Below are positions 1 through 54,284 of a DNA stretch of 54,284 nt, piece after piece; within the stretch, counting starts at the first letter, position 1; each line of letters begins with the position of its first letter. The stretch is from a candidate division WOR-3 bacterium. GTDB lineage: Bacteria; Hydrothermota; Tepidihabitantia; Tepidihabitantales; DTDR01. The notes below the pieces were generated by a model. It worked only from the letters and a program-made list of their open reading frames with translations, made no database searches and had not been told where the DNA came from. The stretch lies in the NCBI GenBank assembly GCA_039801725.1, contig JBDRVE010000006.1, positions 8,297 through 62,580 on the forward strand. Reading direction: 5' to 3'. Both the position numbers and the translations under genes were made by a program.

Positions 1-901
1 AAATTACTTGACCATTACTTCCTTCTAAACAGAAAATATTATTACTCCAAGAAGATGCCAAAGCATCATCAATTCCGTTGCCATTAACATCGGGAATTGG
101 TCTGACACAATAGACGTCGCCACCAGTATTAAAAGACCAAAAGATAGTTGGATTATTTCCTCGGCTATTACCACTGATACAATAAATTCTTCTATCTCTT
201 CCATTTCCCCAGGCACCAGCCAAGACATCATCATAACCATCATTATTTACATCCCTAATTGAATGGACTGAGCCAATTGCATCTTCTGCCCGAAATCGCC
301 AGATAATATTACCGGTTCTTCCGGAAAAACAGAATACTGTTTGGCAATCGGTTCCAGTACCAGCAATTACTTCCCAAATACTATCGCCATCAATATCTCT
401 TAATGGATTTACCGAATAGACCCAGCCTGAACCATAAGGGTCATTATAGGTATTATAAGACCAAATTGTGCTGCCATCGCGCCCGCTAATCGCAAAAATT
501 GTCCTACCACCCCAAGCAGTTCCTAAAAGGGCATCGCCATAACCATCGTTATTTAAATCAAGGATATAAGAGATACATTGGTCGCCCCAACCACCACTAT
601 TACTCAATCCACCTTGCGGCCAGACTGCCCAAATTGTCTCACCACTATTTCCTGAAAGACAAAAGAAATGGGCATTACCAGTTGCGCCCGCATCATAAGA
701 TTCTGCCAAAACATCAGGATAGCCATCATTATTCACATCAAAGAATTCCGAAACACATTCCATATCGTCAATCCCTTGAAAAGTCCAAAGAAGATGTTGG
801 AGATAGATTTTATAACTACTTTCAATACGCATCTCCTCTAAAACTTTTACATTATTATCAGGGATTTGAAAGATTAAAATAAAGGTTAATAAAAAATTCA
901 T
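1..901 (-). CDS. secreted FG-GAP/VCBS-repeat beta-propeller protein, 3' end missing
   Basis: The frame is open from an ATG at 901 to the window edge, about 300 residues, and continues beyond it. A good Shine-Dalgarno (GGAGG) lies 5 nt upstream. The N-terminus (MNFLLTFILIF) looks like a short signal peptide. The body alternates Asp-rich calcium-type loops (DVNNDGYPDVLAES, DLNNDGYGDALLGT, DVNNDGYDDVLAGA, DVNGNGIDDALASS) with strands of the type CLSGNSGETIW and CFSGRTGNIIW. That is the pattern of FG-GAP/integrin-alpha propeller blades with a PQQ-like flavour. It probably acts outside the cytoplasm; ligand unknown. It sits 12 nt after the preceding gene (914-1267) and probably shares its promoter. 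Family call is firm, function is not. Confidence 0.8.
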   Translation of the reverse strand, partial: MNFLLTFILIFQIPDNNVKVLEEMRIESSYKIYLQHLLWTFQGIDDMECVSEFFDVNNDGYPDVLAESYDAGATGNAHFFCLSGNSGETIWAVWPQGGLSNSGGWGDQCISYILDLNNDGYGDALLGTAWGGRTIFAISGRDGSTIWSYNTYNDPYGSGWVYSVNPLRDIDGDSIWEVIAGTGTDCQTVFCFSGRTGNIIWRFRAEDAIGSVHSIRDVNNDGYDDVLAGAWGNGRDRRIYCISGNSRGNNPTIFWSFNTGGDVYCVRPIPDVNGNGIDDALASSWSNNIFCLEGSNGQVI

Positions 902-913
902 CTTTGCCTCCTT

Positions 914-1267
914 TTAAATAATATTAAACAATTTTTTAACTAATAAATCAATTTCCTTTTCTAATTTTTCTATTTCCTTATCCTTTCCTTCTTCTTTCAA
1001 TCTATGACATTCTTTTGAAAGATAAGAAAGTTGTTTATGGATTTCATTATTTGGGTCAAATTTGGGAATGCCAATATGTTTCATTGTCGAAAGTGTGTTA
1101 AAATTTCTGCTAATCAAAGAGTTTGTATTTAAATTTAAAGATTTTTTTATTGGCTCAAGAATTCTCTCAAAACCAATTCTTAAATCTTCCTCAGTCCTTG
1201 CCTGCTTTAAAAGTTCCTTTGTTTCTTTTACTAATTTGTCTGCCACCGAAAATAAATTGTCTTTCAT
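914..1267 (-). CDS. hypothetical protein, 117 aa, helical
   Basis: I do not recognise this protein. It is charged and predicted helical, with a coiled-coil-like C-terminus (about residues 78-115, KEIEKLEKEIDLLVKK). Residues 24-46 (TEEDLRIGFERILEPIKKSL) faintly resemble helices near the N-terminus of some restriction-methylase proteins, which is too little for a call. There is no Shine-Dalgarno, but a TTGACA-N16-TATATT promoter ends 11 nt before the ATG, so translation would be leaderless. It is the first gene of a pair with the FG-GAP gene. The dedicated promoter argues that it is expressed rather than a spurious frame. Confidence 0.55.
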   Translation of the reverse strand: MKDNLFSVADKLVKETKELLKQARTEEDLRIGFERILEPIKKSLNLNTNSLISRNFNTLSTMKHIGIPKFDPNNEIHKQLSYLSKECHRLKEEGKDKEIEKLEKEIDLLVKKLFNII

Positions 1268-1278
1268 AAAACTTATTA

Positions 1279-1306
1279 AATATACAAATTTTTATAGAAA
1301 TGTCAA
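1279..1306 (-). promoter_or_regulatory. promoter for the 1267-to-1 operon
   Basis: Read on the minus strand: -35 TTGACA (1306-1301), a 16-bp spacer and -10 TATATT (1284-1279). The -10 ends 11 nt before the ATG at 1267. Confidence 0.6.
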
Positions 1307-1656
1307 TAGGATATTTCTGATTATATTATCAAAATTTTATATTGACAACAATAAAATTTAACTTTTATCAAATTACCCAAATTTATAAGTTCTTGATTTT
1401 CAATAACTTATCTTAATTTTTCAGTTTTCTGTATGGAAACTTTTTATTTTGAGGAAAAATTTTATAAGTATTTGAAATTTAATAACTTAACTACTATCAC
1501 CCTTTTGGATAGGGGGCTATCTACTATACCAACTTGGATACTGCCTTGGAGGTATTTTTATAAATATTTTCCAATAGTTATTTATGATGATTCTGCTTTT
1601 TATTTTGTTTAGGAATTTCTTTTAGATTAATCTTTGATATTTTTAAAAAAATATTT
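1307..1656. other. intergenic stretch between divergent promoters
   Basis: This AT-rich gap of about 350 bases separates the minus promoter at 1279-1306 from the plus promoter at 1657-1684. I see no credible coding frame. A less AT-rich island at about 1495-1555 contains a small hairpin (GATAG, loop GGGG, CTATC, 1508-1521) and short C/G runs. A stray TTGACA lies near 1353. No RNA family recognised. Confidence 0.4.
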
Positions 1657-1684
1657 TTGACTTTTTATTTATTTATTTTATAAT
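1657..1684 (+). promoter_or_regulatory. promoter for hbd operon
   Basis: -35 TTGACT (1657-1662), a 16-bp spacer and a perfect -10 TATAAT (1679-1684). The predicted start near 1691 gives a short leader containing the AGGAGG at 1704-1709. Confidence 0.7.
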
Positions 1685-1714
1685 TTATTTAGTTTAAATA
1701 AATAGGAGGTTAAG

Positions 1715-2563
1715 ATGATTAATAAAGTAGGTGTTTTAGGTGCGGGAACAATGGGTAATGGTATTTGTCAAGTTTTTGCCCAAACTGGTTATCCAGTGAT
1801 AATGGTTGATTTGACTAATGAGATTTTAGAAAAAGGGCTGGCAACCATTAAAAAGAGTTTAGAGAAATTTGTCGAAAAAGGCAAAATTACCCAAGAGGAT
1901 AAAGAGAAAACTTTAGAAAGGATAAAAACTTCTACTAATAAAGATGACCTTCAAGATTGTGATATAATCATTGAAGCAATTATTGAGAATAAGGAAGAGA
2001 AAAAGAAGGCGTTTAGTTATTTAGATAAAATCTGTAAGAAAGAAGCAATTTTTGCCTCTAATACTTCAACAATTTCTATTACCGAATTAGCAAGTGCCAC
2101 AAACCGACCAGAAAAATTTATTGGAATGCATTTTATGAATCCGGTTCCACTAATGACATTAGTAGAGGTAATAAGGGGTTTAAGAACTGATGAGAAAGTT
2201 GTTGAAATTGTTGTTGATTTGGCAAAGAAACTTGGTAAAGTGCCGGTAGTTGTTAATGATTCTCCAGGTTTTGTTTCTAATCGGGTTTTGATGCCAATGA
2301 TTAATGAGGCGATTTATTGTCTTTATGAAGGGATTGCTGATAAAGAAGCGATTGATAACATTATGAAATTGGGGATGAACCATCCGATTGGTCCTTTGGC
2401 ACTGGCTGATTTGATTGGTTTAGATGTTGTTTTGGCTATTTTAGAAGTTTTAGAGAAGGATTTAGGAGACCCGAAATATCGTCCTTGTCCTTTGTTAAAA
2501 AAGATGGTGAATGCTGGATTTTTGGGAAGAAAGACAAAAAGGGGATTTTATGAGTACCAATAA
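1715..2563 (+). CDS. hbd: 3-hydroxybutyryl-CoA dehydrogenase
   Basis: This NAD(P)-dependent dehydrogenase interconverts acetoacetyl-CoA and 3-hydroxybutyryl-CoA in butyrate-type or fatty-acid pathways in the cytoplasm. The 282-residue length is normal for the stand-alone enzyme. The Rossmann motif GAGTMGNG lies at residues 8-15. The catalytic region [18 protein letters not shown] (His about 138) and [12 protein letters not shown] are intact, and the C-terminal 3HCDH domain ([16 protein letters not shown]) is present. AGGAGG lies 5 nt before the ATG. It is the first gene of an overlapping operon running to mltG. No thiolase or crotonase is next to it, so its pathway partner is elsewhere. Confidence 0.93.
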
Positions 2564-2801
2564 GAAAAAATGGGAATATAAAATAAAAGTATTAGAAGTT
2601 CATAGTCATCCAATCTTGGCTTTGGGAAGGTGGCAGATTGAAGGTGATGATAAAAAGATAATTAAAGAGTTCCCTAATGTGGAAAAATATATTAATCAAC
2701 TGGGCGAAGAAGGCTGGGAACTGGTGGGAACTGCTCCCGGTTCAGATAGCCAAGGAACAATCACCAAGGTGCTTTTGATTTTTAAGCGGGAAAAAGAATA
2801 G
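2550..2801 (+). CDS. small DUF4177-like protein
   Basis: This 83-residue protein begins at an ATG inside the end of hbd (14-nt overlap), with a purine-rich stretch upstream. The pattern [12 protein letters not shown], then [15 protein letters not shown], then a final LIFKRE strand matches the small DUF4177 fold (WEYKV, LNELGxEGWELV, YxLKR). Function of the family is unknown. A longer frame from 2511 exists but would overlap hbd by 53 nt, so the internal start is preferred. It is probably co-translated with hbd. Confidence 0.7.
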
Positions 2802-2802
2802 T

Positions 2803-3285
2803 TTGTCTTTAAATCCTATTGATTGGCTTTCTATCGGAATTATTACAGTTTTTGGTGCGATTCAATTTTTAAGAAGTTTAGATAATTTAAGTCTTATTTT
2901 TTATGAAACCGGCGGGATTATTTTGGCCTGTTATTTTAGTAATATTATTTTTAAAAAGTTTTCTTATAACCCCTATTCTTATCTCTTTTCCTTTATTCTT
3001 TTTTTAATTCTTTCTTTTTTTCTTTCTCGGATTATAAATAATTTCTTTTCTTTCTCATTGGGAATTTTTACCTATCTTTTTGGTCTTTTTTTAGGAATTG
3101 TTTTTTCTTGGGCGTTATGCCATGCGGTATTAAAAACAATATTAATTTTTTATAAAAACAATCCTGATCTAATTTATCTTTATAAGAAATCCATCTTTGT
3201 TTCGCAAATCCTTTTCTTTGGTTTCTTTCGGGAACTTTTGGCATTTTTAACAAGTGTGAGACATAATATTTTCCGCTTTGACTAA
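2803..3285 (+). CDS. CvpA-like integral membrane protein
   Basis: This 160-residue protein has about four hydrophobic helices and begins PIDWLSIGIITVFGAIQFLRS, the kind of N-terminus seen in CvpA (colicin V production) family proteins. Helices fall at about 8-25, 35-50, 58-80 and 85-115. It would start with TTG one nucleotide after the preceding TAG, with no clear Shine-Dalgarno, suggesting coupled translation. Its stop overlaps the ruvX start (TAATG). The family assignment rests on topology and the opening motif only. Confidence 0.6.
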   Translation: MSLNPIDWLSIGIITVFGAIQFLRSLDNLSLIFYETGGIILACYFSNIIFKKFSYNPYSYLFSFILFLILSFFLSRIINNFFSFSLGIFTYLFGLFLGIVFSWALCHAVLKTILIFYKNNPDLIYLYKKSIFVSQILFFGFFRELLAFLTSVRHNIFRFD

Positions 3286-3731
3286 TGAAAAATATTTTGG
3301 CGATTGATTTCGGTTTGAAAAGGGTAGGGCTTGCCTTAGGTGATGAAGAAAAAAGATATGTTTATGGTTATAAAACAATAGAAATTAATAATCTTAATGA
3401 TTTGCTTAAAAAGATTTTAGAGATTGTGAAAGAAAAAGAGGTTTTTAAAATTATTATTGGCTACCCAAAAGGTTTAAAAGGTGAAGAGACGGAAAGAGGA
3501 AGATTAGTAAAAAAATTTAAAGAGAGATTAGAAAAAACGATTGATAAAGAGATAATTTTATTTGATGAGCGCTACACCACCGATTTGGCAAAAAGGATTA
3601 TTTTCCCCAAAGATTTTAAAAAATCTGGCTTAAAAAAGAAAGAGAGTATGAAAAGAGAGATAAATCTTTTATCAGCAATTTTACTTTTAGAAAGTTATCT
3701 AAAAGGTGAAGAAAAAGAGCGAGAAGATTGA
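3285..3731 (+). CDS. ruvX: YqgF/RuvX family putative Holliday junction resolvase
   Basis: RNase-H-fold nuclease of 148 residues, implicated in Holliday junction resolution and in 16S rRNA 5' processing. The opening LAIDFGLKRVGLALGD carries the first catalytic Asp. GYPKGLKGEETERG and DERYTT supply the remaining conserved segments. Length is normal. The ATG overlaps the previous stop (TAATG). The 3' end overlaps mltG by 26 nt. ruvX-mltG adjacency is common in bacteria, which supports both calls. Confidence 0.88.
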   Translation: MKNILAIDFGLKRVGLALGDEEKRYVYGYKTIEINNLNDLLKKILEIVKEKEVFKIIIGYPKGLKGEETERGRLVKKFKERLEKTIDKEIILFDERYTTDLAKRIIFPKDFKKSGLKKKESMKREINLLSAILLLESYLKGEEKERED

Positions 3732-4674
3732 AAAGATTTCTTTAATTTTTCTTACTTTTCTTTTTATTTTTTTTCACCAATTTTTTATTAAAGAGAAAGT
3801 AAGCGAAAAGATAAATATTTTTATCCCTAAAAATTTATCTTTAAAAGAAATTGGTGATTTATTAAAAGAGAAAGGTATAATAAAAAGAAGATGGTTATTT
3901 TCTCTTTATACGAAGATTTTTTTTAAAGAAAAATCATTAAAATATGGTTATTATCAACTTCCGAAAAATTTTTCTGAGTTTAAAATTTTATTACTATTAT
4001 TAAAAAAATATTCAATGCCAGTTTTTGTGACCATACCAGAGGGTTTAACTATTAAAGAGATTGCAGAAATTTTAGAAAAAAAAGGTGTATGTCCTAAAGA
4101 AGAATTTCTTCAATATACTACTTCTCCGGATGTTTTGAAGAAATATAATATCTTCTTTCCTACTGCCGAAGGTTTTTTGTTTCCTGATTCTTATGAATTT
4201 TTTACCAATTCTTCACCAGAGGTTATTTTTGATAGAATGTGCCGTCGGTTTTGGCAAATCTATTTGGATTTAAAGAGAAGATATAAAACTAATTTGTCTG
4301 ATTCAACAATTATTATTTTGGCATCCATTGTTGAGAGGGAAGCGAAGGTTGATTATGAAAGACCAATAATCGCTTCGGTATTTTTAAATCGTTTGAAAAA
4401 AGGAATGCGTTTAGAGTCCTGTGCGACAATTGAATACCTTTTAAAGGAAAGAAAGAAAATATTAAGTAGGGAAGATTTAAAAATTAATTCTCCTTATAAT
4501 ACCTATCGCTATAAAGGACTGCCACCAACGCCAATTTGTAATCCTTCCAAGAAATCTTTAGAGGCGGTTTTAAATCCTAAAAAGACCGATTATTATTATT
4601 TCTTTACCAAGAACGGAATTACCCATATCTTTTCTAAAACCTATTCGGAACATTTAAATAAAATAAAACATTGA
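3706..4674 (+). CDS. mltG: endolytic peptidoglycan transglycosylase MltG (YceG-like)
   Basis: Inner-membrane lytic transglycosylase thought to end nascent glycan strands. One N-terminal transmembrane helix (about residues 10-28) is followed by a LysM-like segment (IPKNLSLKEIGDLLKEKG) and the YceG domain with EGFLFPDSYEF. The catalytic Glu is in LASIVEREAK (about residue 212). Length 322 is normal. I place the start at a GTG within the ruvX end; no ATG fits the frame before the membrane helix. It ends the hbd operon. The downstream gyrB has its own promoter. Confidence 0.88.
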   Translation: MKKKSEKIEKISLIFLTFLFIFFHQFFIKEKVSEKINIFIPKNLSLKEIGDLLKEKGIIKRRWLFSLYTKIFFKEKSLKYGYYQLPKNFSEFKILLLLLKKYSMPVFVTIPEGLTIKEIAEILEKKGVCPKEEFLQYTTSPDVLKKYNIFFPTAEGFLFPDSYEFFTNSSPEVIFDRMCRRFWQIYLDLKRRYKTNLSDSTIIILASIVEREAKVDYERPIIASVFLNRLKKGMRLESCATIEYLLKERKKILSREDLKINSPYNTYRYKGLPPTPICNPSKKSLEAVLNPKKTDYYYFFTKNGITHIFSKTYSEHLNKIKH

Positions 4675-4680
4675 CAAATA

Positions 4681-4708
4681 TTGATTTTTTAAAGAAATTT
4701 ATTATAAT
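4681..4708 (+). promoter_or_regulatory. promoter for gyrB, leaderless layout
   Basis: -35 TTGATT (4681-4686), a 16-bp spacer and -10 TATAAT (4703-4708). The gyrB ATG lies only 8 nt after the -10, so the transcript should begin at or next to the start codon. A second TTGACA at 4671-4676 is too far from the -10 to pair with it. Confidence 0.65.
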
Positions 4709-4710
4709 AA

Positions 4711-7667
<2,957 letters not shown>

Positions 7668-7668
7668 T

Positions 7669-8901
7669 TTATCTCATTCCTTGTTGACCAAAAGAGGTGA
7701 GAATACTCATATAAGGCATAATCACTGCAATAATAATAAATACAACTCCAATTCCCATTACTAAAATAAGCACCGGTTCAATCAAACCAGTTAAATTTTT
7801 TGCTATTCTTTCTACTTCATTATCATAATAATCAGCAACTTGTCTGAGCATCTCATCTAAAGCACCTGATTCTTCACCGGTGGCTACCATTTGGACAACC
7901 ATTGGCGGAAAAACTCCGCTTTCTCTCATAGGTGGTGCAATTCCTCTTCCTCGACGAACACTTTCGGCAATCGCGTCGATGTGTTGAGAAATATAAGCAT
8001 TACCTACCGTTTTTGAAACCAATGCCAAACTTCTCAAAATTGGTAAACCAGTTCTATCCAAAGTTTCAAACATACGAGCAAAGCGGGCGAGAATCATTTG
8101 GTATATTAGCGGTCCGGCAATTGGAATTTTTAATTTTACCCTATCCCACCATAATCTACCAGCTTTTGTTCGGATGAAAGTATAAAATAAAATTCCCAAA
8201 ATTGCTAAGAAGAAAATACCAATTGCCCAATAGTTTTTCATAAAGTTAACAAAACCGATAAGAATTTTTGTGGGTGTTGGTATGTTGCTTCCTAAACCCG
8301 TCAAAAGCATAATAAACTTTGGTAATACAAAAGTAGAAAGAACGATAACTGCCACAATCATACCCACCATTAAGATTATTGGGTATCTTAAAGCAGACAT
8401 CACTTCACTTCTTAGTTTTCTTTCGTGTTCTAACAAATCCGCTAAACGGGTCAAAATTTCATCCAATACACCACCCGTTTCACCGGCCCAAACCGAATTA
8501 ACATATAATTCATTGAAAATCCTGGGGTATTTTGCCATTGCTTGAGAAAGAGAGGCACCACCCATTAAGTCTTTTCTAATACCATCAAGAGCTTTGGCTA
8601 AAGCTGCTGAACGGGTTTGAGCCTGAAGAGCACTTATTGCGGAAAGCATTGGTAAGCCCGCTTTATGAAGGGTAACAAATTGACGAGTAAAATTTATTAA
8701 ATCAATTGCTTTTACTCGGCCAGCAAAAAGATTTTCAAAAGAAAAACCACCGCCGCTTGGTTGCTTTATTTCTTTAACTTGAAGAGGAATGTAACCAAGA
8801 GCGTCAAGTTTTTCAATTACACTATTTACATCGCTTCCTTCTACTGTACCAGTTAGTACTCTTCCTTCTCGATCTCTTACTTTATAAGAAAATAAAGGCA
8901 T
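7669..8901 (-). CDS. pilC: type IV pilus / type II secretion inner-membrane platform protein PilC
   Basis: Polytopic platform protein of pilus or secretion assembly machines. The 410 residues contain two T2SSF repeats, each ending near a hydrophobic segment (about 168-190 and 375-400), with a third helix at about 222-244. Signatures include FTRQFVTLHKAGLP in repeat one and FARMFETLDRTGLPI in repeat two. A strong Shine-Dalgarno (GAGGAGG) lies upstream. It follows pilB with a 19-nt gap, so the two are one operon. No pilT, pilM or pilin gene is in the window, so type IV pilus and type II secretion cannot be separated. Confidence 0.92.
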   Translation of the reverse strand: MPLFSYKVRDREGRVLTGTVEGSDVNSVIEKLDALGYIPLQVKEIKQPSGGGFSFENLFAGRVKAIDLINFTRQFVTLHKAGLPMLSAISALQAQTRSAALAKALDGIRKDLMGGASLSQAMAKYPRIFNELYVNSVWAGETGGVLDEILTRLADLLEHERKLRSEVMSALRYPIILMVGMIVAVIVLSTFVLPKFIMLLTGLGSNIPTPTKILIGFVNFMKNYWAIGIFFLAILGILFYTFIRTKAGRLWWDRVKLKIPIAGPLIYQMILARFARMFETLDRTGLPILRSLALVSKTVGNAYISQHIDAIAESVRRGRGIAPPMRESGVFPPMVVQMVATGEESGALDEMLRQVADYYDNEVERIAKNLTGLIEPVLILVMGIGVVFIIIAVIMPYMSILTSFGQQGMR

Positions 8902-8920
8902 AAATGCCTCCTCTTATTTA

Positions 8921-10489
8921 TTAAATTACAATCTTTTCTGCTTCTCTCATAACTTCTTCAACAGTAGTGATGCCCATAAGAACCTTTTTAATACCATCTT
9001 CCCAAAGAGTATCCATACCGCTCTCTTTCGCTAACATTCTAATGGCACTAGTGGGCGGACGGGTGACAATTAATTCTCTCATTTTTTCGTCGACTTTCAT
9101 AACCTCAAATATACCGATTCTTCCATAATACCCAGTATAACGACAATGTTCGCAACCTCGACCTCGATATAAAATGGTATCAGGAGGTAATTCTAATTCT
9201 TCTAAAATTTTAGGAGAAGGTTTATATTCTTCTTTACATTTTGGGCAAATTCTTCTTACTAATCTTTGAGCTAAAACTCCTTCCATTGCTGAAGCCACTA
9301 AGAAGGGTTCGATTCCCATATCAATTAATCGGGTAATTGTTCCAGGAGCATCGTTAGTATGGATTGTGGAAAAAACTAATTGACCGGTTAAAGCCGCACG
9401 AATTGCGACGGTTGCTGTATCTTTGTCCCGAATCTCACCAATAAAAATTACATCCGGGTCTTGACGCAAAATATGTCTTAGACCAACAAGATAAGTATAA
9501 CCAGCTCTTTCGTTTACCTGAGATTGGCAAAGACCATCAATATCGTACTCTACTGGGTCTTCAATCGTAATAATATTTTTTTCGGTGCCCCTGATTTCTT
9601 GTAAAATTGCGTAAAGGGTTGTAGTCTTTCCAGAGCCAGTTGGACCCGTTACCAAAATAACACCGTGAGGTTTTCTTATCATCTCCCGAAGAACCGCCAA
9701 TCTTTCCGGTAAAAGTCCTAATTCATCTAAAGATAAAAGTCTTACTCGGTCCAAAATACGCATTACCACTTTTTCACCATAAGTGGTAGGAAAAGTAGAA
9801 ACCCGGAAATCAATTTCTCGACCATCAATAATTGCTGAATAACGACCATCCTGAGGTAATCTTTTTTCCGCAATGTTCATTCGCGACATAATTTTGATAC
9901 GGGATACCACCGCTAATTGTAAAGCCTTCTTAGGAGCAACTACAGGATGCAATACACCATCAATTCTAAATCTTACTTGTAAACCTTCTCTTGTTGGTTC
10001 AATATGAATATCTGACGCACGCTCTCTTACAGCTCTTATAATTAGTTGGTTTACCCATCTTACTACCGGTGCTTCGGAAGCTAACTCTTCAAGTTTCTTA
10101 GGAGTTAAATCAAGTTCCGCCGCCACTTCCCCTTCACCCAAAGGTTCAATAGTTTCTACTTCTGGTTCATCCGGAATATCAGGAGGTTGGGTTTGGGCAT
10201 AATATTCATTTAATACTTGATAGAGATCTAATTCCTTACACACCATTACTTGGACTTCCATTCCAGAAAATCTACGGATTTCATCTATAGAATAAATATT
10301 AGAAGGATCCACCATCGCAACAACTAAAGTATTTCCTGATTTAAAAAGTGGCAGAAATTTATGAGCCCTCAAAAATTCTTCCGGAAACATTCTCATTACT
10401 TCAGTATCAATTTTAAAGGTAGTTAAATCTACAAAAGGCACTCCATATTTTTGTTCTAATTCAAATCCAATATTATCTTCTTGCGCCAT
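8921..10489 (-). CDS. pilB: PilB/GspE-type assembly ATPase with shortened N-terminus
   Basis: Hexameric secretion ATPase powering pilus or pseudopilus assembly. Visible features are Walker A GPTGSGKTTT (near 280), Asp box ITIEDPVEY, Walker B GEIRDKDTA, His box STIHTNDA, and a zinc-type tetracysteine (CPKC near 416, then CEHC). The N-terminal region holds only the globular part of the MshEN domain (YGVPFVDL onward); the usual leading helical part is absent, so the protein is 522 residues rather than about 560. GGGAGGTG directly before the ATG supports this start. A promoter lies upstream. Confidence 0.93.
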   Translation of the reverse strand: MAQEDNIGFELEQKYGVPFVDLTTFKIDTEVMRMFPEEFLRAHKFLPLFKSGNTLVVAMVDPSNIYSIDEIRRFSGMEVQVMVCKELDLYQVLNEYYAQTQPPDIPDEPEVETIEPLGEGEVAAELDLTPKKLEELASEAPVVRWVNQLIIRAVRERASDIHIEPTREGLQVRFRIDGVLHPVVAPKKALQLAVVSRIKIMSRMNIAEKRLPQDGRYSAIIDGREIDFRVSTFPTTYGEKVVMRILDRVRLLSLDELGLLPERLAVLREMIRKPHGVILVTGPTGSGKTTTLYAILQEIRGTEKNIITIEDPVEYDIDGLCQSQVNERAGYTYLVGLRHILRQDPDVIFIGEIRDKDTATVAIRAALTGQLVFSTIHTNDAPGTITRLIDMGIEPFLVASAMEGVLAQRLVRRICPKCKEEYKPSPKILEELELPPDTILYRGRGCEHCRYTGYYGRIGIFEVMKVDEKMRELIVTRPPTSAIRMLAKESGMDTLWEDGIKKVLMGITTVEEVMREAEKIVI

Positions 10490-10517
10490 AATTGCACCTC
10501 CCTACCACATTTTAAAT

Positions 10518-10546
10518 ATTATAAAGCAAAAAAATAAAAAAGTCAA
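10518..10546 (-). promoter_or_regulatory. promoter for pilB-pilC
   Basis: Minus strand: TTGACT (10546-10541), a 17-bp spacer and TATAAT (10523-10518). It begins just beyond the trpB2 stop codon. A leader of roughly 20 nt carries the Shine-Dalgarno. Confidence 0.65.
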
Positions 10547-10549
10547 TAA

Positions 10550-11851
10550 TTATTTAAGTTTTAAGACCTCTCGATAACCGGCTAAATCTAAAAACCCATG
10601 TCCAGAAATGTTTATTACAATGACTTTTTTTACCCCCTCTTCTTTTGCTTTTAAAGCTTCATCGATAGCAAAGGCAATCGCGTAGGAAGATTCGGGAGCC
10701 GGTAAAAAACCTTCGCATTCAATAAACATTTTTGCCCTTTCGAAAACATATCTTTCATCTGAGGGGTAAGTGACGGTTTCGATTAAATTATGGTGTCTTA
10801 AAAGGCTGATAATTGGTGCTGCTGCGTGATATCTTAATCCATCAGCCTTAATTGGCTTCATTTTTATTTTGTGACCTAAAGTATACATTTTTAATAAAGG
10901 AGTAAATTCACCATAATCGGCAAAATCGTATTCGTATTTTCCTTTAGATAAATTAGGTGCGACTTCACTTTGACAGGCAACAAATCTGATTTTCTTTTTA
11001 TATTTTAAAACTTCGCCAATAAAAGGTAAAGTAAAACCACCAAAATTAGAACCACCGCCTAAACAAGCAGCCATGATATCAGGTTCGACACCAATTTTTT
11101 CTAATTGTCTTTTTGTTTCTAAACCAATAATTGTTTGGTGTAAAAGTACATGATTTAATACCGAACCAAGACAATAAATAGTATCTTCGTTTTTTAAAGC
11201 ATCTTCAATTCCTTCGGAAATAGCAATTGCTAAGGACCCTGGATGGTTAGGGTTCTTTTTATATAATTTTTTTCCAACATCTGTTTTTGGGCTGGGGGAA
11301 GCATAAACTTCCGCTCCAAGAAGTTGCATTAAACTTCTTCTTTCTTTTTTCCATTTATAAACTGCTCTAACCCAATAAATGGTACATTTTAAACCAAGCA
11401 AAGCAGCCCCATAAGCTAAAGCAGTTCCCCACTGGCCGGCTCCCGTTTCAGTGGTTACCCTTTTGTAACCTTCCTTTTTAGCATAATAACATTGAGCCAA
11501 TGCTGTATTTACTTTATGACTTCCTGTTGGACTAAAAAATTCCGCTTTATAATAGATCTGAGCAGGTGTTTCTAATCTTTTCTCTAAGTTTATTGCTCGA
11601 AACAAAGGGCGAGGTCTGCCAGCTTGCAAATATAACTCTCTTAATTCTTCAGGGATAGGTATCCATTCCTCTTGGGACATTTCTTGTTTTAAACATTCAT
11701 TAATTAAAATTTTTGATAAATTTTTTAACCTTGACTCTCCCTTTTCTGGATCTTTAGGAGGAGGCAAAGGTTCGGGTAAAACAGGCAAAATATTATACCA
11801 TTTGTCCGGTAATTCTTCTGGTAAAAGATTTACTTGCCTTATTTCTTTCAT
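10550..11851 (-). CDS. trpB: TrpB2-type tryptophan synthase beta-like PLP enzyme
   Basis: Pyridoxal-phosphate enzyme of the TrpB2 subgroup, about 433 residues and longer than classical TrpB by an N-terminal extension (residues 1-75). FSPTGSHKVN carries the PLP-binding Lys. ETGAGQWG and the phosphate-binding loop CLGGGSNFGG are intact. TrpB2 proteins condense indole with serine, usually without a partner TrpA, and some may have other roles. No trp gene is near, which fits the stand-alone form. A G-rich Shine-Dalgarno (AGGGGG) precedes the ATG. Confidence 0.9.
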   Translation of the reverse strand: MKEIRQVNLLPEELPDKWYNILPVLPEPLPPPKDPEKGESRLKNLSKILINECLKQEMSQEEWIPIPEELRELYLQAGRPRPLFRAINLEKRLETPAQIYYKAEFFSPTGSHKVNTALAQCYYAKKEGYKRVTTETGAGQWGTALAYGAALLGLKCTIYWVRAVYKWKKERRSLMQLLGAEVYASPSPKTDVGKKLYKKNPNHPGSLAIAISEGIEDALKNEDTIYCLGSVLNHVLLHQTIIGLETKRQLEKIGVEPDIMAACLGGGSNFGGFTLPFIGEVLKYKKKIRFVACQSEVAPNLSKGKYEYDFADYGEFTPLLKMYTLGHKIKMKPIKADGLRYHAAAPIISLLRHHNLIETVTYPSDERYVFERAKMFIECEGFLPAPESSYAIAFAIDEALKAKEEGVKKVIVINISGHGFLDLAGYREVLKLK

Positions 11852-11879
11852 TACTACCCCCTATTAAATTTTAATTTTA

Positions 11880-11908
11880 ATTTTAATAAAATATTATTTT
11901 AAAGTCAA
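11880..11908 (-). promoter_or_regulatory. promoter for trpB2
   Basis: Minus strand: TTGACT (11908-11903), a 17-bp spacer and TAAAAT (11885-11880). It diverges from the plus promoter at 11915, with the two -35 boxes only 6 bp apart, so the pair could be co-regulated. Confidence 0.55.
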
Positions 11909-11914
11909 ATATTA

Positions 11915-11942
11915 TTGACAAATAAAAATTTTTCGTTATAAT
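11915..11942 (+). promoter_or_regulatory. promoter for the 72-aa gene
   Basis: Consensus TTGACA (11915-11920), a 16-bp spacer and perfect TATAAT (11937-11942). This is one of the strongest-looking promoters in the window, placed before a very small gene. Confidence 0.7.
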
Positions 11943-11968
11943 TTAATATAAGCAAGCAGGAGGTGGAA

Positions 11969-12187
11969 ATGCGAGGTTTAATTGAAAAGGCTTTATTTCT
12001 AAAACCTTCAGAAACAAAAAAATTCTTTACGAGAATAAATGACGATAAAGATTTCCTTTTCTATCTTTTTCTTTCTCCTAAAGGAGTGTGGGAATTATTA
12101 TGTTATAAAACTACCGGTGAGCGAATTTGGCGAGCAGCAAATTTAAAAAAGGAGGATATATTAGAACTTATTGGTGAAATTTTTTAA
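11969..12187 (+). CDS. hypothetical protein, 72 aa
   Basis: A short charged and hydrophobic protein, not recognised. The start at 11969 is chosen because AGGAGG (11958-11963) lies 5 nt before this ATG; an in-frame GTG at 11963 overlaps that site. It has a consensus promoter and no partner gene. The sequence (FFTRIND..FLFYLFLSPKGVWELLCYKTTGERIW) suggests a small alpha-beta protein without a membrane helix. Its last 20 nt overlap the end of the convergent PPC-domain gene. Confidence 0.6.
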   Translation: MRGLIEKALFLKPSETKKFFTRINDDKDFLFYLFLSPKGVWELLCYKTTGERIWRAANLKKEDILELIGEIF

Positions 12188-12605
12188 AACTTATTAAATT
12201 TAAACCAATATCGGGAAAGAATTCTCTTTTGATCTTTTTTTCTATTAAGATTAGAAAAATTTCTAAAGTAGCCGTTATTCTTCCTGAAAATAAATGGCCA
12301 CCAAAAATTTGAAAGTTTCGGTCAGCCAGAATGATATGGGCATGAATAAAAATTTCTTTTTTTAAATAAGAAATATTACCAAGAAGAGAGAGGATCTCGC
12401 ATTCCTTTTTAATCACTTTTTTTAAATATTTCTTTTTGGTTAAATCATAATATCCTAGTGTGAAATCTTTGCCGGCTCCGATACCATAAAAAAAACCACC
12501 TTTTATATGGTTTTTTTTGGAAAAATTTTTTAAAGAATCAATAATTTCTTCGTCTTTTTCTAAGCGCAAGAAATAAATAAAATTGTTAATTTTTTTTGCT
12601 TCCAT
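12168..12605 (-). CDS. PPC/DUF296 domain protein
   Basis: The 145-residue protein is a single PPC (plants and prokaryotes conserved, DUF296) domain. Diagnostic strands are GGFFYGIGAGKDFTLGYYD, SLLGNIS, the metal-type His pair IHAHI and the following FGGHLFSGRITATLEIF. Bacterial members are small trimeric metal-binding proteins of uncertain role, without the AT-hook that makes plant members DNA-binding. It is the last gene of the mutM operon, overlapping pgsA by 20 nt. Confidence 0.82.
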   Translation of the reverse strand: MEAKKINNFIYFLRLEKDEEIIDSLKNFSKKNHIKGGFFYGIGAGKDFTLGYYDLTKKKYLKKVIKKECEILSLLGNISYLKKEIFIHAHIILADRNFQIFGGHLFSGRITATLEIFLILIEKKIKREFFPDIGLNLISFKKFHQ

Positions 12606-13113
12606 ATAATTTTAAAAAATAAATAAAATAATCTAAAAAAGATAAGATAATAAAAATCCAGGTTAAATAAGTAATAATTAAAAGCTCCTTTTGCCGATTG
12701 AGAAGCGTAGTCAAAATAAGAAGGGCAAAGAGAAAACCGGTTATTTTCCCCAAGATCGAAGATTTAGAAATGATATTTTTTTTCTTCATCAAAAAGATAA
12801 AACCCGCAGTAATAAGTAAATCACGAATTATTATTGCCAGCACAATTTTAAAATCAAGGTTTTTAATTATTACTAAAGTTACTAAAATTGTTCCCACCCA
12901 AATTTTATCAACCAAATGATCAAGGATTTTACCCAGGTCTGAAACTTGATTTAACTTTCGAGCTAAATAGCCATCAAAGGCATCGGTTAACCACGATAAA
13001 GAAATAAAAAGTAGACTTAAAGAGTGAAGATTTTTAGATAAAAAGAATAAAATTAGTGGTAAAAAAATTAATCGGGAAATGCTTAAAATATTGGGAATGG
13101 TTAAAATCCCCAT
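12586..13113 (-). CDS. pgsA: CDP-diacylglycerol-glycerol-3-phosphate 3-phosphatidyltransferase
   Basis: Integral membrane CDP-alcohol phosphatidyltransferase making phosphatidylglycerol phosphate. The 175 residues contain the diagnostic motif, here DAFDGYLAR followed by GKILDHLVDK, with the four catalytic or metal Asp residues present, and about five to six hydrophobic helices. PgsA is the most likely member; other CDP-alcohol transferases share the motif. The start overlaps the nadK end by 13 nt, so translation is coupled. Confidence 0.87.
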   Translation of the reverse strand: MGILTIPNILSISRLIFLPLILFFLSKNLHSLSLLFISLSWLTDAFDGYLARKLNQVSDLGKILDHLVDKIWVGTILVTLVIIKNLDFKIVLAIIIRDLLITAGFIFLMKKKNIISKSSILGKITGFLFALLILTTLLNRQKELLIITYLTWIFIILSFLDYFIYFLKLYGSKKN

Positions 13114-13934
13114 TTCAGTTTTTTCTTCAGAATATCAAAATAGGTTTTTTCTTTTTTATTAACTAAAAGAAAGTAATTTTTTGCTTTTTCTAATATTACT
13201 TCTTCATCAGCATTTAAAGAAAAAACTCTTTGGCCATCCAGAACTAAATGGGCCGGAGCATTCTTTCTTCCCAAGAGAAGTTTTAATTGGAAGTTGCCCG
13301 GTAAGATTAAAGGTCGGCTTGATAATAAATGGGGAGCAATAGGAGTAATAATAAAGACCTCCGAAAGCGGATGAACAATTGGTCCACCCGCTGCCAAAGA
13401 ATAAGCAGTAGAACCAGTAGGGGTAGCCACAATTACACCGTCACCATTAAACTTATTAATCAACTCGTCCTCTACATAAAGATTTACCTCAATCATCCTT
13501 AAAGAGTTCCCCATATTAATCGCCACATCATTCAATACAAAAATCTCTTCATTTTTAAAATTTACTTTAATAAGCATTCTCTTTTCAATTATTAATTCTT
13601 TTTTTAAAAAATCTTCAATTGCTTTTATTTTTTCTTCTTTGGAAAAGGTGGTTAAAAATCCTAAACTTCCTAAGTTAATACCAATTGTCGGTATTGCCAA
13701 CCCTTTTAAAATTTTAGAAGTCCTTAAAATTGTACCATCACCTCCTAAGGCAATAATGAAATCTATTTCTTCTAAATTCTCTTCTAAATTTCCGTAATTA
13801 TTATAACCCAAATATTCTCTTTCTTCTTTTATAAAAAAAGGTTCAATATTGTTTTTGATAAGATAATCAACAATTTCTTTGGTAATTTTTTTAATTTCTT
13901 CTTTTTTTAAATTTACCACCAAACCGGCTTTCAT
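13101..13934 (-). CDS. nadK: NAD kinase
   Basis: Phosphorylates NAD to NADP using ATP or polyphosphate. In 277 residues the GGDGTILRT motif (catalytic Asp, about 63-71), the FNGDGVIVATPTGSTAYSLA segment and the following AGGPIVHP are all present. It begins one nucleotide after prmC ends, in the middle of the mutM operon. Grouping with pgsA and prfA-prmC is housekeeping packing and does not imply a shared pathway. Confidence 0.93.
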   Translation of the reverse strand: MKAGLVVNLKKEEIKKITKEIVDYLIKNNIEPFFIKEEREYLGYNNYGNLEENLEEIDFIIALGGDGTILRTSKILKGLAIPTIGINLGSLGFLTTFSKEEKIKAIEDFLKKELIIEKRMLIKVNFKNEEIFVLNDVAINMGNSLRMIEVNLYVEDELINKFNGDGVIVATPTGSTAYSLAAGGPIVHPLSEVFIITPIAPHLLSSRPLILPGNFQLKLLLGRKNAPAHLVLDGQRVFSLNADEEVILEKAKNYFLLVNKKEKTYFDILKKKLKWGF

Positions 13935-13935
13935 T

Positions 13936-14760
13936 TTAAGAAATTATGGCGAATCTAATTTTTTTAGTCAAAGAGTTAATAAAGATAAAAGAAGAGTATA
14001 ATTCTTTAGCATATTGGTAAATTTTTATTGGATGGTTACTATCAATTTCTAAAAAAATTTTTCCGTTTTTTTTAAGAAAAACTTTGCCTTCTTTTAAGAT
14101 TCTTTTTATCACCAAAAGACCATCTTCACCACCATATAAAGATTTTTTATCTTCATAGTCTTTAACTGCTTTGGGAAGTCTTTCATAATCCCTTTTATTA
14201 ATATAAGGGGGATTAGAAACAATTAAGTCAAATTGGTTAAAATATTTCTGATAGTTGGGAAAATAAAATAAATCGGCATAATATAGTTTAATACGATTTG
14301 TGAGCGAATATTTCTCAATATTTTTTCTTGCTACTCTTAATGCTCTTTTTGATATGTCCGTACCGATAATTAAGGCATTGGGAAATATCCGAGCAAGAGC
14401 AATTGTTAAATTTCCGGTTCCGACACCAATATCAATAATGTAGTGCACATTCTTTTTATTCTGATTTTCCTTTTCTATCAAAGAAATAAGCAACTCAGTT
14501 TCGGCTCTGGGAATAAAAACCCCTTTTTCAATAAATAATTCTAAATCTAAAAAATAGGCTTTTTTTAAAAGATAGGGAAGGGGTATTTCGTCTTTCTTTT
14601 TTTTACAAAGGTTAATAATTTTTTTAATTTTGTTTTTGGGTAGTTTCTCACTTAAATAGATTTGATAAAGTTTTTTGTCAAATACGGCTGAGAGAATAAA
14701 ATGGAACTCTTCGTCATTGAGATTGTATCTTTTTTTAATTGTTAATAATTCCTTATTCAT
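13936..14760 (-). CDS. prmC: peptide chain release factor N5-glutamine methyltransferase
   Basis: SAM-dependent methyltransferase that modifies the Gln of the GGQ motif in release factors. It has an N-terminal helical recognition domain and the methyltransferase core: SAM motif IIDIGVGTGNLTIALAR and the glutamine-binding catalytic motif NPPYI. Length 274 is normal. It overlaps prfA, whose product is its substrate, by 8 nt, the usual arrangement. Confidence 0.93.
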   Translation of the reverse strand: MNKELLTIKKRYNLNDEEFHFILSAVFDKKLYQIYLSEKLPKNKIKKIINLCKKKKDEIPLPYLLKKAYFLDLELFIEKGVFIPRAETELLISLIEKENQNKKNVHYIIDIGVGTGNLTIALARIFPNALIIGTDISKRALRVARKNIEKYSLTNRIKLYYADLFYFPNYQKYFNQFDLIVSNPPYINKRDYERLPKAVKDYEDKKSLYGGEDGLLVIKRILKEGKVFLKKNGKIFLEIDSNHPIKIYQYAKELYSSFIFINSLTKKIRFAIIS

Positions 14761-15829
14761 TTAAAATTTTTTCGATCTCTTTTTCTTGTAGTTGTGAGAT
14801 AATGGGATCTAAATTTCCCTCCATAATTTTATCGAGTTCATAGAGAGTGAGGTCGATTCGGTGATCGGTAACTCGATTTTGAGGGAAATTATAGGTTCTT
14901 ATTTTTTCCGCGCGTTCGCCACTACCAATTTGTTTTCTTCTTTCTTTATCAACTTCTTCTTTCTGTTTTTTTCTTTCGTATTCTAATAGACGGGCCTTTA
15001 AAATCTTTAGTGCTTTTTGTCGGTTTTGATACTGGGAGCGTTCATCCTGGCAACTAACCACTATTCCGGTAGGTAGGTGGGTAATTCGAACTGCTGAATC
15101 AGTAACATTTACATGTTGGCCACCTTTGGAACTGGCACGAAAAACTTCAATTTTTAAGTCTTCTTCTTTAATATTAATCTCTACTTCTTTCGGTTCCATT
15201 AATACTGCTACTGTTACCGTAGAAGTGTGAATTCGACCGGAAGCTTCAGTGATAGGTACTCTTTGAACACGATGAACACCTTGTTCAAATCTTAAATAGT
15301 TGTAAGCCCCTTCGCCACTAACCAAGAAAATTATTTCTTTCGCGCCACCCAAGTCAGAAGGGCGAAAAGAAAGGATTTCGTATTTAAATCCCTTTTTATC
15401 CAAATATTTTTGATACATTTTGAATAAATCCATAGCAAATAGGCAGCTTTCTTCACCACCGGCTGCTGGTCGAATCTCAACTATACAATTTCTCTTTAAG
15501 TCTTCTCCTTGGGGAAGAAAATAATAAAAAAGCTCTTTTTCTAATTCTTTTTTTTCTTTCTCTAATTTCTCTTCTTCTTCTAAGAGATACTGATAAGTTT
15601 CTTTATCACAACTTTCTTTCATTTTAATAATTTCTTCTAATTCCTTTTCTTTCTTTTTTAGACTTTCGTATTTTTCGACAATATTTTTTAATTCTTTATA
15701 TTCTCTTCCCAGTTCTTCTAGCAACTTAGGATTGCTGATAATTTCTCTGTCACTAAATTTTTTGTCAATTTCTTTTAATTTTTCTTTTATTACCTCGATT
15801 TTTCTTTCCCACTGAATTTTCATAATCAA
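14753..15829 (-). CDS. prfA: peptide chain release factor 1
   Basis: Class I release factor recognising UAA and UAG. The 358 residues carry the GGQ loop (SSKGGQHVN) and a P-x-T codon-recognition tripeptide (PIT in RVPITEASGRIHTST), which marks RF1 rather than RF2. The N-terminal coiled domain is present. The start lies 4 nt inside the preceding iaaA end, and prmC follows with an overlap. Confidence 0.94.
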   Translation of the reverse strand: MIMKIQWERKIEVIKEKLKEIDKKFSDREIISNPKLLEELGREYKELKNIVEKYESLKKKEKELEEIIKMKESCDKETYQYLLEEEEKLEKEKKELEKELFYYFLPQGEDLKRNCIVEIRPAAGGEESCLFAMDLFKMYQKYLDKKGFKYEILSFRPSDLGGAKEIIFLVSGEGAYNYLRFEQGVHRVQRVPITEASGRIHTSTVTVAVLMEPKEVEINIKEEDLKIEVFRASSKGGQHVNVTDSAVRITHLPTGIVVSCQDERSQYQNRQKALKILKARLLEYERKKQKEEVDKERRKQIGSGERAEKIRTYNFPQNRVTDHRIDLTLYELDKIMEGNLDPIISQLQEKEIEKILNE

Positions 15830-16722
15830 AAAGTGATCATTTTGCCATCTTTAATAAATCCCCAAGCCATTTCTTTTGTGGTATACCCATGGCCAACATT
15901 ACCTTGGGCATCAACGCCGATCACACCGCAAAGGCAATTTCTTTTTTTAAGTTCTTCCATCACAATATTAATAGCCGTCTGAATATCGTAATTTTTTACT
16001 AATTCACAAATTTCTTTGGCAACAAAATTTTTGGTAATACTTTCTCCGTGGCCAGTGGCAGAAACACCGGCTAATGGATTAGCATAAGTTCCAGCACCAA
16101 TAATTGCACTATCGCCAATTCTGCCTGGTAGTTTTCCTCTTATTCCACCAGTAGAAGTGGCTACTGCGATAACTCCATAACGATCCAAAGCACAGGCACC
16201 AACCGTGCCGAACTTTTCTTCTTTTTTCAGATTTTTATAAAGAGCAATAAGTTTTTTAAAATTGGGAAAATAAAAATTTTCTCCTTTTTCAATAAGTTTT
16301 TTTAACCTTTCTACTTCCTTTTCTGTTTTAGGATTATATTCGGAAAAACCCATTAATTGGGCAAACAATTTGGCTCCCTCTCCTACTAATAATAGATGAT
16401 CGGTTTCTTCCATAATTTTTTTTGCCACCAAAATTGGATTTTTGATGTTTTTAATTGCTCCACAAGCACCAAAATGTCCTTCGCTGGTCATTATCGAAGC
16501 ATCCATTTCTACTTCAAAGAGAAGATTAAGTACCGAACCTGTTCCAGCATTAAAAACTGGATTGTCTTCCAATTCACAGACCGCAGCACAAACAGCATCA
16601 ATTGCTTTCCCATCTTTTGCTAAAATCTGCCAACCCTTTAATAATGCTTTTTCAATACCTTTTTTTGTTTCTTCTTTTTCCTCTATTTTTCCGGCACCAC
16701 CATGGACTATTATGGCAATCAT
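15826..16722 (-). CDS. iaaA: isoaspartyl peptidase / L-asparaginase (Ntn hydrolase)
   Basis: Plant-type asparaginase or isoaspartyl dipeptidase, made as a precursor that cleaves itself before a Thr. The cleavage and nucleophile site is visible as KFGTVGACALD (Thr after Gly, about residue 173), followed by TSTGGIRGKLPGRIGDS and ATGHGES, which bind substrate. N-terminal HGGAG and FNAGTGSVLN are conserved. It directly follows mutM (no gap). It removes isoaspartyl damage products or releases ammonia from asparagine; the two roles cannot be separated here. Confidence 0.92.
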   Translation of the reverse strand: MIAIIVHGGAGKIEEKEETKKGIEKALLKGWQILAKDGKAIDAVCAAVCELEDNPVFNAGTGSVLNLLFEVEMDASIMTSEGHFGACGAIKNIKNPILVAKKIMEETDHLLLVGEGAKLFAQLMGFSEYNPKTEKEVERLKKLIEKGENFYFPNFKKLIALYKNLKKEEKFGTVGACALDRYGVIAVATSTGGIRGKLPGRIGDSAIIGAGTYANPLAGVSATGHGESITKNFVAKEICELVKNYDIQTAINIVMEELKKRNCLCGVIGVDAQGNVGHGYTTKEMAWGFIKDGKMITF

Positions 16723-17553
16723 TTACTCCTCCTTTTGACATTTAGGACAAAAATAAGAAGAACGATTATTAATTTTTATTCTTAAAATTTTTCCTTTACA
16801 TCGAGGACATTTCTCACCTTCTTTTCTAAAAACTTTTAAATAATTTTGAAAAGAACCTTCTTTACCATTGGGTCTTAAATAATCACTGATGGAAGTTCCC
16901 TTTTTTTTAATAGCAATTTTAATAATCCTTTTTAAACATTTAACAAGTCTTTTTATTTCGTAATCTTTTAAAGAAGAACCTTTTCTTTTAGGATGAATTC
17001 TGGCACAAAAAAGCGCTTCATCAGAATATATATTGCCTACTCCACAAGCAATCTTTTGGTCTAAAAGAAGGGTTTTAATAGAGGTATTACGATTTTTAAT
17101 TTTTTCTTTAAGATATTGAAAATTGAATTCCGGCATCAGCGGCTCTTTACCAAGATTATTTAAAGAAGAAAGCGATTTTGGTAATTGATCTTGTGGATAA
17201 AAATAAACTCTTCCTAACAATCTTGGCTCAGCAAATGACAAAACTCCATTATTAAACAAAAATTTAATTCGGCTATATTTTATTTCCTCTTTTGGATTTT
17301 CATTATAAATAAGCCTGCCTGATAACCGTAAATGAAAAGTTAGATTATAATTTCCTGAGAGCTTAAAAATTAAATATTTTCCTTTCCTATCAATATCCAA
17401 AATTTTTTTATTAATAATCTCCTTTAAAAAATCTTTAGATTTTGGATAGCCAATAATTTTCTTATTTTCTAATTTTACACCAATAAATTTTTTATTAATT
17501 AAAAAGGCTTTTAACTCATTTTTTATTGTCTCTACTTCTGGTAATTCTGGCAT
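16723..17553 (-). CDS. mutM: formamidopyrimidine-DNA glycosylase
   Basis: Base-excision glycosylase/AP lyase for oxidised purines. MPELPEVETI gives the catalytic Pro2 and Glu3, GKYL the conserved Lys. The C-terminal zinc finger (CPRC...CPKC) is complete and the length of 276 is standard. There is no Shine-Dalgarno. The -10 of the promoter ends 7 nt before the ATG, so this seven-gene operon appears to begin with a leaderless start codon. Confidence 0.95.
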   Translation of the reverse strand: MPELPEVETIKNELKAFLINKKFIGVKLENKKIIGYPKSKDFLKEIINKKILDIDRKGKYLIFKLSGNYNLTFHLRLSGRLIYNENPKEEIKYSRIKFLFNNGVLSFAEPRLLGRVYFYPQDQLPKSLSSLNNLGKEPLMPEFNFQYLKEKIKNRNTSIKTLLLDQKIACGVGNIYSDEALFCARIHPKRKGSSLKDYEIKRLVKCLKRIIKIAIKKKGTSISDYLRPNGKEGSFQNYLKVFRKEGEKCPRCKGKILRIKINNRSSYFCPKCQKEE

Positions 17554-17559
17554 TTTTAT

Positions 17560-17587
17560 ATTTTATATAAAAGATTAGATTTGTCAA
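17560..17587 (-). promoter_or_regulatory. promoter for the mutM operon, leaderless layout
   Basis: Minus strand: TTGACA (17587-17582), a 16-bp spacer and TAAAAT (17565-17560). Only 6 nt separate the -10 from the mutM ATG. Confidence 0.65.
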
Positions 17588-17675
17588 ATTTTCTGTTTAA
17601 TAAAAAAACATCGTTATTAGCCATAAAATGAGATTGCTATAATATATTTACCCTTTCTGTGCTTTTTAACTATGT

Positions 17676-17691
17676 TTTAACACATTTACTT
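17676..17691 (+). promoter_or_regulatory. 16-bp box, distal copy of module A
   Basis: TTTAACACATTTACTT, ending 7 bp before the -35 of the module promoter. Identical to both copies at module B. Placement just upstream of -35 suits an activator site or UP-like element. Confidence 0.5.
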
Positions 17692-17698
17692 ATTTCCC

Positions 17699-17726
17699 TT
17701 GACATTTTAAAATTTTTGACTATATT
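17699..17726 (+). promoter_or_regulatory. internal promoter of module A
   Basis: TTGACA (17699-17704), a 16-bp spacer and TATATT (17721-17726). Both hexamers and the whole spacer are identical in module B. An ATG follows the -10 by 10 nt. Confidence 0.6.
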
Positions 17727-17736
17727 TGTAGTAGTT

Positions 17737-17778
17737 ATGTTTATAGAATGTTATAAATTCTTAATAGAAATATATTAA
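17737..17778 (+). other. conserved micro-ORF 1 of module A
   Basis: A 13-codon frame, MFIECYKFLIEIY, starts 10 nt after the -10 box, the same layout as leaderless genes in this window. Copy B encodes the same first 12 residues. It could be a leader peptide, or chance conservation inside a duplicated DNA segment. Confidence 0.3.
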
Positions 17779-17781
17779 AAA

Positions 17782-17817
17782 ATGGGAAAAAATTTGCGCA
17801 GAGGAAGAAAAACCTAA
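17782..17817 (+). other. conserved micro-ORF 2 of module A
   Basis: An 11-codon basic frame, MGKNLRRGRKT. Copy B has MGKNLHRRRKT, so both differences are amino-acid changing, which gives no support for selection on the peptide. Confidence 0.2.
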
Positions 17818-17853
17818 TAGAGGGGGTAATAGGGGGTAGGTCTATTCTATCGG

Positions 17854-17973
17854 AATATTTTTAACTCGATTATTATTGATAATAATACTTTTGTTAACGG
17901 TGATAACAATAACTTTATTAAGGCTAATAACTATATTTTTATTAATCACTTTAATAATAAGTTTACTTTTAAT
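17854..17973 (+). repeat. 24-bp tandem repeats of module A
   Basis: Units at 17854, 17878, 17902, 17926 and a weaker one at 17950, typified by GATAACAATAACTTTATT plus 6 nt. In one frame each unit gives an eight-residue Asn-rich repeat (NNNTFVNG type). Each unit can also fold into a weak TTAAT/ATTAA hairpin. Confidence 0.6.
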
Positions 17974-18124
17974 AATTTCGTAGGATCTAAATAACCACTG
18001 GATGTTAGACTATTTAGATGGAACTCCCTCATAGATAGATTATTTTAAGTATTCTCTAATATGAGCAAAAGTTCTTTTATTTTAGAACATTCTTATCTTA
18101 AATTTATTACTTCTGGTAACCATT

Positions 18125-18140
18125 CTTACCACATTTACTA
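18125..18140 (+). promoter_or_regulatory. 16-bp box, proximal copy before the 18202 gene
   Basis: CTTACCACATTTACTA matches the distal box at 13 of 16 positions and ends 11 bp before the -35 of the next promoter. Confidence 0.4.
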
Positions 18141-18151
18141 GTTAGTATTTA

Positions 18152-18180
18152 TTGACAAAAAGAAAATTTTAAATTAAAAT
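18152..18180 (+). promoter_or_regulatory. promoter for the small barrel gene
   Basis: TTGACA (18152-18157), a 17-bp spacer and TAAAAT (18175-18180). A leader of about 15 nt contains AGGAGG. Confidence 0.65.
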
Positions 18181-18201
18181 AAAAGTTAAAAAGGAGGAAT
18201 A

Positions 18202-18669
18202 ATGAGAAAATTACTTATTTTAATGGTGAGTGTTTTAATTATTACTAATTTATCGGCATTAAACATAGGCGTCGGAATTGGCGTTGAAGATTTGGGCAAT
18301 GATGCTTATTTACGAATAAAAGGTGATGCTATTCTGCCGATTGTTTCTTTTTTAGATTATCGGCTTGGTTTCTTGATTTTTAATTTGAAAGAAAAAGATA
18401 TAACATTAGGCACAGGAATTGATAATGATATACTTGTTAAAATTCCCGTGCCTTTTCTTTTTCAAATTTATATTCCCTGTGGTTTTTCATTTTATTTTAA
18501 TGATGGGAAATCTTTTAATTTAAATGGTGGATTTGGCTTAGAAAAGGAACTTGGTTTCTTAAAGGGTTATTTAGAAGGTGGATTGAGATATTTTAAAACG
18601 GGCGAAGGTGAAGGTAAAACTCGCTTTTATCTTCAAGGAGGTATTAGAATACCTTTAGAAATATTATAA
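18202..18669 (+). CDS. small exported beta-barrel-like protein, 155 aa
   Basis: The N-terminus MRKLLILMVSVLIITNLSA is a clear signal peptide. The rest is made of short amphipathic strands rich in Gly and aromatics (FSFYFNDGKSFNLNGGFGLEKEL, GLRYFKTGEGEGKTRFYLQGGIRI), as expected of a small outer-membrane barrel. No family recognised. AGGAGG lies 6 nt before the ATG. It is preceded by regulatory module A and followed 18 nt later by the dehydratase/activase genes, possibly in one transcript. Confidence 0.65.
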   Translation: MRKLLILMVSVLIITNLSALNIGVGIGVEDLGNDAYLRIKGDAILPIVSFLDYRLGFLIFNLKEKDITLGTGIDNDILVKIPVPFLFQIYIPCGFSFYFNDGKSFNLNGGFGLEKELGFLKGYLEGGLRYFKTGEGEGKTRFYLQGGIRIPLEIL

Positions 18670-18687
18670 TAATTATTATAATATTTA

Positions 18688-19569
18688 ATGAAAGGGAAAA
18701 TAGGTGTTATACGTGCTTTACTTTATTACCGTTATGGTAATTTTTTTATAAATTTCTTTAAATCTCTTGGTATTGATTATCTTTTATCACCAGAAACAAA
18801 TAAAGAATTGATTGATTTGGGGGTGAAAAATTCTTCTTCGGAGGTTTGTTTGCCATTGAAAGTTGCTTGTGGTCATCTACTTTATTTAAAAGATAAAGTT
18901 GACTATCTTTTTATTCCGAAAATTATTTATCCCTATGAAAACCTTTATACTTGTCCCAAAATGATGGGACTACCAACAATTGCTTGGTATCTTTGTGGCA
19001 AAGAAAAGGTGATTTCACCTACTATAAAAAGAAATTTCTTTTTACCTCTATTTTTTGTTGGTTTAAAATTTAGAAAAAATCCTTTTAAAATAATTTCTGC
19101 TTATCTAAAAGCAAAAAATGTAAGTAAAGAGAGAAAGAAAATCTCCTTTGATAACAAGAAATTAAAAGTGGCGATAATTAGTCATTTTTATAATATTTAT
19201 GATAAAGAAATTGGTGATGTTTTAATTGAGACTTTTAAAAAAGAAGGTTTTTCAGTTTATTTAAAAGACGATTTGGATGAGAAAATTTTAAGAAAGAAGG
19301 ATGGTTTTGCTAAAAATATTCGCTGGGCTTTTGAGAGAGAGTTATATAATGCTTTTAAGTATTACTTAGATAAAGTTGATGGAATATGCTTCTTCTTTTC
19401 TTTTGCCTGTGGACCAGATTCTTTAATTGGTGAAATGATGGCAAAGGAAGCAAAGGAGAAAGATGTTCCCTTTTTGACAATTATTTTTGATGAACATTCG
19501 GGAAAAGAGGGAATGATAACAAGGATTGAAGCCTTTTGTGAAATGATTAAAAGAAAGAAGAATTTATGA
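18688..19569 (+). CDS. 2-hydroxyacyl-CoA dehydratase-like (DUF2229) Fe-S subunit
   Basis: Resembles one module of the large CoA-substrate-specific enzyme activase proteins (DUF2229 and the HgdB/HgdC fold). Candidate cluster-binding cysteines are SEVCLPLKVACGH, LYTCPKMMG and SFACGPDSL. The tail TIIFDEHSGKEGMITRIEAF is mirrored in the next gene (LSFDEHTSKTGLLTRIEAF), so the two are distant paralogues. Length is 293. There is no clear Shine-Dalgarno. The stop overlaps the next start (ATGA). The actual substrate is unknown. Confidence 0.75.
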   Translation: MKGKIGVIRALLYYRYGNFFINFFKSLGIDYLLSPETNKELIDLGVKNSSSEVCLPLKVACGHLLYLKDKVDYLFIPKIIYPYENLYTCPKMMGLPTIAWYLCGKEKVISPTIKRNFFLPLFFVGLKFRKNPFKIISAYLKAKNVSKERKKISFDNKKLKVAIISHFYNIYDKEIGDVLIETFKKEGFSVYLKDDLDEKILRKKDGFAKNIRWAFERELYNAFKYYLDKVDGICFFFSFACGPDSLIGEMMAKEAKEKDVPFLTIIFDEHSGKEGMITRIEAFCEMIKRKKNL

Positions 19570-20639
19570 AAGCAGCCTTTCCTTATATCGGCTATCATTC
19601 AATTGCCTTGAAAGATTTTTTAACTGCCTTAGGAGCAGAAGTTTGTCTACCACCGCAATTAACCAAAAGAACATTAGAATTGGGAGTAAAATATTCACCA
19701 GAAATGGTCTGTTTGCCTTTTAAAATTACCTTAGGAAATTTTATTGAAGCATTAGAGAGGGGAGCCGATACTTTGTTTATGGCTGCTGGAGCACGGAAAT
19801 GTCGATTTGGTTATTATCATTACCTTCAAGAAAAAATTTTGAGAGAATTGGGTTATCAATTTAAATTCTATTCGGTCTCTCAATATTCACCTTACGAGTT
19901 TATTTTTGAAAAGATGCCGCAGATTTTTAATGTCTCGCCATTAAAAGTTTTGAAGGCATTATATTTAATGATTAAAAAAAGCGAACTTTGTGAGAATTTT
20001 AAAAATTGTTTAAGGGTAATAAGAGCGATTGATTATCAAAAGTCTTTGATATTGGAAAGAGAATATCTTAAAAGGGTTAAAAAGGTAAAAAGAATAAAAG
20101 AGATCAATGCTTTAAATAGAGAATTGAAAGAACTTAGAAGAAGATGGCTAAAAGAGAACGGAACAAAATTAAGAATTGGTTTAGTGGGCGAGATCTATTT
20201 TTTGTTAGAAGATTTTGCTAATCAAGAATTGGAAAAAGAACTGGCCAAATTTGGTGTTTTAGTATTGTCCAAAAGAAGTCTTTATCGCCGTCTAAAACAT
20301 CTTTTAAAAATTGAAGCAGATTTTTTAAAAATTTATTATTATGCTCGAAAATACTTAGCTACTTCACCAGGTGGTGAGGCTTTACACACAATTGGTGAGG
20401 CGATTGATTTTATAAAAAAAGGAGTTGATGGAATAATCCATATATTTCCTTTTACTTGTATGCCGGAAAATATTGTGCTTCATTCTTTAGAAAAGATTAG
20501 CGAAGATTATAATGTGCCAATACTTTCCTTATCCTTTGATGAGCATACTTCCAAAACAGGTCTTTTAACAAGGATTGAAGCCTTTTTAGAATTGGTAAAA
20601 AGGAGGAAAAGGAATGGCAACAGTTTATCTCGGCATTGA
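19566..20639 (+). CDS. 2-hydroxyacyl-CoA dehydratase-like Fe-S subunit, second
   Basis: A 357-residue paralogue of the preceding protein, beginning MKAAFPYIGYHSIALKDFLTALG. Likely cluster cysteines are MVCLPFKITLGN, ARKCRFGYY and PFTCMPENIV. In many anaerobes these two units and the activase occur in one polypeptide of over 1,000 residues; here they are three overlapping genes. It probably forms a complex with its neighbours and receives electrons from the activase. The C-terminus overlaps the activase gene by 26 nt. Confidence 0.75.
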   Translation: MKAAFPYIGYHSIALKDFLTALGAEVCLPPQLTKRTLELGVKYSPEMVCLPFKITLGNFIEALERGADTLFMAAGARKCRFGYYHYLQEKILRELGYQFKFYSVSQYSPYEFIFEKMPQIFNVSPLKVLKALYLMIKKSELCENFKNCLRVIRAIDYQKSLILEREYLKRVKKVKRIKEINALNRELKELRRRWLKENGTKLRIGLVGEIYFLLEDFANQELEKELAKFGVLVLSKRSLYRRLKHLLKIEADFLKIYYYARKYLATSPGGEALHTIGEAIDFIKKGVDGIIHIFPFTCMPENIVLHSLEKISEDYNVPILSLSFDEHTSKTGLLTRIEAFLELVKRRKRNGNSLSRH

Positions 20640-21567
20640 TGTTGGTTCAATATCTACTAAGGGTGTTGTTTTAGATAATAATTTTAATGTAATTACCTAT
20701 GAATATTTAAGGACAAAAGGAAGACCGATAGAAGCAGTTTTAAATTTAATAAGAACTTTTAAAGAGCGGATTGGCAACAATGTAAAATTTGGTGGCGTCG
20801 GGACAACCGGAAGTGGTCGTAGGTTAGCCGGAGTGATGATTGGTGCGGATATTGTTAAGAATGAGATTATTGCTCACGCTATTGCTGCTTCCCATTTTTA
20901 TCCCGATTGTCAGACAGTAATTGAAATTGGCGGTCAGGACTCAAAGATTATTATATTAAGAAATGGCATTCCGGTTGATTTCGCGATGAATACCGTTTGT
21001 GCTGCCGGAACCGGTTCCTTTCTTGACCATCAAGCACAGAGATTAGGGATACCAATTGAGGAATTTGGTAAATTGGCATTGAAAGCAAAGACGAAAGTAA
21101 ATATTGCTGGTCGTTGTACGGTCTTTGCCGAGAGCGATATGATTCATAAAGCCCAATTGGGATTTCCTATTGAAAGCATTATTGCTGGTCTATGTGAGGC
21201 AATTGTCAGAAATTATTTAAATGTGGTAGCAAAAGGTAAAGAGATAAAGCCGTTAATTCTATTTCAAGGTGGTGTAGCAGCAAATGTGGGAGTAAAAGAA
21301 GCGTTTAAGAAAGAATTAAAACAAGAGATAATTGTTCCTGAATATTTTTTAGTAATGGGAGCAATTGGTGCAGCAATTTTAGCAAAAGAGGAAACAAATG
21401 GTAATGGAAGTAAATTTTATGGGTTTGAAATAGCCAATTGTGACTTTGAAACAAAAGCAGTAGAATGTGAAGGTTGTGCTAACCGTTGTGAAATAATTCA
21501 TACTTATCGGAATAATGAACTTATTGATATTTATGGTGACCGCTGTGGCAAATGGTCCGGTGGATAA
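20614..21567 (+). CDS. BadF/BadG/HgdC-type ATPase, CoA-enzyme activase
   Basis: ASKHA-fold ATPase that injects low-potential electrons into 2-hydroxyacyl-CoA dehydratase or benzoyl-CoA reductase-type partners. Phosphate loops are LGIDVGSISTKGVV and EIGGQDSK, and the adenosine region is FQGGVAAN. The two cysteines that bridge a dimer-interface [4Fe-4S] cluster are in NTVCAAGTGS and AGRCTVFAESD. An extra C-terminal tail carries CEGCANRCE and DRCG, which could bind another cluster. AGGAGG precedes the ATG. It ends the operon; a hairpin follows at 21604. Confidence 0.88.
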   Translation: MATVYLGIDVGSISTKGVVLDNNFNVITYEYLRTKGRPIEAVLNLIRTFKERIGNNVKFGGVGTTGSGRRLAGVMIGADIVKNEIIAHAIAASHFYPDCQTVIEIGGQDSKIIILRNGIPVDFAMNTVCAAGTGSFLDHQAQRLGIPIEEFGKLALKAKTKVNIAGRCTVFAESDMIHKAQLGFPIESIIAGLCEAIVRNYLNVVAKGKEIKPLILFQGGVAANVGVKEAFKKELKQEIIVPEYFLVMGAIGAAILAKEETNGNGSKFYGFEIANCDFETKAVECEGCANRCEIIHTYRNNELIDIYGDRCGKWSGG

Positions 21568-21603
21568 ATCCTATTTGAAGTTTTTTGTAAGAATAGTAGA
21601 GAA

Positions 21604-21633
21604 TACCGATATGGGGATAACCCTATATCGGTA
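21604..21633 (+). terminator. hairpin after the activase gene
   Basis: A 13-bp stem (TACCGATATGGGG 21604-21616 with CCCTATATCGGTA 21621-21633) closes an ATAA tetraloop. The only non-Watson-Crick pair is G-U on the plus strand. A T-rich run (TTCTTTGATTTTT) follows but is interrupted, so it is an imperfect intrinsic terminator. Confidence 0.6.
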
Positions 21634-21710
21634 TAAGTTCTTTGATTTTTAATGATTTAGAAGTATATACCCCCTCCCCCTATCAATAGAATATTTTGTT
21701 GTTTTTAATA

Positions 21711-21739
21711 TTTACAAAATCATAATTTTTCATTATTAT
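21711..21739 (+). promoter_or_regulatory. promoter for rbfA operon, leaderless layout
   Basis: TTTACA (21711-21716), a 17-bp spacer and TATTAT (21734-21739). Only 5 nt lie between the -10 and the rbfA ATG. Confidence 0.5.
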
Positions 21740-21744
21740 ATATA

Positions 21745-22104
21745 ATGAAGGAACGGGTTAAAAGGGTTAGCGAACTTTTAAAGGAAACTATTGCGGAAAT
21801 AATTTTAAAAGAATTTGACAATCCTCATCTTGGTTTTATTACTATTACTGCAGTAAAAATGACGAAAGATTTAAAAAAAGCTACTATTTTTTTTACTTGT
21901 TATAATGAAGAGGAAGAATTGGAGGCAAAGAAAATTTTAAATAATAGTAAAGGCTATATAAAAGAAAGGTTATCAAGTAAAATTGTTTTAAAATATATGC
22001 CCGATTTAAAATTTGAACTGGATGAGGAATTAAAAAGGCAAGAAAAAATCGATAAATTACTTAAAGAATTGGAAAAAGATGCGAGGAATAGTTCTGGTGG
22101 ATAA
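21745..22104 (+). CDS. rbfA: 30S ribosome-binding factor RbfA
   Basis: Small KH-like factor that matures the 16S rRNA 5' end. The 119 residues show RVSELLKETIAEII, the conserved D-P-x-L-G-F-I-T pattern (FDNPHLGFITITAVKMTKDL) and the C-terminal PDLKFELDEELKRQEKIDKLL. There is no Shine-Dalgarno, and the promoter is adjacent. The 3' end overlaps truB by 26 nt. It heads a half-operon that in many bacteria would follow infB. Confidence 0.92.
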   Translation: MKERVKRVSELLKETIAEIILKEFDNPHLGFITITAVKMTKDLKKATIFFTCYNEEEELEAKKILNNSKGYIKERLSSKIVLKYMPDLKFELDEELKRQEKIDKLLKELEKDARNSSGG

Positions 22105-22948
22105 AGAAGTTGGTCTCTCTACTTATGATTTAATTAGAATTATAAAAAATCAATCCGGCAATAATTTTAAAATCGGCCATTCGGGAACTTTAGACCCCTT
22201 GGCTTGTGGTATTGTGGTTTTACTATTTAACGAAGCAACCAAAATAAGCAATTTTTTAATGGATTACGAAAAAGAATATGTGGGGGTAATAAAATTAGGG
22301 ATAGTAACTGATACCGATGATATTACTGGTAAGATAATTGAAAAGAAAAAGGTGCCGAAGTTAAAAAAAGAAGAGATTTTAGAAATTTTGAGAAATTTTG
22401 TTGGGAAAATTCTTCAAGAACCGCCCAAATATTCGGCAATAAAAATTAATGGAGAACCAAGTTATCTAAGAGCAAGAAGAAAAGAGGAGATTATTCCCAA
22501 AAAGAGGTTGGTTGAATGTTATCAAATTGAACTGATTGATTATTTTCGGGATACCCTTTTGATAAAAACTGTGGTTGGCAAAGGGTTTTATTTACGCTCT
22601 TTGGCAAGAGATATTGGTAAAAAAATTGGTTGCGGTGGTACTTTGGCTGGCCTCAAAAGGCTTAGGATTGGTAAATGGCAACTTCAGGATTGTCTAAAAG
22701 CCTGGGAACTTAATTATGAAAATATTGAAAAAAATTTGATTCCTATCAGAGAGGCTCTTTATAAATTTAAAGAATATTTTTATGACAAAAAAACAATTGA
22801 AAATTTCAAAAGAGAAAAAAAACTTTCTTGTTCAGATGAGGGAAACGGTTATTGTAAAGTTATTTCTGACGATGAAAAAGTCTTAATTGTGGGAGAAAAA
22901 GAAGATAAATTAATAAAGTTTCTTAAATTAATCTATGAAGATAATTAA
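22079..22948 (+). CDS. truB: tRNA pseudouridine-55 synthase
   Basis: Converts U55 of the tRNA T-loop to pseudouridine. The catalytic Asp lies in HSGTLDPLACGIV (near residue 40). KEYVGVIKLGIVTDTDD, the EPPKYSAIKING segment and the C-terminal PUA-like region are recognisable. Length 289 is normal. The ATG is inside rbfA and the last 14 nt overlap ribF, so translation is coupled across rbfA-truB-ribF. Confidence 0.94.
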   Translation: MRGIVLVDKEVGLSTYDLIRIIKNQSGNNFKIGHSGTLDPLACGIVVLLFNEATKISNFLMDYEKEYVGVIKLGIVTDTDDITGKIIEKKKVPKLKKEEILEILRNFVGKILQEPPKYSAIKINGEPSYLRARRKEEIIPKKRLVECYQIELIDYFRDTLLIKTVVGKGFYLRSLARDIGKKIGCGGTLAGLKRLRIGKWQLQDCLKAWELNYENIEKNLIPIREALYKFKEYFYDKKTIENFKREKKLSCSDEGNGYCKVISDDEKVLIVGEKEDKLIKFLKLIYEDN

Positions 22949-23903
22949 CGGAAAGGAAGGGAAGGAGTTCAAAAATAGTGTGATTACTATTGGTAGTTTT
23001 GATGGGATTCATTTTGCTCATCAAGTTATAATTGAAAAAGTAATAAAAAGTAAAGAAAATTGGAAAACTTTTGCTGGTTTGGTTACTTTTGAACCTTTAC
23101 CCTATGTCTATTTCCATCCCGATTTTCATTTTCTTTTAACACCTCTTTCTGAGAAGATTAGAATTTTAGAAAGTTTTGGTTTAGATTTTCTTTTTATTTA
23201 TAATTTTAATGATTCTTTTGCCAACTTAGAACCTTTAGAATTTTTGAATAAATTAAAGAATGACTTAATGCCTAAAAAGATTGTAATTGGTGAAGATTTT
23301 CGATTTGGTAAAGAAAGAAGAGGAGATATCAGGTTTCTTAAGAATTTTTGTGAAAAAGAAGGAATATTAATTGAAATTCTCTCACCGATTAAAAAAAGCG
23401 GCATTGAAGTTAAGAGTACCACAATTCGAGAAAAATTGATATTGGGAAATATAAGAATTGCTAATCTTCTTTTAGGTAGAGAATACTCAATAAGAGGAAA
23501 GGTGATAAAAGGAGAAGGTAGGGGGGCTTTAATTGGCTATAAAACAGCTAATTTAGAATTATTAGAGAAAAACAAACTAATTCCTCAAGATGGAGTTTAT
23601 GCTTGTAAAGTAATGATGGAAGGCGAAGAAAAGATTTATTTGGGAGTAGTAAACATAGGTGAAAGACCAACTTTCTCGGAAAGGAAAAGAAGCATTGAGG
23701 TTCACATTTTAAACTGGGAAAAATCTTTGTTGGGTAAAGAATTAGAAGTGTTTTTTATTCAGAAAATCAGACCAGAATTAAAATTTGAAAATGTGGAAGA
23801 ATTGAAAGAAAAAATAAAAGAAGATATTGAAGAAAGTATTAAAATATTTAAAAAGGAGAAACTATGGGAAGAAAATGCGAAATTTGTGGAAAAACCCCGG
23901 TAG
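22935..23903 (+). CDS. ribF: bifunctional riboflavin kinase / FMN adenylyltransferase
   Basis: Makes FMN and FAD. The N-terminal nucleotidyltransferase begins [13 protein letters not shown]; the usual second half of this motif is HxGH, so Ala replaces the common Gly, probably harmlessly. The C-terminal kinase domain has [13 protein letters not shown] and DGVYACKV, then [11 protein letters not shown]. Length 322 is normal. Its last 40 nt overlap rpmB. Confidence 0.93.
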
Positions 23904-24052
23904 TTGGACACAATATTAGTCATGCGCACAATGTTACTAAAAGAAGATTCAACCCTAATCTCCAACGGATAAAAATCAAAATCGGTGAGAAAGTTAAAAA
24001 GGCATGGGTGTGTACCCGATGTATTAGAAGTAATAAAGTGACAAAGGCATAA
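23864..24052 (+). CDS. rpmB: 50S ribosomal protein L28, zinc-binding form
   Basis: Ribosomal protein of 62 residues. It has two CxxC pairs (CEICGKTP and CTRCIRS), the zinc-ribbon form of L28, and the typical [20 protein letters not shown] core. AAGGAG lies 6 nt before the ATG, within the ribF coding end. It is embedded in the rbfA-truB-ribF operon where rpsO is often found in other bacteria. Confidence 0.95.
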
Positions 24053-24061
24053 GGAGGATTG

Positions 24062-25012
24062 ATGAAAGTCCTGATTACTGGTATTACCGGTTTTGTTGGT
24101 AGTCATTTGGCAGAATATCTTTTGTCAAAGAATTACGAAGTCTATGGAACTTATCGTTGGCGCAGTCGAATGGAGAATATTATTCATATAAAGGAAAAAC
24201 TTAAACTTTACGAGTGCGATTTAAAAGATGCCACCGCTGTTTATAATTTAATAAAAGAGATTAAACCGGATATGATTTTTCATTTAGCAGCCCAAAGTTA
24301 TGTACCAATGTCTTGGGCTTGTCCTTCGGAGACGATTATTACCAATGTGGTTAGTCAAATTAACATTTTAGAAGCGGTCAGGAATTTAAAACTTGACTCT
24401 TTGATTCATATTGCCGGCTCTTCGGAAGAATATGGGTTAGTTTACGAAAACGAAATACCCATCAAAGAAACAAATCCCTTAAGGCCTTTAAGCCCTTATG
24501 GTGTAAGCAAAGTGGCTCAAGATTTACTCGGTTATCAATATTATAAAAGTTATAATTTAAAAATCATTAGAACCCGAGCCTTTAATCATGAAGGACCAAG
24601 AAGGGGAGAGGTATTTGTGACTTCTAATTTTGCTAAACAGATTGCCGAAATTGAAAAAGGAAAAAGAGAACCGATAATTTATGTTGGTAATCTTCAAGCC
24701 GTCCGAGATTTTACTGATGTTCGTGATGTGGTGCGGGCATATCATTTAGTATTAACTAAGGGAAGAGCAGGAGAAGTTTATAACATTGCTTCCGGAAAAG
24801 GTTATAAGATAAAGGAGATATTAGATTTTTATTTGGAAAAAAGTAAGGTTAAAGTGGAAGTAAGAGTAGAAGAAAAAAGATTAAGACCTTCTGATGTGGA
24901 ATTACTAATCGGTGATGCTACTAAAATAAAAGAAGAATGTGGTTGGCAACCGGAAATACCAATTGAAAAAACTCTCGAAGATCTACTCAATTATTGGCGA
25001 GAAAGAGTATAA
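24062..25012 (+). CDS. NAD-dependent nucleotide-sugar dehydratase/reductase (Gmd/Rmd-like)
   Basis: Extended short-chain dehydrogenase of 316 residues. It has the Rossmann motif GITGFVGSHLAEYL, the Ser-Tyr-Lys catalytic set (GSSEEYG, then YGVSK), and the end-region RPSDVELLIGDATKIKEECGW characteristic of the GDP-mannose 4,6-dehydratase / GDP-6-deoxymannose reductase group. AGGAGG is 4 nt before the chosen ATG; an in-frame TTG 3 nt upstream lies too close to it. Paired with a paralogue, it probably supplies a deoxysugar for surface polysaccharide. Which of the two is dehydratase and which reductase is not decidable by eye. Confidence 0.8.
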   Translation: MKVLITGITGFVGSHLAEYLLSKNYEVYGTYRWRSRMENIIHIKEKLKLYECDLKDATAVYNLIKEIKPDMIFHLAAQSYVPMSWACPSETIITNVVSQINILEAVRNLKLDSLIHIAGSSEEYGLVYENEIPIKETNPLRPLSPYGVSKVAQDLLGYQYYKSYNLKIIRTRAFNHEGPRRGEVFVTSNFAKQIAEIEKGKREPIIYVGNLQAVRDFTDVRDVVRAYHLVLTKGRAGEVYNIASGKGYKIKEILDFYLEKSKVKVEVRVEEKRLRPSDVELLIGDATKIKEECGWQPEIPIEKTLEDLLNYWRERV

Positions 25013-25948
25013 ATGAAAATTTTAATAACTGGTAGCGAAGGATTTGCAGGTAGATATCTTTTTGATTTACTTGTTAGCAAAGGTTACGAAGTTTACGGAA
25101 CTTACTATTATTCAACAGAAGAGATAAAAAATAATTATTATTTTTTAGATATTAGAAAAAGAGAAGAAGTGAAAAATTTGCTTGAAAAACTAAAACCGGA
25201 AGGAATTTTCCACCTTGCTGCTCAAACTTCGGTTGCTCTTTCTTATCAAGAGGAACATTTGACTTACGAAGTAAATACCTTAGGAACTTTAAATCTTCTT
25301 TGGGCAATAAAAGAATTAAGTCTAAACCCACGGTTCGTTTATATTTCTACTGCGGAAGTGTATGGTCAAGTAAAAGAAAGAAAAAAAGTAAAAGAGGAGG
25401 ATGAAGTTAATCCAATAAGTCCTTATGCTTTAAGTAAATTTTTTGCCGAAAAGATTGTCCAATATTATGTGAAAGTTTATAATGTGGATGCTCTAATTTT
25501 AAGGCCTTTTAGTCATACGGGAATTGGCCAAAGAGAAAATTTCTTTTTTCCTTATTGTTGTAAAAAAATCGCAGAAATTGAGAAAAAGAAGGTTCCTCCT
25601 TTTTTAGAGGTTGGTAATTTAGAAATTGAAAGAGATTATTTAGCAGTAGAGGATGTTGTTGAGGCTTATTATCTGGCTTTTAAATATGGAGAAAAGGGCG
25701 AAATTTATAATATCACCAATAGTAAACCAATAAAATTGAAAGAGGCTTTAGAATTTTTATTGAACCAAACTAATATTGAAATCAAGATAATTTTTTCTAA
25801 AGAGAAAGAAAGAAAGAGCGATATCTTTTTTCTTTCAGGCGATAATACTAAATTTAAAAATCTAACAAACTTTGTTCCGCGTTTAGAAATCAAAGATACT
25901 TTATTAAAAATGCTTAATTATTACCGGAAGGAAGTTAATCAGGAATAA
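25013..25948 (+). CDS. NAD-dependent nucleotide-sugar epimerase/dehydratase family, paralogue
   Basis: A 311-residue paralogue starting immediately after the preceding stop (TAA-ATG). It has GSEGFAGRYLFDLL, then STAEVYG and YALSK as the catalytic Tyr-Lys, and LRPFSHTGIGQR in the substrate lobe. It is more divergent at the C-terminus (SDIFFLSGDNTKFKNLT) than its neighbour. Probably the reductase or epimerase partner in the same sugar pathway. Its 3' end overlaps the convergent yjbQ by 14 nt. Confidence 0.75.
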   Translation: MKILITGSEGFAGRYLFDLLVSKGYEVYGTYYYSTEEIKNNYYFLDIRKREEVKNLLEKLKPEGIFHLAAQTSVALSYQEEHLTYEVNTLGTLNLLWAIKELSLNPRFVYISTAEVYGQVKERKKVKEEDEVNPISPYALSKFFAEKIVQYYVKVYNVDALILRPFSHTGIGQRENFFFPYCCKKIAEIEKKKVPPFLEVGNLEIERDYLAVEDVVEAYYLAFKYGEKGEIYNITNSKPIKLKEALEFLLNQTNIEIKIIFSKEKERKSDIFFLSGDNTKFKNLTNFVPRLEIKDTLLKMLNYYRKEVNQE

Positions 25949-26333
25949 TTTTGAGATAAATTTTTCTTTCCCGGGGACCGTCAAATTCACATAAAAAGAC
26001 TCCTTGCCAAGTTCCCAAAATTAATTTTTTATTTTCAAAAAAAAGAATGGCAAAAGAGTTAATTAGAGAAGTTTTGATATGAGCATCGGCATTTCCTTCG
26101 GTATGCTCGTAAGAACCATTTTTAGGAATTAGTCGAGATAATACATTATTGATATCTCTAGTTACTGAAGGGTCATAATTTTCGTTAATAGTTATTCCGC
26201 AAGTAGTATGGGGAACATAAAGATAACAAATTCCCGAAGTGATTTCACTTTTGCTAATTACTTTTTCAATTTCCGAGGTAATATCCACGAAAGCAATTCT
26301 TTTTGGTGTGCTAATTTTTAAAGTATAATACAT
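25935..26333 (-). CDS. yjbQ: YjbQ/UPF0047 family protein
   Basis: Single-domain protein of about 132 residues of the UPF0047 family. The conserved segments VPHTTCGITINENYD, EHTEGNADAHIK and LGTWQGVFLCEFDGPR are all present. Members show weak thiamine-phosphate synthase-like activity in vitro; the physiological role is open. I use the ATG at 26333 rather than the upstream TTG at 26339. It closes the rimP-infB operon, starting 2 nt after the DUF503 stop. Confidence 0.88.
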   Translation of the reverse strand: MYYTLKISTPKRIAFVDITSEIEKVISKSEITSGICYLYVPHTTCGITINENYDPSVTRDINNVLSRLIPKNGSYEHTEGNADAHIKTSLINSFAILFFENKKLILGTWQGVFLCEFDGPRERKIYLKIIPD

Positions 26334-26335
26334 TA

Positions 26336-26620
26336 TCAATAAAGTCTGTGGTATTGATGATCCAAAATTGTTAAATAAGGATAATTTTCTAAAAATTTAA
26401 GCAAATTACTTTTAGTTTTTAAAGAAGCATCATTAGAGTTGTTTACAAAGCAAATTGCTAATTTAGATCTTTGCCACAAATCCTGATAATCCATTTCTAA
26501 TACCGAAACATTAAACTCTTTTTTTAAACGAGCAAATAAAGAATTAATAAACCTTCTTTTCTCTTTTAAAGATTGACCACATCCACAAAGACAATCAATG
26601 ATCAACAGACCGACGGTCAT
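26336..26620 (-). CDS. ylxP: DUF503 (YlxP-like) protein
   Basis: A 94-residue protein with the DUF503 pattern: an opening hydrophobic strand, QSLKEKRRFINSLFARLKKEFNVSV, a central DLWQRSKLAICFV strand and a C-terminal helix. YlxP lies between infB and rbfA in many Firmicutes and was proposed to aid ribosome maturation; here it directly follows infB with no gap. The CLCGCGQ at residues 10-16 is not a family hallmark that I know of. Confidence 0.82.
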   Translation of the reverse strand: MTVGLLIIDCLCGCGQSLKEKRRFINSLFARLKKEFNVSVLEMDYQDLWQRSKLAICFVNNSNDASLKTKSNLLKFLENYPYLTILDHQYHRLY

Positions 26621-28660
26621 TTATTCTTCTGTATAACATTCTAATATATCCTCTTCTTGGAGATCTTCAATTCCACCAATGCCGATTCCACATTCATAAT
26701 TGGCTTCTACTTCTTTTACATCTTCTTTAAATCTTTTTAAAGAAGTTATTCTGCCTTTAAAAATTTCTTTATCCTTTCTGATAACCTTAACAATTCCGTC
26801 TCTTATTATTTTTCCCTCCAAAACAAAGGCTCCTGCTACTAGACCAACTCCTTTTATATTGAATACTTTTCTCACGATTGCTTTGCCAATCAATACCTCT
26901 TTCTTTTCTTCTTCTAAGAGACCTAACATGGCTGCTCGGATATCATCAATTGCTTGATAGATAATATTATAGGTTCTTATTTCAATCCTTTGTTGTTCAG
27001 CAATTTCTTTAGCATCACTCAAAGCACCAACATGATAACCAACAACGATCGCTTCCGAGGCAGCTGCTAATAGGATATCTGATTTAGTAATTGGCCCTAC
27101 CCCGGCATGAATAATTTTAATTTTTATTTCTTCTAAAGATAGTTCTTCTAAAGCATGCTTTATCGCTTCTAAGGATCCCATTACATCGGCTTTTAAAACA
27201 ATTTTTAATTCTTTTGTTTCGCCTTTTTGAATTTTTTCTTGAATTAATTGTAAAGTCAATTTTTTTTGTAGTTTAAATTTCTCACTTTGCTTTTGTAATT
27301 TTCGTCTTTGGGCGAGTTCCCGCGCGATCTTTTCATTTTCTACAACTATAAATTTCTCTCCCGGTTCGGGAATTTCTGAGAAGCCAATAATCTGGCAGGG
27401 ATGAGCAGGATCGCTGAATTCAATCCTTTTAAATTTATCAGGAATAACATCAAAAATATCTCTTACTTTTCCATAAGTATCACCGCAAACAAAAAAGTCT
27501 CCCTTTTCAATTCTTCCCTCCTTTGTTAAAATAGTGGCAATGATACCTCGTCCTTTATCAACTCGACTATCAATTACTACTCCTTCTCCGGGACCATCAA
27601 AAGGAGCTTTAAGTTCTTTTGTGTGACTTATTAAGAGAATTGCATCCAATAGGTCATCAATTCCGTAACCGGTATAGGCGGAAGTTTCCACAGCGATGAC
27701 ATCGCCTCCGTAACCTTCTACCCTTACTCCGTAATTTGCCAACTGGGCTTTTACTCGTTCAGGATTAGCGTCATGAAGGTCAATTTTAGTTATGGCAACA
27801 ATAATTGGTACCCCAGCGGCCCGAGCATGATTAATCGCTTCTTCTGTTTGGGGCTTTACTCCCTCATTGGCCGCCACTACCAAAATAGCAATGTCAGTTA
27901 CTTGAATTCCTCTTGCTCTCATTGCAGTGAAGGCCTCATGTCCCGGAGTATCAAGAAAAATAATTTTTTCATTTTTATAATTCACCACTGAAACACCAAC
28001 GTGTTGAGTAATTCTTCCGACCTCTTTTTCTGCGATTTTAGTATTTCGAATATAGTCGAGCAAGGTAGTTTTCCCGTGATCAACGTGACCAATAACAGTG
28101 ACTACCGGTGGTCGCGGTAATAGAGGGACCTCTATTATTTTTTTTTCGAGGGGTATTTCTTCTTTTACTGTAATTTCTTTTTTAAATTCATCGGCAAGTA
28201 AATAAATAGTATCCAAATCTAACCGTTGATTAATAGTAGCAATTAATCCTAATTTTAGACAGGCTTTAATGATATCTGCTGGTAATACATCAAAAGCAGC
28301 AGCCAATTCGGAAACTGTCATAAAAGGAGTAACTTCGATTTTAAACTTTTCTGAGATTTTTGGTTCTTTTTTTTCAATTTTTTTTATTTTGGGTGTTGAC
28401 TTTTGTATTTTGACGTCGTTTAATTTAACCTTTGGTTCTTTTTTTTCAATTTTTTTCTCTTCTTTTTTTTCAATTTTGCCAGTATATAATTTTTCTTCTT
28501 CTTTGATTTTTCTTCTTATTGCCTCATATTCTTCAGCGGTAACAAAGGAAGTATAGCCTCTTTCTTTAAAACCTAGTTCTTTTAATAAATTCACTACTGC
28601 TTTAGGTGAAAGATTGAGCCTTTTAGCAACTTCATTCACTTTCAGTCGTTCGTTTTTCAT
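26621..28660 (-). CDS. infB: translation initiation factor IF-2
   Basis: GTPase that places initiator tRNA on the ribosome. The N-terminal IF2N helix-turn-helix (RLKVNEVAKRLNLSPKAVV) is followed by a Lys/Glu-rich linker (about 55-105), a second IF2N (MTVSELAAAFDVLPADII), then the GTPase domain GHVDHGKTTLLDYI, DTPGHEAF, TKID. The C-terminal domains end in EEDILECYTEE. About 679 residues, short but complete. I choose the ATG at 28660; an in-frame GTG at 28675 overlaps the end of nusA. Confidence 0.95.
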   Translation of the reverse strand: MKNERLKVNEVAKRLNLSPKAVVNLLKELGFKERGYTSFVTAEEYEAIRRKIKEEEKLYTGKIEKKEEKKIEKKEPKVKLNDVKIQKSTPKIKKIEKKEPKISEKFKIEVTPFMTVSELAAAFDVLPADIIKACLKLGLIATINQRLDLDTIYLLADEFKKEITVKEEIPLEKKIIEVPLLPRPPVVTVIGHVDHGKTTLLDYIRNTKIAEKEVGRITQHVGVSVVNYKNEKIIFLDTPGHEAFTAMRARGIQVTDIAILVVAANEGVKPQTEEAINHARAAGVPIIVAITKIDLHDANPERVKAQLANYGVRVEGYGGDVIAVETSAYTGYGIDDLLDAILLISHTKELKAPFDGPGEGVVIDSRVDKGRGIIATILTKEGRIEKGDFFVCGDTYGKVRDIFDVIPDKFKRIEFSDPAHPCQIIGFSEIPEPGEKFIVVENEKIARELAQRRKLQKQSEKFKLQKKLTLQLIQEKIQKGETKELKIVLKADVMGSLEAIKHALEELSLEEIKIKIIHAGVGPITKSDILLAAASEAIVVGYHVGALSDAKEIAEQQRIEIRTYNIIYQAIDDIRAAMLGLLEEEKKEVLIGKAIVRKVFNIKGVGLVAGAFVLEGKIIRDGIVKVIRKDKEIFKGRITSLKRFKEDVKEVEANYECGIGIGGIEDLQEEDILECYTEE

Positions 28661-28664
28661 AAAA

Positions 28665-29942
28665 TTAAGTTTCACCTTCTTCTTGAGAAGCCTGGGAGAA
28701 AAATTTTTCTTTTATTTTTTCTTCAATATCTTTTTTTAATTTCTTTACTTGCTCAATATCATAGTTAATAAATTTACTTATATTCTCATCAGGTGTAATT
28801 AACAAATCAAAAGCATTAATAATTTGGTTTTCTACTAGCTTTTCTAAAAGAATATCGGAAAGATCTAAATCTTTTAAAGAAATATTTTTAGCCTTTTCTT
28901 TAACTTGGCGGTCTAAATAGTCACTTAATTTTAAGATTTCGATATTCGCACCTGTTAAACGAGCAGCCAAATTTACATTTGTCCCCTTTTTCCCAACAGC
29001 AATTGGATAATCACTATCCGGAACAATTACGGTAAATTTATCATCTTCTTTTATTACCTCTTTTACTTTAGCCGGACTTAATGCCCGAGCGATAAAAATT
29101 TTTAAGTCTTTCGACCATTGAATAATATCAATTTTTTCTTCGCCCAATTCTTTTAAGACATTTTCAATTCTTGACCTTTTAAACCCTACACATGCTCCCA
29201 CTGGATCTACTTTTTCATCTTCCGAATGGACAGCAATTTTAGTTCGAACGCCGGGAATCCGTGCAATTGCTTTTATTTGAATTATATTTTGTTGAAGTTC
29301 GGGAACTTCTTTTGCTAAAAGTTTCTTCACAAATTCTTGATGGGTTCTTGATAAATGAACTCTCGGTCCTAAGGGGGTTTTCTCAACTTTTACTACATAA
29401 GCTTTAATAACTGCTCCTTGGCGTAATCGGTCAGATTTTAAATAATCTTGAGGTAGAAGATAACCTTCCACAGCTCCTAAATTAACAATAACCTTATCTT
29501 TGGTAATTTGATAAATAGTACCGGAAATTATTTCTTTTTCTTTCTTTTTAAACTCTTCGTATAATTTATTTTTTTCTACTGAACGAAGGCGACTAACTAG
29601 TTCATCAGCTGTCTTTTGGATAGTTGATCGCCCCACTTCTTCTAAGGGTAAAGGTACTTTTATCTTTTCTCCGATTTGGACATCCGGTTTTATTTTTTTT
29701 GCCTCTTCTAAAGAAATTTCTTTACCCAATTTTATTGCTGATTCTACTACTGTTTTGTTCAAAAAAATTTTGATTTCTCCTTTTTCTAAATCGATATCTA
29801 CTTCTGGTTCTGAATCTTGACCGTATCTTTTTTTAAGTCCAACGATTAAACTTTCTTTTAAAGCTTCGTTGACGTATAGAACATCAACATTTCTTTTACG
29901 GGCAATTTCACTAATATAATTTAAAATTTCTTCCTTTTTCAT
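28665..29942 (-). CDS. nusA: transcription elongation/termination factor NusA
   Basis: RNA polymerase-binding factor with an N-terminal domain, S1 domain (ISGTIYQITKDKVIVNLGAV) and two KH domains (DPVGACVGFKRSRIENVLKEL; PDSDYPIAVGKKGTNVNLAARL). The C-terminal extension (about 345-425) is short and has one helix-hairpin-helix-like segment. It starts 4 nt inside the rimP end and is followed by infB, the classical order. Confidence 0.95.
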   Translation of the reverse strand: MKKEEILNYISEIARKRNVDVLYVNEALKESLIVGLKKRYGQDSEPEVDIDLEKGEIKIFLNKTVVESAIKLGKEISLEEAKKIKPDVQIGEKIKVPLPLEEVGRSTIQKTADELVSRLRSVEKNKLYEEFKKKEKEIISGTIYQITKDKVIVNLGAVEGYLLPQDYLKSDRLRQGAVIKAYVVKVEKTPLGPRVHLSRTHQEFVKKLLAKEVPELQQNIIQIKAIARIPGVRTKIAVHSEDEKVDPVGACVGFKRSRIENVLKELGEEKIDIIQWSKDLKIFIARALSPAKVKEVIKEDDKFTVIVPDSDYPIAVGKKGTNVNLAARLTGANIEILKLSDYLDRQVKEKAKNISLKDLDLSDILLEKLVENQIINAFDLLITPDENISKFINYDIEQVKKLKKDIEEKIKEKFFSQASQEEGET

Positions 29943-30409
29943 TTTTGAAATAACTCCCTTGTAGTTACTTTTACTTCTGCTTTTTTAACTTCTGAATAAT
30001 TAATCACTGCAAGCTCTCCAGACTTAAAATTGGGTGCTTCCAGAACTTTTAAAGTGATTTGTTGGTCATTAGCATTAATAAGTTCTCCGTAAATATAATC
30101 GTTTTCTCTTTGAATCATCACTTTTTTCCCAACGGCTTTTTTAAAATGTTCCACATTTTTTAGTTTTCTTTCAATTCCTGGAGAAGAAACTTCTAAAATA
30201 TAGGAATGGGGTATTAAGTCCAAAGCATCTAATCTTAAAGATAATAAATTGGATACTTCTTCACAGATGTTAATTGTTACTCCTCCCGGCATATCAATAT
30301 AAACTCTTAAATTTTTGCCATCATATTCTACATCATATAGCTCCACTCCCATTTCACTCACTGTTTTAAAAATTAAATTATATATTTCTTCTGGCAATTT
30401 TTCTTTCAT
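29939..30409 (-). CDS. rimP: ribosome maturation factor RimP
   Basis: Assists 30S assembly. The 156 residues contain the N-terminal alpha-beta domain (LYDVEYDGKNLRVYIDMPGGVTINICEEVS region) and LEVSSPGIERKLKN, the family signature, then the SH3-like C-terminal domain. There is no Shine-Dalgarno; the -10 lies 7 nt before the ATG. First gene of rimP-nusA-infB-ylxP-yjbQ. Confidence 0.93.
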   Translation of the reverse strand: MKEKLPEEIYNLIFKTVSEMGVELYDVEYDGKNLRVYIDMPGGVTINICEEVSNLLSLRLDALDLIPHSYILEVSSPGIERKLKNVEHFKKAVGKKVMIQRENDYIYGELINANDQQITLKVLEAPNFKSGELAVINYSEVKKAEVKVTTRELFQK

Positions 30410-30416
30410 AAAAATA

Positions 30417-30444
30417 ATTATAATAATAGTTAAATAAAAGTCAA
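30417..30444 (-). promoter_or_regulatory. promoter for rimP operon, leaderless layout
   Basis: Minus strand: TTGACT (30444-30439), a 16-bp spacer and perfect TATAAT (30422-30417), then 7 nt to the ATG. This is the clearest leaderless arrangement in the window. Confidence 0.7.
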
Positions 30445-30741
30445 TATATTTTTCATAAATAAAAATTTTGATAATCTTATGATGTCACATTTTTTATAAG
30501 TTATTGATATTATGTGATTTAAATAATTCATACTTATTTAAAATTTATTTTGTCGCATTTTTATAAAAAAATTTATTTTTCATAAGGATAATTAGGGTTG
30601 ATAAAAACTGAAAAATCAATAATCTTATTTATTTTTTATTTTTATTTTTGGCATAGTTTTTGATTAATTCTTTTTAAGAATTAGAAAGGTTCTTTGAAAA
30701 TTGGGTAAAGGAAAAAAGGAAAATAAGATTGCTCGCATTTT
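30445..30741. other. AT-rich gap between the rimP promoter and the structured leader
   Basis: Very AT-rich, with no long frame on either strand. Possible -35-like TTGATA (about 30598) and TTGATT (about 30659) occur without a convincing -10. A 24-codon minus-strand frame (30664-30738) with its own Shine-Dalgarno is listed separately. Confidence 0.4.
30664..30738 (-). CDS. possible 24-aa peptide, minus strand
   Basis: ATG at 30738 preceded by a perfect AAGGAGGTG (30750-30742 on the minus strand), encoding MRAILFSFFPLPNFQRTFLI and four more residues before TAA. The ribosome-binding site is better than those of most real genes nearby. However, the same bases are the predicted partner of the lipoprotein Shine-Dalgarno in the plus-strand leader. 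It could be a small exported or regulatory peptide, or a coincidence forced by that pairing. Confidence 0.25.
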   Translation of the reverse strand: MRAILFSFFPLPNFQRTFLILKKN

Positions 30742-31063
30742 CACCTCCTTACCATATTATGGGGATGTAGTGCTTTATTCAGAAAATCGAAGTTATAAAT
30801 TTCCCGGTTCCATCGACTAAGCACTACATCCCTCAAATAAGATTCGGGGGTCTAAAATTAGCCTCCCTTTTGAGTTCATAGCCCAGTCCTCATTTTTAGG
30901 CCCCCGTTAAATTTGGGGGAGGAGGAGATGAAAAAGGGCGCTGGTACTGCTGAGCGAAACCGTTCAGAAAAAATAGAGGATGCCACCTCTTATAATATTT
31001 TAGAGGCGAAGAGAACGGAGCCAGCGTACCGGTTGCCCTTTTTGGAGGGATTGAAAGGAGGTG
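30742..31063 (+). ncRNA. candidate structured 5' leader RNA, family unknown
   Basis: Three long stems are visible. Stem I: 30762-30775 with 30819-30832, 14 bp perfect. Stem II: 30845-30857 with 30894-30906, 13 bp with one G-U. Stem III: 30931-30947 with 31026-31043, 17 bp with one bulge and two G-U pairs, enclosing a 7-bp AAAC-loop hairpin (30950-30967). The 5' end CACCTCCTT (30742-30750) is exactly complementary to AAGGAGGTG (31055-31063), the ribosome-binding site of the lipoprotein gene. All non-Watson-Crick pairs are G-U in the plus sense and would be A-C in the minus sense, supporting plus-strand transcription. I recognise no riboswitch class. Confidence 0.6.
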
Positions 31064-31066
31064 TGT

Positions 31067-32980
31067 GTGAAAAAAATTTTTCTTTTAATACTTTTTTTTC
31101 TTGCCTGTTTGGAAAAACCAAAGTTTCCCGAATGGGATACTGAGATTACCATTCCTTTATTGGAAAAAAATTTAACCATTTTTTCTTTTTTAGATTCTCA
31201 TTATTTTAAAATAAATTCTGACTCAGTTTTTAATTTCTTTTATCAGAATGATTTTGATACAGTTTTTCCGATAACCAAGATTAATCTAAATATTAGTGGG
31301 TTTAATGCTTCTTATTATTTTAATAACTTTGAGATTTACGATACTTTTTATAATGAAATAACCGTTAATATTGAAGAGATTCTAGGAATAACAATTTTTG
31401 ATAGTTTTGTTATTTTACCGCCGATAAATCAGCGAAAAAATTTGAAAAAAATTTTAAATCTTAATGATATTCGTAATGGTTTTATTGAAGAAATTTTTAT
31501 GATAATAGAAATAGAAAATTATTCGCCCATAAATTTTGAATACTTTGAAATCGATTTTAATAATTTTTATATAAATTTAGAAAATATAAGAGCTAATTCT
31601 CAAAAAAAACACTCAGAAAAATTTAGTGATATATTTATCTCTTCTCCTTCTAACATCTTTTTAAATTATCAGATTTTAACTGAAGATTCAGTCTTGGTAA
31701 GAAAAAGGGATTTTTTAAAAATTATTATAAAATTTACTAAAATTAGATTAAGAGAAGGAGAGTTAAAATTAAAAAAGGCTTATTTAGAACATATCTACAA
31801 TTATAATTTTGTTTCTTCTGGTTTTGAGTTAAGATCAGGAAAAATAAAAGAGGGCTTTTTAGAGTTGGAGTTTATTAATCAATTTCCTTTTCCCTTATTA
31901 ATTTCTTTTAAGATTAAAGAAATAAATTATGAAAATAGTTTTAATATTTCTCCTTATACTTATAAAAAAATCTCTCTTCCTTTGGAAGGAAAAAGTATTA
32001 GGCAAAATTCTTTCGATAGAAAAGGAGGTCTAATTGTTCCTATAGAAATTAGCGCGCAAATTAATGATACAGGAAAATTTTTTAATATTAAAAAAGAAAA
32101 TTATTTTTCTCTGACTGGTTGCATAGAAAATTTAAAATTTAAAGAAATTGAGGGTAATTTTTTATTTCCTTATTACTTTGTAAACAAGGAAGATTCGATA
32201 GTGATTAATTTTTTGGGTAATCCTAAAGGAATAAAATTTGAAAAGGGAGAGATATTATTAGAGTTTTGGTATAATATAAAAATGCCGATTAGAATTTTTC
32301 TTACCGGAAAGAGTATTAATCGCAATCAAGAAATTTGTTCTCTTTATAAAGAGATTTGTCTTCCAGTAGGCAATGGACAGCCGCTAAATAAATTAAGTGA
32401 AAGAATTGATATTACTAACTTGATAAATAATGGTCCCAGAATTTTAAAATTTAGTTATTCGGCAAAAATCGATGGCCAAGGGAAAATTGAGGAAAAAGAT
32501 TTTGTTTTGTTAAATGTTTCCGTTGATATACCCTTAAAATTTTCTTTTGTTAAAGATACTTTCATTGCTTATAAAAAAGAAATTTTTATCAGCGGGGAAG
32601 AAAGTGAGAAAATTAAAAAAAATCTGTTAGGAGGAGAACTAATTGTTGAAGCAACGAACCATTTTCCCATTGGTTTTGATGGTTCATTGATAATAAAATC
32701 AAAAGAGGAGGGAGATTCAATTGTGTTTCCTTTTATGCTATTAAAAGGGGAGGTTTCCGAAAAAGGTTATTGTGAAAAAGAGAAAGAGAGTAAAATAATT
32801 TTAGAAATAAAAGAAGATCAGTTAGAAATTTTTAAGAAAGAGAAATTGGAGGCTTTGTTAAAGATTAATTTGCCCGAAAGTGACACTGTAGTTTTAAAAC
32901 CGAACGATTTTTTAAGTTTTAAATCTTACGGGATATTAAAAATAAAAACAAAAGAGATGGTAAAATCTATTAAGAAATAA
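31067..32980 (+). CDS. large predicted lipoprotein, 637 aa
   Basis: Starts at a GTG (31067) 5 nt after AGGAGG; two further in-frame codons upstream are less well placed. MKKIFLLILFFLAC is a lipoprotein signal with Cys14 as the lipidation site. The mature part is beta-rich with repeated segments resembling each other (LRSGKIKEGFLELEFINQFPF; LLGGELIVEATNHFPIGFD), the kind of repetition seen in long extracellular beta-sandwich proteins. Family not recognised. A barrel protein follows 14 nt later, so they probably work together at the outer membrane. Expression may be controlled by the leader RNA. Confidence 0.7.
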   Translation: MKKIFLLILFFLACLEKPKFPEWDTEITIPLLEKNLTIFSFLDSHYFKINSDSVFNFFYQNDFDTVFPITKINLNISGFNASYYFNNFEIYDTFYNEITVNIEEILGITIFDSFVILPPINQRKNLKKILNLNDIRNGFIEEIFMIIEIENYSPINFEYFEIDFNNFYINLENIRANSQKKHSEKFSDIFISSPSNIFLNYQILTEDSVLVRKRDFLKIIIKFTKIRLREGELKLKKAYLEHIYNYNFVSSGFELRSGKIKEGFLELEFINQFPFPLLISFKIKEINYENSFNISPYTYKKISLPLEGKSIRQNSFDRKGGLIVPIEISAQINDTGKFFNIKKENYFSLTGCIENLKFKEIEGNFLFPYYFVNKEDSIVINFLGNPKGIKFEKGEILLEFWYNIKMPIRIFLTGKSINRNQEICSLYKEICLPVGNGQPLNKLSERIDITNLINNGPRILKFSYSAKIDGQGKIEEKDFVLLNVSVDIPLKFSFVKDTFIAYKKEIFISGEESEKIKKNLLGGELIVEATNHFPIGFDGSLIIKSKEEGDSIVFPFMLLKGEVSEKGYCEKEKESKIILEIKEDQLEIFKKEKLEALLKINLPESDTVVLKPNDFLSFKSYGILKIKTKEMVKSIKK

Positions 32981-32994
32981 TTAAAATAAATTAA

Positions 32995-34125
32995 ATGACT
33001 TTTTATTTAATTTTAACATTTTTAAATTTTATCAATTTGTTTTCGGATAAAAGAATTTATTATCAGATTTTAGGTATTTCTTTTAATTTTTATAATAATA
33101 CTTTTAGCGGTAAAGATTATAATTATTATAACGGTAAATATTTAAACGAAAAGGATAAAGAGGCTATTTTACAAGCTATTCCTTCGGAAGGTTGGAAATT
33201 ATCTAGTGAAGGTTCCTTGTCCTTTTTGTCTCTTTCTTATCGTTTCTGGAATTTATCTGTTTCATTAAATACCAGGGGGAGAGGAAGGATTAAAAAAGAA
33301 ATTTTTGAGTTACTTTTTTTTGGTAATAGATTAAATCAGATTTATCAAACTGAAGAAAATCGAGGAGAAGTTTTTGTTTTCTCCCAAATAAAAAATACCT
33401 TTTGTTTTTCTCTTAAAAATAAATGGAAAATAGGTTTTGGAATCAATTATTTGAAAGGTTACTATTATTTAAAGGCTGAAGATAATTATTTATACCTTTT
33501 GACTACTCAAAAATTTCTTAATCTCTATAATGAAATAAATTATAAAAAAAGTTTTGGTGGCAATGGTTTTGGTTTTGATATTGGTATTGGGAAGAAAATA
33601 GATGAAAAGTTTGGCGTTAAGATCATAATGGAAAATATAAACAACAAAATTTTTTGGCAGAAAGAAAATCACATTGGTAAAATTGTTTTAATAGTTGATT
33701 CTTTAAATTTCGATAAAATAAGTAAAGGTAATTATTATTTTTTTAACAAAGAAGAAAAAGAAACTATTCAATTCGTGAATCGACCTTTACCTTTTGAAAT
33801 TAATTTATCTTGTGAAAATGTAATAAAAGATTTTTTAAAAATTAATTCTGGGATATCTTGGGCAGAAAAGGAATATGTTAAACTCCTCTCGAGATTAGAT
33901 TATCAACCCTTTAATTTTTTAGGAATTATTAATTTCTTAAATCTTTATTTATTGACCGATAAAGATGCTTCTTTAGGAAGCCCTTCTTATGAAATTGGTA
34001 TAGGTTTTAGAGTAATTATTAAAGATATCGATTTTTTCTTTTCCCACGAATATTATAAAGGATTTCTGCTTGGTGCTAAAGGATTTTCTTTTAAATTTCG
34101 TTTAGATTATAATTTTTCTTATTGA
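32995..34125 (+). CDS. outer-membrane beta-barrel-like protein, 376 aa
   Basis: An N-terminal hydrophobic signal (MTFYLILTFLNFINLF) is followed by many aromatic-flanked amphipathic strands (KWKIGFGINYLKGYYYLKA, GFGFDIGIGKKIDEKFGVKI, YEIGIGFRVIIKDIDFFF). The terminal strand FSFKFRLDYNFSY ends in an aromatic residue, as required for barrel insertion. The layout recalls DUF5723/PorV-type proteins, but I cannot prove family membership. It follows the lipoprotein gene in the same operon. There is no evident Shine-Dalgarno. Confidence 0.65.
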   Translation: MTFYLILTFLNFINLFSDKRIYYQILGISFNFYNNTFSGKDYNYYNGKYLNEKDKEAILQAIPSEGWKLSSEGSLSFLSLSYRFWNLSVSLNTRGRGRIKKEIFELLFFGNRLNQIYQTEENRGEVFVFSQIKNTFCFSLKNKWKIGFGINYLKGYYYLKAEDNYLYLLTTQKFLNLYNEINYKKSFGGNGFGFDIGIGKKIDEKFGVKIIMENINNKIFWQKENHIGKIVLIVDSLNFDKISKGNYYFFNKEEKETIQFVNRPLPFEINLSCENVIKDFLKINSGISWAEKEYVKLLSRLDYQPFNFLGIINFLNLYLLTDKDASLGSPSYEIGIGFRVIIKDIDFFFSHEYYKGFLLGAKGFSFKFRLDYNFSY

Positions 34126-34286
34126 AATAAAACACTGACGGATAATTTATAGCAACGTTTCTTTTCGTAGTTTATTTACAAAAGATACTTACCTTGATTC
34201 CTAAAAGAAGCAAAAATTAGAAGTTTTATGCCATAGGGAGAAGAGGAAAATTCTTGAATTTTTAATAAATTATTTCTTTTCGCCTC

Positions 34287-34314
34287 TTGATTTTTTTAAA
34301 TTTAAGATTAAAAT
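34287..34314 (+). promoter_or_regulatory. promoter for nadE
   Basis: TTGATT (34287-34292), a 16-bp spacer and TAAAAT (34309-34314), 11 nt before the ATG. No Shine-Dalgarno intervenes. Confidence 0.5.
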
Positions 34315-34325
34315 AAAATATATTT

Positions 34326-35906
34326 ATGAGGATTGGTATTGCTCAATTAAATTCTACGGTTGGTGATTTTAAAGGGAATCTAAATAAAATTTTAAATACT
34401 CTTCGGATCGCCCGGGAAAGAAAAGTAGATTTAGTTATCTTCCCCGAACTTTTTCTTACCGGTTATTTTCCTAAAGATTTATTGAAGAAACCTGATTTTT
34501 TAAATTATTCTCAAAAGAGTTTAAATAATATTTTTAAAAATTCTAAAGAAATTTCTCTTATAATTGGATTACCTTTGAAAATTGGAAAAAATCTTTTGAA
34601 TGCGGCTTATTTTATAAGGGATGGAAAATTTTTTGGTTTTAGTGCTAAAACCAATCTTTCTTCAAAAGAAGTTAATTATTTTATACCTTCTCAAAAAAGA
34701 ATCGTTTTTAACTTGGATGGCAAAAAAATAGGGATAATCATTGGCGAAGATTTAGAAGGTAAGTATGAAGTAATAAGAGAACTTAAAAGAAAAGGAGCGG
34801 AGTTAATTATCAATTTGTCCGCTCGGCCTTTTTATGTGAATAAACATAACTTGCTAAAAGATTTGCTCAAAAAGAAAGCGAAGGAAAATAATATTAAGAT
34901 AATATATTGCAATTTGGTGGGAGGAAATGATGGTGAGATTTTTGATGGCGAAAGTATGGTAGTGTCGGAAAATGGTGAAATTTTAATGAGGGCAAAAAGA
35001 TTTGAGGAAGATTTTATTATTTATGACGAAAGTATTATTTATGCACCCTTATCTGAAAAAGAAGAAGATGAGAGAGAAGAAATTTATCAGGCAATTATTT
35101 TAGGAATTAAAGACTATGTAAAAAAGAATAATTTTCAAAAAGTAATTTTGGGAATTTCTGGCGGAATTGATTCGAGTGTAGTTGCTGTTTTAGCGACCTT
35201 GGCATTAGGTAAAGAAAATGTCATCGGTTTAATAATGCCTGGACCTTATTCTTCAAAAGAGAGTATTGAAGATGCTTATACCTTGGCAAAAAATTTGGGA
35301 ATTAAAGTATTAGAAATTTCTATTAATGAGATTTATCAAGAATATTTAAATACCTTAAAACCAATTTTTAAAGATTTACCTTTTGATAAAACAGAAGAGA
35401 ATATTCAAGCCCGAATAAGAGGAAATATATTAATGGCTTTGGCAAATAAATTTAATTATTTAGTTTTGGCAACCGGTAATAAATCAGAAATGGTAGTTGG
35501 TTATACAACCCTTTACGGTGATATGAGTGGCGGTTTGGCACCAATTGCTGATTTGACAAAAACTGAGGTTTATAAATTGGCAGAATATTTAAATAAGAAA
35601 TTTAATTTAATTCCCGAAAGAATTTTAACTAAAAAACCATCAGCGGAATTAAGATCTAATCAAGAAGATGAAAAAGATTTAATTCCCTATTCCCAATTGG
35701 ATGAAATTATTCAATATTATTTAATGGAAAACCTGCCTTTGCGAAATATTGTGAGAAAAGGATTTTCGCCAAAAGATGTGAATAAAATTGTAAGTTTAAT
35801 TTATCAAAATGAATTTAAAAGGAAACAAGCACCTCTTAAATTAATCTTAAAGAAAGAAAGTTTTGATTTTCCGATTGTTAACAAATTTTACCCAACTCCT
35901 AAATAA
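34326..35906 (+). CDS. nadE: NAD synthetase with degenerate glutaminase domain
   Basis: A 526-residue protein with an N-terminal nitrilase-type glutaminase domain (about 1-245) and a C-terminal NAD synthase domain (ILGISGGIDSSVVA near 275; ATGNKSEMVVGYTTLYGDMSGG). In active enzymes the glutaminase triad is Glu-Lys-Cys. Glu41 (FPELFLTGY) and Lys108 (SAKTNL) are kept, but the Cys position reads Gly140 (IIIGEDLEG, codon GGC at 34743-34745, where ICEDLW is usual). The protein is probably ammonia-dependent despite its length. The 3' end overlaps livF by 19 nt, convergent. Confidence 0.92.
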   Translation: MRIGIAQLNSTVGDFKGNLNKILNTLRIARERKVDLVIFPELFLTGYFPKDLLKKPDFLNYSQKSLNNIFKNSKEISLIIGLPLKIGKNLLNAAYFIRDGKFFGFSAKTNLSSKEVNYFIPSQKRIVFNLDGKKIGIIIGEDLEGKYEVIRELKRKGAELIINLSARPFYVNKHNLLKDLLKKKAKENNIKIIYCNLVGGNDGEIFDGESMVVSENGEILMRAKRFEEDFIIYDESIIYAPLSEKEEDEREEIYQAIILGIKDYVKKNNFQKVILGISGGIDSSVVAVLATLALGKENVIGLIMPGPYSSKESIEDAYTLAKNLGIKVLEISINEIYQEYLNTLKPIFKDLPFDKTEENIQARIRGNILMALANKFNYLVLATGNKSEMVVGYTTLYGDMSGGLAPIADLTKTEVYKLAEYLNKKFNLIPERILTKKPSAELRSNQEDEKDLIPYSQLDEIIQYYLMENLPLRNIVRKGFSPKDVNKIVSLIYQNEFKRKQAPLKLILKKESFDFPIVNKFYPTPK

Positions 35907-36595
35907 ATCTTTTTTACCTTTTCATTATTAATTAATTCTTCTGCTTTTCCTTCCAACATTATTTTGCCGGTTTCTAAGACATATGCCCGATGGGCTATTG
36001 ATAAAGCCTTAAAAGCATTTTGTTCAATAAGTAAAATAGCGGTTCCTTCTTCGTTTATATTTTTAATTACTGAAAATATCTCTTCTACTAATATTGGTGA
36101 AAGTCCCATAGAAGGTTCGTCTAAAAGGAGTAATTTAGGTTTTGCCATCAATCCTCGACCAATAGCCAGCATTTGAAGTTCGCCACCTGAAAGGGTACCG
36201 GCTGGCTGCTTTAATCTTTCTTTTAAACGAGGGAAAATTTTGAAAACGAAGGAAAGTCTTTCCTCAATTTCACTTTTTTTATTAACAAAATAGGCACCCA
36301 ATCTTAAATTTTCATAAACAGTGAGGTTGGCAAAAGGTTTTCTGCCTTCGGGCACTTGGATAATTCCCAATTTAGCAATTTGGCAAGGATTTAATTTTGT
36401 TAAATCAATATTTTGAAAATAGATTCTGCCACTTATCGGTTTGATTAAACCAGAAATAGTTTTCAAAGTAGTTGTTTTACCAGCACCATTATTACCAATT
36501 AAAGCAACAATCTCTTTTTCCCTCACAACCAAAGATATTCCTTGTAATGCTTTAATCACTCCGTAATTGACAAAGAGATTTTCAATGGAGAGCAT
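35888..36595 (-). CDS. livF: branched-chain amino acid-type ABC transporter ATPase LivF
   Basis: Second ATPase of a HAAT-type importer. Walker A GNNGAGKTTT, signature LSGGELQML, Walker B LLLLDEPSMGLSP and the LivF-typical IIQVPEGRKPFANLTVYENL are present. Length 235. It overlaps livG by 14 nt and ends the operon, running into nadE's 3' end. Confidence 0.93.
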   Translation of the reverse strand: MLSIENLFVNYGVIKALQGISLVVREKEIVALIGNNGAGKTTTLKTISGLIKPISGRIYFQNIDLTKLNPCQIAKLGIIQVPEGRKPFANLTVYENLRLGAYFVNKKSEIEERLSFVFKIFPRLKERLKQPAGTLSGGELQMLAIGRGLMAKPKLLLLDEPSMGLSPILVEEIFSVIKNINEEGTAILLIEQNAFKALSIAHRAYVLETGKIMLEGKAEELINNEKVKKIYLGVG

Positions 36596-37364
36596 ATTCC
36601 CTTCCTAAATAGGCAGCAATTACTTTTGGATTATTTTGAATCTCTTCTGGTTTGCCTTCAGCGATAATTTCACCAAAATCCATAACAACAATTCTTTCGC
36701 AAAGGTTCATGATTACCCGCATCTGATGTTCAATAATAAAAATTGTTAATTTAAATTTTTCTTTGATAAATTTAATTAAATCCATCAAAAGGGAGGTTTC
36801 GCCAATCGTCATACCACAAGAAGGTTCATCTAATAAAAGAAGTTTGGGATTAAGGGCTAAGGCACGGGCAATTTCTAATTTTCTCATTTCTCCATACGGT
36901 AGGTTTTTTGCTAAAATATTTACCTTTTTCTCTAAATCAAAGAGTTTTAAGAACTGATAACATTTTTCTTTAACTTCTTTTTCAACCTTTTTAAAATTAC
37001 CAATACGTAAAATACTCTCGGTTGTTGAATAATTAATCTGGTAGTTAAAGGCAAAAAGGATATTTTCCAAAACAGTTAAATTATTAAAAAGTCTAATATT
37101 TTGGAAAGTTCTTGAAATTCCTAAATGGACAATTTGATGAGGCAAAAGATTGGTAATATCCTTATTTTGGAAAATTATTTTTCCGCTATCTGGTTTATAA
37201 AAGCCGGTTATTAAGTTAAAAACAGTAGTTTTGCCCGCACCATTCGGACCAATAAGACCACATAATTCACCTTCTTTAAGGATAAGATTAAAATCTTTGA
37301 CTGCCTTTAAGCCATCAAAAGATTTATTTAAATTTTCAATCTTTAATATTCCTTCTTCAGCCAT
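36582..37364 (-). CDS. livG: branched-chain amino acid-type ABC transporter ATPase LivG
   Basis: ATPase of 260 residues with Walker A GPNGAGKTTV, the LivG-typical GISRTFQNIRLFNNLTVLENI and Walker B LLLLDEPSCGM. The usual LSGG signature is replaced by NLPYGEMRKLEIARAL, as in LivG proteins. It overlaps livM by 22 nt. Confidence 0.93.
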   Translation of the reverse strand: MAEEGILKIENLNKSFDGLKAVKDFNLILKEGELCGLIGPNGAGKTTVFNLITGFYKPDSGKIIFQNKDITNLLPHQIVHLGISRTFQNIRLFNNLTVLENILFAFNYQINYSTTESILRIGNFKKVEKEVKEKCYQFLKLFDLEKKVNILAKNLPYGEMRKLEIARALALNPKLLLLDEPSCGMTIGETSLLMDLIKFIKEKFKLTIFIIEHQMRVIMNLCERIVVMDFGEIIAEGKPEEIQNNPKVIAAYLGREYALH

Positions 37365-38218
37365 AGAATCTCTTTATTGCCAAAAATTCCTTGTGGTCTT
37401 AAAAGCATTAATAAAATTAATAGTAAAGGATAAATCACTAATCGCCAATCTAAGATTGCTTGGGGAAGAATTATTCTTAAACCTTCTAAAATAAAAACCC
37501 AAAGAAAAGAAGCGATAATTGTTCCGCTCATACTTCCTAAACCGCCTAAAACAATAATTAGCATTAAATCAATAGACCTTAGAAAATCAAAATTGCTCGG
37601 ATGGAGAAAACAGTATAAATGGGCATATAAAGCACCGGAAAAGCCCGCAAAGGAACAACCAAGAGCAAATGCTAAAAGCCTTTGTTTATAAACATTTATT
37701 CCCATCGCATAGGCAGCATTTTCGTCTTCCCGAATGGCGATTAAATTTCTGCCAAATTTAGAATAAATAAGATTTCTCATAATAAGAATAATTAAAATTA
37801 ATGAGAATAAAACAATTGGTAAATTAGTAAAATTAGGGATACCAAGCATTCCCCTTGAGCCACCCATTTGGGAAAAAACCTTATCGGAATTATCTAATAA
37901 TACCTTCACAATTATTCCAAATCCTAAAGTGGCAATTCCTAAATAGTCTGATTTTAACTTTAAAATGGGAATAGCAATGAGATAACTAATTAGAAAGGTA
38001 AAAATAACAGAAGAAATTATTGCTCCAATATAAATAAAATATCCATAATGAGAAAAAGATTTTGTTAATAATGCTGATAAATAAGCACCAATTCCCATAA
38101 AGGCAGCGTGTCCTAAAGAAAAGAGACCAGTATAGCCATAAATAAGATTTAACCCCAAGGCGGAAATTGTAATACAACAGGCATAAGAAAAAATTTGGAT
38201 AATATAGAGATTAATCAT
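37343..38218 (-). CDS. livM: branched-chain amino acid-type ABC transporter permease LivM
   Basis: Polytopic permease of 291 residues with about nine hydrophobic segments. LSLGHAAFMGIGAYL, IAIREDENAAYAMGINVYKQRLLAFALG and MLIIVLGGLGSMSGTIIAS are typical of LivM, including the cytoplasmic coupling loop. It overlaps livH by 4 nt. The N-terminus is short compared with some LivM proteins that carry an extra domain. Confidence 0.92.
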   Translation of the reverse strand: MINLYIIQIFSYACCITISALGLNLIYGYTGLFSLGHAAFMGIGAYLSALLTKSFSHYGYFIYIGAIISSVIFTFLISYLIAIPILKLKSDYLGIATLGFGIIVKVLLDNSDKVFSQMGGSRGMLGIPNFTNLPIVLFSLILIILIMRNLIYSKFGRNLIAIREDENAAYAMGINVYKQRLLAFALGCSFAGFSGALYAHLYCFLHPSNFDFLRSIDLMLIIVLGGLGSMSGTIIASFLWVFILEGLRIILPQAILDWRLVIYPLLLILLMLLRPQGIFGNKEILWLKKEY

Positions 38219-39105
38219 AATTTTATTCCTTCTTCTTTACCAAATAATCCTTGTGGACGGGTTAAAAGCACGATAATTAAAATGGCAAAGGCAATTGCGT
38301 CGCGAAAAGTTGAGGATATAAAAGCAGCCGTAAAAACTTCTACCATTCCAATAATGTAAGAACCTAAAACAGCACCGGAAATTATGCCAATCCCACCAAG
38401 GACAGCAGCAACAAAGGCTTTCAGTCCAGGCATTATTCCCATATAGGGATGAATTTGGGGATAACAGATTCCGTATAAAACTCCACCGGCACCGGCTAAA
38501 GCAGCACCTAAGGCAAAGGTTAAAGAAATTATATTATCAACATTTATTCCCATAAGTAAAGCCGTTTCTTTATCATAAGATACTGCTCTCATTGCCAAAC
38601 CAATTTTTGTTCTTTTGATTAGATAATCTAAAATCAATAATAAAACTAAAGTAATGAGAAAGACAATAATTTGAATAGAGGAGATGGTTAAACCTAAAAA
38701 ATCAAAAGTAATAATCTTAAAAGGTCGGGGATAAGGTTGATAATCGGGACCAAAGATTATTTTTAAGGAAGTAAAATTTTCTAAGAAAAAAGAGACGCCG
38801 ATAGCAGTAATTAAAAGATTTATTCGCGGAACATTTTTCTTCCTCAAAGGAGCATAAGCAACCTTTTCAATAATAACATTGATAATCATACATAAGACCA
38901 TTGAGAAGATAATTGCCAATAAGAAATTAAATTTTAACCGAGTAATCGCATAAAAACCGAAATAGGCACCAAGCATAAAAATATCACCATGAGCAAAATT
39001 AATTAATCTAATTATTCCATAAATCATTGTGTAGCCAAGAGAGATTAAGGCATAAACACTTCCTAATTGAAAACCATTAAGAAGTTGTTGGAAGAAATAG
39101 TTCAT
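38215..39105 (-). CDS. livH: branched-chain amino acid-type ABC transporter permease LivH
   Basis: Permease of 296 residues beginning FFQQLLNGFQLGSVYALISL, with NFAHGDIFMLGAYFGFY, MRAVSYDKETALLMGINVDN and KAFVAAVLGGIGIISGAVLG as the LivH signatures. It starts 13 nt after the barrel gene stop. No periplasmic binding protein gene (LivK) accompanies the four transporter genes in this window. Confidence 0.92.
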   Translation of the reverse strand: MNYFFQQLLNGFQLGSVYALISLGYTMIYGIIRLINFAHGDIFMLGAYFGFYAITRLKFNFLLAIIFSMVLCMIINVIIEKVAYAPLRKKNVPRINLLITAIGVSFFLENFTSLKIIFGPDYQPYPRPFKIITFDFLGLTISSIQIIVFLITLVLLLILDYLIKRTKIGLAMRAVSYDKETALLMGINVDNIISLTFALGAALAGAGGVLYGICYPQIHPYMGIMPGLKAFVAAVLGGIGIISGAVLGSYIIGMVEVFTAAFISSTFRDAIAFAILIIVLLTRPQGLFGKEEGIKL

Positions 39106-39118
39106 TTTTTAAAGATTA

Positions 39119-39976
39119 TTAAAAATAGAAAGTAAGGTTGAAGATGTGAGCGATTCCTAAGTTTTGATAAGGTAAAAATCCGTAAGAAAAAGCAACCGGC
39201 TCTTTTGTAAATTCTAATCCCAAAGAGAATCGGGTTAAAAATCCTTCTTTAAAACCAAGATAACCTAAACGAAAAATAATAAGATTGCTTATCATTAGTT
39301 CTGTTCCTAAATGGAAATCTAATCCTAAGTTAGAATAAGCAAAACCAGTAGAGATAGATAAACCATTATTTTTAGGCAGATTAATTAGTTCGGTTAAATC
39401 TGCGCTCCCTTCCAAAATAAATTCTGGTTGTTCTAATTTTTTAGTTTGGTAATAAGGTTTAAAGATAAATATTAAATTTTTTATTCCGTAGCCAATCCGA
39501 AAAATATTAATCTCACTCATACCTAAAAGATTAATACCTGTTCCCAAAGAATAAAGAGTATCGCAACCAGAATAAATAAGATTGGTTAGAATACCAATTT
39601 TTGAACTTCCTAATTTATAACTAAAAAAAGGACTTAAAGAAATATGAAAATATGAAAAATAACCGTACTCTTCACCAAATTCATCAGTTTTTTTTATCTC
39701 ACCACTGTTAAAATAATTAAGGAAAATTCCGTATTGATTTTTACCTTTATTTTCAGCAAAACCTAACCCACCAAAATGGGTGTTTACTAAATAAGATAGA
39801 TAACTGAAACTTACGGCTCGCTTTTTTATCCCCAAGGGATTACCAAAGATAAAATTAGTATAATAACTTGGTAAAGTCTTATTTCCAGTGATCAACTCAT
39901 AAGGAGATAAAGAGAGCTTTAATTCTTGATAACCAAAAAGGAAGGCAAAAATTAGGAAAGAAAATATTTTCCTCAT
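39119..39976 (-). CDS. outer-membrane beta-barrel-like protein at head of liv operon
   Basis: A 285-residue exported protein. The signal peptide MRKIFSFLIFAFLFG is followed by repeated amphipathic strands (GYFSYFHISLSPFFSYKLGSS, LIIFRLGYLGFKEGFLTRFSLG), and the last strand LGIAHIFNLTFYF ends in Phe. It resembles PorV/PorQ-type barrels, but family membership is not proven. It lies 13 nt before livH in the same operon and is preceded by module B, so it may be the outer-membrane entry for the Liv substrate. No Shine-Dalgarno. Confidence 0.65.
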   Translation of the reverse strand: MRKIFSFLIFAFLFGYQELKLSLSPYELITGNKTLPSYYTNFIFGNPLGIKKRAVSFSYLSYLVNTHFGGLGFAENKGKNQYGIFLNYFNSGEIKKTDEFGEEYGYFSYFHISLSPFFSYKLGSSKIGILTNLIYSGCDTLYSLGTGINLLGMSEINIFRIGYGIKNLIFIFKPYYQTKKLEQPEFILEGSADLTELINLPKNNGLSISTGFAYSNLGLDFHLGTELMISNLIIFRLGYLGFKEGFLTRFSLGLEFTKEPVAFSYGFLPYQNLGIAHIFNLTFYF

Positions 39977-39982
39977 TTTTAT

Positions 39983-40010
39983 ATAATAATAAAATAAATT
40001 GATTTGTCAA
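39983..40010 (-). promoter_or_regulatory. promoter for barrel-livHMGF operon, leaderless layout
   Basis: Minus strand: TTGACA (40010-40005), a 16-bp spacer and TATTAT (39988-39983), then 6 nt to the ATG at 39976. Confidence 0.6.
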
Positions 40011-40017
40011 ATAAAGA

Positions 40018-40033
40018 AAGTAAATGTGTTAAA
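40018..40033 (-). promoter_or_regulatory. 16-bp box, proximal copy before the barrel-liv operon
   Basis: On the minus strand TTTAACACATTTACTT, identical to the distal box at 40560-40575. It ends 7 bp before the -35 at 40010. Confidence 0.5.
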
Positions 40034-40302
40034 ATATAAAACTTCTGAGTAAATTCAAGAGAAATAAAAAAGAATTGCCTTCAAACAAGAGAATCTTTTA
40101 CTTATACTCAAATAAATATCTAAAATATCCTGAATAAAGCAACATTTTATTATGTTTGTTTATTATTCTCCTAACTATTCTCATCTTATAGCCTTATTGA
40201 TTATATTTTATTTTTCTATCAAAGGTTCCCTCTATTACATAGCCCAATCTCTATAAGTTATTTAAGTCTTACGAAGTTCTTAAACATAAACTTATGGTTA
40301 GA

Positions 40303-40398
40303 GCCGTTAATAAAAGTATTGTTATTCGCATTAATAAAGTTATTGTTATTACCATTAATAAAAATATTATTATTAACACTAATAGAGTTAAAAATATT
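40303..40398 (-). repeat. 24-bp tandem repeats of module B
   Basis: Four exact-length 24-bp units (boundaries 40303, 40327, 40351, 40375), three of them sharing a plus-strand ATTAATAAA-type or GTTAATAAA-type core. Better preserved than in copy A. In the minus-strand frame they encode NNNNFINA and NNNTFING-type octapeptides. Confidence 0.7.
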
Positions 40399-40473
40399 CC
40401 CGTATGATAGACCTACCCCCTATTACCCCCTCCATTAGGTTTTTCTTCTTCTGTGCAAATTTTTTCCCATTTT

Positions 40474-40512
40474 TTATATTTCTATTAAGAATTTATAACA
40501 TTCTATAAACAT
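40474..40512 (-). other. conserved micro-ORF 1 of module B
   Basis: Twelve codons, MFIECYKFLIEI, then TAA, starting 10 nt after the module -10. The first 12 residues are identical to those of copy A. Confidence 0.3.
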
Positions 40513-40522
40513 AACTAATACA

Positions 40523-40550
40523 AATATAGTCAAAAATTTTAAAATGTCAA
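40523..40550 (-). promoter_or_regulatory. internal promoter of module B
   Basis: Minus strand: TTGACA (40550-40545), a 16-bp spacer and TATATT (40528-40523), identical in every base to the module A promoter. Confidence 0.6.
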
Positions 40551-40559
40551 GGGAATTAA

Positions 40560-40575
40560 AAGTAAATGTGTTAAA
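40560..40575 (-). promoter_or_regulatory. 16-bp box, distal copy of module B
   Basis: TTTAACACATTTACTT on the minus strand, 9 bp upstream of the module -35. Confidence 0.5.
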
Positions 40576-40605
40576 TATTATTATTATGATATGAATAATT
40601 TAAAA

Positions 40606-42471
40606 TTATAAAGTTATAAATTTTTCGGGAATAATATAATCACCAAATCTATTTTGAGCTTTTAATAATCTTTCTTTTTGTTCTTTTAGTATTTGAAAAA
40701 CTTCTTCTGGCGCGTTTTCTTTTTCGTAGAATTTTATTATCCTTTCAATTTTACTCAAATTTTCATTAACTCGTAAAGAGAATTGTTTATGATAATCTTC
40801 TAAAGAGTAATCTTTATTCAAAACTTCTCTAAAAAGAATTTTTAAATCTTCATAATAAGGAATATATCCGGTAGGAGTTTTTATCGCTTTAACTTCATTG
40901 TGAACTCTTTTTTCCATCCATTTATACCAGACTTTTTTATCGGTCTTTTCGTTTAAGAAATTGCCATTTTTATCTTTAAGAAAATAATTAACTCCGAATA
41001 TCTTAACCTCTCTTTTTAATTTTTTGCCAAATTCCAAATAAATCTTTAAATATTTGCTTAAAGAAATTGATAAAAAATCAAGATTAGACATTGGATTAAT
41101 CTTTTTGATACCCGTTTCTCCCAAAGTAGCAGGAGTAGTCTCTGATTCTAAAGCAGCTCCTTTAGTAATAACTCCGTGAGCCCAATCAAAAGCCTCTTCT
41201 ACCGGTAGGGAAGTATCGGTATCTCTACCACCATAAACAATTCCACTGATTAATACTCCTTCGGGATTTTCTAAAGCCTCTAAATCTAAATTTTCAAAAT
41301 GTTTTAATTCAATAGTGAAACGGGAATTATTATGAGAAGCAGGTATTTCTTTACCTTTTTCATCTTTCTTCCCCAAATACCATTCGCCAGAAAAGTTGTA
41401 TCCCTCTTTTGGAATCTCTTTGGTTTTACCGTTCCAAAAGATAAAACCTTCTTTTGTTAAAAGAGCATTAGCAAATATTACTTCTCGTGGGGTAGTAAGT
41501 GCCTTATAAAGCATTGGGTCATCTTCTTCATTAATTCCTTCTAAAATTCCAAACATACCTTTTTCAACATTTATTGCTCTCAATTCACCATTTTTGATAA
41601 AAAGATAAGCGATATCATCACCGACTAATCTTTCTCCTTCCATCATCGCGGTAGAAGTCTTACCACAATAAGAAGGAAAGGCACCAGTAAAATAAGTAAC
41701 CCTTCCATTAGGACCATTAATTCCCATTATCAACATATGCTCACAAAGCCAGCCTTCATTATAACCTAAATAGATTGCTAAACGCATTGCCAGTTTTTTG
41801 AGCCCGATAGAATTACCTCCGTATTGGGTATTCACGCTGTAACATACTAAGTTATCTCGGTCAATATAAATTCTTCTCTTATCAAGATTTTTACAAGTTT
41901 TTCTTTCGTCCAATTCTCCTTGACTATGAATAAATTTGAAAAAGCGATTATCTTTTAATTTCAAAAAAGTCTCGTAGCCTAAACGATAAAGTAAATTTTC
42001 ACAATGGCAGACATAAGAGGAATCGGTCAGTTGGACTGCCGGAATTGCGTAAGGAGAATTTTTTGGTCCCAGAAGGTAAAAAATAATATAAAGTTCTCGG
42101 TCTCTCATTATGTCTTTCAAAAGTTTATGGATTTCATCGAGCCCTTCTTTTTGGAGAGCAATAAGAATTTCTTCTCCCAATTTTTCTTCTTCTCTTAACA
42201 AAATTTTGGTGTTCTTCTTATCGCGGGCTTGGTCGTAATAATTGTCAAAATGAATAGTATGGCCTGGGGTAGCAGTTAGAATTTCTTCGCCGGTTTCTAA
42301 TGCTCTTTTTTTAATATAATCAAAATCGCTTTCCTCAGTAACTAAATAAATCTCTTTCGGATTAAGAAGTTCTAAATAGAATGATAAGAAAGAAAATAAA
42401 TCGTTATTTTTTATTTTTAATAATTTATCCCAGTGGTCTTTTTTAAATTTCTTTTCAAATTTTTGAAGCAT
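40606..42471 (-). CDS. pckG: phosphoenolpyruvate carboxykinase (GTP)
   Basis: Interconverts oxaloacetate and phosphoenolpyruvate with GTP/GDP, linking the citric-acid intermediates to gluconeogenesis. In 621 residues the PEPCK P-loop with the GTP-family active-site Cys is visible (FPSYCGKTSTAMM). GDDIAYLF supplies the metal Asp pair, and a substrate-side RVTYFTGAFPS lead-in and NNSRFT are also present. There is no Shine-Dalgarno. The -10 ends 6 nt before the ATG. It diverges from tRNA-Ile. Confidence 0.92.
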   Translation of the reverse strand: MLQKFEKKFKKDHWDKLLKIKNNDLFSFLSFYLELLNPKEIYLVTEESDFDYIKKRALETGEEILTATPGHTIHFDNYYDQARDKKNTKILLREEEKLGEEILIALQKEGLDEIHKLLKDIMRDRELYIIFYLLGPKNSPYAIPAVQLTDSSYVCHCENLLYRLGYETFLKLKDNRFFKFIHSQGELDERKTCKNLDKRRIYIDRDNLVCYSVNTQYGGNSIGLKKLAMRLAIYLGYNEGWLCEHMLIMGINGPNGRVTYFTGAFPSYCGKTSTAMMEGERLVGDDIAYLFIKNGELRAINVEKGMFGILEGINEEDDPMLYKALTTPREVIFANALLTKEGFIFWNGKTKEIPKEGYNFSGEWYLGKKDEKGKEIPASHNNSRFTIELKHFENLDLEALENPEGVLISGIVYGGRDTDTSLPVEEAFDWAHGVITKGAALESETTPATLGETGIKKINPMSNLDFLSISLSKYLKIYLEFGKKLKREVKIFGVNYFLKDKNGNFLNEKTDKKVWYKWMEKRVHNEVKAIKTPTGYIPYYEDLKILFREVLNKDYSLEDYHKQFSLRVNENLSKIERIIKFYEKENAPEEVFQILKEQKERLLKAQNRFGDYIIPEKFITL

Positions 42472-42476
42472 AATAA

Positions 42477-42505
42477 ATTATAAAAAAAAATATTTGACTT
42501 TTCAA
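42477..42505 (-). promoter_or_regulatory. promoter for pckG, leaderless layout
   Basis: Minus strand: TTGAAA (42505-42500), a 17-bp spacer and TATAAT (42482-42477), then 5 nt to ATG. It physically overlaps the plus-strand tRNA-Ile promoter. Confidence 0.55.
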
Positions 42506-42521
42506 AAAATTTTTATATATT
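42494..42521 (+). promoter_or_regulatory. promoter for tRNA-Ile
   Basis: TTGACT (42494-42499), a 16-bp spacer and TATATT (42516-42521), 9 nt before the mature tRNA 5' end. Confidence 0.6.
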
Positions 42522-42530
42522 TTATATAAA

Positions 42531-42602
42531 GGGCCTATAGCTCAGTGGTAGAGCGTCCCGCTGATAACGGGAAGGTCAGAGGTTCGATCCCTCTTAGGCC
42601 CA
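42531..42602 (+). tRNA. tRNA-Ile (GAT)
   Basis: A complete cloverleaf of 72 nt: acceptor GGGCCTA with TAGGCCC, D stem GCTC/GAGC, anticodon stem TCCCG/CGGGA with loop CTGATAA (anticodon GAT), and T arm AGAGG TTCGATC CCTCT. The discriminator is A and CCA is not encoded. It has its own promoter and is followed by a terminator. Confidence 0.97.
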
Positions 42603-42617
42603 TTTTTTATTAAAAAT

Positions 42618-42665
42618 ATAAAGGACCCTCTCCACTTACGGGTCTTAAAGGAGAGGGTCCTTTAT
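42618..42665. terminator. strong bidirectional hairpin after tRNA-Ile
   Basis: A perfect 16-bp stem (42618-42633 ATAAAGGACCCTCTCC with 42650-42665) with a 16-nt loop and T/A-rich flanks on both sides. It can end the tRNA-Ile transcript and, on the minus strand, the secA operon that ends at 42725. Confidence 0.8.
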
Positions 42666-42724
42666 TTATAAATTATTAGGAAATCACCGAGAGGACGTTC
42701 TGAGAAAAGCTATTTGCTGTATGA

Positions 42725-43135
42725 TTATTCACCTTCTTCTTCGCCACCTTTTCTTAATGTTCTAAGAAGCTTCCTTGCCTCTTTTCTCAAATCGGTAACT
42801 TTGTCCCACCAAGCTCTTCTTTCTTCTTCGGTTTGAAGTTGGTTAAACCTTTCAGTTTCGGTTTTCCATTCTTGAATTTTAGCATCAATTTGGCTCATTA
42901 GATTGCTTTCTTCGGCGGTTGGGCTAGCAATTTTACCTTTTGCTCGTTCATATCTTGTTTGAAATTTTTCAATGTCTTCTAACATATTTTGATAATCCTT
43001 TTGCCAGTCAGCCATATCTCTTGTGCGGTAATAAGGTCCTAATGTGCCTGCCTGACGACGAGAAATGATTGTAAAAATTACGCCAGCAACTACTACAATA
43101 CCAACGATCGTCCAAACTATTGTTCTTGTTTTCAT
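42725..43135 (-). CDS. membrane-anchored coiled-coil protein, 136 aa
   Basis: One N-terminal membrane helix (about residues 7-25, VWTIVGIVVVAGVIFTIIS) precedes a charged helical domain with Trp-containing heptad-like segments (ADWQKDYQNMLEDIEKFQTRYE; RRAWWDKVTDLRKEARKLLR). No family recognised. AGGAGG lies upstream. It starts 18 nt after the secA stop, so it is co-transcribed; a secretion-related role is possible by position only. Confidence 0.65.
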   Translation of the reverse strand: MKTRTIVWTIVGIVVVAGVIFTIISRRQAGTLGPYYRTRDMADWQKDYQNMLEDIEKFQTRYERAKGKIASPTAEESNLMSQIDAKIQEWKTETERFNQLQTEEERRAWWDKVTDLRKEARKLLRTLRKGGEEEGE

Positions 43136-43153
43136 TGCTTCCTCCTTTTTAGT

Positions 43154-46135
43154 TTATTTATTTTTTCCGCAGCATTTTTTATATTTTTTACCTGACCCAC
43201 AAGGACAGGGGTCATTTCTTCCTACTTTTTTTTCCTTTATTATTGTTTGTTGAGTTATCTCTTCTGATTGTTCATTAAGGGTGGCGGTAATAGTTGGTTT
43301 ATACGCCACCACTCTTCTTGGTGACTTCCCTTGTTTGGGAACCACCGTAATTCTAAATAACATTGTTATTGCTTCTTTATAAAAATCAAACATTAAGGTT
43401 TGGAAAAGATTATAAGCCTCTTTTTGATATTCAATCAAAGGATCTTGATGGCCATAAGCACGCCAATTTATTCCTTCCCGGATAGTATCTAATTCTCTTA
43501 AAAGATGTTGCCATTTTGAATCTAAAGTTCTTAGAAAAATAAATTTAATGAACTCCTGAAAAGTTTCTTCGCCTAACTCTTCTTTTCTTTTTAATAATCG
43601 ATTATTGGCAATTGCTAAAAGTTTTTCTTTTAAAATTTCTTTTTTCATTTTAGGAATTTCTTCCGGAGGTATTTGTAAATCCACTAGATAAATAAGACCA
43701 AATTCGGTTTTTAACTCATTCCATTGCCAATTTTCTGGAAATTTTTCAGTGGCATATTTATCTAACAGATTATCAATAATCGCTTCACTTGCTTCTTTAT
43801 AGAGTTCAATAATATTTTCGCCTTTTAAAATTTCATCCCGCCAAGCATATACTACTTCTCTTTGTTTGTTCATTACATTATCAAATTCTAAAAGGTGTTT
43901 TCTAATTTCAAAATTTCGCATTTCTACTCTTTTTTGAGCATTTTCTATTGCTTTAGTAACTAACGGATGAGTAAGAGGTTCCATCTCTTTTTTCCCAAAT
44001 CTTTCCATAATACTTACTACTCGGTCACTACCAAAAAGGCGCATTAAATCATCTTCCAAAGATAAGAAAAATCTCGAAAAGCCCGGATCTCCTTGACGTC
44101 CACTTCTTCCTCGTAATTGATTGTCGATCCTGCGCGCTTCGTGTCTTTCTGTACCGATAATATATAAACCACAGGGAGGTTCCTCTAAACATTTTCCTGG
44201 ATTTTTTTCCCAATATTCACAATCTCCGTCGCCGTTACTATTGATATAACATTTTTTTCCTTTTACTACCCCTGGCCCTAACTTTATATCTGTCCCTCGA
44301 CCAGCCATATTGGTAGCGATAGTTACTGCGTAAGGTTGACCGGCTTTGGCAACAATTTCCGCCTCCTTTTGATGATGTTTAGCATTTAAAACTTGATGAT
44401 TTATCCCTTTTCTTCTTAACATCCTTGATAATAATTCTGATACTTCTACCGAAGTAGTTCCTACTAAAATTGGTCTTCCTTCTTTATGCCATTTCTCTAT
44501 TTCTTCCAAAATCGCTTTATATTTTTCGTTTTTTGTTTTATATATAATATCGGGTGCGTCAATTCTTCTGACAGGCTTATGGGTTGGTATTACTATTACC
44601 TCTAACCGGTAGATATCCCAAAATTCTTTAGCTTCAGTTGCTGCGGTGCCAGTCATTCCAGCAAGTTTTTCATAAAGGCGAAAGTAATTTTGTAAAGTAA
44701 TCATTGCTAATGTTTGAGTTTCAGCTTGAACTTTTACATTTTCCTTTGCCTCCAAAGCCTCGTGAATGCCGTCGGAGAATCTTCTTCCTGGCATCAAACG
44801 ACCAGTAAATTCGTCAACGATAATTACTTTGCCATCTTGAACAATATAGTCAACGTCTCTTTTAAAATGGTCAAAGGCTTTAAGAAGTGCTTCTAAAGAA
44901 GCTAGTTTTTCACTTTTTCTTGCATAGATTTCGTAGAGTTTTTCTTTTTCAAAGATTTTTTCCTTTGGTGTTAAATCGGGATTTTCGTCAATTTTTTTGG
45001 TTTCAATTGCTAAGTCAGGTAACAAGAAAAAGTCGGGATCTCTAAGATATTCAATTACTTGTTTCCGACCTTTTTCTGTTAGCCTAATACTATGGTCTTT
45101 TTCGTCAGTTACATAATAAAGTTCTTCATCCAATTCATAAATCTTTTTTTCACGAATATATTCTAACTCAGTTTTTTCAATGAGTTTTTTAATTTCTACG
45201 TCCCTTTCCGCTTTTAATAATTGCGTATTTTTGGGCGATCCCCTTTTTGCTTGGAGGAATTTTATCCCTGCTTCTCTTATTTTTCCCTCTTTAAGAAGTT
45301 TCATTCCTTCCTCAACGATTCGAGAGACTAATACTGTTTGAAGATTGTATAAATTTCTTACTACCGGAGCCAATTCGCGATAGATATTTTTTTCTTCCTC
45401 TTCTACTGGACCAGAAATAATTAGAGGAGTTCGGGCTTCGTCAATTAAAATTGAATCCACTTCGTCAACAATTGCGTAATAATGACCTCTTTGGACTTTA
45501 TCTTCCCATCTTAAAACCATATGGTCTCGAAGATAATCAAAACCAAATTCATTATTGGTGCCATAGGTGATATCACAATTGTATTCTCTTTTTCTTTCTT
45601 CGGTTTCCATTCCTTGCTGAATGCACCCAACGGTTAATCCCAGAGTTTCATAAATTGGTCCCATCCATTCCCTATCTCTTCTTGCTAGGTAATCGTTTAC
45701 TGTTACTAGATGGACATTTTTGCCAGTTAAGGCATTTAGATATAATGGCATGGTGGCTACTAAAGTCTTACCTTCACCGGTTTTCATTTCTGCAATTTTA
45801 CCTTGATGAAGAACAATCGCACCTAATAATTGGACATCGTAGGGAACCATATCCCAAGTAGTTTCTATATCACAAACAAGCCACTTTTTACCGCAGAGTC
45901 TTCGGCAAACCTCTTTTACCAACCCATAAGCCTCCGGTAAAATTGAATCTAAACTTTCTCCTTCAGAAATTCTTTTTTTAAAATCTTCAGTCTTTTTTAT
46001 AAAATCTTCATCTTTTAAATTTTTAAATTTCTCAAAATAACTATTAATTTTTTCAACGATTGGCCAAAGTTTTTTTAGTTCCCTTTCGTTTTTAGTGCCA
46101 CCAAATAATTTAATTAAAAGAGTTGATAAACCCAT
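43154..46135 (-). CDS. secA: preprotein translocase ATPase SecA
   Basis: Motor of the Sec export pathway. The 993 residues include Walker A MKTGEGKTLVAT, DEVDSILIDEARTPLIISG, the PPXD region, GTDIKLG, HEARRIDNQLRGRSGRQGDPG and the C-terminal zinc motif GRNDPCPCGSGKKYKKCC. An unusual cysteine-bearing insert (near residues 625-657: KKCYIN, DCEYW, KCLEE, PPCGL) sits between GTDIKLG and IIGTERHE, where many SecA proteins have only a short loop. There is no Shine-Dalgarno; the leader is about 35 nt. Confidence 0.96.
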   Translation of the reverse strand: MGLSTLLIKLFGGTKNERELKKLWPIVEKINSYFEKFKNLKDEDFIKKTEDFKKRISEGESLDSILPEAYGLVKEVCRRLCGKKWLVCDIETTWDMVPYDVQLLGAIVLHQGKIAEMKTGEGKTLVATMPLYLNALTGKNVHLVTVNDYLARRDREWMGPIYETLGLTVGCIQQGMETEERKREYNCDITYGTNNEFGFDYLRDHMVLRWEDKVQRGHYYAIVDEVDSILIDEARTPLIISGPVEEEEKNIYRELAPVVRNLYNLQTVLVSRIVEEGMKLLKEGKIREAGIKFLQAKRGSPKNTQLLKAERDVEIKKLIEKTELEYIREKKIYELDEELYYVTDEKDHSIRLTEKGRKQVIEYLRDPDFFLLPDLAIETKKIDENPDLTPKEKIFEKEKLYEIYARKSEKLASLEALLKAFDHFKRDVDYIVQDGKVIIVDEFTGRLMPGRRFSDGIHEALEAKENVKVQAETQTLAMITLQNYFRLYEKLAGMTGTAATEAKEFWDIYRLEVIVIPTHKPVRRIDAPDIIYKTKNEKYKAILEEIEKWHKEGRPILVGTTSVEVSELLSRMLRRKGINHQVLNAKHHQKEAEIVAKAGQPYAVTIATNMAGRGTDIKLGPGVVKGKKCYINSNGDGDCEYWEKNPGKCLEEPPCGLYIIGTERHEARRIDNQLRGRSGRQGDPGFSRFFLSLEDDLMRLFGSDRVVSIMERFGKKEMEPLTHPLVTKAIENAQKRVEMRNFEIRKHLLEFDNVMNKQREVVYAWRDEILKGENIIELYKEASEAIIDNLLDKYATEKFPENWQWNELKTEFGLIYLVDLQIPPEEIPKMKKEILKEKLLAIANNRLLKRKEELGEETFQEFIKFIFLRTLDSKWQHLLRELDTIREGINWRAYGHQDPLIEYQKEAYNLFQTLMFDFYKEAITMLFRITVVPKQGKSPRRVVAYKPTITATLNEQSEEITQQTIIKEKKVGRNDPCPCGSGKKYKKCCGKNK

Positions 46136-46176
46136 AAGAATTTTAGTTTTTTAATCCCTAACATCCCTAATAAATA

Positions 46177-46205
46177 ATTATAACAAAAAAGAAAAATTTT
46201 GTCAA
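46177..46205 (-). promoter_or_regulatory. promoter for secA
   Basis: Minus strand: TTGACA (46205-46200), a 17-bp spacer and TATAAT (46182-46177). Both hexamers are consensus. Confidence 0.7.
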
Positions 46206-46234
46206 TATAGATGAGTATTGAAGTTGTTAACTTA

Positions 46235-46262
46235 TTGACCAAAAATAAGTTTTATTTAAAAT
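46235..46262 (+). promoter_or_regulatory. promoter for tRNA-Cys and downstream carboxyltransferase
   Basis: TTGACC (46235-46240), a 16-bp spacer and TAAAAT (46257-46262), 8 nt before the tRNA. No other promoter is visible before the protein gene. Confidence 0.55.
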
Positions 46263-46270
46263 TTTTATAT

Positions 46271-46343
46271 GGCGGCGTAGCCAAGCAGCTAAGGCGGCGG
46301 TCTGCAAAACCGCTATTCCCGGGTGCAAATCCCGGCGCCGCCT
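46271..46343 (+). tRNA. tRNA-Cys (GCA)
   Basis: A 73-nt cloverleaf with acceptor GGCGGCG/CGCCGCC, anticodon loop CTGCAAA (anticodon GCA) and T arm CCGGG TGCAAAT CCCGG. The discriminator is T, the identity base of tRNA-Cys. CCA is not encoded. A protein start codon lies 17 nt downstream. Confidence 0.96.
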
Positions 46344-46360
46344 TATATTTATTCTTATAT

Positions 46361-47914
46361 ATGGAACGATACAAAAAGATAATTGAAGAATTAAATAAAA
46401 GGAATGAACTGGCTTTAAAAGGTGGCGGCGAGGAAAGGATTCAAAAACAGCATGAGGCAGGAAAACTTACCGCTCGAGAAAGATTAGAAATTTTATTAGA
46501 TAAAGATAGTTTTCAAGAGGTTGATAGGTTAAGGGTTCATGATTGTGTTGATTTCGGAATGAATAAAAAGAAATTTTATGGAGATGCGGTAGTAACCGGG
46601 TTTGGTAAAGTTGACGGTCGGGATGTAGCAGTTTTTTCTCAGGATTTTACCGTTTTTGGTGGCACCCTTTCTAAGGTGTTTGCGGAGAAAGTTTGTAAAA
46701 TTATGGATTTGGCAATGAAAATTGGTATTCCGATAATTGGTTTAAACGACTCCGGTGGCGCGAGAATTCAAGAAGGGGTTGCCTCTTTGGGAGGTTATGC
46801 GGAAATATTTTTAAGAAACACTTTGGCTTCCGGAGTTATTCCACAAATTTCGGTGATAATGGGACCTTGTGCTGGTGGAGCGGTTTATTCACCGGCTTTG
46901 ACTGATTTTATTATTATGACCGAGAAAACTAGTTATATGTTTATTACTGGACCAGAGGTAATCAAAGCAGTAACTCGAGAAGAGGTTACTATGGAAAAAC
47001 TTGGTGGTGCGGATACTCATATGCAGGTTTCTGGAGTTGCCCATTTTAAAGGAAAGGATGATAAGGATTCATTAATGATTGCCAGAAAATTATTATCCTA
47101 TTTGCCTTTAAATTACAAAGAAAAACCACCGAGAAGAGAAACCAATGATGACCCAAAAAGAAAGACACCGCAAATTAAAGAAATGCTTCCTGATGATCCA
47201 AGAAAATCCTATGATATGTTGCCAATAATCGAAGAAGTTGTGGATAGAGGAACCTTTTTTGAAGTCCAAAAAGATTGGGCAAAGAATATTATTATTGGCT
47301 TTGCTCGAATGAATGGCGAGGTTGTTGGTATTGTTGCTAATCAGCCGAAATATCTAGCCGGCTGTTTAGATATAAATGCTTCTGTTAAGGCTGCCCGGTT
47401 TGTAAGATTTTTGGATTGTTTCAATATTCCGATAATTACTTTTGTTGATGTGCCTGGTTTTTTACCAGGAACGGCGCAAGAGTACGGTGGAATAATAAGG
47501 CATGGTGCAAAATTATTATATGCTTACTGTGAAGCAACAGTACCCAAAATTACGGTAATTGTGAGAAAGGCATATGGTGGTGCTTATGATGTTATGTCTT
47601 CTAAACATATTCGAGGTGATTTTAATTTTGCTTACCCAACTGCCGAAATTGCCGTAATGGGTGCCGAAGGAGCGGTAAATATTATCTTCAAAAAGGAGAT
47701 AGAATCTGCCGAAAATAAAGAAGAACTGAAAAAAAGATTGATTGAAGAATATGAAGAGAAATTTAATAATCCCTTTAAGGCAGCAGAACTTGGTTATATT
47801 GATGAGATTATAATGTTTGAAGATACAAGAGAGAAAATTATTTGGGCGTTAGAGTTATTAAAAAATAAAAAACTTAAGAATCCTAAGAAAAAGCACGGTA
47901 ATATCCCCTTATAA
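46361..47914 (+). CDS. acyl-CoA carboxylase carboxyltransferase subunit (MmdA/PccB family)
   Basis: Biotin-dependent carboxyltransferase of 517 residues, of the methylmalonyl-CoA decarboxylase alpha or propionyl-CoA carboxylase beta type. Signatures: [69 protein letters not shown] and [11 protein letters not shown]. The frame extends upstream through tRNA-Cys, so I use the ATG at 46361 where homology begins. There is no Shine-Dalgarno, and no biotin carrier or membrane decarboxylase subunit is adjacent, so carboxylase versus sodium-pumping decarboxylase is undecided. Confidence 0.92.
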
Positions 47915-47926
47915 ATTCAAATAATC

Positions 47927-47955
47927 TTGACTTTTTAAAAAATTTTGATTATATT
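47927..47955 (+). promoter_or_regulatory. promoter for tRNA-Pro and ABC exporter genes
   Basis: TTGACT (47927-47932), a 17-bp spacer and TATATT (47950-47955), 9 nt before the tRNA 5' end. Confidence 0.6.
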
Positions 47956-47964
47956 TAATTAAAT

Positions 47965-48038
<74 letters not shown>

Positions 48039-48053
48039 TATTTATTTATTAAA

Positions 48054-48848
48054 GTGAATAGATTATTAGAAATTAAAGATATATTTGTTAATTATGGGAA
48101 AGAAGAAATATTAAAAGGCATATCTCTTAATATTCAAAAGAACGAAAAGGTTATCTTATTGGGACCCAATGGTTCTGGCAAAACAACATTAGTAAAAACA
48201 ATTTTAGGATTGCTTAAAATTAAAAACGGTTCAATAAAAATTTTTGGTAAAGAAATCGAAAATATCCGTGGAGAAACAAGATTGGCAACAAACTATCCAC
48301 CGGTCTATTCATTATTCTCTATTAATCTGCGAGACCTTTTTGATCTTTATATTCATTTGAAAGGAGGAGATTTGGAATATGCCAAAACTCTTTTAGAGAA
48401 TTTGGGATTAAAAAATGTATGGAAGAAAAAACTTCATCAACTTTCCGCAGGACAGCAGATTCTTGTTTGTAATATATTGGCAATAGCATCGAATCCCGAG
48501 TTGTTAATTTTAGATGAGCCTTTTGAGAATGCCGATCCTGCCCGAAGAGAAAAAATTTTAAATCTAATTCTAAATTATAAAGGTACAGTTTTACTAATAA
48601 CTCATCAGCTTTCGGTTCTTGGATATTTTCCAAACTATTCGCTTTATTTTATCTTTGAAGGCAAGTTGTATGGGCCACTACAACCTTTAGAAAAAATATT
48701 AGAGACCTATATCCATTTAAAAGATTTAGAAAATCCTCTTTTGGTAATAGAAGTGGGTGGTAAGAAAATTTACTTAAGTGATAAAGTTGGTGACTATAAA
48801 TTAAAAGATTTTATAGATATAACCAGGATATACGAAATTTTAATATGA
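48054..48848 (+). CDS. ABC transporter ATP-binding protein
   Basis: A 264-residue ATPase with Walker A LGPNGSGKTT, signature LSAGQQILV, Walker B LLILDEPFENADP and switch His ITHQ. The frame runs back into tRNA-Pro; I take the GTG at 48054, just before LLEIKDIFVNYG where ABC homology begins. There is no Shine-Dalgarno. The C-terminal extension (about 205-264) is not typical. It pairs with the overlapping permease gene (ATGA), an ABC-2-like exporter of unknown substrate. Confidence 0.88.
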   Translation: MNRLLEIKDIFVNYGKEEILKGISLNIQKNEKVILLGPNGSGKTTLVKTILGLLKIKNGSIKIFGKEIENIRGETRLATNYPPVYSLFSINLRDLFDLYIHLKGGDLEYAKTLLENLGLKNVWKKKLHQLSAGQQILVCNILAIASNPELLILDEPFENADPARREKILNLILNYKGTVLLITHQLSVLGYFPNYSLYFIFEGKLYGPLQPLEKILETYIHLKDLENPLLVIEVGGKKIYLSDKVGDYKLKDFIDITRIYEILI

Positions 48849-49672
48849 AAATATTTAAATATTATGTTAAATCATTATTTCTTTCCAAAGAGACCTTTTT
48901 CTGGTCAATAATATTTGTAGTTTTTTGGCTTTTCATGGGTGCTTATCTTTTTGGTAAAGGAATGTCAAAAGATGTTATTGCTTTTTATGAAGTTAAAATT
49001 GGTTACACAGCCAGTTGGTACGGTGTGGCGGTAACATTTTCACTTGCTGCGTTATGTGTAAGTTTATGTTATTATTTTCTTTACGTTACATCCAGTTTAC
49101 CTTATATAATTAAATATGGCAAAATCTCTCCCATTTCTTTTTTCTCACAAATTATTTTGGGAACCTTTGTTTATTCTTTTTTTCTTGCTGTAATATTAAT
49201 TATTTGTACTTATTTAATTTTTAGTCATGCCTTTTCCTGCAATCTTTTGCCAGCAAAACCATTATTTGCCTTTTTGGTAGTAGGAATAAGTGGAATTTTT
49301 TACTATTTATTGGCAACAATGATTGTTTTTGTTCTTATGCTTATAAAAAAAGTGAAATCTATCCGTTTAGTTTCATTTTTTCCGATGATGACAAATATTG
49401 CTTTGGTTTACTCTCAAATTTTTGGAGTTGCCAATCAAACTATGGTGTATGCTTCGCCTTTTAACAATATATATAATTTGAGCGCTTACGTGTATTTTGG
49501 TAAACCCATACCATTAAAATGGAATGAGTTGCTTAATAAACAATCATTATTGATTCATCCTTGCTACTCAATAATAATCCTTTTGATATGGATGGCGATT
49601 CTTTTTATCATTGATATATATTTAATGAGAAGTATCAAAGAAATACCGATTGAAGAGATGCGTGAAATATAA
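48845..49672 (+). CDS. ABC-2-type membrane protein
   Basis: A 275-residue membrane protein with six hydrophobic segments (about 15-35, 52-80, 93-118, 128-160, 170-190, 238-258), the usual count for ABC-2 permeases. The family is inferred from topology and the overlapping ATPase gene, not from a motif. It ends 29 nt before the convergent mutS stop, and no strong terminator is visible between them. Confidence 0.75.
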   Translation: MKIFKYYVKSLFLSKETFFWSIIFVVFWLFMGAYLFGKGMSKDVIAFYEVKIGYTASWYGVAVTFSLAALCVSLCYYFLYVTSSLPYIIKYGKISPISFFSQIILGTFVYSFFLAVILIICTYLIFSHAFSCNLLPAKPLFAFLVVGISGIFYYLLATMIVFVLMLIKKVKSIRLVSFFPMMTNIALVYSQIFGVANQTMVYASPFNNIYNLSAYVYFGKPIPLKWNELLNKQSLLIHPCYSIIILLIWMAILFIIDIYLMRSIKEIPIEEMREI

Positions 49673-49701
49673 AAATAGGAAATTAACTTGTAAAATTAGT
49701 T

Positions 49702-52287
49702 CTATCCTTCTTCTTTTATTCTTTTTTGCCAGTTAAGGACAATTTGAAAGACTTCCAAAGGAGAGAGTTCATTAAGATTTAATTTTTTAATTTCTTCTAA
49801 TATTGGATGTTCAATGGGATAGAATAATGTTAATTGTAAGGGATTTTTATCTCTTAAACCTTTGAGGCTTACTTCTTCGCCATTTTCTAAGTATTTTAAT
49901 ACTTCTCTTGCCCTTTCAATTACTTCCTTAGGGAGACCAGCCAGTTTTGCCACCTCTATTCCATAACTGCGCGAACTGGCACCTTCTACTAATTTCCTTA
50001 AAAAAATAATTTCATCGCCCTTTTCTTTTACTAAAAAGGTGTAATTTTTTACTCTTGGTAAATAACGGGCAATATCAGTAAGTTCGTGAAAATGGGTAGC
50101 AAAAATTGTTTTTGGTCGCACTTTCGGATGGGAATGGAGATATTCAGTGGTTGCCCAGGCTATCGCTAACCCATCATACGTAGCAGTTCCTCGACCTACC
50201 TCGTCTAAAATTACTAAACTTCTTTCCGTAGCATTATTTAAAATATTAGCGGTTTCCTGCATTTCAGCAAGGAAAGTGGAAACGCCTCGTGAAAGATCGT
50301 CAGAGGCACCAATTCTGGTAAAAATTTTATCTACCACACCAATTTTACAATAACTGGCCGGTACAAAAGAGCCCATTTGGGCAAGAATGACAATTAATGC
50401 TACTTGTCTTAGATAAGTAGATTTTCCTGACATATTTGGTCCAGTAATTAATAAAATTTGGTCAGTAGAACTGTTTAAATAGGTATCATTAGGAATAAAA
50501 TTTTCGCCCACCAATTCTTCCACCACTGGATGTCGACCATCTTTGATAATAATTTCGTCACTATTATCAATAATTGGTTTTACATAATTTTTCTCTTTTG
50601 CTACTCTTGCCAAGGAAAGATAAACATCAACTTCCGCAACTATTTTGGCGAATTCAAATACTTCTTTTATCTGTTTACTTATCTCTTTTCGGAGATTAAT
50701 AAAAATCTCGTATTCTAATGCCTTAATTTTTTCATCAGCAGTTAAAATCTTTGTTTCGTATTCTTTTAATTCCGGTGTTATAAACCTTTCAGCGTTGGAT
50801 AAAGTCTGCTTTCGGATGTAATCTTTTGGCACGTATTTTACATAAGATTTTGTCACTTCAATATAATAACCAAAAACTGAGTTGTAGCCAATCCTTAAAG
50901 TTGGTATACCAGTTCTTTTTTTCTCTTTCTCTTCAATTTTTAAAATATAATCTTTTGCATTTCGAGAAATACTTCGTAGTTCATCTAAAAGTTCGGAAAC
51001 ATTCTCTTTAATAATTCCTCCTTCAGTAATTGCTAAAGGCGGGTCTTCAACAATTGTTTTTTCAATCTTTTCAATTAAGGTATTGAAATTAGCAATTTTT
51101 TCTCCTAAATATTTAAGTCTTTCATTATCATTATTAATCAATAATTCTTTTAAGGGAGAAGAAATTTTCAGCCACTCTTTTAAATTTACTAAATCTCGGG
51201 CATTAGCCCTTTCGGTTGCGATTCGGGAGGAAATCCTTTCAATATCTCCAATCTTTTCTAAGTAATTTTCCAATTCTTTCATTAGCGAATAGGAAGAGCA
51301 AATTTTTTCCACTGCCGAAAGGCGATGGTTAATTTCATCAATATCTAATAAGGGATACAAAAGCCATCTTCTTAAAAGTCTTCCTCCTTGTGGTGTCAAA
51401 GTTTTATCAATAATTGACAACAAAGAACCTTCGACACTATTGTCGCTAATTCTTTCTAATAATTCTAAATTTCTTCTGGTTGGTTTATCTAAGACTAAAT
51501 AATTTCTTAACTCCTGATAAGTTATTTTGGAGATATTGTTTAAAGCACCTTTCTGAGTTTCTTCTAAATAATAAAGACAGGCGCCAGCCGCCGAAATAAC
51601 TTCCGGAAGATTTTCAATACCAAAGCCTACTAAATTGGCGACATTAAAAAATTTCTTTAATTTCTCATAAGCAAAATCAAAAGAAAAATAATAAGAGTCT
51701 AAGGGAGTTAAGCAAAAATCCTTTTTTAACAAAACTTCAATCTCTTTTTTATCTTGGGGATAAATAATTTCCTTTGGTTCAATTTTTAAAAGTTCTTCTT
51801 TTATCTCTTCTTTTTTTATTAGACTAACATAAAAATCACCAGTAGAGATATCACAATAAGCAATACCACAATTTTCTTCTAAATAAAGAGAAAGTAGGAA
51901 ATGGTTTTTTTTATCTTCTAATAAAGAAGGTCGGGAGATAGCACCAGGTGTTATTACTTCCACCACTTCGCGTTTAATAATCTTTCGCGAGGTTTCCGGA
52001 ATTTCTAACTGTTCACAGATCGCTACCTTATAACCGGCTTTTATTAATTTGGAAAGATAGGTATCCAGTGATTTATGAGGAATTCCAGCCAAAGGTATTT
52101 TTTCGCTCTTTCCGTAAGAACGGGAAGTGAGTGTTAGACCCAATACTTTGGAAGCGATTTTCGCATCTTCGTAAAACATCTCATAAAAATCGCCTAAACG
52201 AAAAAGGAGAATAGCATCTTGATATTTTCTCTTAATCTGATGATATTGGGCTAATAGGGGAGTTAAACTCTCTTTATCCTTTGACAT
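49702..52287 (-). CDS. mutS: DNA mismatch repair protein MutS
   Basis: Mismatch-recognition ATPase. LFRLGDFYEMFYEDA carries the mismatch-wedging Phe-x-Glu. The clamp and lever regions follow, and the ABC ATPase has GPNMSGKSTYLRQ, a DEVGRGTATYDGLA Walker B/signature and an FATHFHELT switch. I start at the ATG 52287 (861 residues), where family homology begins; an in-frame ATG 30 nt upstream exists. It overlaps the lapB end by 14 nt. mutL is not in the window. Confidence 0.95.
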   Translation of the reverse strand: MSKDKESLTPLLAQYHQIKRKYQDAILLFRLGDFYEMFYEDAKIASKVLGLTLTSRSYGKSEKIPLAGIPHKSLDTYLSKLIKAGYKVAICEQLEIPETSRKIIKREVVEVITPGAISRPSLLEDKKNHFLLSLYLEENCGIAYCDISTGDFYVSLIKKEEIKEELLKIEPKEIIYPQDKKEIEVLLKKDFCLTPLDSYYFSFDFAYEKLKKFFNVANLVGFGIENLPEVISAAGACLYYLEETQKGALNNISKITYQELRNYLVLDKPTRRNLELLERISDNSVEGSLLSIIDKTLTPQGGRLLRRWLLYPLLDIDEINHRLSAVEKICSSYSLMKELENYLEKIGDIERISSRIATERANARDLVNLKEWLKISSPLKELLINNDNERLKYLGEKIANFNTLIEKIEKTIVEDPPLAITEGGIIKENVSELLDELRSISRNAKDYILKIEEKEKKRTGIPTLRIGYNSVFGYYIEVTKSYVKYVPKDYIRKQTLSNAERFITPELKEYETKILTADEKIKALEYEIFINLRKEISKQIKEVFEFAKIVAEVDVYLSLARVAKEKNYVKPIIDNSDEIIIKDGRHPVVEELVGENFIPNDTYLNSSTDQILLITGPNMSGKSTYLRQVALIVILAQMGSFVPASYCKIGVVDKIFTRIGASDDLSRGVSTFLAEMQETANILNNATERSLVILDEVGRGTATYDGLAIAWATTEYLHSHPKVRPKTIFATHFHELTDIARYLPRVKNYTFLVKEKGDEIIFLRKLVEGASSRSYGIEVAKLAGLPKEVIERAREVLKYLENGEEVSLKGLRDKNPLQLTLFYPIEHPILEEIKKLNLNELSPLEVFQIVLNWQKRIKEEG

Positions 52288-53377
52288 CCCATTGCCAACA
52301 CTCAAAACAGATAGCAATAGGTTCTTTCAATTCCTTTTGACAATAAGGACAGTTAATTTTTTCTCTATTTTTAACAATCTCTATATAACTATTAAGATTC
52401 TTATAAGCTTCCTCTAAATCATTTAGTTTCAAATAGGTTTTGGCTAAAAGAAGATAAATTTCTAGTATTTTATCTTTTTCCTTTTCTAAAATATTAATCG
52501 CTTCTTTTAGATTTTCCATCTTTTCATAAAATTCCAAGATTTCCCAATAATATTCTTTTTCTTTTGTTTCCTTACCAAATTCCTTGTAAATATTTACTAA
52601 TTCTTCATAACGACCCAAAGAGAATAAAGCATTGGCTAATTTGTCTTTAATAAGAGAAAGTTTTTGTGGATAATTTCTTAAAAATTTTAACCAATAAGAG
52701 ATTGCCTCTTCATACTCTTTTTCATTTTCGTAATAATTTCCTAAATATAACAAGCCATAAAAAGAGTTCTCATCATATTTTAATGATTTTTCTAAATATT
52801 CCTTGGCTTCTTTTTTATCTTTTGTTAGAAGACGATTCCCTAATTCGGCATAAAAAGTAGCAAGTTGTTTTTTATCAAAAAGACTATTTCCATATTTGTT
52901 TAAAAATTGAATAGCCAAAGGATAATTTTCTGTTTTTAGATATAAAGTGAAAAGTAAAGAAGCACTATCTCTATCTTTCCAACCACTTTTAATTATCTCT
53001 TCTAACAAACTTATCGCCTTAAAATATCTGCCATCTTGGGCTAAGAAATAAGATAATTTTTTAAAAACAATTAATTCTTTATCTCTGGGCAAGTTTCGCC
53101 GAAGCGATAATAGTTCGTTAATCTTTTTGGCTTTTTCTATTTCTCCTTTTTCTTGATACCAATCGATTAAATAAAGATAGCCATCAATAAATTCACTATT
53201 AGTTTTTACTAGTTCTTCCATTTTTTTAATCGCTTCTTCTTTTTTACCAGCGATATAAGAAATCAAACTTTCAGTAAAAAGAGTTGGGAAAAATTTTTGT
53301 TTTCTAATTAGATTGATAATAATTGGATAAAAGGCAACAAAAAGCACGAAGATGATAAAAATTATTAAAATGGTCAT
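52274..53377 (-). CDS. lapB: LapB/YciM-like TPR protein with C-terminal zinc ribbon
   Basis: A 367-residue protein with one N-terminal membrane helix (about 2-20), then a series of TPR helices (for example GELCNRLL-type pairs around 170-200 and YYGLLYLGNYYENEKEYEEA-type repeats). It ends in a rubredoxin-like metal knuckle: CPYCQKEL and CFECWQW. This layout matches LapB/YciM, which in enterobacteria tunes LpxC turnover. The upstream overlapping gene is LapA-like. TPR proteins are easy to misassign, so LapB is likely rather than certain. Confidence 0.78.
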   Translation of the reverse strand: MTILIIFIIFVLFVAFYPIIINLIRKQKFFPTLFTESLISYIAGKKEEAIKKMEELVKTNSEFIDGYLYLIDWYQEKGEIEKAKKINELLSLRRNLPRDKELIVFKKLSYFLAQDGRYFKAISLLEEIIKSGWKDRDSASLLFTLYLKTENYPLAIQFLNKYGNSLFDKKQLATFYAELGNRLLTKDKKEAKEYLEKSLKYDENSFYGLLYLGNYYENEKEYEEAISYWLKFLRNYPQKLSLIKDKLANALFSLGRYEELVNIYKEFGKETKEKEYYWEILEFYEKMENLKEAINILEKEKDKILEIYLLLAKTYLKLNDLEEAYKNLNSYIEIVKNREKINCPYCQKELKEPIAICFECWQWDVKG

Positions 53378-53679
53378 TTCTCTTCTCCTTTTTCAACTAA
53401 AAAATAGTTTCTTAAATCATTTAACTCGGCAAGTAAGGCTTCCTTTTCTTTCTTTAATTTTCTAATTTCAATTTTTGATTTTATCTCACTAATAATTGTA
53501 AAAATACCAACAGTTAATAGTCCAAAAAGATAAGCAACAAGAATAACACTTGCTAAAGGAACATTCCTTTTTGTTTCAAAAATTATATTTACCTCAGGTA
53601 TTCGTTCAGGATTTAGTAAAGTAATAGCAATTAATATAAAACAAATAAAAATGACCAAAATAATTCTTAAAATATTCAT
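53374..53679 (-). CDS. lapA: LapA-like (DUF1049) small membrane protein
   Basis: A 101-residue protein with two membrane helices (about 4-24 and 42-65) and a C-terminal coiled coil (EIRKLKKEKEALLAELNDLRN). NPERIPEVNIIF between the helices fits the N-x-x-x-V pattern of DUF1049/LapA. AGGAGG lies upstream. The stop overlaps lapB (ATGA), reproducing the lapA-lapB pair of proteobacteria. Confidence 0.75.
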   Translation of the reverse strand: MNILRIILVIFICFILIAITLLNPERIPEVNIIFETKRNVPLASVILVAYLFGLLTVGIFTIISEIKSKIEIRKLKKEKEALLAELNDLRNYFLVEKGEEK

Positions 53680-53715
53680 AACTCCTCCTTTAAATCTTTA
53701 ACCATATCTTTTATT

Positions 53716-53743
53716 ACTTTAAATAATTTCTAAAAAAAGTCAA
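53716..53743 (-). promoter_or_regulatory. promoter for lapA-lapB-mutS
   Basis: Minus strand: TTGACT (53743-53738), a 16-bp spacer and TAAAGT (53721-53716), about 36 nt before the lapA ATG. Confidence 0.5.
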
Positions 53744-53834
53744 TTATTAAATTAAAATCATTCCTCATTTATTTTAAAATATCGAATAGAGAGCGAAGAA
53801 GATAAGAGAATTATTTTTTGATTAAAGTAAATCA

Positions 53835-54284
53835 TCAGTTCTTCTCTCTTTGTCGCATTAAATAATATTTATAAAAAGAGTCAATGTCTTTAGTGAAGTT
53901 ATTAATTGCTTGGATTCCGGATGGTGCTTCCAAAAATTTAAGCATATAATTTACATAGGCACTTGTTGGTATTTGGTCGGGTTCTGGTTCATCGCAAAGA
54001 TAATAACGGAAGATTGGGGCCTTTAATTTTTGAAAAGTATCTACTATTTCTCTAATTTTTCCGTCATAAAATCCTTTGAAAAGGGAATCGGCGACAACAT
54101 CTAAGACATCGACATAATCAGAGAAGAGGCTTTCGTTTGTGCAACTATAAATTGAATAACTCATTTTTAAGTTATTTTCCACATCCCTTTTTGTTCTTCT
54201 GAACTTTATTACGAAGGTATCATAAAGAGGTGGGTTAGAGAAACTGTCGGAGAAGATTATTTTCTTTTCGATGGGAGTTGTTTC
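53835..54284 (-). CDS. hypothetical protein, 5' end beyond window
   Basis: The frame is open from the right edge to TGA at 53835, giving about 149 C-terminal residues of a longer protein. The edge segment (KIIFSDSFSNPPLYDTFVIKFRRTK, split across strands) looks like beta-sandwich; the remainder (SYVDVLDVVADSLF type helices, then LKAPIFRYYLCDEPEPDQIP and a helical end) is not recognised. A GTG internal start is possible, but codon content is uninterrupted upstream of it, so the gene probably begins outside the window. Confidence 0.6.
   Translation of the reverse strand, partial: ETTPIEKKIIFSDSFSNPPLYDTFVIKFRRTKRDVENNLKMSYSIYSCTNESLFSDYVDVLDVVADSLFKGFYDGKIREIVDTFQKLKAPIFRYYLCDEPEPDQIPTSAYVNYMLKFLEAPSGIQAINNFTKDIDSFYKYYLMRQREKN

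Follow-up and report, generated by a model that had tools for sequence, protein, structure and literature searches.

Correia elements of Neisseria have inverted-repeat ends and are shorter than the repeat described here. They are short, dispersed intergenic sequences that carry sigma-70 promoters and are often found immediately upstream of genes, and the size range given for MITEs in the same source is 50–500 bp (PMC10969869). QMITE1 of Coxiella burnetii is described as a typical MITE, flanked by short direct repeats and present in ~50 copies; these 300–400-bp dispersed repeats contain sigma-70 promoters and some of them yield sRNAs (PMC5896051). BrickBuilt, present in ~19 intergenic copies in Porphyromonas gingivalis, consists of a leader, a tandem minisatellite of ~23–24 nt and a tail, and has promoter activity (PMC4596501).

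We analysed a stretch of 54,284 nucleotides (the window) from a candidate division WOR-3 bacterium, comparing it with the rest of its own genome and with related genomes that include the sister species G001 and G002. A sequence-only reading of the window had noted two shared segments of ~318 bp, and the match is real: copy A (17676–17994, plus strand) and copy B (40575–40258, minus strand) match over 408 nt with 82% identity (E 1e-100). We consider it likely that both belong to a species-specific, MITE-like dispersed repeat with non-autonomous short members, derived from a small decayed mobile cassette. The features of the two sites are as follows.

17590–18139, plus strand: inserted DNA of copy A, short form, 550 nt, missing from the orthologous fpg/18202 gap of G001
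17679–17690, plus strand: motif AACACATTTACT of copy A, upstream of the insert's own -35
17699–17726, plus strand: internal promoter TTGACA-16-TATATT of copy A, identical in copy B
17727–17832, plus strand: conserved leader of copy A, with 1–4% divergence among six short forms and without a conserved reading frame
17833–17994, plus strand: GGGGTAGG and 24-nt-period array (TTTATTAAY core) of copy A, with TAA at the end
18152–18180, plus strand: own promoter of gene 18202, TTGACA-17-TAAAAT, ancestral, in insert-free G001 too
18202–18669, plus strand: gene for a small exported protein of 155 aa without a Pfam family
40016–40600, minus strand: inserted DNA of copy B, short form, 585 nt, not present between PEPCK and 39976 in G001 or G002
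40561–40572, minus strand: left AACACATTTACT motif of copy B
40523–40550, minus strand: internal promoter TTGACA-16-TATATT of copy B
40258–40419, minus strand: GGGGTAGG and 24-nt-period array of copy B, with TAA at the end
40019–40030, minus strand: right AACACATTTACT motif of copy B, within the inserted DNA, 8 nt before the host -35
39983–40010, minus strand: own promoter of gene 39976, TTGACA-16-TATTAT, conserved in G001 and G002
39119–39976, minus strand: exported protein gene, 285 aa, no Pfam family

Seven leader-bearing copies share one order of parts: a TTGACA promoter, a leader of ~110 nt, a G-rich box (GAGGGGGTAATAxGGGGTAGG), a 24-nt-period array and a tail. Older copies have only the box, array and tail in common, and the promoter is conserved in six copies. 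The array is built around TTTATTAAY, and its lag-24 autocorrelation is 0.50 and 0.56 for the two window copies against means of 0.34 and 0.32. Much of what the sequence-only reading had said of the pair was borne out: the -35/-10 region is identical in both, the same TAA ends both segments, the genes at which they are aimed (18202 and 39976) both look exported, no transposase was seen near the copies, and neither a repeat search of the two inserts nor direct comparison of their ends found an inverted pair. Copy B contains a TTTAACACATTTACTTT motif near both the start and the end of its insert. It could also have duplicated TTTA at its target whereas copy A shows no duplication, in AT-rich, diverged host DNA that blurs the junctions.

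Comparison with the sister species indicated that both sites exist without the repeat. At site A, between fpg and the 18202 ortholog, it is absent from G001, the one sister compared; at site B, between PEPCK and the 39976 ortholog, it is absent from both sisters compared, G001 and G002. For gene 39976 the promoter is TTTGACAAATCAATTTATTTTATTATTATATAAAAATG; G001 has exactly this sequence and G002 an almost unchanged one, and the promoter of 18202 is present in G001 without the insert. Because these promoters lie past the insert and are common to insert-free sisters, the segments are insertions and not leaders of the downstream genes. As judged from these comparisons, copies A and B are insertions just upstream of pre-existing, ancestral promoters, and parsimony favors gain in the window's own genome over loss in both sisters. 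Measured against the empty sites, the inserts are 550 nt and 585 nt long, more than the repeated DNA originally delimited. In G002, PEPCK (C16:1077–2934) is split into three reading-frame pieces with stops, either frameshifts or assembly errors.

What had been described as a duplicated pair is a family of at least 17 copies (about 17–20) in a genome of 1.63 Mb on 61 contigs. Nine were found by DNA search, 16 when the open frame of copy L007 served as query in a translated search, and 17 at E<1e-15 by a sequence profile built from 13 copies. By DNA search the short forms L001–L006 are near-identical, with 87–89% identity to copy A, L007 has 74%, and several further copies match in their 3′ part only. 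Three contigs (C1, C33 and C30) terminate within the array and two (C60 and C54) within the helix-turn-helix (HTH) gene discussed below, an expected effect of near-identical repeats; since several copies lie at contig ends, the real copy number is probably higher than 17. The profile search detected no copy at E<1e-15 in the 12 relatives that it covered, two of which are congeners, and DNA and protein searches found none in 60 relatives, weak or promoter-only matches excepted. Zero matches were obtained in a phage collection (searched by DNA and by a 242-aa protein of the longer copies), in viral contigs and, with a 21-nt core pattern, in genome contigs.

Longer relatives connect the repeat to phage-like genes. 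An HTH_17 gene precedes the array at C21:29316 (Pfam PF12728, E 4e-9) and, truncated, at C2:71043, and a gene for a 242-aa protein follows the array at C2:71599. This protein, for which no significant match was found in PDB, Pfam or PHROGs, is putatively DNA-binding. In G001, a cassette of ~4 kb (C24:1506–5287, L214) is bounded by the HTH gene (63% identical) and the gene for the 242-aa protein (73%). It contains an M15_3 endolysin (PF08291, 1e-15; phrog_894, 1e-27), an excisionase-like HTH (phrog_2907, 1e-6) and a holin-like membrane protein of 58 aa; shortened versions likewise occur in G001. Two 126-aa paralogs are also encoded in L214:1506–5287, most of whose proteins are without a family match. 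Evaluated as a prophage or satellite, the family has genes common to the long copies and the M15-endolysin cassette, and no structural phage hallmark was recognised: capsid, terminase and integrase were all missing from the recognised proteins of the G001 cassette. The leader of copy B resembles the part of long copy L066 that runs from the HTH remnant to the array (z 6.8, above all 300 shuffles, -10 included). Of the long copies compared, L066 is the one with significant homology (z 6.8 and 3.6); L069 and L065 stay below 3. The tail of the short form looked by eye as if it might be related to the beginning of the 242-aa gene, a similarity that failed in shuffles, and homology between the array of the window's own genome (G000) and the ORF at the same position in G001 went undetected (hhalign E 0.18). 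The simplest reading is that the short form would be the promoter-array unit of the cassette minus its genes; against it count the restriction of the leader homology to one long copy and the undetected relation between array and G001 ORF.

The short forms are not evenly diverged. The six differ at 11 of the 147 promoter and leader columns, versus 44 of the 150 array columns (Fisher 1e-6), such that promoter and ~110-nt leader are at 1–4% divergence and the array at up to 20%. Against L007, in which the -10 is lost, it is the leader that is more diverged than the array. Identity blocks switch partner along the array of L001–L006 (window 17922–17996), pairing L002 with L004 and L005 with L006; within each pair the array ends are common and the tails are not. 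Such mosaic blocks suggest that dispersed copies have recombined or undergone gene conversion with one another. Recent homogenisation and selection both fit the pattern of the 5′ half. A leader so much better conserved than the array is not expected of a dead relic whose parts are all of one age, barring homogenisation by gene conversion, and this counts against a relic reading.

All seven leader-bearing copies point at a co-directional downstream gene. Most copies with a known downstream neighbor are co-directional and three face a convergent gene; seven copies lie in divergent gaps, and in co-directional gaps the orientation is co-directional in 4/4. Orientation alone is weak evidence, as in divergent gaps either orientation looks co-directional. 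Downstream of the six short forms are genes for three exported proteins, of which one is small and another is a Kelch protein; the other three encode a secretion-tail-domain protein, a sugar transferase and a TonB receptor whose gene has a cobalamin riboswitch. By a crude test, ~24% of the genes sampled downstream of long gaps look signal-bearing, and the envelope/exported bias downstream of the short forms is suggestive and post hoc. The riboswitch (Rfam RF00174, L034:6237–6440) lies between the repeat copy and the TonB receptor gene. Other copies, which are diverged, precede tRNA-Leu/tig, fusA, metK, trpS or a subtilase; still others face convergent genes. Such positions do not support the preference of the sequence-only reading for a leader.

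A motif, TTAACACATTTACT, precedes -35 boxes at 14 places in the window's genome, mostly by 8 nt (range 8–14). The same TTAACACATTTACT-TTGAC spacing occurs 0 times in a reversed control, 4 times in G002, twice in G006 (another family) and 0 times in G001. Within the window, (GGTAACCA..)TTAACACATTTACT is located at 17679, 18128, 40572(-) and 40030(-). Its candidate roles are those of an activator or UP-type site, and it could alternatively mark an end of the element. A second promoter type, AAAAAGTGGTAACCTTTTTGCCTTCTTATCCGTTATATATATA, which has GGTAACC in common with the TTAACACATTTACT motif, is found at L069:6245–6300, in L082 and on many contigs, with about 25–30 partial matches in the genome.

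Several explanations other than a decayed mobile cassette can be weighed against these data. That the segments are cis-acting long 5′ leaders of envelope genes, as the sequence-only reading proposed, agrees with their orientation to the downstream gene and their internal promoter, yet we find it extremely unlikely given that those genes' own promoters sit between insert and ATG and are shared by insert-free sisters, that the riboswitch in L034 separates element from gene, and that there is no conserved structure. A multi-copy family of small regulatory RNAs is a stronger contender. The conserved promoter would direct an RNA of ~110–300 nt with a 5′ part under purifying selection that acts in trans, possibly on envelope genes. 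The low divergence of promoter and leader relative to the array would be accounted for, all six downstream genes have exported, membrane or envelope-related products, compared with a signal-like share of ~24% among genes that follow long gaps in the genome sample, and MITE-derived sRNAs have a precedent in Coxiella (QMITE1, PMC5896051). We nevertheless regard it as unlikely. Single-strand folding gave no convincing stability (z-scores of -2.1 to +1.0), RNAalifold covariation terms of +0.1 and +1.43 do not support compensatory changes, no terminator-like site was found in the copy A or B regions, and among Rfam families cmscan detected three tRNAs only in the window, with no family matching the repeat. 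Furthermore, the repeat is absent from congeners, the leader has single-nucleotide indels, L007 is missing its -10, mosaic identity blocks suggest that recombination homogenised the copies, and the diverged copies do not share the post hoc envelope-gene pattern. Overall, the interpretation of the sequence-only reading is partly borne out: the six-copy promoter and the co-directional genes agree with it, and its preference for a leader over a transposon remnant is not supported, both window copies being insertions absent from sisters.

The array also raises the question of whether a protein is made. In nearly all copies one of its frames is uninterrupted and free of gaps, and its translation consists of 8-residue repeats (FINGNNNx, frame A); the frame is open from an ATG in two copies, and its amino-acid similarity in several older pairs is somewhat above the permutation null (zA about 2.4). 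This would be consistent with a small protein gene family in which the 8-residue repeat or a hydrophobic peptide (frame B) is translated from the array. However, the 24-nt periodicity by itself keeps array frames open, and the six recent copies lack a start codon and have in-frame stops upstream. Across L001–L007, differences are distributed over codon phases as 145/144/171 and the synonymous fraction is 0.249 vs 0.226, near the neutral expectation. Codon-wise purifying selection was not seen in L007 or the six short forms, and reading frames in the leader are interrupted by single-nucleotide indels. Frames A and B were rejected as genes, being neutral in recent copies, and we judge such a family very unlikely; the ancestral cassette itself may have held a gene in the array frame. 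Also quite improbable, in our estimation, is co-option, in which the fragment would have spread a constitutive non-coding RNA and a TTAACACATTTACT activator site (8–14 nt before the -35) to envelope genes, creating a new species-level regulon.

The reading we favor, a repeat derived from a mobile cassette, suggests the following sequence of events. The ancestral cassette would have carried an excisionase-like HTH_17 gene, the array region and the 242-aa putative DNA-binding protein, all kept in long copies, to which the sister ~4-kb version adds the holin-like membrane protein and M15 endolysin. The short form, probably descended from it, would retain the promoter-leader-array unit with no intact gene and would have inserted into intergenic DNA just upstream of existing promoters, perhaps spreading via functions of the autonomous cassette supplied in trans. 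Its own promoter is predicted to drive a non-coding transcript toward the neighbor gene without a dedicated terminator, several copies would also bring TTAACACATTTACT beside the neighbor's -35, and expression of that gene may be modestly altered. Against this reading count the lack of terminal inverted repeats and of a clear target-site duplication, and that no transposase was seen near the copies. With the short repeat seen alongside long relatives, a sister cassette and empty sites, its origin can be traced in a sparsely studied lineage. If the promoter-leader half is expressed, a phage-like element would have seeded promoters or small RNAs ahead of envelope genes; if not, this is an ordinary genome-specific repeat.

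How does the repeat compare with described systems? It is short, non-autonomous and multi-copy, with at least 17 copies and no intact gene, at 550 and 585 nt slightly over the MITE range (PMC10969869), and as terminal inverted repeats are missing we do not file it as a MITE. The AAY-rich array brought to mind the template of a diversity-generating retroelement, which its fixed 24-nt period does not suggest. The sister cassette resembles small prophages or phage satellites in its excisionase-like HTH (PHROG 2907) and M15 endolysin (PHROG 894) and differs from them in having no recognised capsid, terminase or integrase. Like QMITE1, the repeat is dispersed and has a sigma-70-type promoter; unlike it, there are no inverted ends or clear duplication, and copies number about 17–20. 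By description it matches Correia elements in being short, dispersed, promoter-carrying and in front of genes. The closest parallel is with BrickBuilt, likewise a one-species intergenic family with leader, minisatellite, tail and promoter (predicted here), although BrickBuilt has small inverted-repeat ends, which the present repeat lacks, and the present repeat has long relatives with phage-like genes. By analogy, then, the repeat would work like the promoter-carrying short dispersed repeats Correia, QMITE1 and especially BrickBuilt.
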